DNA from: Acidimicrobiales bacterium
Lineage (GTDB): Bacteria > Actinomycetota > Acidimicrobiia > Acidimicrobiales > MedAcidi-G1
Direction: 5' to 3'
DNA: 60,871 bases
NCBI GenBank assembly: GCA_029242745.1
Contig: JAQWTI010000019.1
Location: 1 to 60,871 of the forward strand
The notes under the pieces were generated by a model. That model was given only the letters and a program-made list of their open reading frames with translations, did no database searches and was not told the DNA's origin. Below are positions 1 through 60,871 of this stretch, one piece after another. Both the position numbers and the translations under genes were made by a program. Positions within the stretch are counted from its first letter, which is position 1. Each line of letters opens with the position of its first letter.

Positions 1-25
1 CTCTGACCAACTGAGCTACCCGGGC
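1..25 (-). tRNA. tRNA, 5' part only (cut by window edge)
   Basis: Read on the minus strand, the first 25 bases give a tRNA 5' half. It has a seven-base acceptor strand GCCCGGG, the U8-A9 pair TA, a D stem beginning GCTC, and a D loop AGTTGGTCA leading into GAG. The anticodon lies outside the window, so the amino acid cannot be named. Confidence 0.85.
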
Positions 26-338
26 GGGCTTACGCAGGTCCTGTGACCCACTGGGGTGAGGCTACTAATGCAGGCTGGCCCTAACATCCGACCCACCGAA
101 TGAACTAGAAGCCGACCATCGACTTTTCTGTGAGCATCAGCAAACTGATTATGTGAAGAATCATGGTTGTGCGCCGTTTGGAGGAGCAAAGTAACCGGTG
201 CTTTCTTGTGCAGGGGATCCCTCCACGCTTGCGAGTGGGGCTCATTAATTCTCTGAGCAACGACCTTCGATGTCGAGAAGGGTTGCCCAGGAATGGGGGG
301 TACTTGAATGGTGACCCAGTGTGGAGGATCATCAGGGT
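26..338. other. Intergenic region between tRNA and DUF3263 gene
   Basis: About 310 bases with no convincing gene. Short open frames exist on both strands, but none has a recognisable domain or a good ribosome-binding site. It should hold the promoter of the leftward tRNA and of the rightward DUF3263-LytR_C pair, but I could not pick out clear -35/-10 boxes. A GGAGG at 323-327 is best explained as the ribosome-binding site of the following gene. Confidence 0.5.
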
Positions 339-599
339 GTGGCACTTACCCAGCGAGACCGAGACATCCTAGATTTTGAGCGTTCGTGGTGGACTGCTAC
401 TGCGCCCAAAGACGTGCAAATCCGGGAGAGGTTTGAACTCTCGGCCACCCGTTACCACCAACTGCTTGTGGAGATGCTTGACACTGAGGAGGCCATGGCC
501 TACGACCCGTTAGTCGTGCGCCGCCTTCAGCGGCAGCGCGATCGGCGGCGTCGGTCCCGGCTTGAGTCTCGGGTAATCGAGGAAGACGGGACTCAATGA
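339..599 (+). CDS. DUF3263 family protein
   Basis: A small cytoplasmic protein of 86 residues with the typical actinobacterial DUF3263 pattern. An ILDFERSWW motif is followed by an ERFELSATRYHQLL stretch that resembles a helix-turn-helix, then a very basic Arg-rich tail. The family is conserved in actinobacteria and its function is unknown; the helix and basic tail suggest nucleic-acid binding, which is inference. The GTG at 339 is preferred over the GTG at 321 because GGAGG lies about 11 bases upstream of 339. The stop overlaps the start of the next gene (596), so the two are probably translationally coupled, an arrangement common for this pair. Confidence 0.75.
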   Translation: MALTQRDRDILDFERSWWTATAPKDVQIRERFELSATRYHQLLVEMLDTEEAMAYDPLVVRRLQRQRDRRRRSRLESRVIEEDGTQ

Positions 600-1225
600 A
601 TACCCGCCGGAGTGGCGGGCTCAGTCCGAGTAACGCGGCTGCGGCCCCTCGGGCCTTTCTCATGATTGCGATCGCTGTGGTCATCGGCCTTGTCCTGCTC
701 TGGAAGGGCCTTGATTCTTCTCCGGGCACGGTGGCGCCCGTGGCCCGAGATGCGGCCATCGCTGATTCCTCCATCGGCGAGAACCCAACGGATGGGACGC
801 AGCAGGACGTTGGCACTGAGGCGCCAGTGGACGTGGCAACCACGAGCGCAGCGGCACCGGTGGTTACGACAACGACCACTGAGATCCCCCGACCTACGCG
901 CCCCCCTAACGAAGTGAAGGTTTTGGTAGCCAACGGTTCGGGTGTATCTGGAGCAGCAGGCAAGGTCACCGACATGCTTAGCCCGCTCGGGTGGGCTATG
1001 GAGTCTCCGGCTAATGCCGACAAGACGTCGGTAAGCAGGATCTATTACAAGTCCAGTTATTCCGTTGACGCCAACACAATTCAGGAGTATTTCGGTGAGG
1101 ACCCAGACATCATTTTGGATTTTCCAACGGGTGGTGTGAATGTTCCTGATGGGACTCTGGATCGGGTGGAAAACGCCGACATCGTCATCATCCTCGGATC
1201 CGACTTGGCTATTCAGGGCGGTTGA
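596..1225 (+). CDS. LytR_C domain membrane protein
   Basis: A 209-residue protein with a short basic N-terminus, one membrane-spanning segment (about residues 22-38, AFLMIAIAVVIGLVLLW), a Ser/Thr/Ala-rich extracytoplasmic linker (about 40-105) and a C-terminal LytR_C-like domain. That domain starts near EVKVLVANGSGVSGAAG and ends with the IVIILGSD strand. The LytR_C domain is often attached to LytR-CpsA-Psr cell-wall ligases; here it stands alone behind a membrane anchor, as in many actinobacterial DUF3263 neighbours. A role at the cell envelope is likely but the partner is unknown. Confidence 0.75.
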   Translation: MNTRRSGGLSPSNAAAAPRAFLMIAIAVVIGLVLLWKGLDSSPGTVAPVARDAAIADSSIGENPTDGTQQDVGTEAPVDVATTSAAAPVVTTTTTEIPRPTRPPNEVKVLVANGSGVSGAAGKVTDMLSPLGWAMESPANADKTSVSRIYYKSSYSVDANTIQEYFGEDPDIILDFPTGGVNVPDGTLDRVENADIVIILGSDLAIQGG

Positions 1226-1285
1226 CTCTCGGTCGCTTCTGGTGATCTGAGAGGAACTAGCCACCGAATAGGTACTGGAAGCCCG

Positions 1286-2272
1286 ATGAAGTTGGTTGCC
1301 GCACCGGACAAGTTCAGGGGAACCGCCACGGCCCGTGAGGTGGCTTCAGCGATCAGCCGAGCTGCTACGACTGCTGGTGCCGACTGTCTTGAGGTACCTA
1401 TGGCTGACGGTGGCGAAGGTTTGCTAGACGTATTGGGTGGCCCAGATCAAAGCACAGTGGTAACCGGACCGCTAGGTGACCCCGTTCAGGCAGGCTGGCG
1501 ACTCAATAAAGGTACCGCAGTAATCGAGATGGCCCAGGTGGCTGGCCTGGAGCTAGTTGGGGGTCCTGCTGCAAACCGCCCGCTGGACGCCAGCACCACC
1601 GGTGTCGGTGAACTGATCTTAACCGCAGTGGAGTCCGGTGCTCGCCGGGTAATTGTGGGGGTGGGTGGATCGGCCACCACAGATGGGGGTCTGGGTGCAC
1701 TCGATGCCATGGGCCCACAGGCTCGTTATAGGGGCGTGGAAATACTTGTGGCCTGCGATGTGCGAACGGGCTTCACCGACGCTGCAGCGGTTTTTGGTGC
1801 TCAGAAGGGAGCCACAAAGGCGCAGGTTCGGATGCTGACCGGCCGCCTTGAAAGGCTGGTGCAGGTCTACGGTGAGCGCTTTGGTATTGACGTTTCAACC
1901 ATGAGACGGGCTGGTGCAGCCGGTGGTTTAGCCGGTGGTCTAGCCGCCATGGGCGCCGAACTGATTGATGGAATTGACTTGGTGGCTGAGGAACTCCGTC
2001 TCGACGAGCACATCGCCGATGCCGACCTTGTGATCACCGGCGAGGGGTGGTTGGACAGGAACTCCTATGACGGGAAGGTTGTCGGAGGTGTTGGTTTTTA
2101 TGCCGCAGCGGCCGGTGTGCCACTGTTGGTAATAGTTGGTGGTGCAGATCCTGAGGTGGCTGGCCGGCCCGAGGTGGTCTCGTTGTCGGCCCGGTTTGGG
2201 ATGGCTCGCGCTATGGCCGAGCCGACAGCCCTAGTGGAGATAGTCGTGGGTGAGGCCCTAGCCCGTCGATAG
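1286..2272 (+). CDS. Glycerate 2-kinase family protein
   Basis: A 328-residue glycerate kinase of the GarK/GlxK type, which phosphorylates D-glycerate with ATP to give 2-phosphoglycerate in glycerate and glyoxylate assimilation. The N-terminus MKLVAAPDKFRGT and the nearby MADGGEG motif are family hallmarks, followed by GVGGSATTDGGLG and, near the C-terminus, ITGEGWLDRNSYDGK, which form the active-site cleft. The length is slightly under the usual 370-380 because the middle region is compact. The ATG at 1286 aligns with family N-termini. The next gene starts within 15 bases, so the two are probably co-transcribed. Confidence 0.88.
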   Translation: MKLVAAPDKFRGTATAREVASAISRAATTAGADCLEVPMADGGEGLLDVLGGPDQSTVVTGPLGDPVQAGWRLNKGTAVIEMAQVAGLELVGGPAANRPLDASTTGVGELILTAVESGARRVIVGVGGSATTDGGLGALDAMGPQARYRGVEILVACDVRTGFTDAAAVFGAQKGATKAQVRMLTGRLERLVQVYGERFGIDVSTMRRAGAAGGLAGGLAAMGAELIDGIDLVAEELRLDEHIADADLVITGEGWLDRNSYDGKVVGGVGFYAAAAGVPLLVIVGGADPEVAGRPEVVSLSARFGMARAMAEPTALVEIVVGEALARR

Positions 2273-2282
2273 CGTGTGGGCA

Positions 2283-2558
2283 ATGTCTGTCACTGTCCGT
2301 ATCCCCACCACCCTCCGTCCGTTGACTTCAGGGCAGTCAGAGGTCTCTGTTGAGGCTGGCACCGTGGGTGAGGCTCTGTCGGCACTGGACGCTGCTTACC
2401 CGGGTTTCACTGAGCGCATAACTGATGAGGCTGGTTCTCTTCGACGCTTCGTAAATGTCTTCGTGAGTGATGAGGATGTCCGCTTTCTAGATGGCCTTAG
2501 AACCGTTATTCCCGCAGATGGAACGGTGGCTATTGTCCCAGCCGTGGCCGGTGGATGA
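2283..2558 (+). CDS. MoaD/ThiS/CysO-like ubiquitin-fold sulfur carrier
   Basis: A 91-residue beta-grasp protein ending in the diagnostic Gly-Gly tail (VPAVAGG). In this family the C-terminal glycine is adenylated and converted to a thiocarboxylate that donates sulfur for molybdopterin, thiamine or cysteine synthesis. The sequence (SVTVRIPTTLRPLTSGQ, then VNVFVSDEDVRFLDGLRT) resembles actinobacterial CysO/MoaD-like carriers. No activating enzyme or molybdopterin genes lie next to it, so the pathway is not fixed. The ATG at 2283 is preferred over the GTG at 2274 because it matches the family start. Confidence 0.8.
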   Translation: MSVTVRIPTTLRPLTSGQSEVSVEAGTVGEALSALDAAYPGFTERITDEAGSLRRFVNVFVSDEDVRFLDGLRTVIPADGTVAIVPAVAGG

Positions 2559-2637
2559 ACTGGGGACAGGTCGGAGTCAGAATTGAGACCGATCAGCGCG
2601 CCGCCCACGTTGGAAAACCTCTAATCCGCTGGTTGGA

Positions 2638-2664
2638 TTGGCACTCGCAGCAAGAGAGTGCCAG
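2638..2664 (+). promoter_or_regulatory. CIRCE operator (HrcA site)
   Basis: The sequence TTGGCACTC, nine spacer bases, then GAGTGCCAG forms the inverted repeat expected for CIRCE (consensus TTAGCACTC-N9-GAGTGCTAA). It lies about 75 bases upstream of groEL, in the position where HrcA represses chaperonin genes. HrcA itself is not in the window. Confidence 0.9.
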
Positions 2665-2728
2665 CGGTCGCTCTCGTGCACTGCTGTTCCACCCGATCGA
2701 CCAACTCACCGACCGAATACATGACTGA

Positions 2729-4357
<1,629 letters not shown>

Positions 4358-4403
4358 GAACAGGACTTTCTCGAGCGGGACCTCTCGTTCGAACGAGTAC
4401 GTG

Positions 4404-4432
4404 ACGGGCGCCTTCTGGGGCGCCCGTTTCGC
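4404..4432 (+). terminator. Rho-independent terminator after groEL
   Basis: A perfect nine-base-pair stem, ACGGGCGCC (4404-4412) with GGCGCCCGT (4419-4427), closes a six-base loop and is followed by TTTCG. The short T run is weak, but the location about 45 bases past the groEL stop supports termination of that transcript. Confidence 0.7.
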
Positions 4433-4483
4433 GTTCTCAGTCTGATCCTGTTGACTGGAGGCTGTGTTGATTGGAGAAATGAC

Positions 4484-5290
4484 TTGCTGCCCGGGGCCGT
4501 TTCGGTGAACCGGGGCCGGACTGCTCGGGTGCTGACCCGTCGGGTGGACGCCGAGGGCAACCGCCGCGTCCCTGATGAGTTGATAATTGAGGAACCCATG
4601 TCGATTCGTCTTGATGGTGAGTTGATTGCCACCACGATGCGTACTCCAGGCGATGACTTTGAACTGGCTATCGGCTTCTGCGTTACAGAGGGTGTCATGG
4701 GTGATGCTCCCTTGCGCTCGGTCCGCTACTGCGGGGAAGGGAAAGCTGACGAGTCTGATTACAACGACGTCACCGTCGATACCGGTGGGAAGGCACCAGT
4801 CCCTACGCCCCGGCTGGGACCGGCCTCGTCTTCATGTGGCATTTGCGGCACTGTTGCCATCGACGACCTCCTCAAACGTCTTCGGCCGCTGGAGGTTGAA
4901 CCATTTGACGTTGAGGTGTTGGTCTCCATGGCCAACCGCATTGAGGGGCAGGCCTTGTTCTCAAGCACCGGAGCGGTGCACGCCGCAGTGGCCTTTGACC
5001 GCACTGGTCGGTCGCTGGTGCTACGCGAGGACATCGGTCGGCACAACGCAGTTGACAAGGTGGTGGGTCGCTTACACATGGATAGTCGCCTACCAGCAGG
5101 TGACCTCGGTCTCTGGGTTAGCGGGCGGGCGTCTTTCGAGATGGCCCAGAAGGCTTGGGCGGCTGGCTTTGCCTGTCTGGTGGCGGTTAGTGGGCCCTCA
5201 GCGTTGGCCGTTGAGACGGCTCGAGCTGCCAATCTCCAACTAGCGGGCTTTGCTCGTAGCGATCGGCTAAACCTCTACACCGAGGACTGA
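4484..5290 (+). CDS. fdhD: FdhD, formate dehydrogenase sulfurtransferase
   Basis: FdhD moves sulfur from a cysteine desulfurase to the molybdenum cofactor of formate dehydrogenase and is required for that enzyme's activity. The protein carries the conserved IIEEPMSIRL entry strand, MRTPGDDFELAIGF, the redox-active CGICG motif that receives persulfide, and the C-terminal LREDIGRHNAVDKVVG signature. The TTG at 4484 is chosen because GGAGA lies six bases upstream. GTG at 4505 would also fit family N-termini, and an upstream TTG at 4451 is possible. No formate dehydrogenase subunit gene is present in the window. Confidence 0.9.
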   Translation: MLPGAVSVNRGRTARVLTRRVDAEGNRRVPDELIIEEPMSIRLDGELIATTMRTPGDDFELAIGFCVTEGVMGDAPLRSVRYCGEGKADESDYNDVTVDTGGKAPVPTPRLGPASSSCGICGTVAIDDLLKRLRPLEVEPFDVEVLVSMANRIEGQALFSSTGAVHAAVAFDRTGRSLVLREDIGRHNAVDKVVGRLHMDSRLPAGDLGLWVSGRASFEMAQKAWAAGFACLVAVSGPSALAVETARAANLQLAGFARSDRLNLYTED

Positions 5291-5324
5291 GGGCTCCGCC
5301 GGCCCCTGCGTAGACTTGATCTCA

Positions 5325-6008
5325 ATGAGTGAACCAGTTTCTCCGTCCGATGGACTAGCTGTCCTGCACCTGTTCCTGAAGGTTTCTGTCAACAGCGATG
5401 CCACTTCCGTGAAGGCTGCCGTGGATGCGGCTGCCAGCGCCGGCGACCAGATTGTCCCGGTAGCAGTTCTGGGCCACAAGGCGGATATGGCCATCATGTG
5501 TCTGAGTACTGACTTGTGGCGGCTTAGGGATCTTCAGACAGCCCTTGTGGTAGCCGGGCTTGACGTGGTCGACAGTTATTTCAGCATCACTGAGTTGTCT
5601 GAGTACGCCCAAGAAGTGCCTGAGGAGATGAAGCGGGCTCGTCTGCATCCAGTGTTGCCACCTGAGGGCAAGCCGGCTTGGTGCTTCTACCCGATGTCCA
5701 AGAGCCGCAATGTGGGTGCCAACTGGTTTGAACTTCCCTACGACGATCGCCGTGAGTTGATGATGGAACACGGTGTCTCAGGCCGGACGTTCGCCGGACG
5801 CATTCTTCAAGTGGTTACCGGCTCCACAGGTATCGATGACTTCGAGTGGGGGGTCACACTCTTCGGACAGTATCCCGATGATCTCAAGGAAGTTGTTTAC
5901 AAGATGCGGTACGACCGGGCTTCGGCTCGTTTCGCCGAATTCGGAACCTTCTATACCGGAATGGTTGACGACCTTGATGTTGTTCTAGAGCGAATTGGTT
6001 GCGGTTAA
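5325..6008 (+). CDS. chdC: Coproheme decarboxylase HemQ/ChdC
   Basis: A 227-residue chlorite-dismutase-fold enzyme that performs the last step of the coproporphyrin-dependent haem pathway: hydrogen-peroxide-driven decarboxylation of coproheme to haem b. Family marks are FYPMSKSR, the MEHGVSGRTFAG helix with the proximal haem histidine, and the YDRASARFAEFGTFYTG tail. The residue after Asn-Trp, normally the catalytic tyrosine in the NWY motif, is Phe135 here (codon 5727-5729). That is unusual, but my alignment is by eye. A TAGACT box ends eight bases before the ATG, so the transcript may be leaderless. The gene overlaps or abuts larE. Confidence 0.9.
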   Translation: MSEPVSPSDGLAVLHLFLKVSVNSDATSVKAAVDAAASAGDQIVPVAVLGHKADMAIMCLSTDLWRLRDLQTALVVAGLDVVDSYFSITELSEYAQEVPEEMKRARLHPVLPPEGKPAWCFYPMSKSRNVGANWFELPYDDRRELMMEHGVSGRTFAGRILQVVTGSTGIDDFEWGVTLFGQYPDDLKEVVYKMRYDRASARFAEFGTFYTGMVDDLDVVLERIGCG

Positions 6009-6010
6009 CC

Positions 6011-6817
6011 GTGAGCCCTACTCGGGTGGTGGCGCCATCAGACCCCTTGGAACAAGTCCTCTTTGGTATGGACCGGGTGGTGGTGGCTTTCTCTGGAGGC
6101 GTTGATTCGGCCCTTGTGGCCCATACCGCCCACACCGTGCTAGGTCCCGATCGGGCTCACGTGGTGACCGCCGTTTCACCCTCATTGGCAGGTGATGAAC
6201 GAGCTGATGCCGAATTATTGGCAAAGGAGTGGGGGTTGCGTTGGTCGGCGGTTGAGACCAATGAGATGGCCCATGCTGCGTACCGGGCTAACGACGTTGA
6301 TCGATGCGCCCACTGTAAGGATGCGCTCATGGATGTGCTGGTGCCAATCGCTCAGGCTGATTCGGCCACTGTCGTGCTGGGTGTGAACCTTGATGACCTG
6401 GGCGATCACCGGCCCGGTCAACTAGTTGCCGCTGAACGGGGAGCACGGTTCCCTCTCGTTGAGGCTGGCCTAAACAAGAATGATGTTCGGTCCCGGTCTC
6501 GGACCCTCGGTCTCCGGACTGCTGACAAGCCGGCTGCGGCGTGCCTGGCATCTCGGGTGCCCTACGGGACTGAGGTAACTGTCAATGTCCTGTCTGGCAT
6601 TGAACGGGCTGAGGCCGCCCTGCGACGGTTGGGGTTTGACGACCTACGGGTGCGGCACTACGACGACACGGCTCGTATCGAGGTGCCAACTGAACGCCTA
6701 GAGGATGTGGTGGCACAGAAAGATGCTGTGGTAGCCGCAGTGAGTAGATCGGGTTACCAATACGTGACGCTCGACTTGGAAGGCCTACGTTCCGGCAATC
6801 TCAATGCAGCGCTCTAG
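6011..6817 (+). CDS. larE: LarE-type ATP-dependent sulfur transferase
   Basis: A 268-residue member of the LarE family. In characterised members it adenylates a pyridinium dicarboxylate and gives up its own cysteine sulfur to build the nickel-pincer cofactor of lactate racemase. The PP-loop SGGVDS lies near residue 28. CAHCK and the KPAAACLASRVPYG segment follow; the latter contains the family's sacrificial cysteine. The extra CxxC resembles the three-cysteine LarE subtype that carries an iron-sulfur cluster. LarB, LarC and LarA are absent from the window, so the true substrate is open. The GTG at 6011 follows the hemQ stop directly, indicating an operon. Confidence 0.85.
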   Translation: MSPTRVVAPSDPLEQVLFGMDRVVVAFSGGVDSALVAHTAHTVLGPDRAHVVTAVSPSLAGDERADAELLAKEWGLRWSAVETNEMAHAAYRANDVDRCAHCKDALMDVLVPIAQADSATVVLGVNLDDLGDHRPGQLVAAERGARFPLVEAGLNKNDVRSRSRTLGLRTADKPAAACLASRVPYGTEVTVNVLSGIERAEAALRRLGFDDLRVRHYDDTARIEVPTERLEDVVAQKDAVVAAVSRSGYQYVTLDLEGLRSGNLNAAL

Positions 6818-6822
6818 TTCCA

Positions 6823-7302
6823 GTGCTGTCGCAGATGGAATCTGAACCAGATCCGTATGTCCGTTTGGCTGACTTGGCCGCAGAGTTGGTCGATGGGGTG
6901 GTAGCGGCCCTACCTGGCTGGGTGTCAAGGTGCATCGCTGACAGCCGCTTAGCAGCGACAGGCGTGGTAGAGGGTGATGTCGTTGCCGCAGGGCGCCGAG
7001 CCGCTGATGAAGTGGGAGAACGGTTGCGAACCCTGATGACCACTGACGTAGATGAGCAGTGGACCGGGCCTCTTGCCATTCTGCGTGACGCAACTCTTTA
7101 CCCAACCGAACTACTTTCTGCCGCTGGCGTGCCGCCAGTGGAACGCGATGCTGATGCTCGGCAAATGTTTCCCGATGATCTGTACGACCTGACACCCGCT
7201 TCGTTTGCTGATATTCATCCTGATTTACAGGGCCCAGGTCTGGCGTGGGGGGCGGCCAAGGCCTATGTGCACCGTCTCCGCCACCAGAGAGATCACCGGT
7301 GA
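6823..7302 (+). CDS. Conserved hypothetical protein
   Basis: I do not recognise this 159-residue protein. It is largely helical and acidic, lacks membrane segments, and has several Asp/Glu-rich stretches (VERDADARQMFPDDLYDLTP) before a basic C-terminal end. It begins six bases after larE and its stop overlaps the GTG of the next gene, so it belongs to the hemQ-larE operon. An alternative ATG lies at 6835. The codon pattern matches the neighbouring genes, which supports a real gene. Confidence 0.6.
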   Translation: MLSQMESEPDPYVRLADLAAELVDGVVAALPGWVSRCIADSRLAATGVVEGDVVAAGRRAADEVGERLRTLMTTDVDEQWTGPLAILRDATLYPTELLSAAGVPPVERDADARQMFPDDLYDLTPASFADIHPDLQGPGLAWGAAKAYVHRLRHQRDHR

Positions 7303-7619
7303 GAGTCATGGTCTACGCGCCCGACCTTATGGACCGGTCGCGCGTTTCCACCACCGGCGCGAGGGTCGAGTTTGTAGCCGACCCGGTTCAATTGGTGACC
7401 GAAGCACTCGAACCTAGTGATCTCGTACTGGTGGACTTGGCCCGATCTGGTGTACTTGATCTCCTGAGCTCGATCGCTGCTCGAACAGTCGGATTTGCCG
7501 CCCACGTTGATGAGGCACTCGTTGAGGCCGCACGCGTTGCCGGCTGTGATGAAGTGCTGGCCCGTTCAGTGTTCTTCCGCCGGCTCCCCAAACTGCTTCA
7601 ATCGGCAACTCGTTCCTGA
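7299..7619 (+). CDS. Small hypothetical protein, alpha/beta fold
   Basis: A 106-residue protein that starts with GTG inside the stop of the previous gene (GTGA overlap), so translation is coupled. The alternating strands and helices (RVMVYAPDLMDR, then DLVLVDLARSGVLDLL, then RTVGFAAHVDEALVEAA, then CDEVLARSVFF) look like a response-regulator receiver or flavodoxin-like half-fold. A phosphoacceptor pocket cannot be confirmed. I know of no characterised relative. Confidence 0.55.
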   Translation: MRVMVYAPDLMDRSRVSTTGARVEFVADPVQLVTEALEPSDLVLVDLARSGVLDLLSSIAARTVGFAAHVDEALVEAARVAGCDEVLARSVFFRRLPKLLQSATRS

Positions 7620-7896
7620 CTAATCGTTGGTAGGACTGGCACATTTTCACTGTCCCGAAACATTGGTGTGACAGTCATGTGATGAAACTCGACCATCCTG
7701 TCGGTTGACCTAACTGCACAGGTGCTCTGATGCGCCCCCTGAAAGGGCTCTCCTGATGGATTTAGGCCTACGGGTCGACGAGGGAGGCCGAGCCGGCTGG
7801 TCTCGACCGTAGGATCCACGGTGAGCCGGCATACAACTAGTGCTCGAAGGGTTTGGTGCGGCCTGACCGGTTGAGTGGGTCAATGTCGGTACTGTC
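7620..7896 (+). other. glnD upstream region with inverted repeats
   Basis: A gene-free stretch of 277 bases. It contains an inverted repeat ACTGTC/GACAGT at about 7648-7674 and a larger stem-loop, listed separately, at 7767-7813. A TTGACC box near 7704 could be a -35 element, but no good -10 follows. No ribosome-binding site is obvious before the glnD GTG. Confidence 0.45.
7767..7813 (+). promoter_or_regulatory. Stem-loop in glnD leader
   Basis: CCTACGGGTCGA (7767-7778) pairs with TCGACCGTAGG (7803-7813) with a single bulged base. They enclose a GC-rich loop that can itself pair (GGCCGAGCCGGC). No T run follows, so it is not a typical terminator. It lies 84 bases before the glnD start and could be a leader RNA structure; the function is unknown. 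Confidence 0.4.
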
Positions 7897-10203
7897 GTGG
7901 GAGTGCCTGGCTTTGATTTGTCCGACCTGCTTGGAGACCAGTCCCAGCAGGGGCATACATTCTGTGCCGCCCTGACTAGTCGGCTTGATGAGCATCTGGC
8001 GGCAGTTTTCTCAGAGGCCGAGGTACCGACAGGAGTTGCCATGGTCGCCCTTGGTGGTTATGGCCGCAGCGAACAGTGTCCTGGGAGCGACCTAGACGTG
8101 GCCCTGGTTCATTCTCCCGGTATTGATATGACTGGTATCGCTGAGCGGGTCTGGTACCCACTTTGGGATGCTGGTCTAAAGCTCGGCCATCAGGTGGGCA
8201 CGGTAGATCAGCTTTTGGAGGTAGGCCGCGAGGACCTCGAAATGGCTACGAGCCTTTTATCCACACGGAGGGTTGCTGGCGCCCTCGATCTAGTTGATGA
8301 CTTGGCTGGGAGGTCACTAGGCCAGTGGCAAGCGCGCTCGCGCCGCAATCTCAACCAACTGCAGGAGGCGGTCGCTGCGCGGCACGCCCGGTTTGGCGAG
8401 GTGGCCTTTCTTCTCGAGCCAGATCTCAAGGAGGCTCGGGGCGGACTACGCGATGTCCACAGTCTGGTTTGGTTGGAAAAGGCCACGGTTCCCATCCTCC
8501 GCGACGTCGAGTCGGCTGGTCTGGCCGCCGCCTTTGAGACGCTGCTGGCTGTTCGGGTCGAACTCCATCGTTTGACCGGACGGCGATCCGACAAGCTCCT
8601 GTTGGAACTCCAAGACGATGTGGCAGTTGCTCTCGGCTTACCTGATGCAGATGTTCTAATGGCCGAAGTCTCTACCGCTGGACGGACTATTGCCTGGACC
8701 GTTGAGGGAGCAGCTCGTCGCACGCTGCGAGCCGCACGCCGACGGGGACCTATGAAGGTTTTGTCTGGCATGCGCCGCCAACAGGTTGGGCCGGGTTTGG
8801 TACTTGATGACGGTCGACTTGAATTGACCAGTGAAGCGGATTTGGAGGACCCCTTGGTCGTCCTTCGTTGCGCGGTCACTGCTGCCCACCGTGGGGCGTA
8901 TCTCCAACGCGGCACCCTGGAGCGTCTAGCGGACTATGCCAAACCGCTCCCAGTCCCTTGGCCTGCTGAGGCTCGAGATTTATTTGTAGAACTGTTGGCA
9001 GCTGGCGTATCTGCAGTTCCGGTAATTGAGGACCTGGATCAGGTTGGCTTGTTCGTTCTTATGGTGCCTGAGTGGGAGCCTTGTCGGTCGCGGCCTCAGC
9101 GCAACGCATACCACCGGTTCACCGTCGACCGACACCTCATGGAGGCTGCGGCTGAAGCATCGAGGCTAGTTGACCGGGTTGATCGGCCAGACCTGTTGCT
9201 GGTTGGGGCACTTTTTCATGACATCGGCAAGGGGTACCCCGGTGACCATACCGCTGCCGGTATCGGTCTACTGGAAGCCATTGCAGTTCGGATGGGTTAC
9301 GAGAAAGAAGATGTCGAACTCCTGGTGGCCATGGTCAGGCATCATCTATTGCTACCTGACGTGGCTACCCGTCGCGACCTTGACGACGACGGCACTATCC
9401 GCCAGGTGGCTGATGCAGTAGGGAACATCCCTCTTCTGGACTTACTTGGCGCCCTGACCGAAGCAGACTCGATTGCCACCGGACCGTCAGCTTGGAGCAG
9501 TTGGAAGGCGGGTTTGGTCGGAGAACTAGTGGAGCGCACCTCTCACTTGCTGGCGGGTGGCGACGTGGGCGACTTGGTCGGGGCGTCTTTCCCTGATGCT
9601 GAGCAGCAGGCGCTACTCGATGATGGGCGCTTCCTGGTAAGTGGCGAGGGCTATAAACTGACGGTGGTAGCGGCTGATCGACCCGGCACGTTCGCAAAGG
9701 TTGCCGGTGTGCTGGCTCTCAATGGTGCTGATGTGCTGGGCGCTTCGGCTCACTCTGAGTATGGCCGGGCGCTTTCGGTCTTCCGTGTCGGCTCGGTGCT
9801 GGGCGGCGAACCTAATTGGACTCAAATAGCAGAACAGGTGGACCGAGCGCTGGCGGGACGGCTTGCAGTGGCAGCTCGTCTAGGTGACCGGTCTCGGACC
9901 TACCGTCCTGTCCGGCTGGCCGCCCGTCCAGCCCGCCCTACTGTCACGGCTGACAACATCTCGTCGACAACTGCCACCGTGCTGGAGGTGACCTGCCCTG
10001 ACGGGGTTGGTGTCCTTTATCGGATAACGAGGGCCTTCGCTGAGCTGGATCTGGACATTGTTCGGGCCCATGTGCAGACCCTCGGTTCCGATGTGATCGG
10101 TGCCTTCTATGTGCGTGACCCGTTTGGCGTCAAGATCACTGATCCTGACCACCTTCTTGAGGTGGAGTTGTCGGTACTTCGATGGGTGGCTGTCAACTTC
10201 TGA
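7897..10203 (+). CDS. glnD: GlnD, PII uridylyltransferase/UMP-removing enzyme
   Basis: A 768-residue bifunctional sensor of glutamine. It modifies the PII protein with UMP or removes it, and so tunes nitrogen assimilation. An N-terminal nucleotidyltransferase domain carries GGYGRSE followed by SDLDVALVH. A central HD hydrolase domain carries HDIGKGYPGDHT. Two C-terminal ACT domains (near residues 590-670 and 695-768) bind glutamine. The length is a little below the E. coli enzyme (890). The glnB/glnK and amtB genes that often accompany it are absent. The GTG at 7897 is the only plausible start in frame near the beginning of homology; GTG 7903 is nearby. Confidence 0.93.
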   Translation: MGVPGFDLSDLLGDQSQQGHTFCAALTSRLDEHLAAVFSEAEVPTGVAMVALGGYGRSEQCPGSDLDVALVHSPGIDMTGIAERVWYPLWDAGLKLGHQVGTVDQLLEVGREDLEMATSLLSTRRVAGALDLVDDLAGRSLGQWQARSRRNLNQLQEAVAARHARFGEVAFLLEPDLKEARGGLRDVHSLVWLEKATVPILRDVESAGLAAAFETLLAVRVELHRLTGRRSDKLLLELQDDVAVALGLPDADVLMAEVSTAGRTIAWTVEGAARRTLRAARRRGPMKVLSGMRRQQVGPGLVLDDGRLELTSEADLEDPLVVLRCAVTAAHRGAYLQRGTLERLADYAKPLPVPWPAEARDLFVELLAAGVSAVPVIEDLDQVGLFVLMVPEWEPCRSRPQRNAYHRFTVDRHLMEAAAEASRLVDRVDRPDLLLVGALFHDIGKGYPGDHTAAGIGLLEAIAVRMGYEKEDVELLVAMVRHHLLLPDVATRRDLDDDGTIRQVADAVGNIPLLDLLGALTEADSIATGPSAWSSWKAGLVGELVERTSHLLAGGDVGDLVGASFPDAEQQALLDDGRFLVSGEGYKLTVVAADRPGTFAKVAGVLALNGADVLGASAHSEYGRALSVFRVGSVLGGEPNWTQIAEQVDRALAGRLAVAARLGDRSRTYRPVRLAARPARPTVTADNISSTTATVLEVTCPDGVGVLYRITRAFAELDLDIVRAHVQTLGSDVIGAFYVRDPFGVKITDPDHLLEVELSVLRWVAVNF

Positions 10204-10234
10204 TGCGGCTACCTAATCCGCCTACGGTGTATAC

Positions 10235-10960
10235 ATGAATGTTTCTTCTGGTCCTCCGAGCCAAGTTGACTTACTTCGGTGGGCAGAAGCGTTGGCGGCG
10301 TCGGCCATGACTGGAATCGGCTTCACCGAGTCCCTCTACGAACGGGAGCGGTACGAGGAGATTCTCCACGTAGCAGGTGAGATACGTGCACGATCTGACG
10401 CTTTGTCCGGTCGTACGGTCGATTCCACAGATCTGGTGTCAGAGTGGTATGACGGTATCGGCCAGGGCGTAAAGGGTTATGTCACACCTAAAGTCACCGT
10501 GGGAGCGGTGGTTGGTAATGACGCTGGCGAGATGCTGCTGGTCCAGCGATCTGGATCGGGAGTTTGGCTGTATCCGACTGGGTGGGCCGACGTTGGCTAT
10601 TCGCCAGCCGAAGTGGTGATTAAAGAGGTCCTTGAGGAGACTGGTATCGAATGCGAGGTAGTGCGCCCTATCGCCATCCTTGACGGACTGCGGCTAGGTA
10701 TCACCAGCATTCCGCTGTACTCGCTGGTTTTTCACTGCCGCATGAAGGGTGGCAAGTTGAAGGCCCATCCTTTGGAGTGCTTGGACGTGGGTTTCTTTGC
10801 CGAGGATTCCCTACCTGAAGGCCACGCTTTACCTCTTGAGTGGGTATCTGAGGCTTTTGCGGCTCTCCGGGGCGAGACAATGGAGGTCCGTTACGACCGC
10901 CCCAGAGATCCACTCTGGGAAGGAGATACGACCCTTCAGGGAGACTTGGGGATCGGCTGA
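10235..10960 (+). CDS. NUDIX hydrolase with N-terminal helical domain
   Basis: A 241-residue NUDIX hydrolase. An N-terminal helical segment (LLRWAEALAASAMTGIGFTE) resembles the extension found in bacterial NUDIX enzymes acting on nucleoside diphosphate sugars or ADP-ribose. The NUDIX box is GWADVGYSPAEVVIKEVLEETG. The usual first glutamate is a tyrosine and the REU arginine a lysine, but the metal-binding EVLEE core is kept. The substrate cannot be told. The start is ATG at 10235. It converges with the PAC2 gene on the other strand. Confidence 0.85.
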   Translation: MNVSSGPPSQVDLLRWAEALAASAMTGIGFTESLYERERYEEILHVAGEIRARSDALSGRTVDSTDLVSEWYDGIGQGVKGYVTPKVTVGAVVGNDAGEMLLVQRSGSGVWLYPTGWADVGYSPAEVVIKEVLEETGIECEVVRPIAILDGLRLGITSIPLYSLVFHCRMKGGKLKAHPLECLDVGFFAEDSLPEGHALPLEWVSEAFAALRGETMEVRYDRPRDPLWEGDTTLQGDLGIG

Positions 10961-10993
10961 CCAGTTCCAATCCCCGGTAAGTGTCGGAATGGC

Positions 10994-11863
10994 TCAGGTG
11001 TCAGGTTGGTTTCGGAGGAAGTCTTCTACTTCAGCCACCAAACGGTCGGGGTTTTCGGTGGTTTCCTCATCGAACGTAGCTTCCAACTGCTCGACGTACT
11101 CGGCTGTGCTCTCATCCTCTGCAACTAGTTCAGTGACCTGGCGCTCGTAGTCAGCAGCAAGAATTTCTAGGTCAGTGCGCGGCACGTCAACTTCAAACAC
11201 CTGACAGAGCCGGTCCACTAGCGCTAGGGCAGCTTTAGGAGATGGGGCATTGGAGACATAGGAGGGAACGCTGGCCCAAAACGTCGCAGTCATTACGCCG
11301 CGATCGCGCAGACCTGCGGCCAGTACACCAACGATGCCTGTCGGCCCCTCGTAGGTGGAAGGAGACAAGTCGAGGCGTGCTGCCAACTTGGCATCGTCAG
11401 TGCCGCCGTACACCTGCGTGGGGCGACTGTGGGGAACATCGGTCAGGAGCGCCCCCAAGGTGCAGACCATTGAGGCGTCAAATGCTTTAGCGGCATAGGC
11501 CAAGTGGTCCACAAAGGTCCTCCAGCGCAACTGGGGCTCGTGGCCGATGGCGCATACCAAGTCGTGGTCGGCATCGGGCACTCTGGCCACATAAATCGAC
11601 GTGGATGGCCAAACGATCTGTCGTATGTCGTCCTCGTTGAGACACACGTTGGGGCGGGCTACCGTGAAGTCGAAGAAGTCTTCGGCATCGATAGTGGCTA
11701 CGTGAACAGCTTCGTAGTGATCACGGATGTAGCGGGCGGCCGTGGAACTGGCCTCACCAGCGTCGTTCCATCCCTCAAAGGCGGCAAGCAGGACCGGTGA
11801 ACGAAGGTCGGTTGGCGCCTGGTCGACAAGCCAAGAGAGGTGTGGTGCGGGGTCGACTGCCAT
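10994..11863 (-). CDS. PAC2 family protein
   Basis: A 289-residue member of the PAC2 (proteasome assembly chaperone) family, which is common in actinobacteria that have a proteasome but has no proven role there. The N-terminal core LLAAFEGWNDAGEASSTAARYI is the family signature, followed by GALLTDVPHSRP and the TGIVGVLAAGLRDRGV segment. The C-terminal third is acidic and probably a coiled helix (about residues 230-285). It stands alone on the minus strand between the NUDIX and GNAT genes. Confidence 0.85.
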   Translation of the reverse strand: MAVDPAPHLSWLVDQAPTDLRSPVLLAAFEGWNDAGEASSTAARYIRDHYEAVHVATIDAEDFFDFTVARPNVCLNEDDIRQIVWPSTSIYVARVPDADHDLVCAIGHEPQLRWRTFVDHLAYAAKAFDASMVCTLGALLTDVPHSRPTQVYGGTDDAKLAARLDLSPSTYEGPTGIVGVLAAGLRDRGVMTATFWASVPSYVSNAPSPKAALALVDRLCQVFEVDVPRTDLEILAADYERQVTELVAEDESTAEYVEQLEATFDEETTENPDRLVAEVEDFLRNQPDT

Positions 11864-11964
11864 CCGGCCGGAGGCTAGCCAGACTCTGGGTAATGTGCGC
11901 CGGGGCTAACTCGAGAGGCCCCTGCCGCTGGTGGGACCCGGTGGGAGTCCTAGGCTCGCCGGAT

Positions 11965-12495
11965 ATGGGTAATAAACAGGTAAGTAGAACGCAGGTAGAG
12001 CGAGTGGGCCGAATTGAGGTCCGTGAAGCCACGACAGTCGATGACAACTTGATTGACGCCATGGGTCGACTCATCCCACAATTATCTAGCTCAAACCCAC
12101 CACCTGATGTTGACGCTCTCAGAGCCATCGTCTCGTCTGAATGCTCGATTCTCCTGTTAGCCGTTGACCCCGATGTTGATAGTGGCCATGCTGGGAAAGT
12201 GGGAAGAGTTGGAGAGGCGAAAATCCTGGGGAGCATGACCCTGGCTCTCTTTCGCATCCCCACCGGTCTGCGCGCCTGGATTGAAGACGTAGTAGTTGAC
12301 GACGCAGCTCGGGGCCAGGGTGTGGGAGAGGCACTGAGCCGGGCAGCTATTGACCGCGCCCGAGAAGCTGGTGCCACCACAATCGACCTGACATCTCGGC
12401 CGTCCCGGGCAGCGGCGAACCGACTCTATGAGCGGCTTGGTTTCAACGAGCGAGCGACCAACGTCTACCGCCTCTCACTCTCCCTAGAAGTATGA
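11965..12495 (+). CDS. GNAT family N-acetyltransferase
   Basis: A 176-residue GNAT protein that would use acetyl-CoA. The acetyl-CoA-binding A motif is WIEDVVVDDAARGQGVGEAL (the RGQGVG loop), followed by the AANRLYERLGF motif near the C-terminus. The acceptor is unknown. ATG at 11965 is chosen because homology begins soon after; the frame stays open upstream to 11797, but that part has no family similarity. Its TGA overlaps the ATG of the next gene (ATGA), so the aldolase-like gene is translationally coupled. Confidence 0.8.
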   Translation: MGNKQVSRTQVERVGRIEVREATTVDDNLIDAMGRLIPQLSSSNPPPDVDALRAIVSSECSILLLAVDPDVDSGHAGKVGRVGEAKILGSMTLALFRIPTGLRAWIEDVVVDDAARGQGVGEALSRAAIDRAREAGATTIDLTSRPSRAAANRLYERLGFNERATNVYRLSLSLEV

Positions 12496-13247
12496 CCGCT
12501 ATTACTCCCTTGCTGACTGACCTCGACGAGGCCCAGGTGCGCGTGGACCTGGCGGCTGCCTTCCGTCTGGCTGCTCGGTTTGATCTTCATGAGTCGGTGG
12601 CTAATCACTTCAGCGCTGCAGTGTCCTCCGACGGTAAGCAATTCCTATGCAATCCGAAGTGGCGGCACTTCGGATTGGTTCGGGCCAGCGAACTCGTCTT
12701 GTTGGATGCTGATGATCCGTCGACCATGGATAGACCCGACGCGCCAGATCCCTCGGCGTGGTGTATCCACGGGGCGGTTCACAGTCGGATTCCTACAGCT
12801 CGGGCTGTTCTGCACTGTCATCCGCCCTACGCATCGGCACTGATTGGGCTAGGAGATCCGACCATCCCCCCGCTAGATCAAGCTACTGCTCGGTTTTGGG
12901 GCCGCACTGTCTACGACATGGAGATGGCAGGGCCGCCCGACGATCCGGCTGAGGGAATCAGGGTGGCTGAAGCCCTTTCGGGTTACTCGGTCATGATGAT
13001 GGGCAACCACGGGGTGACCGTTGTTGGTGAATCGGTAGCCCATGCCTTTGAAGAGCTTTACTATCTGGAGCGTGCCTGTCGGACAACGGTGTTGGCCCTG
13101 TCGACCGGGAGACGGTTACGTCCGATGAGCGATGAGTTGGCTAACTCGGTGGCTCGTATGTGGGAGCGGTTCACTGATCAGGGGGTAGCTCATTTCAATG
13201 AGTTGAAGGCTGTACTCGATTGTGAAGACCCGACTTACCGGGATTAG
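12492..13247 (+). CDS. Class II aldolase/adducin family protein
   Basis: A 251-residue zinc enzyme of the fuculose-phosphate aldolase/adducin superfamily, which cleaves or epimerises sugar phosphates or acts on hydroxy-acids. Zinc-ligand motifs are visible as LHCHPPYA and MGNHGVTVVG, with an N-terminal HESVANHFSAAV typical of the family. The real substrate is not evident. It forms a tight block with the upstream GNAT gene (4-base overlap) and the downstream SnoaL-like and Rieske genes. Confidence 0.85.
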   Translation: MTAITPLLTDLDEAQVRVDLAAAFRLAARFDLHESVANHFSAAVSSDGKQFLCNPKWRHFGLVRASELVLLDADDPSTMDRPDAPDPSAWCIHGAVHSRIPTARAVLHCHPPYASALIGLGDPTIPPLDQATARFWGRTVYDMEMAGPPDDPAEGIRVAEALSGYSVMMMGNHGVTVVGESVAHAFEELYYLERACRTTVLALSTGRRLRPMSDELANSVARMWERFTDQGVAHFNELKAVLDCEDPTYRD

Positions 13248-13250
13248 CGA

Positions 13251-13766
13251 GTGGTGGGTGAGATAAGCAATCAATCGGTGGGGTCGACTGACTCTCAGGC
13301 GCACCTGCGGACTGCCAATCGAGCACTACTTGAACACGTAGTCTCATTATTTGGGACTGAGCGGGCGGGCGAGTTGGTTGACTGCTATGCACCTGACTGG
13401 GTTCTCGAGCTCCCGTTTGCTGATCCTCCGGTTCGTCTTGAGGGGAAGAAGGAGGTCGGCTCCTACCTAGGTTCACGCCTCGGTATCTTTGTGTTCACGC
13501 TCGCGCTGAATGCCGTGCATGAGTGTTTGGACCCTGACCTTCTAGTGGCCGAGTACGAATCCGATGGCTACGTCAGGAGCACTGGCAAGCCCTACCGCAA
13601 TACTTACATTGCTCTGTGGCGGTTTCGGGACGGAAAAGTTTGTGGGGTCAAGGAGTTCCCCAACCCAATGGTGGCCGCTACCGCTTTGATGCCCGGCTCA
13701 TCGGTTAGCACTAGCGATCCACACAAGCCCACAGACCTCGCTAGCGACGAGGAGCATCAGCTGTGA
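13251..13766 (+). CDS. SnoaL/NTF2-like domain protein
   Basis: A 171-residue protein with an NTF2-like cone fold: helix ANRALLEHVVSLFGTERAGELVDCYAPDW, then strands with FADPPVRLEGKKEVGSYLG, and the closing strands YIALWRFRDGKVCGVKEF. Members include ketosteroid isomerase-like enzymes and polyketide cyclases. The GTG at 13251 lies three bases after the aldolase-like stop, and its stop overlaps the GTG of the Rieske gene. Reaction unknown. Confidence 0.75.
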   Translation: MVGEISNQSVGSTDSQAHLRTANRALLEHVVSLFGTERAGELVDCYAPDWVLELPFADPPVRLEGKKEVGSYLGSRLGIFVFTLALNAVHECLDPDLLVAEYESDGYVRSTGKPYRNTYIALWRFRDGKVCGVKEFPNPMVAATALMPGSSVSTSDPHKPTDLASDEEHQL

Positions 13767-14593
13767 GTGCTCCGTCGGAGGTTCGGCCGCCCTTTCCTGT
13801 CGGGTGGTTCGCTGTTGCTTGGGTTGATGAAGTACCCGAGGGCGCCATGGTGCCGTTGGCTGTCTTTGGTCAGGACTTAGCGGTGGGTCGCATGTCATCT
13901 GGCCGTGCGCTGGTGACCCACTCGGTGTGTCCTCACCTAGGCGCTGACCTGGCTGCCGGTGGCTATATCGACAATGACCAGGTGGTCTGCCCACTTCACA
14001 ATTGGTGTTTCAACCATCTTGGAGCCTGCATTTCGGCTACTGACGATCCGATACCAGAAACTGCTCGACTAAGGGTGTGGCCCACTGAGGTTGCCAACGG
14101 CACCATTTGGGCCTACAACGGTCGTGACGGCGAAGAGCCGACGTTGTCGCCGCCCGATACCAGCATCGCCTGGAGCAGCGGTAGACGGCTCAGCGAGGGC
14201 CAGGACGGTCATCCAGAGGATGTCTTAGCCAAAATGCTTACTGGTGTCGGTGTGATTGACGGGAGTCCGGTAGACAACTCTCCCAATACATGGGTGGGGA
14301 GAGCCGCCGACGGCCTGAGGGTGTCAGTTTGTGGCCCGGGAACGTTATTGCTTCAAGGGCCGGGTGGCGAGTCAGAAGTTGTTCACGTGACACCGGTGGA
14401 CGGCTTCGGGGTGGATGTTCGGACTAGCAGCACCGTGCCCAGTTCCGGAATTGTTGAGGACCAGACTTCCTTCAGAAACTGGTACCGCCGGTTTGACCGC
14501 TCACTCGCTCCGAGTCGTTCTCGGCCCCGCTTAGGTCGTGCTGGGAGAAGAGCTGCTCAGGAAGATCGGCCAACAAAGCCTTCCATTCCGTAG
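13763..14593 (+). CDS. Rieske [2Fe-2S] domain protein
   Basis: A 276-residue protein with an N-terminal Rieske domain (about residues 12-115). The cluster ligands are Cys56, His58, Cys76 and His79 in the CPH-x17-CPLH arrangement. The rest of the protein does not show the mononuclear-iron motif of ring-hydroxylating oxygenases, and the length is about 100 residues short of a standard oxygenase alpha subunit. It could be an oxygenase-like protein with a reduced second domain, or an electron-transfer component. The 3' end overlaps the convergent minus-strand gene by 37 bases. Confidence 0.8.
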   Translation: MSAPSEVRPPFPVGWFAVAWVDEVPEGAMVPLAVFGQDLAVGRMSSGRALVTHSVCPHLGADLAAGGYIDNDQVVCPLHNWCFNHLGACISATDDPIPETARLRVWPTEVANGTIWAYNGRDGEEPTLSPPDTSIAWSSGRRLSEGQDGHPEDVLAKMLTGVGVIDGSPVDNSPNTWVGRAADGLRVSVCGPGTLLLQGPGGESEVVHVTPVDGFGVDVRTSSTVPSSGIVEDQTSFRNWYRRFDRSLAPSRSRPRLGRAGRRAAQEDRPTKPSIP

Positions 14594-15687
14594 GGCCTGT
14601 ATGGCCCGATGCACAACTGTTCAAGCACCCCGATGCCCATTCGGTCGCCCATAGTGGCCCGCATGAGGTGCTGGCAGTGCTGATTCTCAAATGCTTGGTC
14701 GTCAACGGTGTCCATGTCCCACCTTTCTGATGTCATAGCCAAGTCGCCTTTCCATGCACCGTGGCCCCACTCGGGGTGGTGGTAGCCAATTCCTTTCATT
14801 CGGAAACTGAAGATCCGCTCTAGGTGGAAATCGTGTCGCAACCCATCGTCAACTGCAATAAACGACAGGTCAGCGGTGTGGGCTAGGCGGCTTCCTTTGT
14901 CGAACTGCAGGCGGTGTTCGTGAGCCCGCATGTGCTGGGCCGCAGCGTCCTCAATGCCTGGCAGTTCGGCCAGAGTGTCGTAAGTCGGTAGAAGGGCACC
15001 CACGCTGGATAGCGGCCGTCCTAGCGAGTCCTCGAACAGTTGGTAGTGGACGCAAAGATCATCAAAGTTCAGTGGAGCCCAGAGAAAGAAGAGGCTGGAT
15101 TGGCCTGGTGGAACCGGGGCGCCCCGTGGGTCACCCCCGGCTAGTGGGCGGATACCCCACGAGCGGTCCTTGGTGCCCCGGGTGGTGTTCGGATCGAACG
15201 TTATCTGTTGGCCGTTGAACTTAATCCAGCCTGTCCAGCGGCCCATTTGGGTGAAGCGTGTGGAGTCCATCGTATGTCGAATCGCCCCACCCCAGTGATG
15301 GCGGGGCTCTTCGACGTTGCCGGTTCGTCCCTCAAAGGTCAAATCGCAGGAGAAGTCAGTCTCGTTCGACTCGAGCACTATCCGGCACGACTGCATCGGC
15401 TCAAGAATTTCTAATCGGAATGGACCGACCACTTGATCGGCCGGATCTCCTGTGGCACGCGAAGATGCGTGGAAGGCATGCTGTACGCCATCTACGGCGA
15501 TGCTGATACCGCAGTCCCGGATACCTAAATGCGGGTAAAGGGCGGTGCCGATGCCGAAGTACAAATCGCCATTGGTCGAATAGCCGTTGAACCAGTAGCG
15601 CTCGTAGACGTCTTTGTCGCTGGACGCCGGCATGGCGATCGGCTCTGGGGTTTGGTGAATCGGGTAGTCGTCGAACCTGCTGAGCAT
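14557..15687 (-). CDS. CrtC/AttH-like conserved hypothetical protein
   Basis: A 376-residue protein with no signal peptide. The pattern of beta-rich repeats and motifs (YERYWFNGYSTNGDLYFG, GRWTGWIKFNGQ, RSWGIRP) resembles the lipocalin-like CrtC/AttH superfamily, which includes carotenoid hydratases and proteins of unknown role. I would not assign a reaction. It is read with the acetoacetate-decarboxylase-like gene 31 bases upstream, suggesting a minus-strand operon linked to the facing Rieske block. Confidence 0.6.
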   Translation of the reverse strand: MLSRFDDYPIHQTPEPIAMPASSDKDVYERYWFNGYSTNGDLYFGIGTALYPHLGIRDCGISIAVDGVQHAFHASSRATGDPADQVVGPFRLEILEPMQSCRIVLESNETDFSCDLTFEGRTGNVEEPRHHWGGAIRHTMDSTRFTQMGRWTGWIKFNGQQITFDPNTTRGTKDRSWGIRPLAGGDPRGAPVPPGQSSLFFLWAPLNFDDLCVHYQLFEDSLGRPLSSVGALLPTYDTLAELPGIEDAAAQHMRAHEHRLQFDKGSRLAHTADLSFIAVDDGLRHDFHLERIFSFRMKGIGYHHPEWGHGAWKGDLAMTSERWDMDTVDDQAFENQHCQHLMRATMGDRMGIGVLEQLCIGPYRPYGMEGFVGRSS

Positions 15688-15718
15688 CAGACTGTTCCTT
15701 TACTTAGGTCGAGCCATG

Positions 15719-16501
15719 TCACCAGACCAACTTCGGTCCCCCGCGTTCACCGGGCCAGCGTGACCCACCGATGGTGTCGGCGTGTGGCCAGAAGGCAACT
15801 GGGTCTAGCGGCCCGGCGTTGGTAATCGAACGCTCTTTGTGACGTGATGTCACCAACTTGGACTCGACCAGGCTCTCCATGGGCAGCAGCGCTGTGTACG
15901 GGTCCCAAGGGCTGTCCCGCAGTATCAGTTCGGCGTCAAGGGTTTCAATGTGTACCGGTTCACTGACCTGACGGACGTGCACGACGTGTGGTGGAAAGTC
16001 CCACTGACCTTCGGTGCCGCCGATAGCGCGGGAATACTTGGTCCACCATTCGTTGTGGACGACCTCGGTCCCATTGGTGGTTGCTTCTTCGGTGACTGTG
16101 CCCCGGAACTCCAAGAACGTATACCCCTGGTGACAGCAGGTAGCTTCGATGCGTTCACCTAGGCGGAAGTATCGGGTGGTGCATGGAAACTTTGGCTGAC
16201 CATTGGTTTCGGCGCTCACGAAGATTGCTGCTTCCTGATCGATGCCGATACCAAGTGAATACTGGCCTTTGATCCCCTTCCAAACAGCGTCGACTTTGGT
16301 CGAAACGCCATATTCGGGCTCGTTACGGATCGGTACGCAGTAGATGCCGAGGTACACGTTTGGGCTACCGGTGGGCTCAATTCCAGGAGGTAGGAGGGTT
16401 GCGATGCGCTCTGGATCGCTCTGGTAAACGATATTCAGTTTCGGGTGCGCGGCAATTTCAGCCGGGCGCGCGGATGGGCTGGCAGGTGTGGTGTCAGACA
16501 T
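15719..16501 (-). CDS. Acetoacetate decarboxylase-like protein
   Basis: A 260-residue member of the acetoacetate decarboxylase superfamily. The likely Schiff-base lysine sits in the NGQPKFPC context, equivalent to the GxPK loop, and the family strand VYLGIYCVPI precedes it. Superfamily members catalyse decarboxylation, aldol condensation or dehydration of keto acids, so the product cannot be inferred. It is the first gene of a minus-strand pair with the CrtC/AttH-like gene. Confidence 0.75.
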   Translation of the reverse strand: MSDTTPASPSARPAEIAAHPKLNIVYQSDPERIATLLPPGIEPTGSPNVYLGIYCVPIRNEPEYGVSTKVDAVWKGIKGQYSLGIGIDQEAAIFVSAETNGQPKFPCTTRYFRLGERIEATCCHQGYTFLEFRGTVTEEATTNGTEVVHNEWWTKYSRAIGGTEGQWDFPPHVVHVRQVSEPVHIETLDAELILRDSPWDPYTALLPMESLVESKLVTSRHKERSITNAGPLDPVAFWPHADTIGGSRWPGERGGPKLVW

Positions 16502-16543
16502 CGCTCCAGCCTGTCTTACCGTCGCCCCTCAGGTCCAATTGGT

Positions 16544-16756
16544 CTATGGGGTTGGGTTCTGGTCCGGTTGGTGGCGGGCTTGCTTGGCCGCCAGGCGTTT
16601 GGCCACCTTTACGTCGTTGCGCTCCACCGCCGTTTTGGCTGCAACCATTACTAGTTGAACGACAGTAAAGACGATGGACAAGAGGACCAGTACCGGCCAT
16701 CCGATAATGAGCCCTATCACGAGAGCAATCATGCCGAGGACGGTGGAGAGGATCAC
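16544..16756 (-). CDS. Small membrane protein
   Basis: A 70-residue protein whose first 40 residues form one or two hydrophobic spans (LGMIALVIGLIIGWPVLVLL, then SIVFTVVQLVMVAA), followed by a short basic polar tail. Homology is not recognised. It lies between the MarR gene and the acetoacetate-decarboxylase-like gene on the same strand, 42 bases from the latter. The GTG at 16756 is used; ATG at 16732 is an alternative. Confidence 0.5.
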   Translation of the reverse strand: MILSTVLGMIALVIGLIIGWPVLVLLSIVFTVVQLVMVAAKTAVERNDVKVAKRLAAKQARHQPDQNPTP

Positions 16757-16786
16757 GGTACGGACCTTAGAGGAGTAGAACCTGAC

Positions 16787-17284
16787 TTAGAAGTCTCCGG
16801 CGCCGGCCCGTAACAACCGGAGACTGTTGTCCACCGAGCTGAGGTCATCGGCGTCCATTCCATCTAGACCGTATTCCACGTTGGCGAGCGCAGCGGCCGC
16901 GTCAGCAACCAACAATCTCCCTGGGGGGGTTATCTCAGCGAGCGTGGTTCGCCGGTCGGTGGGGTGGGGGATCCGCACCACCAGTTTGTCGGCTTCCAGA
17001 CGGTCGATGGTGTTAGTGACACTTGCGGGGTGCACTTGGAGGCGCTCACCGATACGGGCCAGGGGCATCGCACCTGTCTGGGTAAATGAGAGCAGGGCCA
17101 GTGCCTCAAAGCGACTGAAAACTAAGCCAAATGGGCTTAAAGCGGCATCGATCCGCTTTAGCAGGATCTGATGGGCGCGCGTAATCGACGTAGCGGCTGT
17201 CATTGCTTCGACAGCTCCCCAGCCGCGATCTTTCCAGTTGCGGCGGGCCTCGGCGATCGGGTCGAATGGGAGAGGCATAGACAC
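16787..17284 (-). CDS. MarR family transcriptional regulator
   Basis: A 165-residue winged-helix repressor. The recognition region runs through PLARIGERLQVHPASVTNTIDRLE and the wing shows the family RHPTDRRTT-type sequence (IPHPTDRRTTLAEIT). MarR proteins respond to phenolic or CoA-linked ligands. It is transcribed divergently from the B12 mutase genes across a 56-base gap containing the palindrome CAAATATTTG, so it plausibly controls the mutase operon, its own gene, or both. Confidence 0.88.
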   Translation of the reverse strand: MSMPLPFDPIAEARRNWKDRGWGAVEAMTAATSITRAHQILLKRIDAALSPFGLVFSRFEALALLSFTQTGAMPLARIGERLQVHPASVTNTIDRLEADKLVVRIPHPTDRRTTLAEITPPGRLLVADAAAALANVEYGLDGMDADDLSSVDNSLRLLRAGAGDF

Positions 17285-17340
17285 ATCGTAATCAAATATT
17301 TGGTTGCCCGATAGTCGGACATCAGAGTATTATACTGATT
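17285..17340 (+). promoter_or_regulatory. Divergent promoter region of MarR and mutase operon
   Basis: A perfect 10-base palindrome CAAATATTTG lies at 17293-17302. TTGCCC (17304-17309), an 18-base gap and TATTAT/TATACT (17328-17336) form a plausible promoter reading right. The -10 box ends only four bases before the mutase GTG, so the mutase mRNA is probably leaderless. The palindrome overlaps the -35 side and is a candidate MarR operator. Confidence 0.55.
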
Positions 17341-18933
17341 GTGAACGATCCTATAGAAAATCACCGTTTCCGCACGCTTTCAGGGGTTCCGGTGGACGTC
17401 GTATACGGCGATGGCCCAGAGCCTGGGGAGTTTCCATATACCCGGGGTGTACACGCTGAGATGTACCGGTCGCGGCTCTGGACGATGCGGATGTTCGCTG
17501 GGTTCGGCACAGCAACCGACACCAACGCTCGCTTTCGCGAATTGCTAGCCGCTGGGGGTACTGGTTTGTCCACGGCATTCGATATGCCAACCCTGATGGG
17601 ACGAGATTCCGATCATGATTGGGCGTTGGGTGAAGTTGGGCGAGCCGGCGTGGCCGTTGACACTGTCGAAGACATGGCCGACCTGTTCGCCGGTATTGAT
17701 CTTGGTGCTGTTTCCACTTCAATGACTATCAACGGGCCAGCACCCATACTTCTGGCCATGTATGTGGTCGTAGCCGAGGAGGGGGGTGTCGATCGAGAGC
17801 ATCTGTCAGGCACTCTCCAGAACGACATCTTCAAGGAGTATCAAGCTCAGAAGGAGTACATCTTCCCGCCTAGGCCGTCGGTGCGTCTGGTCACAGACGT
17901 AATTAGGTTCACGGCCGCTGAGATGCCCCGTTGGAACCCGGTATCGGTTTCCGGTTACCACATTCGTGAGGCCGGATCGACCGCTGCCCAAGAGTTGGCT
18001 TTTACACTCGCAAACGGCTTTGCCTACGTGGAGGCTGCGGTTGCCGCCGGCTTGGCCATCGATGAGTTCGCCCCTCGACTCAGTTTCTTCTTTAACAGCC
18101 ATCTTGATTTCTTCGAAGAAGTGGGAAAGTTTCGAGCGGCGCGTCGTATCTGGGCCCGATGGATGCGTGACCGTTACGGAGCCACCGACGAGCGAAGCAT
18201 GAAGTTACGGTTCCATACGCAGACGGCTGGTGTGTCGCTTACCGCTCCTCAGCCCGAAGTCAACATCGCTCGTGTTGCTCTTCAGGCTCTGGCAGGAGTA
18301 CTTGGAGGTACTCAGAGCCTCCACACGGACTCATTTGACGAAGCCCTGGCGTTACCCAGTGAGGATGCAGCCCGTATCGCATTGCGGACCCAGCAGGTGA
18401 TAGCGCATGAGACCGGGGTGACCAACGTGGTCGACCCCCTAGGTGGTTCCGCCTACGTGGAGTGGATGACCGACGAAATGGAACGTCGGGCTGAAGAGGT
18501 ATTTGCCCACCTTGAGGATTTAGGGAACGGTTCACTACTTGAGGGTGTCTACGCCGGGATTGAAAATGGCTGGTTTGTCGGGGAGATCGCCGATGCCGCG
18601 TATCGCTACGAGCGTGAGGTCAACGCCGGCGAGAGGATCGTTGTCGGCGTCAACGCCTTTACAGAGGGAGACGATCCGTCAAAGCGCCGTCTGTTGCGTA
18701 TCGGCCAGGATACCGAGGACCTCCAACTCAAGCGTCTTGCCATTGTTAAGCAAGCACGAGACAACACTGCCGTAGCCGAAACCCTGGCTCAAGTAGCTAC
18801 TGATGCCATTGAACCGTCTACCAACCTGATGCCAGCGCTGATCAATGCTGCACGGGCCCGAGTCACTGTTGGTGAGTTGGTCGACGTTCTTGAAGCCAAG
18901 TTCGGAACATATGTCGAACGGGTGGTGGTTTGA
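17341..18933 (+). CDS. icmA: B12-dependent acyl-CoA mutase large subunit, isobutyryl-CoA type
   Basis: A 530-residue catalytic (TIM-barrel) subunit lacking the fused B12 domain, as in isobutyryl-CoA mutase. It interconverts a branched and a linear acyl-CoA using adenosylcobalamin. Family motifs are FPYTRGVHAEMY, AFDMPTLMGRDSD, SVSGYHIREAGST and LRFHTQTAGVSL. By hand alignment, the residues that choose substrate are Phe52 (in MRMFAGF), Ala79 (in STAFD) and Gln170 (in YQAQKEYI). Phe/Gln is the isobutyryl-CoA mutase pair; Tyr/Arg would mean methylmalonyl-CoA, and Ile/Asp would mean 2-hydroxyisobutyryl-CoA. The small subunit and MeaB follow. The GTG start is likely leaderless. Confidence 0.85.
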   Translation: MNDPIENHRFRTLSGVPVDVVYGDGPEPGEFPYTRGVHAEMYRSRLWTMRMFAGFGTATDTNARFRELLAAGGTGLSTAFDMPTLMGRDSDHDWALGEVGRAGVAVDTVEDMADLFAGIDLGAVSTSMTINGPAPILLAMYVVVAEEGGVDREHLSGTLQNDIFKEYQAQKEYIFPPRPSVRLVTDVIRFTAAEMPRWNPVSVSGYHIREAGSTAAQELAFTLANGFAYVEAAVAAGLAIDEFAPRLSFFFNSHLDFFEEVGKFRAARRIWARWMRDRYGATDERSMKLRFHTQTAGVSLTAPQPEVNIARVALQALAGVLGGTQSLHTDSFDEALALPSEDAARIALRTQQVIAHETGVTNVVDPLGGSAYVEWMTDEMERRAEEVFAHLEDLGNGSLLEGVYAGIENGWFVGEIADAAYRYEREVNAGERIVVGVNAFTEGDDPSKRRLLRIGQDTEDLQLKRLAIVKQARDNTAVAETLAQVATDAIEPSTNLMPALINAARARVTVGELVDVLEAKFGTYVERVVV

Positions 18934-19367
18934 TGTCCAAGTCACCTGAGGAGGTCGGTGGATTTAAAAACCACCCACCCATACGGGTAGTGCTGGCCAA
19001 ACTAGGGCTTGACGGCCACGATCGTGGCCTCAAGGTGGTTGCGCGCATGCTGCGCGACGGCGGTATGGAAGTTGTATACCTTGGCTTACGCCAGACCACC
19101 GAAACGATTATTGACGCTGTGGAACAGGAAGATGCCGATGTGGTCGGGATCTCGATGCTCAATGCTGGTCATCTCACCCTGGGGCCCCGCATGGTAGGGG
19201 CCCTTGCTGACGCCGGCTTAGACGTACCCGTGGTTATTGGTGGAATCGTCCCCGACGAAGACCTTCCGGCTTTGGTCGACGCGGGTGTAGCTGGCGTGCT
19301 GGGACCGGGCGCGTCCGCCGATGAGGTCGTGGCTTGTGTCGTGGCGGCCGCCGACTCCCGGGGTTGA
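18933..19367 (+). CDS. icmB: B12-binding mutase small subunit
   Basis: A 144-residue cobalamin-binding subunit. The DGHDRG motif supplies the histidine that replaces the lower base of B12 (DxHxxG), followed by ISMLNAGH (SxL motif) and the VIGGIVPDED glycine loop. It combines with the large subunit to form the active mutase. Its ATG at 18933 overlaps the TGA of the large subunit, indicating coupled translation and matched stoichiometry. Confidence 0.92.
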   Translation: MSKSPEEVGGFKNHPPIRVVLAKLGLDGHDRGLKVVARMLRDGGMEVVYLGLRQTTETIIDAVEQEDADVVGISMLNAGHLTLGPRMVGALADAGLDVPVVIGGIVPDEDLPALVDAGVAGVLGPGASADEVVACVVAAADSRG

Positions 19368-20422
19368 TCCCAGTTTCCGGGGTAGTCCGTTCGGTCGCTG
19401 AACTGGTGGCTGCTGCTCGCGGTGGTGAACGTCGGGCGGTAGCCCGTCTTCTTACCTTGGTGGAACGAGGTGGGGCCCTGGCCGACGAGGTAGCTGAACG
19501 GTCTTGGTCAGCCCTTGGCGGTACTCCAGACGAAAGTGCCGACGGAAGGCGCGCCCATGTAATCGGTGTTACCGGGCCACCGGGGGCCGGCAAATCAACT
19601 CTTGTCGCAGGCTGGATGATTCGTCTCGTTGAACGCGGTTGTCGGCCAGCGGTGCTGGCTGTCGATCCCTCGTCACCGCTAACCGGTGGCGCCATTTTGG
19701 GTGATCGCGTACGTATGGCTGATGCGACCGCAGCGGGCGTCTTTATTCGTTCAATAGCTACTCGGGGGCATGCCGGGGGGCTCGCCTTAGCTGTGCCGGG
19801 CATGGTTCGGGTTCTAGAGCTTGGTGGCTTCGACCCAGTGGTAGTCGAGACCGTAGGTGTCGGCCAAGTTGAGGTCGACGTGGCATCAGCAGCCGACACT
19901 GTGCTGGTCGTGGTCACGCCCGGGATGGGTGATGCCGTGCAGGCGAATAAGGCAGGGTTACTAGAGGTGGCCGACCTATTCGCTGTTAATAAGTCTGACC
20001 GCCCGGATGCCGCTGACGTCCGACGTGACCTGGAGCTCATGTTGGACCTGTCGGGCCTGACTGGGCACCACCGCGAGGGCGTGAATGATCGTCCATCGAT
20101 TACCTCAACGGTGGCCACCACCGGGGTCGGTTTGGGCGAGCTGGCTGACGCGACCGAAACCCACTTAGTTAAGTTGTCGGCCGCTGGCATCCTTGGGGCC
20201 CGACGTGAAGAACGCTGGCGGTCGGAAGTCCGGTCCCACCTAGACCGGCTGCTCCTTGATTCTTCTCACCACCTCGTCAACGGCCTCATCCGGGGGAGCC
20301 TCATGACTGGAGATGCAGCCTCGTACGGTACGTCTCCGGCAGCCGTGGCCCGTGGGTTGGCGCTGTTGTTAGCCGAGCAGATGACCGAACATTTGGATGG
20401 TGTCGTGGAGGACGATCGTTAG
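19364..20422 (+). CDS. meaB: MeaB/ArgK-type G-protein chaperone of B12 mutase
   Basis: A 352-residue GTPase that guards the mutase, gating cobalamin loading and removing damaged cofactor. Walker A is GPPGAGKST (about residue 68), followed by AVDPSSPLTGGAILGDRVRM, ETVGVGQ (switch region) and NKSD for guanine binding. The position directly after the two mutase subunits supports this role. TTG at 19364 overlaps the upstream stop and sits just before the family N-terminal helix; the frame is open back to 19334, so the exact start is uncertain. Confidence 0.9.
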   Translation: MIPVSGVVRSVAELVAAARGGERRAVARLLTLVERGGALADEVAERSWSALGGTPDESADGRRAHVIGVTGPPGAGKSTLVAGWMIRLVERGCRPAVLAVDPSSPLTGGAILGDRVRMADATAAGVFIRSIATRGHAGGLALAVPGMVRVLELGGFDPVVVETVGVGQVEVDVASAADTVLVVVTPGMGDAVQANKAGLLEVADLFAVNKSDRPDAADVRRDLELMLDLSGLTGHHREGVNDRPSITSTVATTGVGLGELADATETHLVKLSAAGILGARREERWRSEVRSHLDRLLLDSSHHLVNGLIRGSLMTGDAASYGTSPAAVARGLALLLAEQMTEHLDGVVEDDR

Positions 20423-20433
20423 GCTTTCGCATC

Positions 20434-20901
20434 GTGGTGGCTAACCCCCTCTCGCTTCCGGCGCGCCTGTGGCGGGACCACGGAACGACGCTCATCCGGT
20501 TCTCCCGGGTGTCCATGGTCAACGTATTTATTGGTCAGTCCCTTCTGTTTCTATTCCACAGTGTCATTGGATGGCCAGGAGCGTTTGCCAATATGGCTGC
20601 TGTGGCGGTAAGTAGTTGGCCGGCCTACTGGTTGAGTCGCCACTACGTCTGGGAGCAAGAGCAGGGAGGCCACACGGTAGGCGAGATTGCACCGTTCTGG
20701 ATGCTCTCGTTTGCCGGACTGTTTCTTTCCACCGCAACTGTTGGTGTTGTCGACTCCATATTTGGGGGAGCGTTGTCGGTGCAACTGGCAAATGCTGGCG
20801 CGTTCGCCGCCCTTTGGATTGTGCGATATCTGGTCTTCCACCATGTGATCTGGGGCGAAAATGACAGCGACACCGCCAGCGGAGAACCTGAAGGAAGTTG
20901 A
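20434..20901 (+). CDS. GtrA-like membrane protein
   Basis: A 155-residue membrane protein with four hydrophobic spans, matching the GtrA family. GtrA proteins act in flipping or delivering prenyl-phosphate-linked sugars for cell-surface glycans. Typical marks are the first span after RFSRVSMVNVFIGQSLLFL, WPAYWLSRHYVW between spans two and three, and WIVRYLVFHHVIW in the last. The start of the next gene overlaps its 3' end by 41 bases. Confidence 0.8.
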   Translation: MVANPLSLPARLWRDHGTTLIRFSRVSMVNVFIGQSLLFLFHSVIGWPGAFANMAAVAVSSWPAYWLSRHYVWEQEQGGHTVGEIAPFWMLSFAGLFLSTATVGVVDSIFGGALSVQLANAGAFAALWIVRYLVFHHVIWGENDSDTASGEPEGS

Positions 20902-21565
20902 GTCGGTGGCAGCCACTGCAGGAGATCGCTTCGACGAAGTGTTTAAACATGCGGTGGCGGCTCGTGGATTCATGCCCGATGAAGAAGGTCAAGCTCTTTT
21001 CCTGCATGCAAGACGGTGTGGAGCCGATGGGCCAGATGGCCCATGGCTTGAGGTAGGCAGTTACTGTGGAAAGTCTGCTTGTTACCTCGGGGCAGCAGCC
21101 GAGCACGATGGACGCCAACTCTTTGCGTTGGATCACCATCGGGGCTCAGAGGAGAACCAGCCTGGCTGGGAGTACCACGAGTCTGACCTTGTCGATCCAG
21201 CTATTGGGCGGATAGACACGCTGCCGGAGTTTCGGCGCACGATTCACGCGGCTGGCTTGGAGGGCACCGTGGTGGCCTTAGTCGGTGACTCGGTGTCCGT
21301 GGCTGCCGTGTGGCGCACTCCACTTTCTCTGCTGTTCATCGATGGTGGACATGGGCCGGAGCCCGCTCACGGCGACTATGAGGGGTGGGTACCGCATTTG
21401 GCCGTTGGTGGCCTACTACTTATCCACGATGTATTTCCCAATCCAGTGGATGGAGGCCGCCCTCCGTTCGAGATTTGGAGTCGTGCCGTTAATTCAGGGG
21501 TCTTTAGGCAAGTTGATGCTGTCGGTTCACTTCGGATCCTGCGGCGCACCGGTGAGGGCATCTGA
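20861..21565 (+). CDS. Class I SAM methyltransferase, type 24-like
   Basis: A 234-residue protein with a Rossmann methyltransferase core. The SAM-binding strand is LEVGSYCGKSACYLG, the second acidic strand FALDHHRGSEE, and the motif LLFIDGGHGPEP matches the Methyltransf_24/cephalosporin hydroxylase-like family. The acceptor is unknown; a sugar or O-methylation target would fit the glycan-related neighbours. ATG at 20861 lies inside the gtrA-like gene. Confidence 0.75.
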   Translation: MTATPPAENLKEVESVAATAGDRFDEVFKHAVAARGFMPDEEGQALFLHARRCGADGPDGPWLEVGSYCGKSACYLGAAAEHDGRQLFALDHHRGSEENQPGWEYHESDLVDPAIGRIDTLPEFRRTIHAAGLEGTVVALVGDSVSVAAVWRTPLSLLFIDGGHGPEPAHGDYEGWVPHLAVGGLLLIHDVFPNPVDGGRPPFEIWSRAVNSGVFRQVDAVGSLRILRRTGEGI

Positions 21566-21605
21566 AACTGGAATATTGCTCTACCCGCCGAGAGAGTTTG
21601 GGGAC

Positions 21606-22715
21606 TTAGTCGTTGTCGGAGACCCGAGCCTCCGTGTCGGTGTTTCTACTTGTCGCGTCTTTGACATCGATAATGTCAGGGAGGCTTGTGTGGTCGGAGA
21701 ATACGCCCGATGCTGGACTGCAGCCACCGAGGGCATCAGCGGCCAGTATCACTGCAGCAGCGGTGTAGGTCGAGCATTCGTTACTTGGGAAGGTCACTAG
21801 CTCCGGGTACACGATGCCGGTCAGGTATCGGCCGTTGGCTTGGCGCATGGGTTGTGTCGCTCGTAACAGTTCCATGGCTGTGGCCCGGTCACCAGCCAGA
21901 ATATGCGCCAACGCACATTCGCTGGTCTCGGCTGCTGTTGCCCAGTCTTTGTCGCTCACGCACCGCACACCGAGTAACGCGCCGTCAGCATCGGTAATTA
22001 TGAAATCGTTGCGGCGGGCATTTAGGTGTGCCAGGGCTTCATCTCCAGTGATGGCCCCACCCAGCACCGGGTAGTACCAGTCCATGGCCCAGCGGTCCTT
22101 AGGGGTGAACGCACCGTCGGGGCGGGTCCGTAACACATGGGCGAGGTAACCCAGCGACAGTTCCCAGTCAGGACGTTCGTGACCCATTTCTTTGGCTACG
22201 GCTACTGCGCACCGCAGACTGTGGCAGATGCTGGACGAGCCGGTGAGTAAGGCGAACGACCAGGGGGTGCCGTCAGGGTGACGGGCCCAGAGGATTTCCC
22301 CCTGAGGCGTTTGCAGCTCGAGTACGAAATCTGTGGCGCGCTCTACGACTGGCCACATGGACTCGAGAAACCCCCGATCACCTGTGAGAAGCCAGTGGTG
22401 CCATACCCCAGTTGCCACGTAGGCGATGACGTTGGCGTCAAACTTGGCATCCTCGACGCCATCCGCCACGTAGAACTGGTGCCAGGAGCCATTCTCATGC
22501 TGGTTGGCGACCAACCAGTGGTAGGCAGCCTCAGCCTCGTCGAGGTGTCCTGTAACCGCTAGAGCCATAGCGGCCTCAATGTGGTTCCACGGATCGGCGT
22601 GTCCTCCGGGAATCCAAGGAATCATGCCGTCGGGTAGCTGCCACTCGGCGATGGTCCCAGCGGTGGCTACCAGTTGTTCGGCACCGAGGATGCCCGGGAC
22701 TTCAGGTAGTGACAT
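21606..22715 (-). CDS. Alpha/alpha-toroid protein (six-hairpin glycosidase or prenyltransferase-like)
   Basis: A protein of about 369 residues made of repeated helical hairpins with Trp/His-rich loops (WLVANQHENGSWHQFYV, then VDDA-like acidic loops, then DWYYPVLGG). This suggests an alpha/alpha barrel as in glycoside hydrolases and squalene-cyclase-like proteins. No catalytic residues can be named. ATG at 22715 gives only a 14-base overlap with the upstream methyltransferase; GTG at 22751 would overlap it by 50. It belongs to the minus-strand group with the methyltransferase and glycosyltransferase. Confidence 0.6.
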   Translation of the reverse strand: MSLPEVPGILGAEQLVATAGTIAEWQLPDGMIPWIPGGHADPWNHIEAAMALAVTGHLDEAEAAYHWLVANQHENGSWHQFYVADGVEDAKFDANVIAYVATGVWHHWLLTGDRGFLESMWPVVERATDFVLELQTPQGEILWARHPDGTPWSFALLTGSSSICHSLRCAVAVAKEMGHERPDWELSLGYLAHVLRTRPDGAFTPKDRWAMDWYYPVLGGAITGDEALAHLNARRNDFIITDADGALLGVRCVSDKDWATAAETSECALAHILAGDRATAMELLRATQPMRQANGRYLTGIVYPELVTFPSNECSTYTAAAVILAADALGGCSPASGVFSDHTSLPDIIDVKDATSRNTDTEARVSDND

Positions 22716-23511
22716 GGTTGTGCTCGCGTCTGTCAACTTCTCCGGATGCACGGCGTGCTGAGAGCGGAGGTGAACCTGTTGCGGCTGTTGCGGCCCTGCG
22801 CCCGTAGACCACGAGACTTTTGCCCACTATCGGAGCAAAGAGGCGTTCAACCGCACGGGTTGTCCGCGGGGCCTTCACGATGTCCCACGTCAGTAGCCGG
22901 TGGTACAACGAGACGGCTCGGCTCTCCTCTATCGGACGGTTAGGCCCAACTGCGCACCGAAGCCACCAATAGGGGCTGTGCAGTGCGTGAACTCGGTGTT
23001 CGTCGACCAGTTCAAGACCAGCGGCGGCCATTCGATGCTGCAACTCACCGTTTCCATAGATTCGGACATGACCACCGGGCTGATTTGGGGCGTGATAGTC
23101 CTCCGACAGGGCCCAGCAGATCCGTTCCGGTAAGCGGGCTGGGATGGTGACTGCCAAGACACCACCTGGACGCAGGACTCGGACCAGCTCGGCGAGAGCG
23201 CCCTCGTCATCGTCGATGTGCTCCATAACTTCTGAGGCAATGATGCGATCGAAGGAGGCATCAGCGAACGGAAGCATTGTGGCGTCACCGTTGGTCGTCT
23301 CGAGCACAACACCATCTGCAAGCTCACCTTCTGACCGCATCAGATTGCCTATCGACCGAACCTTTTGCAGTTCCTCAAGTCCAAGGTCACAAGCGATCAC
23401 ATGGCCACCACGGCGGAGCGCCTCGTATGCGTGGCGGCCAAAACCACAGCCGAGGTCCAGCACAGTCTCACCTGCTGCAAGTCCCAGCCGCCCATAGTCA
23501 GCGGTCAGCAT
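22702..23511 (-). CDS. Class I SAM-dependent methyltransferase
   Basis: A 269-residue methyltransferase of the UbiE/Methyltransf_11 type. The SAM site is VLDLGCGFGRHAYEAL, with the adenine-side motif NGDATMLPFADASFDRII and the post-motif region LVRVLRPGGVLAVTIP. The target is unknown. Its start follows the end of the upstream glycosyltransferase by four bases, so the two are co-transcribed. Confidence 0.82.
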   Translation of the reverse strand: MLTADYGRLGLAAGETVLDLGCGFGRHAYEALRRGGHVIACDLGLEELQKVRSIGNLMRSEGELADGVVLETTNGDATMLPFADASFDRIIASEVMEHIDDDEGALAELVRVLRPGGVLAVTIPARLPERICWALSEDYHAPNQPGGHVRIYGNGELQHRMAAAGLELVDEHRVHALHSPYWWLRCAVGPNRPIEESRAVSLYHRLLTWDIVKAPRTTRAVERLFAPIVGKSLVVYGRRAATAATGSPPLSARRASGEVDRREHNHVTT

Positions 23512-23514
23512 TGT

Positions 23515-24807
23515 TCAGCCATTAGGTCGATCAGATCCAGCCAGCAGAGCCCTGTACTGCTCAACTGTGCGGTGGGCTGTGTGTTGCCAACTCCATTGGT
23601 CGATAACACGCTGGCGTCCTGCTGCGCCTACTCGTGCTCGTGTCGTGGGATCGTCTAGTGCGGTGCGGATCATTGAGGCGAGGGCCTCGGTGTCGGCTGG
23701 AGGTACTTGGAAACAGGTCTCACCGTGGGTGCCGGTGACCTCAGGTAAGGCACCACCTGTGGTGGTTACCAAGGGCACTCCGCAGGACATGGCTTCGATA
23801 GCCGGTAGTGAGAAACCTTCATAGAGCGAGGGCACACAGGCGAGTTCCGCCTCGCTATAGAGCTCAACGATGCGTTCGTCGGGCACGCCATGCACCCAGG
23901 TAACACAGTTGGTTAGTCCCAACTCAGCGAATACGTTGCTCGACGCGCTGTCGTTTTTTGGCTTACCAATGATGGTCAGTTCCACGTGTCGTTCAGTGCG
24001 CAACTTGGCGATTGCTTCGAGTAGATACTTAAGGCCCTTCATCGCAACGTCCGCGCTGGCCGTAGTCACGATTCGGCCTGGTACGCGTTCCACGCCAGGC
24101 ACCGGAAGGAACAGTTCAGGATCAACACCAACTGGTACCACGTGTATGCGATCTGGATTGACTTTGTGGTCAGCGGCGATGTCCCCGGCTGATGACTGCG
24201 AGACGGTCATCACACGCGTCATCCGCTTAGCAACCCGGGTCTGCATCTTGGTGAAGGCGTACCAGCGACGCTTTCCAAACTCTTCCCACCGGGTCCGCGA
24301 GTGTTCGATTTCGAGGCGTCGGTCCACGGTGATGGGGTGGTGAATGGTCGATAGAACTGGCAGGCGCTCTCTCCGCTTCATCAGTAGGAGGCCCCAACCA
24401 AGACACTGGTTGTCGTGAACTAGGTCAAAGTCACCTCGGCGACCCTTGAGGTATTCCCATGCCCGCATGGAGAAAGCCATCGGTTCAGAGAAGTTTCCGG
24501 TACTAAATGAAAGGGCCTCGGCGACGTCCCACTTTGACTTCATCTCCCAGATGCGAGGTTTACGCATCGGGAAGTAATCGTTGAACAACTCGAGGCTGGG
24601 CAGTTTTACCAATCCAACCCGATCGTCGAGCACAGGGTAAGGAGGGCCGGCCAAGACCTCAACATGGTGCCCAAGGTCGACAAGAGCTTTAGTCAGGTGA
24701 CGTGTGTAGACGCCCTGGCCGCCGCAGTGGGGCTTGCCGCGATACGCCAAATAGGCGATACGCAGTTGGCCATCGACCCCTTCGGGCCCAGCGGGGGAAC
24801 CAGACAT
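23515..24807 (-). CDS. GT4-family glycosyltransferase
   Basis: A 430-residue GT-B glycosyltransferase, family 4, that would move a sugar from a nucleotide-sugar donor. The N-terminal domain starts at LRIAYLAYRGKPHCGGQGVYTRHL. The donor site shows the family EGFSLPAIEAM (E-x7-E) and the preceding GVPDERIVELYSEAEL segment. It heads the minus-strand glycan group with the methyltransferase and toroid protein, facing the gtrA-like pair. Confidence 0.88.
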   Translation of the reverse strand: MSGSPAGPEGVDGQLRIAYLAYRGKPHCGGQGVYTRHLTKALVDLGHHVEVLAGPPYPVLDDRVGLVKLPSLELFNDYFPMRKPRIWEMKSKWDVAEALSFSTGNFSEPMAFSMRAWEYLKGRRGDFDLVHDNQCLGWGLLLMKRRERLPVLSTIHHPITVDRRLEIEHSRTRWEEFGKRRWYAFTKMQTRVAKRMTRVMTVSQSSAGDIAADHKVNPDRIHVVPVGVDPELFLPVPGVERVPGRIVTTASADVAMKGLKYLLEAIAKLRTERHVELTIIGKPKNDSASSNVFAELGLTNCVTWVHGVPDERIVELYSEAELACVPSLYEGFSLPAIEAMSCGVPLVTTTGGALPEVTGTHGETCFQVPPADTEALASMIRTALDDPTTRARVGAAGRQRVIDQWSWQHTAHRTVEQYRALLAGSDRPNG

Positions 24808-24886
24808 CCGATAAGTCTGGCGGGACGCCCTAGTGAACCCTCACTTGGCCACCGGTGACCTATGTCGCCGCTCTAGATTCCATGGC

Positions 24887-25336
24887 ATGCGTGGATTGGT
24901 GCAGAGGGTCTCAAGAGCGTCTGTGTCGGCTGTCGGGGACTCTGGTGAAGCGCTGGTGGGATCTATCGGTCGTGGTCTCTGTGTTTTCGTGGGGGTAACT
25001 CATGATGATGGTCCGGCTGAAGCCGATCGACTAGTGGAGAAGGTAGCTGGACTACGAATCATGGGAAATGTTGACGGCGTCATGGACCTTTCGGTAAGTG
25101 ACATCGGTGGCGCTGTGCTGGTAGTCAGCCAGTTCACTCTCTACGGTGATACATCCAGAGGGAGGCGTCCCACTTGGAGTGCCGCAGCGAGGTCCGACCA
25201 TGCAGAGCCACTAGTCGAACGTGTAGTGGCTGGACTGAGGGAACGCGACATAGAGGTCGCAGTCGGGGTATTTGGAGCGGACATGATGGTAGAGATCCTG
25301 AACGACGGCCCAGCGACACTGATGTTGGAGACCTGA
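24887..25336 (+). CDS. dtd: D-aminoacyl-tRNA deacylase
   Basis: A 149-residue DTD enzyme that removes D-amino acids (and mischarged glycine) from tRNA, a proofreading step in translation. The SQFTLYGD motif and the NDGPATLML segment with the cross-subunit Gly-Pro pair are diagnostic. The start MRGLVQRVSRASV at 24887 is the family N-terminus, so the open frame upstream to 24833 is not used. The methyltransferase follows immediately. Confidence 0.95.
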   Translation: MRGLVQRVSRASVSAVGDSGEALVGSIGRGLCVFVGVTHDDGPAEADRLVEKVAGLRIMGNVDGVMDLSVSDIGGAVLVVSQFTLYGDTSRGRRPTWSAAARSDHAEPLVERVVAGLRERDIEVAVGVFGADMMVEILNDGPATLMLET

Positions 25337-25337
25337 G

Positions 25338-26117
25338 ATGGTCGGTGGAACAGGCGTCAGTGGTGAACGGTTCGGGTCGGCGGCCGCCGACTACGCACTC
25401 CACCGGGCTGACTTTCCAGAAGCCGGGATTGACCGGCTGGTGACCTTGGGTGTCGGAACTCCCGGGCAGAGACTCCTGGACCTGGGTTGCGGGACCGGAA
25501 CCCTTGCCCGGCAGTTCGCTGCGCGGGGTTGCACCGTCACCGGCGTCGACGTGGACAGCCGGATGCTCACAGCGGCTCGTGGATTAGCTACTGCAGAGGA
25601 CTTGCAGATTGAGTGGCTGGAGTGCCCCGCAGAGAAAACAGAACTCCTGTCGGCCTCGTACGACGTTGTCACCGCCGCCCAGTGCTGGCACTGGTTCGAC
25701 GGCGAAGTGGCGGCCTCCGAAGTTCGACGTCTTCTGGTGACTGGTGGATGCGTGGCAGTTTGTGGTTTCGATTGGCTGCCTTTGCCAGACACGGTCTCTG
25801 GGATCACGGATGCACTTATCCAGGCCCACAACCCCTCTTGGACTCTGGGAGGTATCAGGGACCCAGGCCCAGAGGCCGAACGTCAACTGGGCGGCGCAGG
25901 TCTCGTGGTGTTCGAGACCTTCACCTTCGACGTGGACGTCCCCTACGCAGTGGATTCCTGGCGGCGGCGAATAGGCGCCAGCGCGGGGATCTTGGACCTC
26001 AGCGCCGAATCGGCAGCAGCCTTCGACCTCGAACTGGGAGAAGTGCTAGCCGAGCGCTTTCCGGGCGACTGCCTGATGGCACCGCATAGGGTCTGGGGGT
26101 TAGTTGCCTCTAATTGA
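25338..26117 (+). CDS. Class I SAM-dependent methyltransferase
   Basis: A 259-residue Methyltransf_11-type enzyme. SAM binding is through LLDLGCGTGTLARQFAARG and the acidic residue at the end of TVTGVDVDSRML. A conserved AAQCWHWFDG follows, typical of trans-aconitate methyltransferase-like and UbiE-like proteins. The substrate is unknown. Its 3' end overlaps lnt on the other strand by 18 bases. Confidence 0.82.
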   Translation: MVGGTGVSGERFGSAAADYALHRADFPEAGIDRLVTLGVGTPGQRLLDLGCGTGTLARQFAARGCTVTGVDVDSRMLTAARGLATAEDLQIEWLECPAEKTELLSASYDVVTAAQCWHWFDGEVAASEVRRLLVTGGCVAVCGFDWLPLPDTVSGITDALIQAHNPSWTLGGIRDPGPEAERQLGGAGLVVFETFTFDVDVPYAVDSWRRRIGASAGILDLSAESAAAFDLELGEVLAERFPGDCLMAPHRVWGLVASN

Positions 26118-27602
26118 GCCTGGGAGTGTTCTTGGGAATTTACTGGTGATCCAGCAAAGAGCCCAAAGAAATAGTGCGATTACAACCATGGGCCGCGTGC
26201 CGTTTCTCGTGGCCCAAGTCAGACCTATTCGTCGTTCAACCCGTTGGTGAAGCACGGCCTGCTCGCTAATTGCCGTGCGTTGCAGAACCTGTCCCTGCGG
26301 ATCGACAACTGCGCTAAATCCGGTTGGTGCCGCCTGGAGCACCCATCTCCCGGTCTCTAGCGCCCGCAACTGGCTAGACGCAATCTGCTGGGTCTGCACT
26401 TGAGTGAGCCAGTAACTGGCGCCGTTGGTGGGGTTCAAAATGAGCTCCCCACCGTTGAGCACAGCGTCCCGCGAGCGGTGGTCAAAGAAAACCTCCCATG
26501 AGATAGTCACCCCCATGGTGCCTAGCGAGGTTTCCAGTACCGCAGGTCCGGTTCCTGGGAGCAAGTCCCGCGCGGGGAGCATGTCAGCAGCAAAGAGTTC
26601 GACCACGCTTCGAAGTGGAACAAACTCTCCAAATGGCACAGTCCGGACCTTGTCGTACCAGTCAGCCACCGTACCGTTGGGTTCGATGGCTGTTTGGTAG
26701 TTGCGGTTGGCCATTGGATTTTCAGCGTCTTGGTGAAACCAGCCGGGTACTAGGACGGTGTTCAGGCGAGCTGCTTCAGCAGCCAGAGCGTCGGTTGCAT
26801 CGTCTTTGTAGAGGCGGTCCTCAAGACGCCAGCCGGAGATGGGTGTTGATGCTGGGTTAACCACATTTTCGGGCCAAAGCACCAAGTCGACCGGCATATC
26901 CACCTGTTGGTTCGCCTGTAGTTGATTAGCAAAGACCTGTGCGGCACCTGTGGGGGTTGCCCGAGTGCGTTGAGCTCCACCACCCTGCACAATGGCTACA
27001 TCCAGTGTGCCGATTGGTCGACCGGTGGGCGCCGCTGAGGCGACGATGGAGGCCAAGACCACCGCGGTGAAGATCAGAGTCGTAGTGATGGTTGAAGCTC
27101 GGTCGCGTTGGCGTCCATCACATATTGCTGAAATTCCGATGCCGATCGCCACGGTCATCGCTACCAATAGAAGAGGCCCAGCAATTCTGACTATCGGGGC
27201 TAGTGGGCCGCCAGCCTGCCCGAGGGCAATGGTCGCTAGTGGAGCCCCGCCGAATGGCACACTCCACCGAGCTAATTCAGCGAGGGTAACTGTGCCAACT
27301 AGGCCGAGTCGGCGCCATCTTCCGGGTGGGACGGCGGCGGCGGCTAATCCAATCCACAGGGCGTGAAGCAACCCTGCGACCACCCAGCCAGGTGGAGTGA
27401 GGTCCAGCATCCAGAGTGTGGAGGGGAAGGCCCAGGCTGCACCGACCAATAGACCCCGGCAGAATCGCGAAGCGGTGGGGCGATTAGCGATCAGACGATC
27501 CAGGAGTGCTAGCCCGAAGAAGGCGGCTGGCCACCATCCCCACGGGGGCACTGCGGCAGCAATCAGTAGACCAGCGGCAACCGCCCGGGCCGCTGGGGCC
27601 AA
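26100..27602 (-). CDS. lnt: Apolipoprotein N-acyltransferase, Ser variant
   Basis: A 500-residue membrane enzyme with about six N-terminal spans and a nitrilase-like extracytoplasmic domain. It would add the third acyl chain to lipoproteins. The catalytic glutamate (LWPENVVNP) and lysine (YDKVRTVPFGEF) are present. However, the position of the nucleophilic cysteine (GVxICxE in the family) reads TISWEVFF, giving a serine at codon 26499-26501. This may lower or change activity or be a lineage trait. TTG at 27602 avoids overlap with the cyclase; the frame stays open upstream to 27704. It is last in the haem-linked minus-strand block. Confidence 0.85.
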   Translation of the reverse strand: MAPAARAVAAGLLIAAAVPPWGWWPAAFFGLALLDRLIANRPTASRFCRGLLVGAAWAFPSTLWMLDLTPPGWVVAGLLHALWIGLAAAAVPPGRWRRLGLVGTVTLAELARWSVPFGGAPLATIALGQAGGPLAPIVRIAGPLLLVAMTVAIGIGISAICDGRQRDRASTITTTLIFTAVVLASIVASAAPTGRPIGTLDVAIVQGGGAQRTRATPTGAAQVFANQLQANQQVDMPVDLVLWPENVVNPASTPISGWRLEDRLYKDDATDALAAEAARLNTVLVPGWFHQDAENPMANRNYQTAIEPNGTVADWYDKVRTVPFGEFVPLRSVVELFAADMLPARDLLPGTGPAVLETSLGTMGVTISWEVFFDHRSRDAVLNGGELILNPTNGASYWLTQVQTQQIASSQLRALETGRWVLQAAPTGFSAVVDPQGQVLQRTAISEQAVLHQRVERRIGLTWATRNGTRPMVVIALFLWALCWITSKFPRTLPGSIRGN

Positions 27603-27613
27603 ACTTCCTTGGT

Positions 27614-28219
27614 TCAGTGGGCTACCACGGCCAACCGTTGAATGTCTGAGACAAGACCAACACCTCGAATTTCCAAAGAGTCGACTTCGTCGATCTTGAT
27701 CCATGGCGGTAGGTCAGCCACGTCGCAGTTGGCAAGAATCTGCCCAGGTTCTGCCACTGCGCAGAGCTTCGCCGCAAGGTTTACTGGTTCGCCGATGTAG
27801 TCGTCGCCCTCGAACAGCAATGCGGCGCCTGTAGCCAGACCGACCCTGAGATTGATCTCTGGCTCATCGGCAAAGTGGTCGATCATATGTCCACCCCAGG
27901 CGATCGTGGGAGTGGGTTCGGTACCAACCAGCATCACTCCGTCCCCCAGCCACTTGGCTACCCGTACACCTCGCTTGGCTGCCACATCTCTGGAGACTGC
28001 TCGGAACTCATCCAGCAAGGTCACTGCAGCATGTGGTCCATTTTCTCTGGTGTAGCGGGTGAAGCCTGATAGATCTGCAAAGCAAAAGGTCCGCTCGACT
28101 GACAGGTGAGCGGTGTCGGGAAGTTCGTCGGGATGCTCGGTGCCGCTACCGGGGCGCGCCTCAGCCCATTCTCGGGCAGGGGTGGTCTCGGGTGCCATGT
28201 CTCCATCGAACCACGCCAA
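27614..28219 (-). CDS. Class III adenylate/guanylate cyclase-like protein
   Basis: A 201-residue soluble protein containing one class III cyclase domain (about residues 40-195). The first metal aspartate is in FADLSGFT, the second in WLGDGVML with its preceding Lys, and the substrate-side DDYIGEPVNLAAKL is present. The transition-state arginine of VNxAAR is Lys151 (codon 27767-27769), which could lower activity. No sensor or membrane domain is fused. It lies between hemY and lnt on the same strand; the role is unknown. Confidence 0.8.
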   Translation of the reverse strand: MAWFDGDMAPETTPAREWAEARPGSGTEHPDELPDTAHLSVERTFCFADLSGFTRYTRENGPHAAVTLLDEFRAVSRDVAAKRGVRVAKWLGDGVMLVGTEPTPTIAWGGHMIDHFADEPEINLRVGLATGAALLFEGDDYIGEPVNLAAKLCAVAEPGQILANCDVADLPPWIKIDEVDSLEIRGVGLVSDIQRLAVVAH

Positions 28220-28296
28220 GGACTGCGTTAGGTGGCGGATGACAGGAAAATTGAAAGAGATTGAAGAAAGTCCGGATGGTTATATCCAGACAAACA

Positions 28297-29706
28297 TCAG
28301 CCGGCAACCGCTGCTGCAGCCTCGGTACCAGATCGGATACACGCTGGAACACCCACTCCAGAACGAAAAGTTCCGGTGGCCAGTAGTCCCGGGGCCTCTG
28401 TAGCCAGCAGGCTGTCGAGGTCTGCTATCTGGTCGGCGTGACCTACCGGGAACTGCACCAAAGAGTGAGGGAACCTGCCTACTCGAATAGCGGTAGGAGG
28501 TGCTTCGACCCCGAGAGTGGTGGCTAGATCAGTTCGAATTTGGGTTATTAGTTGTTCGTCCGACAAATTGATAGCTCGCTCGTCATCTATGCGGCCACAC
28601 GACACTCGTAGCAGTGTCCGATCTGGGTGGTGCAGGTGGGCCCACTTGGAACTAGTGAACGAGCAGGCTGTGATTAACAGCCCTTCGCCTCGCCCGACGA
28701 GGAAGCCACTCTGGTCGGTGGCCACTTCTAGATCGGATCGGTCGTAGGCCATCGTGGTTAGAACCACTGAGGCATGGTGCCAACTGGCCATCAGGTCGCT
28801 GGCCTTTCTGCAATGGGGTTCCACCAGAGGTGCGCCCACATGGGCTGGAACAGTTAGGACCACAGCATCGGCGCGTTCGACCCCGGTAGACGTATGGACT
28901 AGCCAGCAATCAAGTTTTTTGTTTTGGTGGCTTCGAGTCAGGCCGATTACCGGTTGGCCGGTTTGGAGTCGGTCACCAAGAGCAGCTGCCATCGCTTGCA
29001 CCAACTGTTCCATACCACCAATTGGAGTTTCAAAGACTGGTGCTGTCGGGTCTGTCGTATCCAGTGTCTGTCGTAGCCCCGCAAGTAGACCTTCAGTGGA
29101 GCGGGCCGCGGCCAGCAACTGGGGCGCCATGGTGGCACAACTCAGGTCGTCAGCCCGCCCAGCGTTGATCCCACCCAGTAGTGGGTCGACAAAACTCTCA
29201 AACACCTTGTCGCCAACGCAGGCTCGTACTACGGCACCCACGCTGGCGTCGGCGTCAGGATCCAGTGGTCGGTCAGCAACTCCGTTTCCAGAGAGTCGGA
29301 CTTGATCCCCTGGCGATAGGAGTCCAGGCGGCACCGAGTTGGGATCCAACGGAATACCCAGCACGTTGGGTGACGGGATAGGCCACATTGCCCCGTCCAG
29401 CCAAAGCGAGGCCTGACGGGCCGATGGCGAGACCAACTTGTCGCCGAGGCCCATTTCGAGACAAAGATCGCGCGCCCACGGCACTCGTACGAGGAAAGCA
29501 TCAGCAGAGGTGTCTATCGCCAACTCGGATAGTGCCGGATCGTTCAGAGACCCAGTTTGTAGGTAGCCACCCGGTTTAACTGCGGCCTCCAACACCGTGA
29601 CATCAATTCCAGGATGGTCGACGGCAATGCGGTATCCAGTAGTCAGGCCAGTGAGACCACCACCGACTACGACGACTCTGCGGCCGACCTTGGCTGGCAG
29701 AGGCAA
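28297..29706 (-). CDS. hemY: Coproporphyrinogen III oxidase/protoporphyrinogen oxidase
   Basis: A 469-residue FAD enzyme of haem synthesis. In the actinobacterial coproporphyrin pathway it oxidises coproporphyrinogen III to coproporphyrin III. The FAD-binding motif VVVVGGGLTGLTTGYRIA is at the N-terminus (about residues 11-28). It is followed by the second glycine motif VLEAAVKPGGYL, and the C-terminal FAD region has SRSGVGVPACIRSG-like spacing (TFRSGVGVPACI). It starts three bases after the hemE stop, so the two are an operon. HemQ completing the pathway is at 5.3-6.0 kb. Confidence 0.92.
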   Translation of the reverse strand: MPLPAKVGRRVVVVGGGLTGLTTGYRIAVDHPGIDVTVLEAAVKPGGYLQTGSLNDPALSELAIDTSADAFLVRVPWARDLCLEMGLGDKLVSPSARQASLWLDGAMWPIPSPNVLGIPLDPNSVPPGLLSPGDQVRLSGNGVADRPLDPDADASVGAVVRACVGDKVFESFVDPLLGGINAGRADDLSCATMAPQLLAAARSTEGLLAGLRQTLDTTDPTAPVFETPIGGMEQLVQAMAAALGDRLQTGQPVIGLTRSHQNKKLDCWLVHTSTGVERADAVVLTVPAHVGAPLVEPHCRKASDLMASWHHASVVLTTMAYDRSDLEVATDQSGFLVGRGEGLLITACSFTSSKWAHLHHPDRTLLRVSCGRIDDERAINLSDEQLITQIRTDLATTLGVEAPPTAIRVGRFPHSLVQFPVGHADQIADLDSLLATEAPGLLATGTFRSGVGVPACIRSGTEAAAAVAG

Positions 29707-29709
29707 GGT

Positions 29710-30753
29710 TCAGATCCCGATTGGGTGGGCGTGGACTTGAGCGACAATCTGCTCTAAGACCGCTGGGTCGGTTTCGGGGAGTACCCCGTGGCCCAAGTTG
29801 AACACATGACCCATGTGTCCACCGTTGCGGTCTAGTACGTCGGCCACCTCGGCCTCAATGACCTTGCCGGGGCCGAGGCACACTGCCGGGTCAAGATTGC
29901 CTTGGAGAACGGTATTGGGTCCAAGTCGTCGGCGAGCTTCGTCTAGAGGTATTCGCCAGTCAACCCCAACTACATCGGCGTTGGCTGCGGCCATCAGGGG
30001 GAGAATCTCTCCGGTGCCCACGCCGAAGTGGATCCGCGGTACTCCAGTGTCAGCCACCTCGTCGAACACCCGTCGGCTGTGGGGTAGTACGTAGCGTTCA
30101 TAGGCCGGTGGACTAAGCGCTCCGGCCCAACTATCGAAGAGTTGGATAGCTGAGACTCCGGCGGCAATTTGAGACTGCAGAGATGCGATCGCCATGTTGG
30201 TTAGGCGGTCCATAAGATCGTGCCAAAGTCCCGGGTCGCCCAACATGAGAGCCTTGGTCTTTCCGTAGGTGCGGGAAGGGGCGCCTTCAATGAGGTAGGA
30301 GGCGACAGTGAACGGCGCTCCAGCAAAGCCGATTACTGGAACTTCAGCCTCTGCGGCCACTCGCTGGATGGTTTCAATCACGTACGGAGTATCGATCTCG
30401 GGCTCCAGCGGGCGGAGACGCTGCAGGTCAGCGGGCCGCTCGAAAGGTTGGTCGACCACCGGGCCTACCCCGGGCTTAACATCTACACCGAAGCCCACGG
30501 CATGGGCAGGAACCACTATGTCGGAATAAAGTATTGCAGCATCAACACCGTAGCGACGGACGGGTTGGAGAGTAATTTCGGCAGACAGTTCCGGGTTGGC
30601 TATGGCTTCCAGAATGCTCCCCGACCCTCGGAGAGCCCGGTACTCGGGTAAAGATCTACCTGCCTGACGCATGAACCAAACTGGGGTGTGGTCATGGGGC
30701 TCAGCCCGACACGCAGCCAGAAAGGTGCCCTTTCGCAGAGGGGAGTCAGCCAC
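29710..30753 (-). CDS. hemE: Uroporphyrinogen decarboxylase
   Basis: A 347-residue TIM-barrel enzyme that converts uroporphyrinogen III to coproporphyrinogen III in the cytoplasm. The N-terminal signature PVWFMRQAGRSLPEYR and the second signature GFAGAPFTVASYLIEG are clear, with the expected length. Gene order on the minus strand is patatin, hemE, hemY. Confidence 0.97.
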   Translation of the reverse strand: MADSPLRKGTFLAACRAEPHDHTPVWFMRQAGRSLPEYRALRGSGSILEAIANPELSAEITLQPVRRYGVDAAILYSDIVVPAHAVGFGVDVKPGVGPVVDQPFERPADLQRLRPLEPEIDTPYVIETIQRVAAEAEVPVIGFAGAPFTVASYLIEGAPSRTYGKTKALMLGDPGLWHDLMDRLTNMAIASLQSQIAAGVSAIQLFDSWAGALSPPAYERYVLPHSRRVFDEVADTGVPRIHFGVGTGEILPLMAAANADVVGVDWRIPLDEARRRLGPNTVLQGNLDPAVCLGPGKVIEAEVADVLDRNGGHMGHVFNLGHGVLPETDPAVLEQIVAQVHAHPIGI

Positions 30754-30762
30754 AGAACGACG

Positions 30763-31740
30763 CTACCGGGCTGATTCAGAGGTGCTACTCAGGAGTTGCC
30801 GCGCCCGGCTGGCCTCAGGCAACGCCAAGCGAGCTAGTGCTGAGATACGAGCTGCCTCACATATCTCTGGTAGATCACCATCGTCGCGATCCGAACCTGC
30901 GCGCTCGGCTAGCTCTTCAGTTGTAGGTTGCAAGACGAGCACCGCAGATCCCTTTCGTTGGATGGCCTCCACTTCTCGCCGAAGGGTCCGTCCGTGCCAC
31001 GCTCGGGCCAGCGTGCTGAGGTCGGCAGCAGATCCAGCTGATCCTCCCACGGTTTTGGATGATGAAATCACGACTACATCTAGCCCGAGAGCCGCTACTA
31101 GGTCGGCGTTGGTTGTGGAGTGCACGCCGCCGTCCACTAGGCGGTGACCATCTACGTCGACTGGTCGAAACCATCCTGGAATGGCAGTCGATGCCTGCAC
31201 TGCCGGCCCGATAGTCACGTTCACGTCATCGCGGCCTAGAACTACGCGTTTGCCAGAATGGAGATCCACGGTGCAGAGCCAAGTTGGTAGTTCCGGCCAC
31301 GATTCGGGATGGATTTCGGCGTTCCGGGTGCCGAGTGAAGAACCATCTCGGGTGCCCATGGGTAGCAGTCCGGCAAGAACTACGACAGGCCGCGGTCGTG
31401 TCGTTGAGCACATTTCTCGTAACACCAATAGTGGGTTAGCCGGTCGGCGCGATGCTTGGCTGTCTGGGAGTTCGTTCAAACTCAGCGGTGTCGTGGCCCG
31501 ATCTGCAATGATTTGGCCGTTATCGGACAGCGGCGTACCGGCGTAGTAGGCGTGCAGGTCGGTCGCCGAGAGGCCTGCCCTCAGGCTGACCGCCGTCGTG
31601 GCGCCTGCTGAGGTTCCAACAACTACGTCGGCACGCCGTGGGTCCCAGCCGGTAACTTCCGCCAGCGCAGCGAGCACGCCTGCGTGCTGGGCCGCTGCGT
31701 GCAGGCCGCCGGAACCTAGGACAAGTCCCACACTGGTCAT
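30763..31740 (-). CDS. Patatin-like phospholipase family protein
   Basis: A 325-residue serine hydrolase of the patatin family, acting on lipids by a Ser-Asp dyad. The nucleophile motif GTSAG follows DVVV, the dyad aspartate is in LVDGGVHSTT, and the oxyanion glycines are GSGGLHAAA near the N-terminus. ATG at 31740 gives the family N-terminus MTSVGLVLGSGG; the frame is open further upstream but without similarity. It lies nine bases upstream of hemE and may be co-transcribed. Confidence 0.88.
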   Translation of the reverse strand: MTSVGLVLGSGGLHAAAQHAGVLAALAEVTGWDPRRADVVVGTSAGATTAVSLRAGLSATDLHAYYAGTPLSDNGQIIADRATTPLSLNELPDSQASRRPANPLLVLREMCSTTRPRPVVVLAGLLPMGTRDGSSLGTRNAEIHPESWPELPTWLCTVDLHSGKRVVLGRDDVNVTIGPAVQASTAIPGWFRPVDVDGHRLVDGGVHSTTNADLVAALGLDVVVISSSKTVGGSAGSAADLSTLARAWHGRTLRREVEAIQRKGSAVLVLQPTTEELAERAGSDRDDGDLPEICEAARISALARLALPEASRARQLLSSTSESAR

Positions 31741-31939
31741 TGTGCGTTGCCGTTCATTAGGCCATCGTTGCACGTAGATCAGACTTTTACGCCACCTAAG
31801 AATTTGTGAAAGCACCAACTCCAGTCCTAGTGGGCTGCGGAGGTCAGTTTCTGGCGCACCGATAGCATCGTGATCTGGCCGAATTCCTTGAATCCATCAT
31901 CTGAGCCGATAGATGGTGGCTTCGGGGGAACCGAGAACG
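31741..31939. promoter_or_regulatory. Divergent promoter region, patatin and helD
   Basis: A 199-base gap between two divergently transcribed genes. A GGGGGA about ten bases before the helD ATG is a likely ribosome-binding site. I did not find a confident -10/-35 pair for either side. Confidence 0.35.
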
Positions 31940-34024
31940 ATGAGCGACAAAGTCCACGAACATCCCGAGATTGAGGTCGAGCAGGGTCATGTTGACTACG
32001 CCCATGCTTGTCTCGAAGCTGCTCGTGATCGGGCTCTCAAACTCACTCGCATGGTTGAGGTCGGTAAGGGTGGCACCAACCAAGCCCGCTTTGAACGCGA
32101 AGCCATTATCCAGTCGGTGGCGGCACGGTTAGACCATCTCGACCTAGGCGATGCCTCTCTGGTTTTCGGCCGGATTGACCAGGAGCCCGATGCTGGTGGA
32201 GGGGTGTTCCATATTGGACGGGTTGGTGTCTGGGATGAAGATCAAGAACCAGTGGTGGTTGATTGGCGGGCTCCGGTGGCTGAGGCCTTTTACCGTGCAA
32301 CTGGCCCTTTCCCGATGGGTCTGCAAAGGCGCCGTCACATTGTTAGTCGCCGCCGGACCGTACTGGGGCTCGAGGACGAACTCTTCGGTGACCTAGAACG
32401 TTTTCGCGATGGCACCCGTCTGAAGGGTGAAGGTGCTCTCATCGCAGCCCTAGAGATGTCCCGCACCGGACGCCTCGGTGACATTATTGGAACAATCCAG
32501 TCTGAACAGGATGACATTATCCGTGCCCCCATGGCAGGGGTGCATGCTGTTCAGGGCGGTCCGGGCACCGGAAAGACCGTGGTGGCTCTTCATCGGGCGG
32601 CCTACCTGTTGTACACCCATCGTTTTCCGCTGGAGGGTCAGGGGGTGCTAGTTGTCGGACCCAACCGACTATTTCTTGCCTACATTGAACAAGTTCTGCC
32701 CTCGTTGGGGGAAGCCGGGGTGACGTTGGCCACCGTAGGTGACGTGGTCGGTGGCGTTCGGATTGATGACCGTCGAGAGGTGGCTGAGATGGGTCGCCTC
32801 AAGGGTGACTTACGCATGGTCGAGTTGATTGCCCGGGCGGTGCGGACCCGAGAGCGTGCGCTGCGGGCTGATCTGCGTTTGGGTTACGGCTTGCAGTGGC
32901 TGTCTTTAACAGTCGAGGAGTCTCGTCGAATCGTGAAGGAGGCGAGGCGCCGTTACCGGACTCACAACGCGGCTCGCAAGTTTGTAGAGGCCGAGTTCTA
33001 CCGGGCGCTGGTGGTTTCCGGTCGAGATGATCTAGATCCGGTGGCAGTACGTGAGCGGATGCGCGGAGAGATTGTTGTCCGTGAGGCATTGGAGTGGATG
33101 TGGCCAGTCCTGACCCCAGCGCAGTTGCTTAACGACCTATTTGGGTCACGAGCGTTGATAAGAGCTGCTGACCGGGGCCTTACCGCAGACCAAGTCGAAG
33201 CTCTTTTCCGGCCCCGCTCCGAAATGGCCGACGACGTGTATTGGACCGCCTCTGATGCGCCCCTGCTTGATGAATCCCGAAGTGTTCTTGGCAGCCGGCC
33301 AGGCCGTAAGGCTGAGGATGCTGTTCGAACCTATGGGCATATCGTCGTTGATGAGATTCAGGATCTCTCTCCAATGGATCTGCGGATGTTGGGCCGGCGG
33401 TCGCTGAACGGTTCCATGACTGTGGTGGGTGACATCGCCCAGGCCACTGGTTCATGGGCGCATGACGACTGGGATGGCATCCTCAGGCACTTACCCGACC
33501 GGAAGCCAGCGTTACGACATGAACTTACTCTGGGCTATCGAATCCCAGGTCCGATGATGGACATCGCCTCACGGGTGCTGGCCGTGGCGGCACCGGATCT
33601 CATTCCGCCCCGGTCGGTTCGGACTGATGGCGCAGCCCCTCGTTTTGTGGAGTTGGTGGGCGAACAGGTGGAACAACTGAATGGACTAGTTGAGGTAGTT
33701 CGATCGGAGTTGGAGGCTGCTGGGACTGGGAACCTGGCCGTGATTGCCGCGGATACTCACGTTGCTGATGTCGAGCAAGCTCTGGAGCAGGCTGGTATTT
33801 CTTTTGGACGCCCGACCCGCCGTGGGCTTGACTCCCCGTTAACAGTTGTGCCTGTGGGGCTAATCAAGGGTTTAGAGGTCGACGGTGCCGTGGTTTTCGA
33901 GCCAGCCCGCATCGTACGAGACCAGAACCAAGGAATGCGGGCGTTGTACGTGGCGTTGACCCGGGCCACGAAGCGAGTGGCAGTGGTTTACGCAGAGCCG
34001 CTCCCTGCCCCCCTCCAGAGTTGA
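31940..34024 (+). CDS. helD: HelD/HelR-type RNA polymerase recycling ATPase
   Basis: A 694-residue superfamily 1 helicase-like protein that frees stalled RNA polymerase; actinobacterial relatives can also protect against rifampicin. Residues about 1-190 form the N-terminal arm region that enters the polymerase (with WDEDQEPVVVDWRAPVAEAFY). Walker A is GGPGTGKT (near residue 205), Walker B is VVDEIQDL, and the later helicase motifs include GDIAQATGSWAHDDW and YVALTRATKRVAVVY. ATG at 31940 is preceded by GGGGGA. The nine extra upstream codons are less likely. Confidence 0.9.
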   Translation: MSDKVHEHPEIEVEQGHVDYAHACLEAARDRALKLTRMVEVGKGGTNQARFEREAIIQSVAARLDHLDLGDASLVFGRIDQEPDAGGGVFHIGRVGVWDEDQEPVVVDWRAPVAEAFYRATGPFPMGLQRRRHIVSRRRTVLGLEDELFGDLERFRDGTRLKGEGALIAALEMSRTGRLGDIIGTIQSEQDDIIRAPMAGVHAVQGGPGTGKTVVALHRAAYLLYTHRFPLEGQGVLVVGPNRLFLAYIEQVLPSLGEAGVTLATVGDVVGGVRIDDRREVAEMGRLKGDLRMVELIARAVRTRERALRADLRLGYGLQWLSLTVEESRRIVKEARRRYRTHNAARKFVEAEFYRALVVSGRDDLDPVAVRERMRGEIVVREALEWMWPVLTPAQLLNDLFGSRALIRAADRGLTADQVEALFRPRSEMADDVYWTASDAPLLDESRSVLGSRPGRKAEDAVRTYGHIVVDEIQDLSPMDLRMLGRRSLNGSMTVVGDIAQATGSWAHDDWDGILRHLPDRKPALRHELTLGYRIPGPMMDIASRVLAVAAPDLIPPRSVRTDGAAPRFVELVGEQVEQLNGLVEVVRSELEAAGTGNLAVIAADTHVADVEQALEQAGISFGRPTRRGLDSPLTVVPVGLIKGLEVDGAVVFEPARIVRDQNQGMRALYVALTRATKRVAVVYAEPLPAPLQS

Positions 34025-34065
34025 ATCCGTTTAGCCGATGAGCGTGGGTCTCTCCGACCAGGCCC

Positions 34066-36792
34066 TTATTCGTGAGAGATGGCCTGCAACACGTTCATCC
34101 GTGACGCCCGGCGAGCAGGAAGAATGGCTGCGAGCATCCCGAACAGCCCCGATACCACAAGGTAACGAAGCAGACTGGTGTACGGGATAGACACGATGTC
34201 GACAAATGATTGTGGGAGAGCAGCGATCGCTGCCAAGCCAAAGAGGACACCCATGGCTACTCCCAGCAAACCACCGAACAGGGCGATAATCACAGCCTCC
34301 CAGCGGATCATCCGCCGAAGTTGCCGGCGAGTCATACCGATAGCCCGTAGTAGGCCAAGTTCTCGAGTTCTCTCATAAACCGACAAGGCCATGGTGTTGG
34401 CGATTCCAAGTACGGCAATCAACAGTGACAAGCCGAGGAAGACCTGAATAATTGACAGCAGCTGATCGAGTTGCCTCTCTTGGGCAGCGCGCAGTTCAGA
34501 TCGGTCTTCCACGGTGACCTGCGGGTAGGCATCGGTGTAAGCCTCGACGGCTGCCCTAGAAGCAACGTTGTCGGCTGCTTCTGGAAAAAGCACAGAGATC
34601 CAGGCAAGGGGTGCGGTTGGGAGGTACGAGTCGAAGACCGAGACGTCAACCACCCAATTCCCTAGAAGATTTGAATTCTCAAAGATGGCAGCGACAACTA
34701 ACTCATTTGTCCGTCCGCCTGGAAACTCGATTGCCAGCGGATCGCCAATGGAGAGTCCGAGATCGGCCGCCGGGTCAACGTGGACAAGCACGCCGTTGGC
34801 ACCCGCAAGAAATGCTGAACCCTCAGTTACCTCAAGATTCATGTGTTGGTCGAGCACCGATAGCTCGGCGGCTACGAGATCTTCGAAGCCATCACCTATC
34901 TTCACCCCATCCAAAGTCCAGCGCATCGTCATTGCTGACTGGATGAGGTCCGGTCTTTCACTGGCAAGATTTTTCAGGTCCGTGCCGAGTTCGGTAGAAA
35001 AGCCTGCTTGCGGGTTGAACGTCCCGGCATACACGAAGAGATCCGCCTCGACACTCTGATCAAGAGTGGTAAGAAAGGTTGCCTTCACGGAGTCGCTCAC
35101 CACGGCCGCAAGGCTGACCAGAGCGAGGCCAATGGTCAGGGCGGCAGCGGTTGCGGCAGTTCGCCTAGGAGATCGGCGGGCGTTGTCGGTTGCCAGCCGG
35201 CCCGGGATTCGATACACCTTGCGGATAGGCCACCCAAGTGCATTTGCCACTGGACGGGTGATTGCTGGGCTAAGCAGATACACACCCATGAATGCGGCCA
35301 GAGCACCTCCACCAATTGCCACAAGTACTGATCTGGTAGGCATGTCGAGGGTCATGCCTGCAGCGAGCGCCCCAATACCGCACAAGGTCACTGCACCACC
35401 GACCATGAGACGCCGCCGCAGACCTGTTGGCGTGAGCCGTACGTCATCTCGCAATGCAGCGACTGGTGGGATCTGCCGGACTCGACGTGAGGGTCCGATT
35501 GCGGAAAGAAGGGTGGCACCGACTCCGACCACTGATCCCACAACGATGGTCCTTGGTCGGATCGGGATGGAGCCGGGCAACTCTCCGAATCCAATGTTTA
35601 CAAGTACCCAAACGAGCAAAGTGGAGAGCAGATAGCCAGCAACGAGGCCTAGAGCGGTAGCGACTGCTCCGATGACGACTGCCTCCAGCTTCACAGATCT
35701 ACTGATCTGGCGACCCGTAGCCCCCAGTGCTCGCAGCAGGGCCAACTCACGCACCCGTTGTCCAATCACAATGGAGAACGTGTTGTTGATTATGAATGCG
35801 CTGACTACTACAGCAATGACTGCAAAGCCCAGGAGCACCGAGGAAATGATGTTTATGAACTGGTCAAAGTCACTCTGGTCTTCAGCAATCTTTGTTGCTG
35901 CTGTTACCACCTCCAACTCGACATCGCCAAAAACTGACAACTGGTTCTGTTGTTCCTCAGGGAGAGATGAGAGTGCTGCACGGAACTCGGCTGTAAGCGA
36001 GTCAAGACGTTGTTGGATTTCCGCGACCACCGCAGCCTCAGTTGCGTTGCCTTCAAGGTAGATCGAGATTTCGTCGTAGAAGCCAATCTTGTTGGCGATC
36101 TCCTGAGTGGTCTCTTCGTCGAAGAGACTTATGTTGGCGCCCAAGTTCTTGCTCTCGTCCGGGTCGCCGAAGTTGGCAGTACCTACAAGGACGAACTGGC
36201 GGTTACCACCAGGTGAGCTGACTGTGTACGTCTCACCAATCGTGAACCCGTATTCGCCTGCCGTCAGGTTGTCAAGCATGAATTCGCCAACATTGGTCGG
36301 ATCCAACATCGAGCCAGTGCGGAGTGGAGCTCGACCGTCAGTAATGAAGAGTTGGAAACTCTCTTCAACCCGGTCTGCATCCCCGTAATCAGCTCCTTCG
36401 GGAACTCCGTAGTTGAAGCCGAATTGTGGCGCCCCACCATTGGTATTGATTGCCGTGAGCTCACCGTTCTCATCGGTGTACAGCGGGATTACGTTCCAGG
36501 CTTGGACCGCCGGTGCAACGACCTGTACGTCTGGAGCATCTATTAATACATCTAGAACTTCTTCCGGGAGAGGAAGACGGTTAAACCGGTCAGCACCGTC
36601 TTCGATTGATGTTCGCACGACGAGATCAATGTCGCCGCTGATGTCAGTAGCGAGTTCGTCGAAACTGTCTCGGAGGCGGTCGGTCAAGAAGAACGACGTG
36701 GAGAGGAATGCAACACCCAGCACCACGGCCAAGGTGGTTAGAGCGAAGCGCAGTTTGCGCCGCGTGATATTCCTAAAAGTGAGTCGGAACAC
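34066..36792 (-). CDS. FtsX/MacB-like ABC transporter permease
   Basis: A 908-residue permease with two FtsX-type modules. Each has a membrane helix, a large extracytoplasmic domain and three further helices; repeated motifs are LALLRALGATGRQISRSV and LGLLRAIGMTRRQLRRMI. Such pairs work in lipoprotein or peptide handling or in signalling to cell-wall hydrolases; the cargo is unknown. The GTG at 36792 follows the ATPase TGA by four bases and begins with the family-like VFRLTFRNITRRK. An ATG at 36840 would overlap the ATPase. Confidence 0.88.
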   Translation of the reverse strand: MFRLTFRNITRRKLRFALTTLAVVLGVAFLSTSFFLTDRLRDSFDELATDISGDIDLVVRTSIEDGADRFNRLPLPEEVLDVLIDAPDVQVVAPAVQAWNVIPLYTDENGELTAINTNGGAPQFGFNYGVPEGADYGDADRVEESFQLFITDGRAPLRTGSMLDPTNVGEFMLDNLTAGEYGFTIGETYTVSSPGGNRQFVLVGTANFGDPDESKNLGANISLFDEETTQEIANKIGFYDEISIYLEGNATEAAVVAEIQQRLDSLTAEFRAALSSLPEEQQNQLSVFGDVELEVVTAATKIAEDQSDFDQFINIISSVLLGFAVIAVVVSAFIINNTFSIVIGQRVRELALLRALGATGRQISRSVKLEAVVIGAVATALGLVAGYLLSTLLVWVLVNIGFGELPGSIPIRPRTIVVGSVVGVGATLLSAIGPSRRVRQIPPVAALRDDVRLTPTGLRRRLMVGGAVTLCGIGALAAGMTLDMPTRSVLVAIGGGALAAFMGVYLLSPAITRPVANALGWPIRKVYRIPGRLATDNARRSPRRTAATAAALTIGLALVSLAAVVSDSVKATFLTTLDQSVEADLFVYAGTFNPQAGFSTELGTDLKNLASERPDLIQSAMTMRWTLDGVKIGDGFEDLVAAELSVLDQHMNLEVTEGSAFLAGANGVLVHVDPAADLGLSIGDPLAIEFPGGRTNELVVAAIFENSNLLGNWVVDVSVFDSYLPTAPLAWISVLFPEAADNVASRAAVEAYTDAYPQVTVEDRSELRAAQERQLDQLLSIIQVFLGLSLLIAVLGIANTMALSVYERTRELGLLRAIGMTRRQLRRMIRWEAVIIALFGGLLGVAMGVLFGLAAIAALPQSFVDIVSIPYTSLLRYLVVSGLFGMLAAILPARRASRMNVLQAISHE

Positions 36793-36796
36793 TTGT

Positions 36797-37540
36797 TCAG
36801 CCGCCGATGGCCTTGATTCGATCGAGAATCTGGTCGGCATCGGGGTTGGTCATCTCGTCGACGATCTGACCATCGGCTAGAAACAGCACGCGGTCGGCCA
36901 TTGCAGCGGCACCAGCGTCATGGGTGACTACGACGAGTGTTTGGCCGAGGTTGTCCACGGCACCCCTTAAGAAGTTAAGGACCTCGCCTCCGGTTACCGA
37001 ATCGAGGTTGCCAGTTGGCTCGTCAGCGAAGACAATCTCTGGCCTACTCACAAGTGCTCTAGCCACAGCAACGCGCTGCTGTTGGCCGCCCGACAACTCA
37101 TCTGGCCGATGCTTTAGGCGGTCTTGGAGACCGACTGTCTCAATAATGTTGTTCATCCAAGCGGCATCCGGCTTCCGCCCGGCTAAGTCCAGTGGGAGTG
37201 TGAGGTTCTCCTCAGCCGTGAGGGTGGGCAGAAGGTTGAATGACTGGAAGACGAATCCAACCTTGTCGCGTCGTAGCAGAGTCAGATCCTTCTCTGAGAG
37301 GCTGCCTAACTCCACGTCGCCGATTTCCACAGTGCCCAAAGTCAGCTCGTCAAGACCCGCCGAGCAGTGCATAAGGGTTGATTTACCTGAGCCTGATGGG
37401 CCCATGATGGCGGTAAATTGCCCCTTTTCAAACTCCACGTCGACCCCGTCCAAGGCCCTCACCTCAGTGTCAGCAGTTCCGTAAATCTTGCTCCCATTTG
37501 TCATACGGGCGGCAGCAGTTCCGGTGATGGAGGTCTTCAT
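36797..37540 (-). CDS. ABC transporter ATP-binding protein (MacB/LolD type)
   Basis: A 247-residue ATPase. Walker A is GPSGSGKSTLMH, the Q-loop lies in VGFVFQSFNLLPTLT, the signature is LSGGQQQRVAVARA, and Walker B is IVFADEPTGNLD. It powers the large permease encoded directly after it on the minus strand. The start region TSITGTAAARMTNGSKIYG leads into the usual first strand; a later start is possible. Confidence 0.93.
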   Translation of the reverse strand: MKTSITGTAAARMTNGSKIYGTADTEVRALDGVDVEFEKGQFTAIMGPSGSGKSTLMHCSAGLDELTLGTVEIGDVELGSLSEKDLTLLRRDKVGFVFQSFNLLPTLTAEENLTLPLDLAGRKPDAAWMNNIIETVGLQDRLKHRPDELSGGQQQRVAVARALVSRPEIVFADEPTGNLDSVTGGEVLNFLRGAVDNLGQTLVVVTHDAGAAAMADRVLFLADGQIVDEMTNPDADQILDRIKAIGG

Positions 37541-37681
37541 AAGGAAACCCTACGGGCCCGGGATAAGGGGCTGTCGATTTGAAGAAAATGAGCACTGGTT
37601 ATGTGTCAAACGACCACGTCTGGCGCAATCCAACATCACTTGGGGTCGGGTTCTGCTTCCGTTTCGTGCTGTGATAGCCCC

Positions 37682-38257
37682 ATGGCTAATGGAGTAGATC
37701 CGGGTGGAGCACCCGACGCAATTGAAAGAGGTGTTGATGGTCGGACGGTTACTCTCCGTCCGGCTAGGCGGGCCGATCTCGATCGCATGCATGAGTTAAA
37801 CAACGCTGCAGTGCCCTCAGTAAACGATCTAACCATTGAGGAGATGGCCTGGTTCTTGGAGGTGTCATGGTGCTGCTTGGTGGCTGAGGTGCTGTGGGAG
37901 GCCAGCAACCAAGGGGGAAATCGTTTAGTGGTGGGATTTCTAGTAGGGCTCGATGGGCCCGTTGTGCCTTATGGAAGCCTCAACTACGGATGGTTTTGTC
38001 AGCGATATGACCGTTTTCTATATGTAGACCGGGTAGTGGTTGATCCTTCCGCGTACCGACTTGGTGTGGGCCGGGCCTTCTATGAGGCCTTTTTGGCTAC
38101 TGCCGACGGGCATAGCCACCTGTGCGCTGAGGTGAATACTGTGCCACGTAACGATCGTTCGCTGGCCTTCCATGATGCGATGGAGTTCGATGCTGTCGGT
38201 TCACGATCGGATAAGGAGTCCGGAAAGACTGTGCAGATGTACGCGCTAGGACTTTGA
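37682..38257 (+). CDS. GNAT family N-acetyltransferase
   Basis: A 191-residue GNAT protein. After a short polar N-terminus it begins VTLRPARRADLDRMHELNN. The acetyl-CoA loop is YRLGVGRAFYEAF, preceded by LYVDRVVVDPSA, and a C-terminal LAFHDAMEFDAVG completes the fold. The acceptor is unknown. ATG 37682 is used. The gene points away from the ABC pair across a 141-base divergent gap. Confidence 0.82.
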   Translation: MANGVDPGGAPDAIERGVDGRTVTLRPARRADLDRMHELNNAAVPSVNDLTIEEMAWFLEVSWCCLVAEVLWEASNQGGNRLVVGFLVGLDGPVVPYGSLNYGWFCQRYDRFLYVDRVVVDPSAYRLGVGRAFYEAFLATADGHSHLCAEVNTVPRNDRSLAFHDAMEFDAVGSRSDKESGKTVQMYALGL

Positions 38258-38276
38258 GGGGACCGCTTAGGTGGCG

Positions 38277-38540
38277 TTATTCACTGACGACGATGGTACC
38301 GGCCGGCCGACGGCCAGTGGACCCACATGACCAGCATGGTTCCGCAGGGTCACCCCGCCATGACACTTCACATTCTGGGCACACCAGACCAACCCAGTTG
38401 GCTGGTTCAGCAGGAGCACCCCGTCGGAATGTCGGGTCTCGACGGAGTGGTCCGTTGCGCAGCGGATGGTCCAGCGACGGGTCCAGAACCTGATGATCCA
38501 ATCTTTGCGGCGGCGTCGGCAATTGAGCCATGCGCGGCAC
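38277..38540 (-). CDS. Small zinc-ribbon protein
   Basis: An 87-residue frame. Its C-terminal part has two CxxC pairs 11 residues apart (VCPECEVSW ... CWSCGS), the pattern of a rubredoxin-like zinc ribbon. The first 45 residues are Pro/Arg-rich and look less ordered; the only in-frame starts are at the beginning (38540 and 38531). No homologue is recognised. The frame overlaps shorter frames on the other strand, so it may be real or chance; the cysteine pattern favours real. Confidence 0.4.
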   Translation of the reverse strand: MPRMAQLPTPPQRLDHQVLDPSLDHPLRNGPLRRDPTFRRGAPAEPANWVGLVCPECEVSWRGDPAEPCWSCGSTGRRPAGTIVVSE

Positions 38541-38644
38541 CGTAGCGAAGGCGCGCGCGTCCCTGGGTGACCCTTCGGTCTAATCCCCGTAGCCTCAACC
38601 TCGGCCTTGTGCCGAACCGATAACCCGTAGGCCTAGGAGGCCCC

Positions 38645-39202
38645 ATGTCTGATTTGATTCCTGAAGCTGACGGATCTAGTGAGCGGCGAACAAATTTTCC
38701 TGCATCACCTCCCATGGTCATCGACCCTACGAAGACCTACACCGCTGAGATGGTCACCTCCATGGGTTCGATGACGATCCACTTGGACCCAATTGCTGCG
38801 CCCCAAACGGTCAATAACTTCGTCTATCTAGCACGCTGGCATTACTTCGATGGCTTGATTTTCCACCGGGTCATCAACGGTTTTGTTATCCAGGGTGGAT
38901 GCCCAGAGGGTTCGGGTAGGGGTGGGCCTGGCTACCGCTTTGATGACGAGTTGCCCAAGCCCGGACGCTACGAACTTGGCTCATTGGTCATGGCCAACGC
39001 TGGCCCTGACACCAATGGCAGTCAGTTCTTTGTGATCACCGGCCCCAACGGAGTTGGCCTACCACCGTCCTACGCCCTGTTCGGCAAGGTCATCAAGGGA
39101 GTCGAAGTGGCCACAACTATTCAGGAAGTTCCAACGAACGGTAGTGATCGCCCAGATACCGACGTCGTAATCGAATCAGTGGCCATCAAGGAGACAGACT
39201 GA
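38645..39202 (+). CDS. Cyclophilin-type peptidyl-prolyl isomerase
   Basis: A 185-residue cyclophilin that speeds cis-trans turning of proline bonds during folding. The active site is visible as FHRVINGFVIQGG, and the core GSLVMANAGPDTNGSQFFVI is a family hallmark. The N-terminal 30 residues are polar without a signal peptide, so the protein is cytoplasmic. TAGGAGG a few bases upstream of the ATG is a strong ribosome-binding site, within a small GGCCT/AGGCC hairpin. Its stop overlaps the next gene's ATG. Confidence 0.95.
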   Translation: MSDLIPEADGSSERRTNFPASPPMVIDPTKTYTAEMVTSMGSMTIHLDPIAAPQTVNNFVYLARWHYFDGLIFHRVINGFVIQGGCPEGSGRGGPGYRFDDELPKPGRYELGSLVMANAGPDTNGSQFFVITGPNGVGLPPSYALFGKVIKGVEVATTIQEVPTNGSDRPDTDVVIESVAIKETD

Positions 39203-40059
39203 TGGACATCCAGAGTGTGGCCGTAGTCGGTGGGGGCCAGATGGGTGGAGGCGTGGCTGAATTGGCAGCCAAGGCCGGGCTACCCACCATCGTGAGGGAG
39301 GTTTCCCCGGAAGCAGCAGAACGTAGTCGGACCGGAATCCAGAAGTCATTGGATCGGGCGCTAGAGCGCGGCAAACTCGAGGAGTCGGCTCACACTTCAG
39401 CGCTCGACAACCTCACGTTTACCACTGAGCTCATTGATTTGGCGGAATGCGATCTAGTTGTCGAGGCAGTTGTTGAGTCCCTGGACCTCAAAACTGAGAT
39501 CTTCCGGGAGCTTGACGAAGTGATTGCGTCACCGGATGCCATTCTGGCTACCAATACCTCATCGATCCCAATCATCGATATTGCCATGGTCACGAAGCGT
39601 CCTGAACAGGTGATCGGTCTGCACTTTTTCAACCCGGCACCGGTCATGAAATTGGTCGAGATCATCCCGTCGGTACGAACTGACGCTGCGGTCACGGCCA
39701 CAATCACCGCTTTCGCTACAGACGTGCTGAACAAAGTGGTGGTGGCAGCTAAGGATCGGGCCGGCTTCGTGGTCAACATGCTGCTTGTCCCCTACCTAAA
39801 TGCTGCTATGCGCATGTACTCCGATGGACACGCGTCAGCTGCCGACATCGACAATGGCATGAAACTAGGCGCTGCTCATCCGATGGGTCCTCTCGAACTC
39901 AGCGACATGATTGGGCTGGACACCATGATGCTGGTGGCTGAGACCCTGTTTGCCGAATATGGAGATGACTTCTACTTGCCGCCGCCTCTGCTTAAGCGAA
40001 TGGTGGCGGCGGGCCAGTTGGGTCGCAAAACTGGACAGGGCTTTTACAAGTATTCCTGA
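39202..40059 (+). CDS. 3-hydroxybutyryl-CoA dehydrogenase
   Basis: A 285-residue NAD(P)-dependent 3-hydroxyacyl-CoA dehydrogenase. The nucleotide-binding VVGGGQMGGGVAELAAKAG is N-terminal. The catalytic His lies in LHFFNPAPVMKLVEI, with an Asn in the AGFVVNMLLVPYLN region. The last third forms the helical dimer domain (AAHPMGPLELSDMIGLD). It interconverts 3-hydroxybutyryl-CoA and acetoacetyl-CoA in fatty-acid or polyhydroxybutyrate metabolism. It could use the butyryl-CoA product of the B12 mutase at 17.3 kb, but this link is inference. Confidence 0.93.
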   Translation: MDIQSVAVVGGGQMGGGVAELAAKAGLPTIVREVSPEAAERSRTGIQKSLDRALERGKLEESAHTSALDNLTFTTELIDLAECDLVVEAVVESLDLKTEIFRELDEVIASPDAILATNTSSIPIIDIAMVTKRPEQVIGLHFFNPAPVMKLVEIIPSVRTDAAVTATITAFATDVLNKVVVAAKDRAGFVVNMLLVPYLNAAMRMYSDGHASAADIDNGMKLGAAHPMGPLELSDMIGLDTMMLVAETLFAEYGDDFYLPPPLLKRMVAAGQLGRKTGQGFYKYS

Positions 40060-40081
40060 GCATGTACGGCGCTGCGATATT

Positions 40082-41515
40082 TCAGAGAAGTTGAGATCTC
40101 GGCCTGCCATCTTTGATCCCCATGGCCAGCCATGCGGCGACAAGTCCGGCACCAGCGGCTGCTAGATGTAAGACCAAGAACCGGTTCCCGCTCATGGAGT
40201 CGGCCATTACTGCGGTCAGCACGGTAATTCCGATTGCCGCGCCAATCTGCTGAAGCATGTGCATGGATCCACTAGCAATGCCGATGTCGGCATCCCCGGC
40301 AGCCAAGGTGACTGAGTTCGCCACCGTGGGACGGATGTAGCCGCTCCCCGCACCGGCGATCATCGCTCCACCCAAGAACATTGGCAACCACCGCTGCTGG
40401 GCACCGATTCCAGCCAGCACCATGGCGACCGAGAACACGATCATTCCAGTCACGGCCACCCGTCGAGCGCCGTGCCTTGGGTCATGGTGACCACCCAGCC
40501 GGGCACAGAGGGCGAAGGACAGTGGGCGGGGAAGCATCGCCAACCCGATGACGGTGGGACGAAACCCCCAGCGTCGCTCTAGCAGGAATGGTGCCATTAC
40601 CAGTGCACCCATGTACCCGGACTGCAAGACGGCTTGGGCAGCCATAGGGCGGGTAAAGGCTTTTCGGCGTAATAGATCAGGTGGAAGGAGCGGGGCGTCG
40701 GACCGGTTCTCAATAGCGACAAAGAGTCCGAGACCGATCGGTGCTAGCGCCCCGGCAACCAGAACAATCGGGCTTGTCCAACCCCAGATGAGACCTCGGT
40801 TAATGGCAATAAGGAGCCCCCCGATACCTAGGCCTAGGGTTAGGGCGCCAGGGACATCGAAGCTGATTCCGGAACGTCGAGGCGTTTCTGGGGCGACGAA
40901 CAATCCAGCGATGAGAGCCAGACCAATGGTCGCCGCTTGGACCATAAACAGTGCACGCCAACCCAACCACTCAATGAGCGGGCCTCCAGTAACCACGCCA
41001 ACAGCTGGTGACAGGGCGACCACGGCCGCCCAGATCCCCAGCGTCCGGGTGCGCTCACGATGTGGAAAAGTTGACAGAATCATTGCCATGGCTGACGGCC
41101 CTGATGCCGCCATGGCTGCCTGTGCAAGAGTACGCAGCACGATTAGTGATGTGATATCCCAGGCGAGCGAGGTAGCGAGCCCCAGAACAGTACCCAGTGT
41201 CAAGCTAACGAGGTAGGTCCGGCGGTGGCCATAAAGATCACCAACCTTGCCGACAATCGGGGTTACCACTGCGAAGGCCAGCATCGGTGCAGCAATGACC
41301 CACGTGATGGTGTCGTCGGTGGTTCCTAGATCGCGAGCGATCCGGGGGAGTGAAGCTGACAGGACAGTGACCGAGTAACTACCAGCCGCCGTGCCAAACA
41401 GTGTGGCGATTAAGACAAGGCGGCGATAATCCTGCCGGTGACGAATCCGATCCCGGAGGCCGTAGCAGGTTCGCTCACGAGTCTGATTGTCCTCGTGATT
41501 GGTGGGCTCGGTCAT
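40082..41515 (-). CDS. MFS transporter, drug/H+ antiporter-2 like
   Basis: A 477-residue protein with about 13-14 hydrophobic spans, of the EmrB/QacA group. The loop-2/3 motif GKVGDLYGHRRTYL is present, followed by the exporter-type motif GGPLIEWLGWRALF. It would pump organic compounds out using the proton gradient; the substrate is unknown. ATG 41515 is used and GTG 41518 is also possible. It is divergent from the NAD-kinase-fold gene with a 68-base gap. Confidence 0.9.
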   Translation of the reverse strand: MTEPTNHEDNQTRERTCYGLRDRIRHRQDYRRLVLIATLFGTAAGSYSVTVLSASLPRIARDLGTTDDTITWVIAAPMLAFAVVTPIVGKVGDLYGHRRTYLVSLTLGTVLGLATSLAWDITSLIVLRTLAQAAMAASGPSAMAMILSTFPHRERTRTLGIWAAVVALSPAVGVVTGGPLIEWLGWRALFMVQAATIGLALIAGLFVAPETPRRSGISFDVPGALTLGLGIGGLLIAINRGLIWGWTSPIVLVAGALAPIGLGLFVAIENRSDAPLLPPDLLRRKAFTRPMAAQAVLQSGYMGALVMAPFLLERRWGFRPTVIGLAMLPRPLSFALCARLGGHHDPRHGARRVAVTGMIVFSVAMVLAGIGAQQRWLPMFLGGAMIAGAGSGYIRPTVANSVTLAAGDADIGIASGSMHMLQQIGAAIGITVLTAVMADSMSGNRFLVLHLAAAGAGLVAAWLAMGIKDGRPRSQLL

Positions 41516-41583
41516 CACTGTCGACCCTAGGGGTGTTGTGCCGGCAGTTCCCTAGTGGCGTCTGGTCGCTACGGTCACCTTTC

Positions 41584-42663
41584 ATGACGTATACGCGATC
41601 GCCACTGGAGGGAGTGCCGCAGCAGTCGTTAGTGGGTTTGGTGGTAAACCCGCGTTCAGGCACTGACGTGCGTCGGGCAGTGGCTGCTGCAGGGGCTGTC
41701 ACCATCGAGGACAAGGCCAACATGGTTCGACGTGTGGTACTAGGTGCACGCGAGGCCGGAGTCGATCGGTTCGTCGTGCATAACGACACACATCGAATAG
41801 TGCAGCGGGCGACTGAAACCATGCGGGGCCTAAGTCTCCACTGGCTGGACCACCAGATGACCTTCACTGAAGAGGACACAGTGGTAGCGGTAGCTGCCAT
41901 GCGGGACATGGGATGTGGGGTCGTTGTGGTGCTTGGTGGTGATGGGACAAACCGGGCTGCGGCCCGTGGATGGCCAGACTTGGTTGTAGTCCCTCTGTCC
42001 ACTGGAACCAATAACGCGTTTCCGTTGTCAGTCGAAGCCACCGTGGCTGGAGCGGCTGCCGGACACGTCGCCACGGGGCGTGCGCCCGTCGGGCTCGCCT
42101 CGGCATCTGGTGAGCCAGCCGGGGAACCCAGGGAGATGGTTCACCGGGCGATGGTTGTGCGGGTGCGGCCCCACGGAGCGACAGCGCCTGACGACCTAGC
42201 CCTGGTCGACGCGGTAGCTGTAGATGATCCATACCTCAGATCATTCGAGTTGTTCGATCCGACCAACCTGCGAACCGCTGTGTTGTCCAGGGCTGATCCG
42301 GCAGCCGTAGGTTTCTCGGGGGTGGGTGGCCTGATTGAGCCGGTGGCACCGGAGGAGGATGCTGGCCTTCTAATCCGATTTGGCCCACCGGAAGACTGTG
42401 ACCAGGTAGTGCGGGGACCGACCGCACCTGGGCACTATGCCGATTTAGGTCTGGTAGAGGTTCGGCGCATTGCTCCCGGTGAAGAGGTGGCAGTTGATGG
42501 GCCACTATTACTGGCCTTTGACGGTGAGCGCAAGCGTCGATTAGTCACCGGTGAGCGGGTCTACCTCTCAGTTGTGCGCAACGGGCCATGGGTAGTGGAC
42601 GTTGCTGCGGTGATGGCCAGTGCTGGAATCCGAAGCGACTACATGAACAGAGGTAAAATTTAA
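41584..42663 (+). CDS. NAD kinase-fold protein (AcoX-like)
   Basis: A 359-residue protein with the ATP-NAD kinase fold. The phosphate-binding GGDGTNRAAARGWPDLVVV and TGTNNAFPL motifs match AcoX-type members rather than the housekeeping NAD kinase. AcoX is associated with acetoin catabolism, but no acetoin genes are near, so the substrate is unknown. ATG 41584 is used; the frame extends upstream into the MFS promoter without homology. Confidence 0.75.
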   Translation: MTYTRSPLEGVPQQSLVGLVVNPRSGTDVRRAVAAAGAVTIEDKANMVRRVVLGAREAGVDRFVVHNDTHRIVQRATETMRGLSLHWLDHQMTFTEEDTVVAVAAMRDMGCGVVVVLGGDGTNRAAARGWPDLVVVPLSTGTNNAFPLSVEATVAGAAAGHVATGRAPVGLASASGEPAGEPREMVHRAMVVRVRPHGATAPDDLALVDAVAVDDPYLRSFELFDPTNLRTAVLSRADPAAVGFSGVGGLIEPVAPEEDAGLLIRFGPPEDCDQVVRGPTAPGHYADLGLVEVRRIAPGEEVAVDGPLLLAFDGERKRRLVTGERVYLSVVRNGPWVVDVAAVMASAGIRSDYMNRGKI

Positions 42664-42697
42664 CGTGGCCTGATGTGGCTTTGAATTTTGTTGTGAC

Positions 42698-43387
42698 CTA
42701 ACTCGACAGAAGTTCCGCCACTTCGCTCAGCTGTTCCACGACCGGGAAAACCACACTGGCCACCTCATCGGAGTCGGGCTCCTCGAGCACCCAAGTCGTC
42801 GTGTGGGGAACATGAAATGCTTGTCCACCAATAGCCAATACGGGCAACACATCGGACTTCACTGAGTTTCCCACCATTGTGAAGTCAACGGGATCTATCC
42901 CATAGTGGGCCAATACCGATCGGTAGGTGTCAGGGTTCTTTTCGGGGAGCACCTCAACCCGCCAGAACCGTTCAGCTAGGCCACTGCGTCGGACCTTGTC
43001 AAGTTGATCAATTGGATCACCCTTGGTTATGAGTAGCAACCGGTGGGTAGATCCAAGCGCATCTAAGGCTTCGAGAACTCCATCAAGCAACTCGATTGGA
43101 TGGGCCATCATCTCGTGGCCCCAGTCGACAATGTTCGCCAGAGACCATGCGTCGATGGCACCGTCAGAGACCTCGACGGCGGTGACCACCATGGACAGGA
43201 CAAAGCCCTTGATCCCGTAGCCATGCCGAGCAATATTGATTCGCTCAGTAGCCAAGAGAGCGGCATCGGTTATGTCGCTAGTGGCCCACGGGGTCATTAG
43301 GTCGCGAAAACGTTGTTCCACCTCGTGGAAACGTTCTTCGTTCTCCCAAAGAGTGTCATCGGCATCAAGACCAAGTACCGGCAGCAT
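42698..43387 (-). CDS. HAD superfamily hydrolase
   Basis: A 229-residue phosphatase-type protein. The nucleophile motif is DADDTLWENEE, motif II is LLLITKGD, and motifs III/IV include PEKNPDTYRSVLAHYGI and MVGNSVKSD. The cap is helical. It would dephosphorylate a small molecule, but the substrate is unknown. It is divergent from the hypothetical gene at 43430. Confidence 0.88.
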   Translation of the reverse strand: MLPVLGLDADDTLWENEERFHEVEQRFRDLMTPWATSDITDAALLATERINIARHGYGIKGFVLSMVVTAVEVSDGAIDAWSLANIVDWGHEMMAHPIELLDGVLEALDALGSTHRLLLITKGDPIDQLDKVRRSGLAERFWRVEVLPEKNPDTYRSVLAHYGIDPVDFTMVGNSVKSDVLPVLAIGGQAFHVPHTTTWVLEEPDSDEVASVVFPVVEQLSEVAELLSS

Positions 43388-43429
43388 GCCGGAAAGCCTA
43401 CGGGCCGGCCCTAATGGTGACGAGACGAG

Positions 43430-44056
43430 GTGTCCCCATTGCGCCGGGAGTCTGGAAGTACCTTGGAGCAGATGCGGGATCTGTGTATGCGTTCAGCCTG
43501 TCTGGGAACAGCCGAGGTCTTGGTAGTGATGAACGTTGCCGAACTGACATTTACCATTCGTGATCTTGATGAGGTAGATGGGCCAGGCGCCGTGGTGCTG
43601 TGTGCGATGCATATAAACCGCCTGCGGGCGCCTGTGGGATGGAACTTGTTGGACATCCGAGGCATTGGCTCGGTGATCCCGATGCCCGAGCGCCCCTTGA
43701 CCACTGACGAGGCCGTCGATCTGGTCGAAGAGGTACTGGGGCCGATTGCTGATGTAGAGCCCATCCGACCCGAAGTGGCCGTGCATCCGCTGGAATTGGT
43801 CCGTACCGCTGCGGATGCACCCCCCACAGGGTTTGTTCCCGACACTGAAGAGACCCCACTACTTGCCCGAGCGTTTCTGGGTGTCCATCGACATCCTGCA
43901 GCGGGGCCCACGGATGCCCCCGATGACCCGTTCTCCGGTCACGATTGGGACCAAAGCGATGTGTTTGCTGAGCCTCAAGACCAGCCGAGCCTCGATCCAC
44001 CGCCCGGTGACGATTGCGTGGGTCAACTCACCTTCGGTGGCGAGCCGGACGCCTGA
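43430..44056 (+). CDS. Hypothetical protein with acidic C-terminus
   Basis: An unrecognised 208-residue protein. The first half seems folded, with alternating strands and helices (VAELTFTIRDLDEVDGPGAV, NLLDIRGIGSVIPMPERPLT). The last 70 residues are rich in Asp, Pro and Glu and likely disordered. GTG 43430 is used; the ATG for MNVAELTF lies inside it and could also serve. A lipoprotein gene follows 14 bases later. Confidence 0.6.
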   Translation: MSPLRRESGSTLEQMRDLCMRSACLGTAEVLVVMNVAELTFTIRDLDEVDGPGAVVLCAMHINRLRAPVGWNLLDIRGIGSVIPMPERPLTTDEAVDLVEEVLGPIADVEPIRPEVAVHPLELVRTAADAPPTGFVPDTEETPLLARAFLGVHRHPAAGPTDAPDDPFSGHDWDQSDVFAEPQDQPSLDPPPGDDCVGQLTFGGEPDA

Positions 44057-44070
44057 CCGGGTGACGCCCG

Positions 44071-45774
44071 ATGGCGTCTGAGTATCTGTTCCCAGTGAAG
44101 TCAGGTGGTTTAAATGCTCTGCTCGCTCTGAGCATCGTGGTGGGCTTCAGCGTCCTAGCTTGCAGTTCAGAAGATGCAGAGTTAGCGGACCAGTTGTTTG
44201 GGGATTCATCTGAGGCGGCGGATGGCCCTTCACCCGACCTGACCACGCCTTCCGTGCTTTCGACTTCTTTTCCATCAATCTCCGTTTCCGAGACCACCGG
44301 CACTCCAACTTCCAGTTCGGTGCCCACGAGACCAGAACAATCAGCGATTTCAACCACGACGTCAGCGATTCCAACCACGACGTCAATGACCCCGAGTACG
44401 ACCGTTGCCACTGCTGGATGGCCGGGAGGGGCATGGGTGGACCCGGCGTCGATAGGCCAACCCTGGGGTTCAGTCCCCGGGGTCCTGACCTTTCGAGGAT
44501 CACCCACCCGTAGTTGGCACGGTTCAGGACCGGTTCCCAAAGACCCGGTTGTGGCATGGCGCTATCCCCGGGACCATAAGTTGTGCTCGCTATCCACAGT
44601 AGGTGATAAGACAAAAGAGTGGTGCGGTGTCGGCTGGACAGGACAGCCGGCAGTATTTGAGCGCAACGGTCACTTGTGGGTGGTATTTGGCGCCTATGAC
44701 GGACAGGTCCACTTTGTAGATGGGGTGACTGGCGCACCACGGTTGCCACCTCTACCCACCGGTGATCTCGTCAAGGGATCAGTGACTGTTGACCCAGACG
44801 GCTACCCATTGGTCTATGTGGGATCCCGAGATGACCTTCTCAGGGTCGTGGCCTTCGACCGTGCCGAACCTGCGGTGCTGTGGAGCCTCCATGCCGAGGA
44901 TTCTGGTCAGCCGCTATGGAACTCGGATTGGGATGCGGCTCCGTTGATACTCAACGACCATTTGTTTGCGGCTGGGGAGAATAGTCGGTTCCACGTGGTG
45001 CGACTCAGGAGGAGTTATGACCAGGACGGCCTGGTGGCTGTCGATCCGGAGTTGGTGTGGTTCACCCACGGGTGGGACAACCAGTTGATTGCTGATGCGG
45101 GGTACAACCTTTCAATTGAAAATTCACCGGTGGTGATAGGTGACACTTTGTGGTTTGCTAATTCTGGTGGGCTCGTGCAGGGGTGGGATATCACTGGATT
45201 AGCTGATGGAGTCCAGCCGCACCGGACGTTCCGTTTCTGGGTTGGGGACGATGTCGATGCCACGTTGGTGCCCGATGCTGACGGATTTCTATACGTGGCT
45301 GTCGAGTATGAACGAGAGACCGAGCGGTCCAAAGAACTGGGTCAACTAGTGAAGTTGGATCCCTCTAGGCCTGATGACCCTGTCGTGTGGTCGGTCCACG
45401 CCCGATCTGAAGCACCGTCGGGGATCTGGGCTACACCGTCGATACACCGTGACCTGGTGGTGGTAGCCACCGATGACGGCGAGGTACTGGGTATCGATCG
45501 GGCTAACGGGTCTGTGCGGTGGCAGTTTGATTTACCTCAGCCGTTGTGGTCTTCGCCGACGATCGTCGATGATGTCTTACTTATTGGTGATTGCGCGTGG
45601 GCCGGGCATATGTCGGCGTTTGATGTCTCGGATACCTCAGAAGTTCCCCCTCTCTTATGGGAGGTAGCCACCGGTGCGTGCGTGGAAGCGTCCCCGACAG
45701 TGTGGAAGGGCACGGTTTACTTCGGCTCGCGCGACGGTTGGATGTATGCCCTTCGAGATCGTTACGGAGGCTAG
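44071..45774 (+). CDS. PQQ-type beta-propeller lipoprotein
   Basis: A 567-residue exported protein. Residues 14-30 are hydrophobic and end in the lipobox VLAC (Cys31). A Ser/Thr-rich linker (about 45-125) leads to a PQQ-like beta-propeller (about 150-560) with repeats such as GYPLVYVGSRDDLLRVVAFD and GIDRANGSVRWQFDLPQPLW. BamB-like or sensor roles are possible; no enzyme residues are seen. It is anchored to the outside of the cytoplasmic membrane. Confidence 0.8.
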   Translation: MASEYLFPVKSGGLNALLALSIVVGFSVLACSSEDAELADQLFGDSSEAADGPSPDLTTPSVLSTSFPSISVSETTGTPTSSSVPTRPEQSAISTTTSAIPTTTSMTPSTTVATAGWPGGAWVDPASIGQPWGSVPGVLTFRGSPTRSWHGSGPVPKDPVVAWRYPRDHKLCSLSTVGDKTKEWCGVGWTGQPAVFERNGHLWVVFGAYDGQVHFVDGVTGAPRLPPLPTGDLVKGSVTVDPDGYPLVYVGSRDDLLRVVAFDRAEPAVLWSLHAEDSGQPLWNSDWDAAPLILNDHLFAAGENSRFHVVRLRRSYDQDGLVAVDPELVWFTHGWDNQLIADAGYNLSIENSPVVIGDTLWFANSGGLVQGWDITGLADGVQPHRTFRFWVGDDVDATLVPDADGFLYVAVEYERETERSKELGQLVKLDPSRPDDPVVWSVHARSEAPSGIWATPSIHRDLVVVATDDGEVLGIDRANGSVRWQFDLPQPLWSSPTIVDDVLLIGDCAWAGHMSAFDVSDTSEVPPLLWEVATGACVEASPTVWKGTVYFGSRDGWMYALRDRYGG

Positions 45775-45907
45775 GACAAAATACTGTTTGCGGAAGTCGG
45801 TAAGGACGAGCTGGTTCTCGTCGGCCGGTTCGGGGAGAAGGGCAAGCGCTGGGTAGGTTCGCGATACCCCGGACCCGTCGGGGAATCCAAGCGAGTTGGG
45901 AGCAACC

Positions 45908-47116
45908 ATGGCCGAGGTCACCGAAGCTGAGATTCGGGAGATGACGCAGGAATTGATGGCCGACGTCCGGCCAGATCAGGTCGACCAGTTCGAGTTTCGC
46001 GGTGCGCAGTTTGACCGGGGACTGGCTCTCGTGCAGTTTCCGGAAGGTCTGGGTGGCCTGGGTTTGTCTAGCCGACGCCTCCAGACAGTGGTCGACGGTG
46101 AACTACGAGCGGCTGGAGTGATGTACCACGATCTCAATATCAACCCGATTGGAATCGGTATGGGCGCGCCGGTGGTGCTGACCTATGCGTCCGATGAGCA
46201 AAAGCACCGTCTTCTGCGGCCTATGTACACGGGTGAAGAGGTTTGGTGTCAGTTGTTCAGTGAGCCGGGATCAGGTTCGGACGTTGCGGGACTTTCAACT
46301 CGGGCAGTGCGTGACGGCGACGAGTGGATTGTCAACGGTCAGAAAGTGTGGACTACGTTGGCCCACGTATCGCGTTGGGGGATGCTCGTGGCACGCAGCG
46401 ATCCTGATCAACCCAAACACAAGGGGCTGACCTACTTTCTGCTGGACATGGAGTCCGATGGTGTCGACGTCCGTCCGTTGCATCAGATCACAGGCGAGGC
46501 GGAGTTCAACGAGATCTTCCTTACTGATGTGCGTATCCCCCATGAGCGGGTTTTCGGTGAGGTTGGAGGGGGCTGGGCCGCAGCAGTGACCACCTTGATG
46601 AACGAGCGGGTGGCCTTAGGTGGTGGTGTGCCCAAGAAGGGCACTGGCTCCATCGGTGACCTCGTCAAGTTGTGGGGTGAACGGAAAGATCAGTTGGACC
46701 CAGTCGCTCATGACGTAATGCGCGACCGGGTAACTGACCTGTGGAGTCAGGCTGAAGCACTCCGCCTCACAAACTGGCGTGCTCGGGAGACCTCTAAGTC
46801 GGGGAACCCGGGACCTGAGGGGTCGGTCACCAAACTGATGTCAGCCGAGATCAACCAGCGGGTCTACGAAGCCTGTATGGATCTACTGGGTGCGGACGGA
46901 ATGGTCTACGAGGCTGGATACGAACGCAAGCGTCCTACTGGTCTTCGAGGGCCAGGTACCCACCCCAGATACGGGTTCCTACGGTCTCGGGCCAACACCA
47001 TTGAGGGCGGCACATCTGAGGTCATGCGCAATATTCTCGGCGAGCGGGTTCTTGGGCTTCCAGGTGACGTGCGAGTCGACAAGGATGTTTCGTGGGTGGA
47101 CGTGCCAAGAAACTAG
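45908..47116 (+). CDS. Acyl-CoA dehydrogenase
   Basis: A 402-residue flavoenzyme that oxidises acyl-CoA to enoyl-CoA in lipid breakdown. Conserved parts are EVWCQLFSEPGSGSDVAGL (FAD-binding region), GQKVWTTLAHVSRWGML, LTDVRIPHERVFGEVG and the C-terminal ANTIEGGTSEVMRNILGERVLG with the family glutamate and FAD contacts. ATG 45908 follows GGGAG by five bases. The chain length is not predictable. It converges with cysS. Confidence 0.93.
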   Translation: MAEVTEAEIREMTQELMADVRPDQVDQFEFRGAQFDRGLALVQFPEGLGGLGLSSRRLQTVVDGELRAAGVMYHDLNINPIGIGMGAPVVLTYASDEQKHRLLRPMYTGEEVWCQLFSEPGSGSDVAGLSTRAVRDGDEWIVNGQKVWTTLAHVSRWGMLVARSDPDQPKHKGLTYFLLDMESDGVDVRPLHQITGEAEFNEIFLTDVRIPHERVFGEVGGGWAAAVTTLMNERVALGGGVPKKGTGSIGDLVKLWGERKDQLDPVAHDVMRDRVTDLWSQAEALRLTNWRARETSKSGNPGPEGSVTKLMSAEINQRVYEACMDLLGADGMVYEAGYERKRPTGLRGPGTHPRYGFLRSRANTIEGGTSEVMRNILGERVLGLPGDVRVDKDVSWVDVPRN

Positions 47117-47191
47117 GGCCAAGATCAGGTCTTCTGTCGGGCCGATTCGTGGGGCTCAGCCTCCTCCGAGGCTTGAATCGAGAAGCAGGTT

Positions 47192-48571
47192 CTACCCCCA
47201 GCGCCATGTGGTTGCCGACCCTGTGTCTTCTAGAGCGATCCCCCGAGCTGAGAGTTCGGCTCGGATACGATCGGCCTCAGCGAAGTCCTTCCTCGCTTTT
47301 GCTGCAAGTCGTTGGTCAACGAGGGCGTCAATTTCGTCCTGGTTGTCGGCGGTATTGGTGGGTGTCCCTATCCGACCTAGTTGCAGTCCGAGGACACCAG
47401 TTAGTTGCAGAACTGACGCAGTGAGCGAGGCGGCAGAACTTTCGTCCTCGGCGTCCAGCGCCCGGTTAGCGTCGCGAACTGCGTCAAACACCACCGCTAA
47501 TGCCTGTGGGGAGCCGAGGTCATCGTCCATGGCTTCTTGGAACCGATTCACTACCTCGGAGTCTGGTTCGGCTTCTGGGAGATCTGCTGAAGCCATCCGA
47601 TCGGCAAACTTGTCAAGTCGTGCCAGGGCGGCAGTTGATTGGTCCAGTGTGGTTGAAGCAATCTCCATAGTGCGTCGGTAATGAGTTTGGAGGACTAGTA
47701 GGCGTAACGCCCGTGGATCCCAGGTGTCTAGGAGATCCGCCAAAGTGGTGAAGTTTCCCAAAGACTTGGACATCTTTTCGCCATCGACTTGAACCATTCC
47801 ATTGTGGATCCAGCAGCGGGCGAACTGGCGGTCACATCCCAACGCTTCAGCTCTTTCATTCTCATGGTGAGGAAAAACCAGATCATCTCCACCACCGTGG
47901 ATATCGAACCCGTCCCCCAGTAAGTGAAGCGACATGGCCACGCATTCGATGTGCCAACCAGGACGACCCGGTCCCCAGGGTGATTCCCAGGTGGGTTCAC
48001 CGGGCTTGGCGGACTTCCAGAGTGCAAAGTCCAGCGGGTCTACTTTGCCTTCGTCAACCTCTACTCGAGTTCCAGCACCCTCACGGAGATCACTGACTGA
48101 CCGTCCGACCAAGGCACCGTAAGCCTCAAGTCGATCAACGTCGAAATACACACCTGAGTCGGTGGTGTAGGCCATTTCACGTTCGACTAACTGACCGATG
48201 ACGTCGACCATATGTTCGACGTACTCAGTGGCACGGGGCCGTAGGTCGGGGTGGGTGACGTTGAGTCGGTCCATTAATTCAATAAAGGTTGCTTCGTATC
48301 GTCCGGCAACCTCCGGTTCGGTTACTCCTTCTTCGTTGGCCCGGTTAATGATCTGGTCGTCGATATCGGTGATGTTGGATACCGCATTGACTTCATAACC
48401 TGACCAGTTCAGATGTCGAACCAGGATGTCAAAAGCCAGCATGCTGCGGGCGTGTCCAAGGTGGGGAACGTCGTAGACAGTGGGGCCACACCAATAAATG
48501 GAAGCCTTGCCCTCATAGCGAGGGGAAAAGTCAAGTTTGTCGCCGGTCAGGCTGTCGGTGAAGCGGAGCAC
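47192..48571 (-). CDS. cysS: Cysteinyl-tRNA synthetase
   Basis: A 459-residue class I synthetase charging tRNA-Cys. The HIGH-type motif is PHLGHARSML, KMSKS is intact as GEKMSKSLGNF, and the zinc site includes the WCGPTVYD cysteine and the HHENE motif. The start is GTG at 48571. MshC, its paralogue, lies 74 bases upstream on the same strand, so the two may be one transcript. Confidence 0.96.
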   Translation of the reverse strand: MLRFTDSLTGDKLDFSPRYEGKASIYWCGPTVYDVPHLGHARSMLAFDILVRHLNWSGYEVNAVSNITDIDDQIINRANEEGVTEPEVAGRYEATFIELMDRLNVTHPDLRPRATEYVEHMVDVIGQLVEREMAYTTDSGVYFDVDRLEAYGALVGRSVSDLREGAGTRVEVDEGKVDPLDFALWKSAKPGEPTWESPWGPGRPGWHIECVAMSLHLLGDGFDIHGGGDDLVFPHHENERAEALGCDRQFARCWIHNGMVQVDGEKMSKSLGNFTTLADLLDTWDPRALRLLVLQTHYRRTMEIASTTLDQSTAALARLDKFADRMASADLPEAEPDSEVVNRFQEAMDDDLGSPQALAVVFDAVRDANRALDAEDESSAASLTASVLQLTGVLGLQLGRIGTPTNTADNQDEIDALVDQRLAAKARKDFAEADRIRAELSARGIALEDTGSATTWRWG

Positions 48572-48645
48572 TTGTTCAGGATAGAGCCCACCCGGGGTGC
48601 CTCGGCTGTGGTTGGTCGTGGCGTCGAAGCTGTGGTGGTGGACGA

Positions 48646-49836
48646 TTAGGACTCAGGAAGGCTGACGTCTAGGCGGATGCCTAACAGCCCTGCTGCATTG
48701 GCCAGTCCCGATGCTGCCGTCGTGTCATCGCCCGTACCGGCGATGATCTCGCTAGCTAACAGGTCAATCGCATCGCGAGCTGTTGCTGTATCGAGGTCGT
48801 TATCTAGGGCTGCTCGCACGGTGGCCAATGTGGGAGCCGGGTTTGGGCCTTTTTGGAACTGAGCGGCTTTGACGAGTCGATCGAGCCGGCGGATGGCGTC
48901 CTCGATTTCGTAGTCGAACCACTCGAACCCGGTCCGGTAGTGGTGGGCCATGAGGGAAAGGCGAATGGCCCGGGGGTCGTGCATCCGCCTCAGGTTTCGA
49001 ACAAAAACCAGATTGCCGAGCGATTTGGACATCTTTGTTCCTTCGTAGGCAACCATGCCGACGTGCATCCAGTGTCGGGCGAATGTTTTACCTGTGGCCG
49101 CCTCGCTCTGGGCGGCTTCGCACTCGTGGTGGGGGAAGGTCAGGTCGTTACCACCGCCATGAAGATCAATTGTTTCGCCTAGGGCGGCGATGGCCATAGC
49201 CGAACATTCGATATGCCAGCCGGGTCTACCCGGCCCAAAAGGCGATTCCCATGAGGGCTCGTCCGTAGCGCTGGGCTGCCAGAGTACGAAGTCGAGCGGG
49301 TTACGTTGCCGGGGATCATCAGGATTTCCTCCCCGCTCAGCGGCATAGGTCGTCATCTGGGCTTCGTCGTATCCGGTCAGTGAGCCAAACTTCGTCCAGG
49401 TAGCAACATCAAAAAAGGTGGTGCCATCCACTTCGTAGGTGTGGCCGTTTGCCTCGAGGCGGCTGATCAGGGAGATCATGGCGTCAATTGAGCCAGTGGC
49501 AGTGGGCTCTGACCATGCGGGCCGTAGGTCGAGCGCTGTGAGGTCGGCGTGGAAGAGATCCATCTCGCGTGCCGCCAGTTCAAGGAAGTCAATACCGAGT
49601 TCTCGGGCCTTCGGCAGAATCGAGTCATCGACGTCTGTGACGTTGCGGACCATACGGACCTCGTGGCCAAGGTCCTCGAGTCTGCGTATAGCCAAGTCGA
49701 AAGTCAGATAGGTGAAGGCGTGCCCGAGGTGGGTTGCGTCGTACGGCGTGATACCGCACACGTAAACGCTCACGGTTGGACCTGGCTCAAAGGGAACTAC
49801 TTCCCCACGGACAGTGTCGTACAAGCGCATCCCCAT
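48646..49836 (-). CDS. mshC: Mycothiol ligase MshC
   Basis: A 396-residue cysteine:glucosaminyl-inositol ligase, the third step of mycothiol synthesis. It joins cysteine to the pseudo-disaccharide using ATP. It is a paralogue of cysS but has the MshC signature YVCGITPYDATHLGHA and a shorter C-terminus without the tRNA-binding region. GGGNDLTFPHHECEAA and KMSKSLGNL are also clear. Its presence indicates a mycothiol-using actinobacterium. MshA, MshB and MshD are not in the window. ATG at 49836; ATG 49830 is close. Confidence 0.93.
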   Translation of the reverse strand: MGMRLYDTVRGEVVPFEPGPTVSVYVCGITPYDATHLGHAFTYLTFDLAIRRLEDLGHEVRMVRNVTDVDDSILPKARELGIDFLELAAREMDLFHADLTALDLRPAWSEPTATGSIDAMISLISRLEANGHTYEVDGTTFFDVATWTKFGSLTGYDEAQMTTYAAERGGNPDDPRQRNPLDFVLWQPSATDEPSWESPFGPGRPGWHIECSAMAIAALGETIDLHGGGNDLTFPHHECEAAQSEAATGKTFARHWMHVGMVAYEGTKMSKSLGNLVFVRNLRRMHDPRAIRLSLMAHHYRTGFEWFDYEIEDAIRRLDRLVKAAQFQKGPNPAPTLATVRAALDNDLDTATARDAIDLLASEIIAGTGDDTTAASGLANAAGLLGIRLDVSLPES

Positions 49837-49962
49837 GGTCAGCGAAGGTAGCGGGCGAAATCGTTAACCGCTGTTATCGGTTGTGTCAGACCCACTCTTA
49901 GGGAGTGCTTAGTGTTCGTTGACTCCATACCCAGATGGACTTGTGGTCACTTAATTAGACCA

Positions 49963-50039
49963 TGGCGCCCTCGACAGGAATCGAACCTGTGGCCTACCGC
50001 TTAGGAGGCGGTCGCTCTATCCGACTGAGCTACGAGGGC
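49963..50039 (-). tRNA. tRNA-Arg (CCT anticodon)
   Basis: Read on the minus strand, this is a complete cloverleaf. The acceptor GCCCTCG pairs with CGAGGGC, followed by discriminator G and an encoded CCA (49963-49965). The anticodon stem ACCGC/GCGGT encloses loop CTCCTAA, giving anticodon CCT (50003-50005), which reads AGG arginine codons. The T arm contains GTTCGATTC. Confidence 0.96.
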
Positions 50040-50186
50040 GAGGGAGGCGCGATATGTGGCGCGTTACTGTCGGTAACGGCCTTCCTCGCTGTGAAGGTTA
50101 CCGGTGAGGCTGGTTTGGCCCGTTGGGATCAAACTTTGGTGGGGGTTTAGCTGTGTCGAGGCGCAGTGAAAACACCAGAGGATCTT

Positions 50187-50219
50187 TGTCTCCAGCTATC
50201 GGCTCGAATATCGGAGACA
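50187..50219 (-). terminator. Possible terminator after the amidohydrolase
   Basis: TGTCTCC (50187-50193) pairs with GGAGACA (50213-50219) around a 19-base loop. It lies just downstream of the minus-strand amidohydrolase stop. No clear U run follows, so it is a weak candidate. Confidence 0.35.
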
Positions 50220-50233
50220 GTGCACAGGGGTGG

Positions 50234-51619
50234 TCAAGCCGACTCAGCTGCAGTTAGCCACTCTTGAGCGATCCCTCGGTGCCGGAGAAGCATCTCTTCC
50301 ACTCCGCTAGTAGCCAACATCCCATTTTCGACGAGGAACTTGCCTTGCACGATCGTGTGCCTTGGAGCTACGGGGCCACATCGAAGGAGGGCCTCAACCG
50401 GATCTGTTAAAGCGCCTGCGAAAGCAACCCCTTGAAGTGGCCATACAACCAGGTCAGCAGCTTTCCCTGGCGCAAGTGAGCCGATGTCATCTCGGCCGAG
50501 ACATGCGGCGCCGCCAAGAGTCGCCATTTCGAGCGCTTCCCGGGCGAGCATGGCCTCTGGGCCTCCACGTAATCGAGCGAGCAAGAGTGCGCCGCGGGTC
50601 TCGAGCCACAATGATGCGCAGTCCGTTGAGGCTGAACCATCGCATCCGATCCCGACGTTGACCCCAGCGTCGCGAAATTCGCGTACAGGTGCCAGACCTG
50701 CACCAATCAACTGGTTTGAACTGGGGCAGTGCGCAACCCCGGTGCCCCAGTTCGCAAGCTTTGTGATCTCGGATTCGCTAGGGAAGACGCAGTGGGCAAC
50801 CCAAGTTCGTTCTGAACCCCACCCAACTCGTTCAAGATGTTCCAAGGGTCGGCAGCCAAAAACTTCCTCACAGAACGTGTCTTCGGCCTGGTCTTCAGCA
50901 ATGTGTGTATGGAGCCGGACGTCAAGTCGCTCAGCGAGTTCTGCAGTTGATTCCATCAGCTCTGGCGTAACAGAAAAAGGGGAACACGGGGCGAGTGCGA
51001 TTTGAACCATGGCCCCTGGTCCCCGGCTGTGGTGCAGTCCGACAAGCCGCTCAGAGTCGGCAAGGATTTCTTCGTCAGTTTGGACGACTGAGTCTGGTGG
51101 GAGGCCCCCGTCTTTTTCGGACAGACTCATTGAGCCCCGTGTGGGGTGGAATCGGAAACCCAACTCGGTTGCGGCGGTTATCTCGGCAGTGATCAGATCA
51201 CCACCAGTTCGTGGGTGCACGTAAAGGTGATCAGTTGTTGTAGTACAACCACCCAGGGCAAGTTCACACAACCCAATCCAAGCTGAGACATATGCTGCTT
51301 CTTCGTCGAGGCGACTCCAGACTGGGTAGAGCGTGCGTAACCAGTGGAAGAGACTCCCAGATAGCGCAGGGGCAAAAGCCCGAGTCAGATTCTGGTAGAT
51401 GTGGTGGTGGGTGTTAATCAGACCGGGTGTTATCAGGCAACCATTCGCATCCACCACGCGGGCAGCGTCTGGTTCCTCACCTGATTGACCTACAGCAGTT
51501 ATGAACCCGTTGGAAATCCCAACCCAACCTCCGGGGATCTCGCTTCTATCGCCGTCCATGGTGACGACGAGATCGGCATTAGCTATTAGGAGGTCCACTG
51601 TCGGTGCTGTCCCTATCAT
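50234..51619 (-). CDS. 8-oxoguanine deaminase-like amidohydrolase
   Basis: A 461-residue metal-dependent hydrolase of the ATZ/TRZ group, with closest motifs in 8-oxoguanine deaminases (THHHIYQNLTRA). Metal and catalytic residues are the HxH in NTHHHIYQN, the His in HTHIAEDQAE, AHCVF, and the aspartate in GCDGSAS. It would deaminate an oxidised purine or related aminated ring. The start is ATG 51619. Nothing nearby clarifies the substrate. Confidence 0.8.
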   Translation of the reverse strand: MIGTAPTVDLLIANADLVVTMDGDRSEIPGGWVGISNGFITAVGQSGEEPDAARVVDANGCLITPGLINTHHHIYQNLTRAFAPALSGSLFHWLRTLYPVWSRLDEEAAYVSAWIGLCELALGGCTTTTDHLYVHPRTGGDLITAEITAATELGFRFHPTRGSMSLSEKDGGLPPDSVVQTDEEILADSERLVGLHHSRGPGAMVQIALAPCSPFSVTPELMESTAELAERLDVRLHTHIAEDQAEDTFCEEVFGCRPLEHLERVGWGSERTWVAHCVFPSESEITKLANWGTGVAHCPSSNQLIGAGLAPVREFRDAGVNVGIGCDGSASTDCASLWLETRGALLLARLRGGPEAMLAREALEMATLGGAACLGRDDIGSLAPGKAADLVVWPLQGVAFAGALTDPVEALLRCGPVAPRHTIVQGKFLVENGMLATSGVEEMLLRHRGIAQEWLTAAESA

Positions 51620-51963
51620 CAGTTCAATTCAGCCACCAGCGAGTCAATTTCAACTCTCCAGTCGCTCGTACACGTTTTTCCGGCATCTGCATAATCAAGA
51701 CTGATATCGATCAACTTCTCACAAGGGTTTTCTGTTAGTTGCTCGACCATTACTTGCCCCCCGGCACTGATTCGCATCTGGCTGCCATCTTAAGGCGTGT
51801 TCCTGATTCGCCCTAACCGCGTTCCTGGCCTCATGCGAGTCGCCATAGGAACTCCGAGTCGAACGGTCGGATACAGCCAGAATTTGTGCATGTGCACGCG
51901 TTACCTTTGGTCTAGGTGGGTAACTCTTCTTGTGGTCTTGCCGTTTCAGGTAGTTTGAGCTCC
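51620..51963. other. Gene-free region upstream of flavoprotein remnant
   Basis: About 340 relatively AT-rich bases with no convincing gene. An inverted repeat GTGCA-TG-TGCAC lies at 51886-51897, the size of an operator half-site pair, but no regulator gene is adjacent. Short minus-strand frames are present but show no domain. Confidence 0.4.
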
Positions 51964-52110
51964 ATGACCACCGGACACGACCTGCTAGTGGTCGGTGGCG
52001 GTCCCACCAGTTACCCGGCTGCTCTCTATAGGCCAGCAGCCGGCTGTGGTGGTCGGCGCTGATGGTGTCCGATCCATCAGAGTTCGACCACCTGGGGGTT
52101 CTCACTCTGG
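51964..52110 (+). pseudogene. Remnant of FAD-dependent oxidoreductase
   Basis: From ATG 51964 the frame reads MTTGHDLLVVGGGPTSYPAA, which looks like the N-terminal Rossmann FAD-binding GxGxxG motif of a flavoprotein hydroxylase (GGGPTG in intact members), and stops at 52062. In the +1-shifted frame about 25 codons later is PAVVVGADGVRSIRV, which resembles the DG motif (VGADGVRS) of class A flavoprotein monooxygenases. In intact proteins these motifs are about 150 residues apart. The simplest reading is a gene worn down by deletion and frameshift. The DG match could be chance. Confidence 0.4.
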
Positions 52111-52180
52111 CCTGGGAACATCAGGTGTTAAAGCGAACTTTGGAGGCCACCGACTGGGCGGCCCGCTGGGCCGAATAAGA

Positions 52181-53848
52181 GTGACAACCAGACAGAGTTC
52201 CAGGCCTTTTCGAATTAGGTGGCTAGGGCGTGTCCGCTACCGCGACGCACTGGCGTTGCAGCGACGTATACACGCCAATGCCGTATCGCTGCCCAAGACA
52301 CAGGACCACCTACTACTGCTCGAGCACCACCCCGTTTACACACTTGGGGTGCGGTCATCACTGGACAACCTGCTGATGCCGCCTGATGAGGTTGGCGCCG
52401 ACCTGGAGTGGGCTGATCGTGGCGGTGACATTACGTTCCACGGCCCCGGTCAACTTGTCGGCTATCCACTCCTACACCTTCCAGGTAAGCGGGGTGGGGG
52501 AATGGCCGACACGGTTGCCTATGTGCGTTCCGTGGAACAACTGGTCATCGACGTGTGTTGCGACTTAGGGCTTACTGACGTGGGGCGTCTACCCCGGTAT
52601 CCGGGGGTATGGGTTGAGCCAGACGGCCCGCGCCCTCGCAAGGTGGCGGCCATTGGGGTGAAGCTCAACCGGAGTCGCACCATGCACGGTTTCGCCCTCA
52701 ACCTAGACCCCGATCTGGCGTTCTTTGATCGAATGGTTCCGTGTGGAATCAACGGTCTGGGCGTCACTTCGCTAGCGAGCGAAGGAATCGACGCCACGAT
52801 GCGTCAAGCGGTCGACTTGGTCGCTGAGCGGGCGGCCGAACGTTGGGCTGACGGGCCAGTTGATCGGGCCGACGTCGCCTGGGTGCACCGGCCTGGTGAC
52901 CTCAGTGCCTTCAGTCGCGGTGAGGGGGCGGAATCGAAGCCAGAACTCAGTCGTAAGCCCGAGTGGATGCGGGTACCACTGCGGACTGGCCCCGAATATC
53001 TACGCCTCAAGTCGACGATGCGCGCCCGGAACCTCACGACGGTTTGCGAGGAGGCTGGGTGCCCGAACATGTCCGATTGCTGGAATGACGGCACAGCCAC
53101 GTTCATGATCAACGGTGAACGCTGCACTCGTGCCTGTGGTTTCTGCTTGGTTGACACTCGGCGTCCTGACGGACTGGACCTAGGTGAACCCGGACGGGTG
53201 GCTGAGGCTGTGGCCGATATGGGCCTGCGTCACGCTGTCGTCACGGCTGTGGCTCGAGACGACCTGGCAGATGGTGGTGCGGCTGCGTTCGTGGCGACTA
53301 TCGCTGCTATCCGGGAATTAAATCCCGATACCGCCGTGGAGATCCTTATCCCGGATTGCAAGGGTGACCCTGATGCTCTCCAGCTTTTGTTCGACTCCCG
53401 GCCGGAGGTGTTGAATCACAACATCGAGACGGTGGCTCGGCTGCAACGAAGGGTTCGCCCGTCTGCTTCGTACGCTCGGAGCCTCTCGGTTTTGGCTCGA
53501 GCGGGGGCTGAGGGCCTGACCACCAAGTCGTCGATCATTGTGGGCTTAGGGGAGACCGACGAAGAGGTAGATGCCTGCCTGGCCGACCTGGCTGCTGTGG
53601 GCTGCGACATAGTCACGATTGGCCAGTACCTTCGGCCGACTGTCAACCACCTAAAGATCGACCGCTGGGTAGATCCGACGATCTTTAATCGTTGGGTTGA
53701 CGTCGGTCGGGCCCTAGGCATTGGCCATGTGGAGGCCGGGCCACTCACCCGGTCCAGTTTCCACGCCCGGCAGGCAGCGGAAGCCGTCGGTGCCTCGCCG
53801 TTGGTGGGTCAGCGTAAGTCCGTTGCTCTGACAATTCATCCGGGCTGA
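52181..53848 (+). CDS. LipB-LipA fusion: octanoyltransferase plus lipoyl synthase
   Basis: One frame of 555 residues carries two enzymes that normally come from separate genes. Residues about 12-235 are LipB, which moves octanoyl from ACP to lipoyl domains: GGDITFHGPGQLVGYPL, Lys154 in RKVAAIGVK and nucleophile Cys188 in PCGINGLGVTSL. Residues about 263-555 are LipA, the radical-SAM sulfur inserter: auxiliary cluster Cys289, Cys294 and Cys300, radical-SAM Cys315, Cys319 and Cys322 (CTRACGFC), and RSSFHA near the C-terminus. No stop separates them. The GTG at 52181 is the best start. LipA could also start internally at ATG 52966. Confidence 0.88.
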   Translation: MTTRQSSRPFRIRWLGRVRYRDALALQRRIHANAVSLPKTQDHLLLLEHHPVYTLGVRSSLDNLLMPPDEVGADLEWADRGGDITFHGPGQLVGYPLLHLPGKRGGGMADTVAYVRSVEQLVIDVCCDLGLTDVGRLPRYPGVWVEPDGPRPRKVAAIGVKLNRSRTMHGFALNLDPDLAFFDRMVPCGINGLGVTSLASEGIDATMRQAVDLVAERAAERWADGPVDRADVAWVHRPGDLSAFSRGEGAESKPELSRKPEWMRVPLRTGPEYLRLKSTMRARNLTTVCEEAGCPNMSDCWNDGTATFMINGERCTRACGFCLVDTRRPDGLDLGEPGRVAEAVADMGLRHAVVTAVARDDLADGGAAAFVATIAAIRELNPDTAVEILIPDCKGDPDALQLLFDSRPEVLNHNIETVARLQRRVRPSASYARSLSVLARAGAEGLTTKSSIIVGLGETDEEVDACLADLAAVGCDIVTIGQYLRPTVNHLKIDRWVDPTIFNRWVDVGRALGIGHVEAGPLTRSSFHARQAAEAVGASPLVGQRKSVALTIHPG

Positions 53849-54028
53849 GGGAATTGTTGTCTCCCGACCGCTTTAGCCAGTCCTCCTTCTCACCAGGCTT
53901 GGTCTGAGGCCCGTTATTTCTCATGCCTTTGGGGATGGGGGACCCTGAATGATGCTGCAACTGGGCCAACTAACTTAGCCTTGACATTTGTGATATTACG
54001 TTTGTAGTGTCATGTCTCCAGGATTGAT
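53849..54028 (+). promoter_or_regulatory. Promoter and operator of TetR-surface locus
   Basis: TTGACA (53981-53986), an 18-base gap and TAGTGT (54005-54010) make a plausible promoter. TGACA (53982-53986) and TGTCA (54008-54012) are inverted with a 21-base spacer, so the promoter lies within the palindrome. This suits TetR autorepression. AGGA at 54019-54022 is six bases before the TTG start. Confidence 0.55.
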
Positions 54029-54658
54029 TTGAGAGTCGTCGAGGAGACACCAGAGACTGTGATCGCAGATCAGCGTGGTCGAGTCCGGAGAGAGCGTGCA
54101 GAGAGCGAAAGGGCAGCTGCTATTGAGCGGATCACCGCTGCAACTCGAGCACTATTGCGAGAGCACACGATCTTCGATCTGACCTCCGCAGTGGTGGCGG
54201 ATGCTGCTGGTACGACCCGCCAGACGGTCCACAACTACTTCCCGTCAATGTATGAGTTGATCTTCGCTCTCGCTGACGACCTGACCGTCGAATTCCAGAC
54301 AGCCGGGGACGGCCTGGATGTCGACGATCCCCACTGGCCGTACCTCTATGCGGATCGGGTGGCCGACATCGCACTGGAAGATCCGATCCCGAACCGGCAG
54401 GTGCTGCTGGTCTCGGCCTCTCAGGGTCGGGGTATGGCGGCTGCTACGTCGGAAACGAACCGACAGATCGTCCCGGCCCTGAAAAGGAGGAACCCGGTGG
54501 CGGCCGATAAGGCCTCGTGGCTGACTATGACTCTGTTCCGGGGAACGTTGTTCAGCTGGGGCGCCGAGCAGCTTTCAGCCGAGGAACTCCGAGAGAACTT
54601 GCGTGACGTGGCTGACGTAGTGGTAGCCCAACGTGGCCTCTGGCTAGAAGAAGTATGA
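54029..54658 (+). CDS. TetR family transcriptional regulator
   Basis: A 209-residue repressor. The helix-turn-helix lies at about residues 48-72 (LTSAVVADAAGTTRQTVHNYFPS). The ligand-binding half is helical, with no recognised effector type. Its ATG-overlap coupling to the giant surface protein (stop at 54656-54658, ATG at 54655) means both are on one transcript, so it probably controls the surface locus and itself. TTG 54029 has a good ribosome-binding site; GTG 54059 is an alternative. Confidence 0.85.
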   Translation: MRVVEETPETVIADQRGRVRRERAESERAAAIERITAATRALLREHTIFDLTSAVVADAAGTTRQTVHNYFPSMYELIFALADDLTVEFQTAGDGLDVDDPHWPYLYADRVADIALEDPIPNRQVLLVSASQGRGMAAATSETNRQIVPALKRRNPVAADKASWLTMTLFRGTLFSWGAEQLSAEELRENLRDVADVVVAQRGLWLEEV

Positions 54659-57600
54659 AATCTGTGACGTACCGATTGGCAACCCGCCTGGCAGCAGCGC
54701 TGCTGACTGCCGTGGTCTCCGTGCTGCTCGTATCTTCACCTGCCGGTGCGTGGTCAAACGCGGAAGAGGGGGCGGTGTCGATCCACGCCACGAGCCCTTA
54801 CAGCGGTTCGGTGGCCGAGGTCCAGGTGGACTCCGCTGGCAACATCTACGCGTGCGGGTGGTTCCGGTCCAAGACCGGGTCGTACGACGTCAACCCGGAT
54901 CCCGCTGCGACGAGCCTCGTGAACACGAAGGGGCTGCACTCGTCGGTGGTCTCGAAGTACAACCCGTCCGGCAACTTGCTGTGGTACCTGGTGGTCGAGT
55001 CCGACGACAACGACGACCGAATCGTCGACTGTGCCTTGAACGCTGCGGGCACTCACCTGGCCATATCCGGCACGTTCGAGGGGACCATGGACTTCCCCGG
55101 TGGGGCGAGCATCGCTTCGGAGGGGGAGAGGGACGCTTACGTGGCCCTGATCGCCACGGACACGTCGACTGGTACGACAGCTCCTTCCGGCGTCCTGTGG
55201 GGCAAGACCCTCGGGGATACGACCGACCACGACTCGGCCAACGGTGTCGGCTTCGGGTCGTCCAACGAGGTCTACGTAGGTGGCTACTTCAGGGGAACGG
55301 TGGACATCAACTGGGGTACCGGTAGTGCAGACAACCGGACGTCGGCAGGCCACGGGGATTCCGTCCTGACCAAGTTCGCGGTGGACGGTTCCCTGGCGTG
55401 GTCCAAGACGTGGGGCGGCACCAGCAACGATTACCTCGTCGACCTGGCGATCGACGGCGGCGACATCTACGTTGGCGGGTTCCTGGCCAACCAGGCGGCC
55501 GACTACGACCCCGGGGACGGTGAGACGCTGATTGGTGGCACGTCCGGCGGCCAGGGTGGCCAGGACTCGTGGATCTCGAAGTTCAACACGTCGGGGGAAC
55601 TCCAGTGGGCAAAGAACTTCGGTAATACCAGCACCGACGAACTCAAGGGCATGGCCGCTATAGGCGGACACGTGTACGCCACCGGCTACCACACAGGCAG
55701 TGGCGGCGACTTCGACCCCGGATCTGGCACCACGGCCTTGGTCTCGAGCCACTACGAGCCCTACACCGTCAAGATCGACTCGTCCGGGGATCTCGTGTGG
55801 GCAGTCACCGTCGACACGGAAGAGGGTGCTGGGCCGCCGACCGGAGAGTCCCTTGCCGTGGACGGGTCCGGCAACGTGTACACCGCAGGGACCTACCGGG
55901 GAACAGCCGACCTTGGGTCCGGTTCAGGGGTAGCGGACTTCACTGCTGTCCGTGGGACGGTTAAGAACGAGGTGTTCCTCCTGAAGCACAACTCGGCGGG
56001 CGTCCACCAGTGGGCGAAGGTCTTCCCGTCCAACAACACCTCTATCGCCACCGGGCTGACAACCTCCGGGTCAAACGTGTTCATGGCGGGCCACTTCAAT
56101 GACTGGATGGACTTCGACCCGTCAGCGGGTGACGCCACCGTCAGGTCAGCGGGAAACTCAGACGGCTACGTCGCCAAGTACACGTCAGCAGGAGCGCTGG
56201 CTACCGGCAACGCTGCACCGGTAGCGAACCCACCAACAGGCTTCCAGGTCGTACACGGCCCGGTCGACGGCGCTGAACTACAGGGTTACGAAGCTGAGGT
56301 CGTACTCACCGCACCGCTGTGCGATAGCGGCCAGTGGGAGTTCGTCCGCGCCGGTTCGGGCTACTCGACGCGCCATTACGTAGTCCAGGACTCGGCGCTC
56401 TCCGCGTCCGGGCTGGGGATCGGTGCTTACATCAAGGCGAACTACACCTCTGGCGGTTCCACGGTCCCGGATCACAACATTTTGTGGTCCGGCAACGCTA
56501 ACGACCACGACGGCAACACGTCGTCGAGGTCGGCGGCGTTCAAGAACCTGGGCTGGGCGAGTGTTTCCAACGCGCACGGTACGGTGGCCTTCAAGCTCGA
56601 CGCTGACGGCAACTTCACATGGAAGAGGGATTCAGCGTCTTCCTGGACAGCGAGCACTGTCGACTATGACGGGGCCGGCAGTTCGGGCACCGGTGTGGTC
56701 CCGTCGGGGTGGAGCGTGTATCTGGCGTTCGCTGCCAAGAACTCTGTCACCAGGACGCTGACCAGTGGTCATCTGGCCGTCTCCCACTCGAGCTGTGGGA
56801 CTCCGGGCTTCACCGTGTCCGAGTCGTCCAGGACGGTGTCCGAATCCGGTTCGACGCAGACGTTCACCGTGGTGTTGACCGGCGACCCGTCCTCGGACGT
56901 GGTCATCGACGTGGCCAGTGGCGACACCGGCGAGGCGACCGTGTCGGCTTCGTCGCTGACGTTCACGTCCAGCAACTGGGACACCGCTCAGGCCATCACC
57001 GTGACCGGCATTCCGGATTACCTCGACGACGGCAACCAGACCTCCACGGTGACCGTTTCAGTCAACGACGACAGTTCCGACGACGACTTCGACTCGGTTG
57101 CCAACCAGACGGTGTCGGTGTCAACGACTGACGTCGATGCAGCCGCCGGCCTGACCATTGCCGCTTCGGGTGGTTCAACGTCGGTCAACGAGGCCTCGTC
57201 GGGCAACACCGACACGTTCACCGTGGTATTGGACATGCAGCCTGCTCCGGGCGACAACGTGGTGGTGACCGTCACGTCGTCTGACACCGGTGAAGCCCAG
57301 GTCAACGGAACGTCAGCCAGGACCCTCACGTTCACGTCCAGTAACTGGGACACCCCGCAGACGGTGACCGTGACCGGGATCGACGACGACCTCGACGACG
57401 GCAACCAGACGGCGACGTTGACCATCGCGGTCGACGACTCGTCGAGCTACGACCCGTATGACTCGGTGTCAGACGCCACGGTCAGCGTGACCGTCGTCGA
57501 CGACGACACCGCTGGTTTCACCCTGTCGGGAACCACCGCAGCGGTATCTGAGAATGAGACAACGGCGACGTTCACCGTGGTCCTGGACTCCGAACCGACC

Positions 57601-59880
57601 GGCGACGTCGTGTTCAGCCTCTCGAGCGCTGACACCGGGGAGACGACTGTCTCACCTGCGGCGTTGACGTTCACCTCGTCGAACTGGGACACGACCCAGA
57701 CGGTGACGGTCACCGGTGTAGACGACTCGGCGTCGGATGGCAACCAGGCCACGAACGTCACCGTGTCCGTCAACGACTCGTCGACCGCCGACAGTACCTA
57801 CGACGCGCTCGGCGACAAGACCGTCGCCGTCACCACTGCTGATGATGACTCGGCTGGCGTAACCATCTCGGCGTCTGGTGGGGCAACCACCGTGTCCGAA
57901 GCGGGGTCGACCGACACGTTCACCGTGGTACTCAATACCCAGCCGTCCAGCGACGTTGTCATCAACGTCTCGTCGGGCGATACCGGTGAGGCGACCCTGT
58001 CCCCGGCGGCACTCACGTTCACCAGCTCGAACTGGGACAGCGCCCAGACCGTCACGGTCACCGGTGTAGACGACGACTCCAACGACGGCGACCAGACCAC
58101 GACGATGACCGTGTTCGTCGTCGACGGATCATCCGACGACGCGTACGACAGCGTCGCCAACCTGACGTTGAGCGCTACGACCTCCGACGATGACTCGCCT
58201 GGCCTGACGGTGTCGACGACCTCGGTGACGGTCACCGAAGCCGGGTCAGCGTCGACGTTCACCGTCCGGCTCAACACCAAGCCCAGTTCCAACGTCGTTG
58301 TCAACGTCGCAACGTCGGATTCCGGCGAAGCGACCGCGTCGACTACGGCACTCACGTTCACGACGAGCAACTGGGACAGCGCGCAGACCGTCACGGTCAC
58401 CGGCGTCAACGACGTCGAGGACGACGGGAACCAGACGTCGACGGTCACCCTGACGGTCAACGACGCCAGCTCCGACAACGACTACGACTCGGTTTCTGAC
58501 AGCACCGTGGCGGTGACGACCGTCGACGATGACGACCCGGTCGTGACTACGACGACCGCCCCGCCGCCGTCGACCACGGCCCCGCCGTTGGGAACGGTCA
58601 GCCTGTCGGCTATTCCGGGATGTTCGTCGGTGACCATCCACTGGGCTCCGGGCACCACGTCGGGCATCCAGTCGTTCGCACTGGCCATGAACAACCACCA
58701 GAACGACGAGGGTTGGGACGGCCACAGCGCACACTTCCCGGACGCACGTTCGTTCACCATTGGCGGCCTCGGCAACGGCCAGTACAGCTTCGAGATCCGG
58801 GCCCTCTACGAGAATGGGACCACGGCGGACTCAAACGAGGGAGACGTCACCATCTCGGGCTGCTTCCCACCACCGACACCCGTCACAACGACTTCTCCAC
58901 CGACGACCACGACGATGACCATCCCGCCGGCTCCCACCACCTCGACAACAACTACAACCACAACCACAACCACCCCACCTACGACGGCTGCACCGACGAC
59001 GGCTGTACCGACGACGGCTGTACCGACGACGGCTGTACCGACGACGGCTGTACCGACGACGGCTGTACCGACGACGGCTGCACCGACGACGGCTGCACCG
59101 ACCACAGTTGCACCGACGACGGCTGCACCGACCACAGCAGCACCGACGACGGCTGCACCTACGACGGTGGCTCCCTCCACGGCACCACCGACCACCACTA
59201 CAGAGGGAACCTCCAGAGATGAGGACGAAGAGGCGGTGATTGTCAATTTGAGCGAAGGTGATCGTGACGGTGACGGCCTGACCGACGATGACGAGGCCGC
59301 CCTGGGAACAGACCCGGACGACGCAGACACCGACGGTGACGGGATCAGCGACGGCAGGGAAGTGGCCGACCTCACCGACCCACTTGACCCTGACGACCCC
59401 GGGATCGACGGTGGCGGCAATTTCCTTACCAACCCGGGGGTTCTGGCGACTGCTGCAGGCCTCGCAGCGGCAGCAGGGCTGGGGTTGACGGGTCTGGGCT
59501 CCAAGATATTCGGTGGGCTTGTGCGGTTCCTGTCCGGGACCGGCTTCGGTCTGTTCCTGATCGGCCTGTTTCGACGTGACAAGCGCCCCGGGCCACCCAT
59601 CGACTTCGTGGTCTCCTTCGACGGACCGCTCGCCCATCTGGCATGGTCGTCGCCGACCACGGGCGGACCGGCTGACAAGTACGTGCTGGAAGCCCGCAAG
59701 GGCGGCAACTGGGGAGAACTACTCGACTTCGACACGGACAACACGAGGGCCGCTGTCCCCAGGTCAGAGGTCGAGGACGCTGAGGCGTGGCGTCTCAGGG
59801 CAGCCAACGAACATGGCATCGGCAAGCCGTCCGAAGAGGTGCCGGTCTCTGCTGCCAGCGACCATGTGGAAGAAGAATGA
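54655..59880 (+). CDS. Giant secreted membrane-anchored repeat protein
   Basis: A 1741-residue extracellular protein. Parts in order: signal peptide (1-32, cleavage near PAGA); SBBP-like propeller repeats such as NIYACGWF and GDIYVGGF (about 46-515); unassigned beta domain (529-719); five adhesin repeats of about 115 residues, each with ALTFTSSNWDTAQTVTVTG and an Asp-rich end (719-1292); FN3-like domain (1311-1404); Thr/Pro linker of TTAxP units (1405-1519); calcium-binding TSP3-like DxDxDG (1536-1586); one or two membrane spans (1596-1640); and a C-terminal FN3-like domain (1647-1737). It is likely an adhesin. Codon use is richer in C/G than in most of the window. Linked to a delta-60 protein. 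Confidence 0.85.
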   Translation: MKSVTYRLATRLAAALLTAVVSVLLVSSPAGAWSNAEEGAVSIHATSPYSGSVAEVQVDSAGNIYACGWFRSKTGSYDVNPDPAATSLVNTKGLHSSVVSKYNPSGNLLWYLVVESDDNDDRIVDCALNAAGTHLAISGTFEGTMDFPGGASIASEGERDAYVALIATDTSTGTTAPSGVLWGKTLGDTTDHDSANGVGFGSSNEVYVGGYFRGTVDINWGTGSADNRTSAGHGDSVLTKFAVDGSLAWSKTWGGTSNDYLVDLAIDGGDIYVGGFLANQAADYDPGDGETLIGGTSGGQGGQDSWISKFNTSGELQWAKNFGNTSTDELKGMAAIGGHVYATGYHTGSGGDFDPGSGTTALVSSHYEPYTVKIDSSGDLVWAVTVDTEEGAGPPTGESLAVDGSGNVYTAGTYRGTADLGSGSGVADFTAVRGTVKNEVFLLKHNSAGVHQWAKVFPSNNTSIATGLTTSGSNVFMAGHFNDWMDFDPSAGDATVRSAGNSDGYVAKYTSAGALATGNAAPVANPPTGFQVVHGPVDGAELQGYEAEVVLTAPLCDSGQWEFVRAGSGYSTRHYVVQDSALSASGLGIGAYIKANYTSGGSTVPDHNILWSGNANDHDGNTSSRSAAFKNLGWASVSNAHGTVAFKLDADGNFTWKRDSASSWTASTVDYDGAGSSGTGVVPSGWSVYLAFAAKNSVTRTLTSGHLAVSHSSCGTPGFTVSESSRTVSESGSTQTFTVVLTGDPSSDVVIDVASGDTGEATVSASSLTFTSSNWDTAQAITVTGIPDYLDDGNQTSTVTVSVNDDSSDDDFDSVANQTVSVSTTDVDAAAGLTIAASGGSTSVNEASSGNTDTFTVVLDMQPAPGDNVVVTVTSSDTGEAQVNGTSARTLTFTSSNWDTPQTVTVTGIDDDLDDGNQTATLTIAVDDSSSYDPYDSVSDATVSVTVVDDDTAGFTLSGTTAAVSENETTATFTVVLDSEPTGDVVFSLSSADTGETTVSPAALTFTSSNWDTTQTVTVTGVDDSASDGNQATNVTVSVNDSSTADSTYDALGDKTVAVTTADDDSAGVTISASGGATTVSEAGSTDTFTVVLNTQPSSDVVINVSSGDTGEATLSPAALTFTSSNWDSAQTVTVTGVDDDSNDGDQTTTMTVFVVDGSSDDAYDSVANLTLSATTSDDDSPGLTVSTTSVTVTEAGSASTFTVRLNTKPSSNVVVNVATSDSGEATASTTALTFTTSNWDSAQTVTVTGVNDVEDDGNQTSTVTLTVNDASSDNDYDSVSDSTVAVTTVDDDDPVVTTTTAPPPSTTAPPLGTVSLSAIPGCSSVTIHWAPGTTSGIQSFALAMNNHQNDEGWDGHSAHFPDARSFTIGGLGNGQYSFEIRALYENGTTADSNEGDVTISGCFPPPTPVTTTSPPTTTTMTIPPAPTTSTTTTTTTTTTPPTTAAPTTAVPTTAVPTTAVPTTAVPTTAVPTTAAPTTAAPTTVAPTTAAPTTAAPTTAAPTTVAPSTAPPTTTTEGTSRDEDEEAVIVNLSEGDRDGDGLTDDDEAALGTDPDDADTDGDGISDGREVADLTDPLDPDDPGIDGGGNFLTNPGVLATAAGLAAAAGLGLTGLGSKIFGGLVRFLSGTGFGLFLIGLFRRDKRPGPPIDFVVSFDGPLAHLAWSSPTTGGPADKYVLEARKGGNWGELLDFDTDNTRAAVPRSEVEDAEAWRLRAANEHGIGKPSEEVPVSAASDHVEEE
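56811..58530 (+). repeat. Five tandem adhesin-like repeats in surface protein
   Basis: Five protein repeats of about 115 residues (345 bases) begin near 56811, 57150, 57510, 57860 and 58200. Each has TFTVVL, DTGEA-like, LTFTSSNWD, TVTVTGVDD and SSDDxYDSV segments and ends with an Asp-rich strand. They resemble the Calx-beta or cadherin-like repeats common in large bacterial adhesins, and the acidic ends may bind calcium. Confidence 0.8.
58981..59162 (+). repeat. 15-base tandem repeats encoding a Thr/Pro linker
   Basis: About twelve tandem copies of a 15-base unit (ACGACGGCTGTACCG and variants) encode Thr-Thr-Ala-x-Pro. The first copies are nearly identical and the last diverge. In-frame copy-number change is expected to vary the length of the linker; I see no other function. 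Confidence 0.9.
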
Positions 59881-60871
59881 GGATGAATCCAAGCACTGCG
59901 ACCAGGGGGACCGCTAGGGAGTGGGCTGTATCAGTGCTGGCCCTGGTGGCGCTCCTGGCGTTCGCTGCCCCCGCCTGGGCTGACACGCACCTGGATACGA
60001 GCTTTTCCGACGACGGTTACAGGACCCAGAACCGGACGGCGGGCAACGACGAGGCCCGCAGCCTGGCGTTCCGGTCCGACGGTTCGGTCGTGGTCGGCGG
60101 TTGGGACGACAACAACCAGTCGAAGGCAGCGGCCCTGCGGATGGTGACCATCGGGTTCGCAGCCGACGGTGGCGGCGGCGGTCCATTCTCGAGTTCACAC
60201 AGCCCCCAGACCGACCGTGAGTTCTGGAGCGGCAAGACCGACTCGGCTGAAGAGGTGCTGCTGCTCGCTGACGGCCGCTACGCCTTTGTCGGACATGCCG
60301 GTTCGTCCACGTCGGTCTCAGGTGGTAACTACGAATGCGTCGTGATGGTGCGCGGGGCCGACGCGTTCAGGGACAACTCCTTTGCCGGAAACGGGAAGCT
60401 CTTCGTGTCGTTCCATGGCTCCAACAACGACAGGTGCTATGCAGGGGCGCTCCAGGACGACGGCAAGATCCTCGTCGGCGGCTGGGTGTACACGTCGGGC
60501 GCTAACGGCCGGGATCTGGCGCTGGCCAGGGTCGACCCTTCGGACGGCACGCTGGACGCGAGCTTCGGTTCCAGTGGCAAGGTGATCTACAACGCCGGCG
60601 GTGGCGGCGAAAACATCAAGGCCATCGACGTCCAGGCCGACGGCAAGATCCTCGTGGCCGGCACGACGAACGCGTCGGGGGCCAACGACTTCTTCGTCGC
60701 CCGCTATACGTCAGCCGGCGCACTCGACACGAGCTTCAGCGACGACGGCATCCACGCGTTCGACCTGGGGGGTCAGGACACGCTGGAGGGAATGGACCTG
60801 CAGTCCGACGGCAAGATCGTCGTCGGCGGCTACTCCGGCACTGCCTGGGCCGTGGCCCGCCTGACCACTGC
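59877..60871 (+). CDS. Secreted delta-60 repeat protein (3' end outside window)
   Basis: The frame starts with ATG overlapping the stop of the giant protein (ATGA) and stays open to the window edge, at least 331 residues. A signal peptide (VSVLALVALLAFAAPAWA) is followed by delta-60 repeats: LDTSFSDDGY, LDASFGSSGKVI and LDTSFSDDGIHA, with QADGKILVAG and QSDGKIVVGG strands between. These repeats form beta-propellers in secreted proteins. It is part of the same transcript as the TetR and giant protein. Its full length and C-terminal anchor are unknown. Confidence 0.85.
   Translation, partial: MRMNPSTATRGTAREWAVSVLALVALLAFAAPAWADTHLDTSFSDDGYRTQNRTAGNDEARSLAFRSDGSVVVGGWDDNNQSKAAALRMVTIGFAADGGGGGPFSSSHSPQTDREFWSGKTDSAEEVLLLADGRYAFVGHAGSSTSVSGGNYECVVMVRGADAFRDNSFAGNGKLFVSFHGSNNDRCYAGALQDDGKILVGGWVYTSGANGRDLALARVDPSDGTLDASFGSSGKVIYNAGGGGENIKAIDVQADGKILVAGTTNASGANDFFVARYTSAGALDTSFSDDGIHAFDLGGQDTLEGMDLQSDGKIVVGGYSGTAWAVARLTT

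Follow-up and report, generated by a model that had tools for sequence, protein, structure and literature searches.

Does a single gene of the window (the whole stretch of DNA analysed, 60,871 nucleotides) encode both LipB octanoyltransferase and LipA lipoyl synthase, and, if so, where else does this arrangement occur and what could it be for? The two enzymes perform consecutive steps of lipoate cofactor synthesis and are normally two separate proteins.

Domain architecture of the lipBA product

The frame in question, designated lipBA, runs uninterrupted through 555 codons (Table 1). In the ORF list, its longest version covers 51995-53848, and the length of 555 aa is counted from the GTG at 52181; the computed mass of the product is 60.2 kDa. 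The LipB domain comes first and is followed by a linker of 36 residues and the LipA domain. The preliminary description had claimed one continuous frame with a short linker, the LipB residues Lys154 and Cys188, the cluster cysteines and the RSSFHA motif; all of these were located in the protein, and both halves scored above curated cut-offs.

Table 1. Features of the lipBA locus, in coordinates of the window
Feature	Position	Strand	Basis or remarks
Scrap of 23 codons, similar to the beginning of lpdA (dihydrolipoamide dehydrogenase)	51964..52032	+	local alignment
Scrap resembling the C-terminus of 2-oxoacid dehydrogenase E2	52050..52178	+	BLOSUM62 alignment
lipBA (gene of the LipB octanoyltransferase-LipA lipoyl synthase fusion)	52181..53848	+	555 aa, GTG start, stop included
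LipB domain, residues 10-222	52208..52846	+	profile matches, predicted secondary structure
Lys154 codon of the LipB domain	52640	+	motif position
Cys188 codon of the LipB domain	52742	+	motif position
Linker (residues 223-258); its conserved DLSAFSRGEG stretch lies at 52898-52927	52847..52954	+	conservation, motif count, dN/dS
LipA domain, residues 259-535	52955..53785	+	auxiliary-cluster and radical-SAM cysteines, RSSFHA, profile and structure matches

According to the Pfam analysis, the product matches LplA-B_cat, Radical_SAM and part of LIAS_N (profile positions 54-96 of 96). Among the NCBIfam profiles, the LipB half exceeded the cut-offs of NF010925 (183.5 bits, cut-off 155) and TIGR00214 (133 bits, cut-off 83.55), and remained under those of NF010921, NF010922 and NF010923. 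The catalytic residues are Lys154 in KVAAIG and Cys188 in PCG; the Cys/Lys pair and the PCG motif of LipB are described in PMC8639206. The best solved fold in the Foldseek search was LipB of M. tuberculosis (1w66, TMt 0.85), which was also the best match by sequence. The domain as a whole, the Cys/Lys pair and the fold are those of stand-alone LipB (TIGR00214, PRK14345; 1w66), whereas in the window the chain continues beyond LipB, which is its N-terminal half.

The LipA half contains the auxiliary-cluster motif CEEAGCPNMSDC (residues 289-300), the radical-SAM motif CTRACGFC (315-322) and RSSFHA (524-529), so that CX4CX5C, CX3CX2C and RSS, by which LipA membership is recognized, were all found. 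It scored 340.8 bits with TIGR00510 (cut-off 310.25) and 384.1 bits with NF004019 (cut-off 203). Its best solved fold was M. tuberculosis LipA (5exk, TMt 0.92; 53% identity across the aligned stretch), and 5exi was the best solved structure by sequence. Stand-alone LipA (TIGR00510, PRK05481; 5exk) shares the radical-SAM, auxiliary-cluster and RSS motifs but possesses an N-terminal stretch before KPxW (as in the protein of locus L035), which gives way to the linker in lipBA; LIAS_N is matched in the window's protein from profile position 54 onward only.

A fusion of LipA to an attachment enzyme is already known as a kind, and the LipB-LipA chain is a variant of it. By its name and profile, NCBIfam NF053790 (LplA_LipA_fuse, bifunctional lipoate--protein ligase/lipoyl synthase) carries an attachment enzyme N-terminal to LipA, with a lipoate ligase where lipBA has LipB. 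The lipBA product is not a member of this family: its score was 344.3 bits, where the cut-off is 800, and profile positions 327-605 alone were matched, leaving the ligase half unmatched. A search of a mainly open-access literature collection found no paper on a LipB-LipA fusion. Under the automatic rules of UniProt, chains of this type may already carry the label "multifunctional fusion protein".

Occurrence and origin of the fused gene

The class of the window was taken as Acidimicrobiia because the nearest named loci belong there. A search of 296 genomes of the class gave a match in 275, and the junction between the halves was open in one frame in 270 of these. As the reported open-frame length can cross a stop, genomes with two matches were counted by reading the DNA. 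In 131 genomes, a single stop-free match spans the junction, starting no later than residue 190 and reaching at least residue 370. In 18 others the match contained a stop, and the DNA proved to be stop-free between the LipB and LipA matches in all 18. Of the other 126 genomes, 113 read as fused from the DNA, some being cut by contig ends past the junction. G226, G221, G183, G195 and G109 are also open across it, and in G286, G191 and G234, which were counted in the 270, one stop-free match runs from the LipB end into LipA at a contig end. Outside the 270 are G215 (L163, L255), with an open junction and a frameshift inside LipA, G143, G103 and G200, which are cut by contig ends, and G092 (L280), where LipB ends in the linker region and a LipA match is absent from the genome.

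No genome with only separate lipB and lipA was seen among the 275; G052 has the fused gene and, on a different contig, LipB and LipA as an unfused pair. An in-frame TAG is located inside LipB of L015 (the same place as L146 and L258), with the junction itself open; this stop and the frameshift of G215 may be sequence errors or decay. An apparent stop in L097 (G281) was rejected, the LipB match having overrun an upstream stop while the frame contains both halves. Likewise rejected was a triple fusion of 1196 aa in some small AT-rich genomes: L164-L166 represent lipBA (551 aa), a TGA and a stretch of 644 codons. In 21 of the 296 genomes neither LipB nor LipA was matched, 8 of these belonging to the 210 good-quality genomes; some match-less genomes may lack lipoate synthesis.

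The motifs were counted in 191 distinct fused sequences, including partial ones and the Peptococcaceae fusion described below. CX4CX5C and CX3CX2C were found in 190 each, HGxGQ in 189, the Lys motif in 187, RGG[DE] in 186, PC[GAS] in 184 (7 misses) and RSS[YFW]xA in 165 (26 misses). Both anchors are present in 167 sequences, where the distance from PCG to CxExxCPN was 91-340 (median 121); it was 102 in the window.

Of the 139 genomes in the Actinomycetota sample, 127 came from outside the class and 12 from within it; 107 of the 127 gave a match. Among the matches listed from these 107, none covered both LipB and LipA, and no LipB-LipA fusion was found. LipA matches with a reported frame below 480 aa have no space for LipB. 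Among the matches listed, 16 LipA matches outside the class had a frame of at least 480 aa; in 13 of these 16, the LipB match lay in another frame, on another contig or kilobases off, or was absent. Candidate fusions in the other three (G402, G328 and G381) were rejected, since the DNA shows a stop between lipB and lipA.

A second fused clade was found in Bacillota (L043/L147 and L289-L294; class of G423). Of 113 genomes from the class to which Peptococcaceae bacterium BRH_c8a belongs, 43 were matched and 7 are fused without a stop; G514 of the same class is not fused. The suggestion in the preliminary description that the fusion is specific to a lineage thus stands in part: the fused gene marks Acidimicrobiia, but it is also present in this one class of Bacillota. 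In the Bacillota fusions the domain order is that of lipBA, in one frame, but the linker is different and has no AF(S/T)RG stretch; L043 and the window's protein share 43% identity. In a homology set of 80 loci, 30 are fused, namely, L043 of the Peptococcaceae genome and 29 loci of the class, assigned to it by title or tree and not all placed in the tree.

A quick tree of 130 LipA sequences had a branch (SH-aLRT 90) with the 73 class fusions making up one of its sides, and a tree built from LipB alone required two changes for them. A LipA tree better than the quick one by 31 log units grouped the Peptococcaceae fusion with the class; a single fusion clade had p-AU 0.788 there, with L043, on a long branch, as the sole Bacillota fusion. 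In the concatenated tree of 72 sequences, the class fusions (support 88) and the Bacillota fusions (100) formed separate groups, and one common fusion clade was not rejected (p-AU 0.155, seven Bacillota sequences). The simplest reading is a single gain of the fusion within the class.

Linker and proposed function

The linker was delimited by the end of the last LipB helix in the predicted secondary structure and by KPEW. It evolves as coding sequence: in 53 disjoint pairs of class fusions (no sequence shared between pairs), dN/dS was 0.218 for the linker, 0.131 for LipB and 0.089 for LipA, and pN of the linker was below pS in all 53. The linker pS (0.545) was close to that of the domains (0.553 and 0.550), with pN of 0.184. 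Mean column conservation was 1.47 bits in the linker, 2.42 in LipB and 2.85 in LipA. In 175 sequences, the weighted frequency of Phe at window position 244 was 0.75, that of Arg246 was 0.59, and that of the Arg of a later PVRLLGR stretch, which is missing from the window, was 0.72. A strict pattern of the DLSxFSR type was found in 64 of 169 fused sequences, and in 2 of 59 LipB tails and 0 of 49 LipA N-termini of the stand-alone proteins of L031-L081. Many deep-branching members have the form AFTRG...AGVF, which looks related to the DLSxFSR type and was linked to it by eye and the MAFFT alignment only. Parts of the linker are conserved across families that differ widely in GC content.

For modeling with AlphaFold2, 104 aligned sequences were used, including 29 fusions other than that of the window (28 class fusions plus L043). 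The model of the window's LipBA (mean pLDDT 91.6, pTM 0.92) suggests a defined placement of both domains; the linker blocks within 231-250 were predicted poorly (pLDDT 66 and 55). With L043 placed first and the same sequences, pTM was 0.74; the difference suggests that the domains of the class fusions are arranged in a more defined way than those of L043, as judged by the program's own confidence in two models.

The lipBA product is very probably one bifunctional enzyme, with octanoyl transfer by the LipB half and then sulfur insertion by the LipA half; we infer both activities from the known families. The LipB half would load octanoate from octanoyl-ACP on Cys188, with the participation of Lys154, and would transfer it to the lipoyl-domain lysine (of E2 or GcvH). 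The LipA half would then insert two sulfurs by means of the radical-SAM and auxiliary iron-sulfur clusters. The single chain may help the octanoylated domain to pass between the sites, or may hold a 1:1 enzyme ratio beside the E2 substrate. Channelling of this kind is an attractive hypothesis, to which equal dosage is an adequate alternative. LipA consumes its own auxiliary cluster, so tethering alone cannot give multi-turnover.

An origin of the fusion in an assembly or sequencing error, that is, a missed stop or frameshift, has a negligible probability. The window's genome is indeed a fragmented assembly of 55 contigs, but neither a stop nor a frameshift is present near 52900, where the preliminary description had considered a missed stop, and the same open junction recurs in 270 of the 275 matched class genomes, in some cases in single-contig ones, which makes such an error in the window very unlikely. 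An internal start in the linker that yields free LipA besides the full chain also appears improbable. It could draw on the ATG at window residue 263, within KPEWM, and on in-frame starts after an SD-like tetramer in the linker of 57 of 175 genes. Per 100 codons, in-frame starts are less frequent in the linker (4.75) than in the domains (6.17 and 6.52) and SD-like starts slightly more frequent (0.69 vs 0.47 and 0.46), the test being weak because just 57 of the 175 gene starts assigned are preceded by the tetramer; the coding-type evolution of the linker also argues against an internal start.

The bifunctional enzyme is common to the preferred reading and to a further one, which differs on channelling only: the fusion may bring no kinetic hand-over and either merely set a 1:1 enzyme dose or be a neutral, inherited fusion of adjacent genes. 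The chances of this are only a little short of even. In 39 of 49 unfused loci of L031-L081, no more than 400 bp separate lipB from lipA, so a fusion could easily arise; constraint on the protein is lowest in the linker, and the Bacillota fusion differs in its linker and has the lower pTM. Against it, no reversal to two genes was seen in the 275 class genomes, and parts of the linker are kept between families of very different GC content. A bolder version of hand-over, which we consider unlikely, regards LipBA of Acidimicrobiia as a rigid two-site enzyme, the linker of which would dock the lipoyl domain or the E2 core, so that the octanoylated domain is not released; the features that might serve in docking are AF(S/T)RG and, in many members other than the window, PVRLLGR...AGV.

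With free enzymes, it is difficult to test whether LipB passes the octanoylated domain directly to LipA. LipBA of Acidimicrobiia, often encoded beside the E2 gene that supplies its substrate, offers a ready test object, with the Bacillota clade for comparison, and the fused gene, as the rule in almost all genomes sampled from a class, is a natural test of why enzymes get linked. The finding should aid the annotation of lipoate genes in Acidimicrobiia; it adds nothing new to the lipoate pathway and its chemistry themselves.

Gene neighbourhood and other lipoate-related genes

The C-terminus of E2 was found on the same strand at most 400 bp upstream of lipBA in 52 of the 57 loci L082-L138 and in 59 of the 68 loci of L182-L260 with enough flank; in the homology set, 18 of 29 class loci had it, compared with 2 of the 50 others. 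As the E2 of the window's own genome served as the query, distant E2s may be missed. The order lpdA-E2-lipBA was found in seven of eight long loci, and the eighth has an E1 gene between lpdA and E2.

The window's lipBA has no intact E2 neighbour. Upstream of it, the lpdA-like scrap gave a raw score of 62 with the E3-like frame of the same genome (0 of 500 shuffles as high). The E2-like scrap, whose own stop lies 2 bases upstream of the lipBA start, gave raw BLOSUM62 scores of 70, 61 and 52 with the E2 tails of L083, L084 and L085, respectively (0 of 1000 shuffles as high in each case). The two scraps, ordered as in the lpdA-E2-lipBA loci of relatives, are consistent with a deletion scar.

The same genome encodes E2 on another contig, adjoining an E1 beta gene, as well as an E3-like frame (identified by eye) and GcvH. 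It also contains a second, weakly LplA/LipB-like gene of 233 aa (L140:1345-2043, minus strand), which scored far under the cut-offs of its best NCBIfam hits. A frame of 101 aa (L145:1477-1779, minus strand), hardly more than a biotinyl/lipoyl domain, is located near an E1 beta-like gene on the opposite strand. Within the window, an ORF of 1741 aa (54655-59880, plus strand) with repeated segments and long Thr/Pro-rich runs is situated downstream of a TetR-type regulator.
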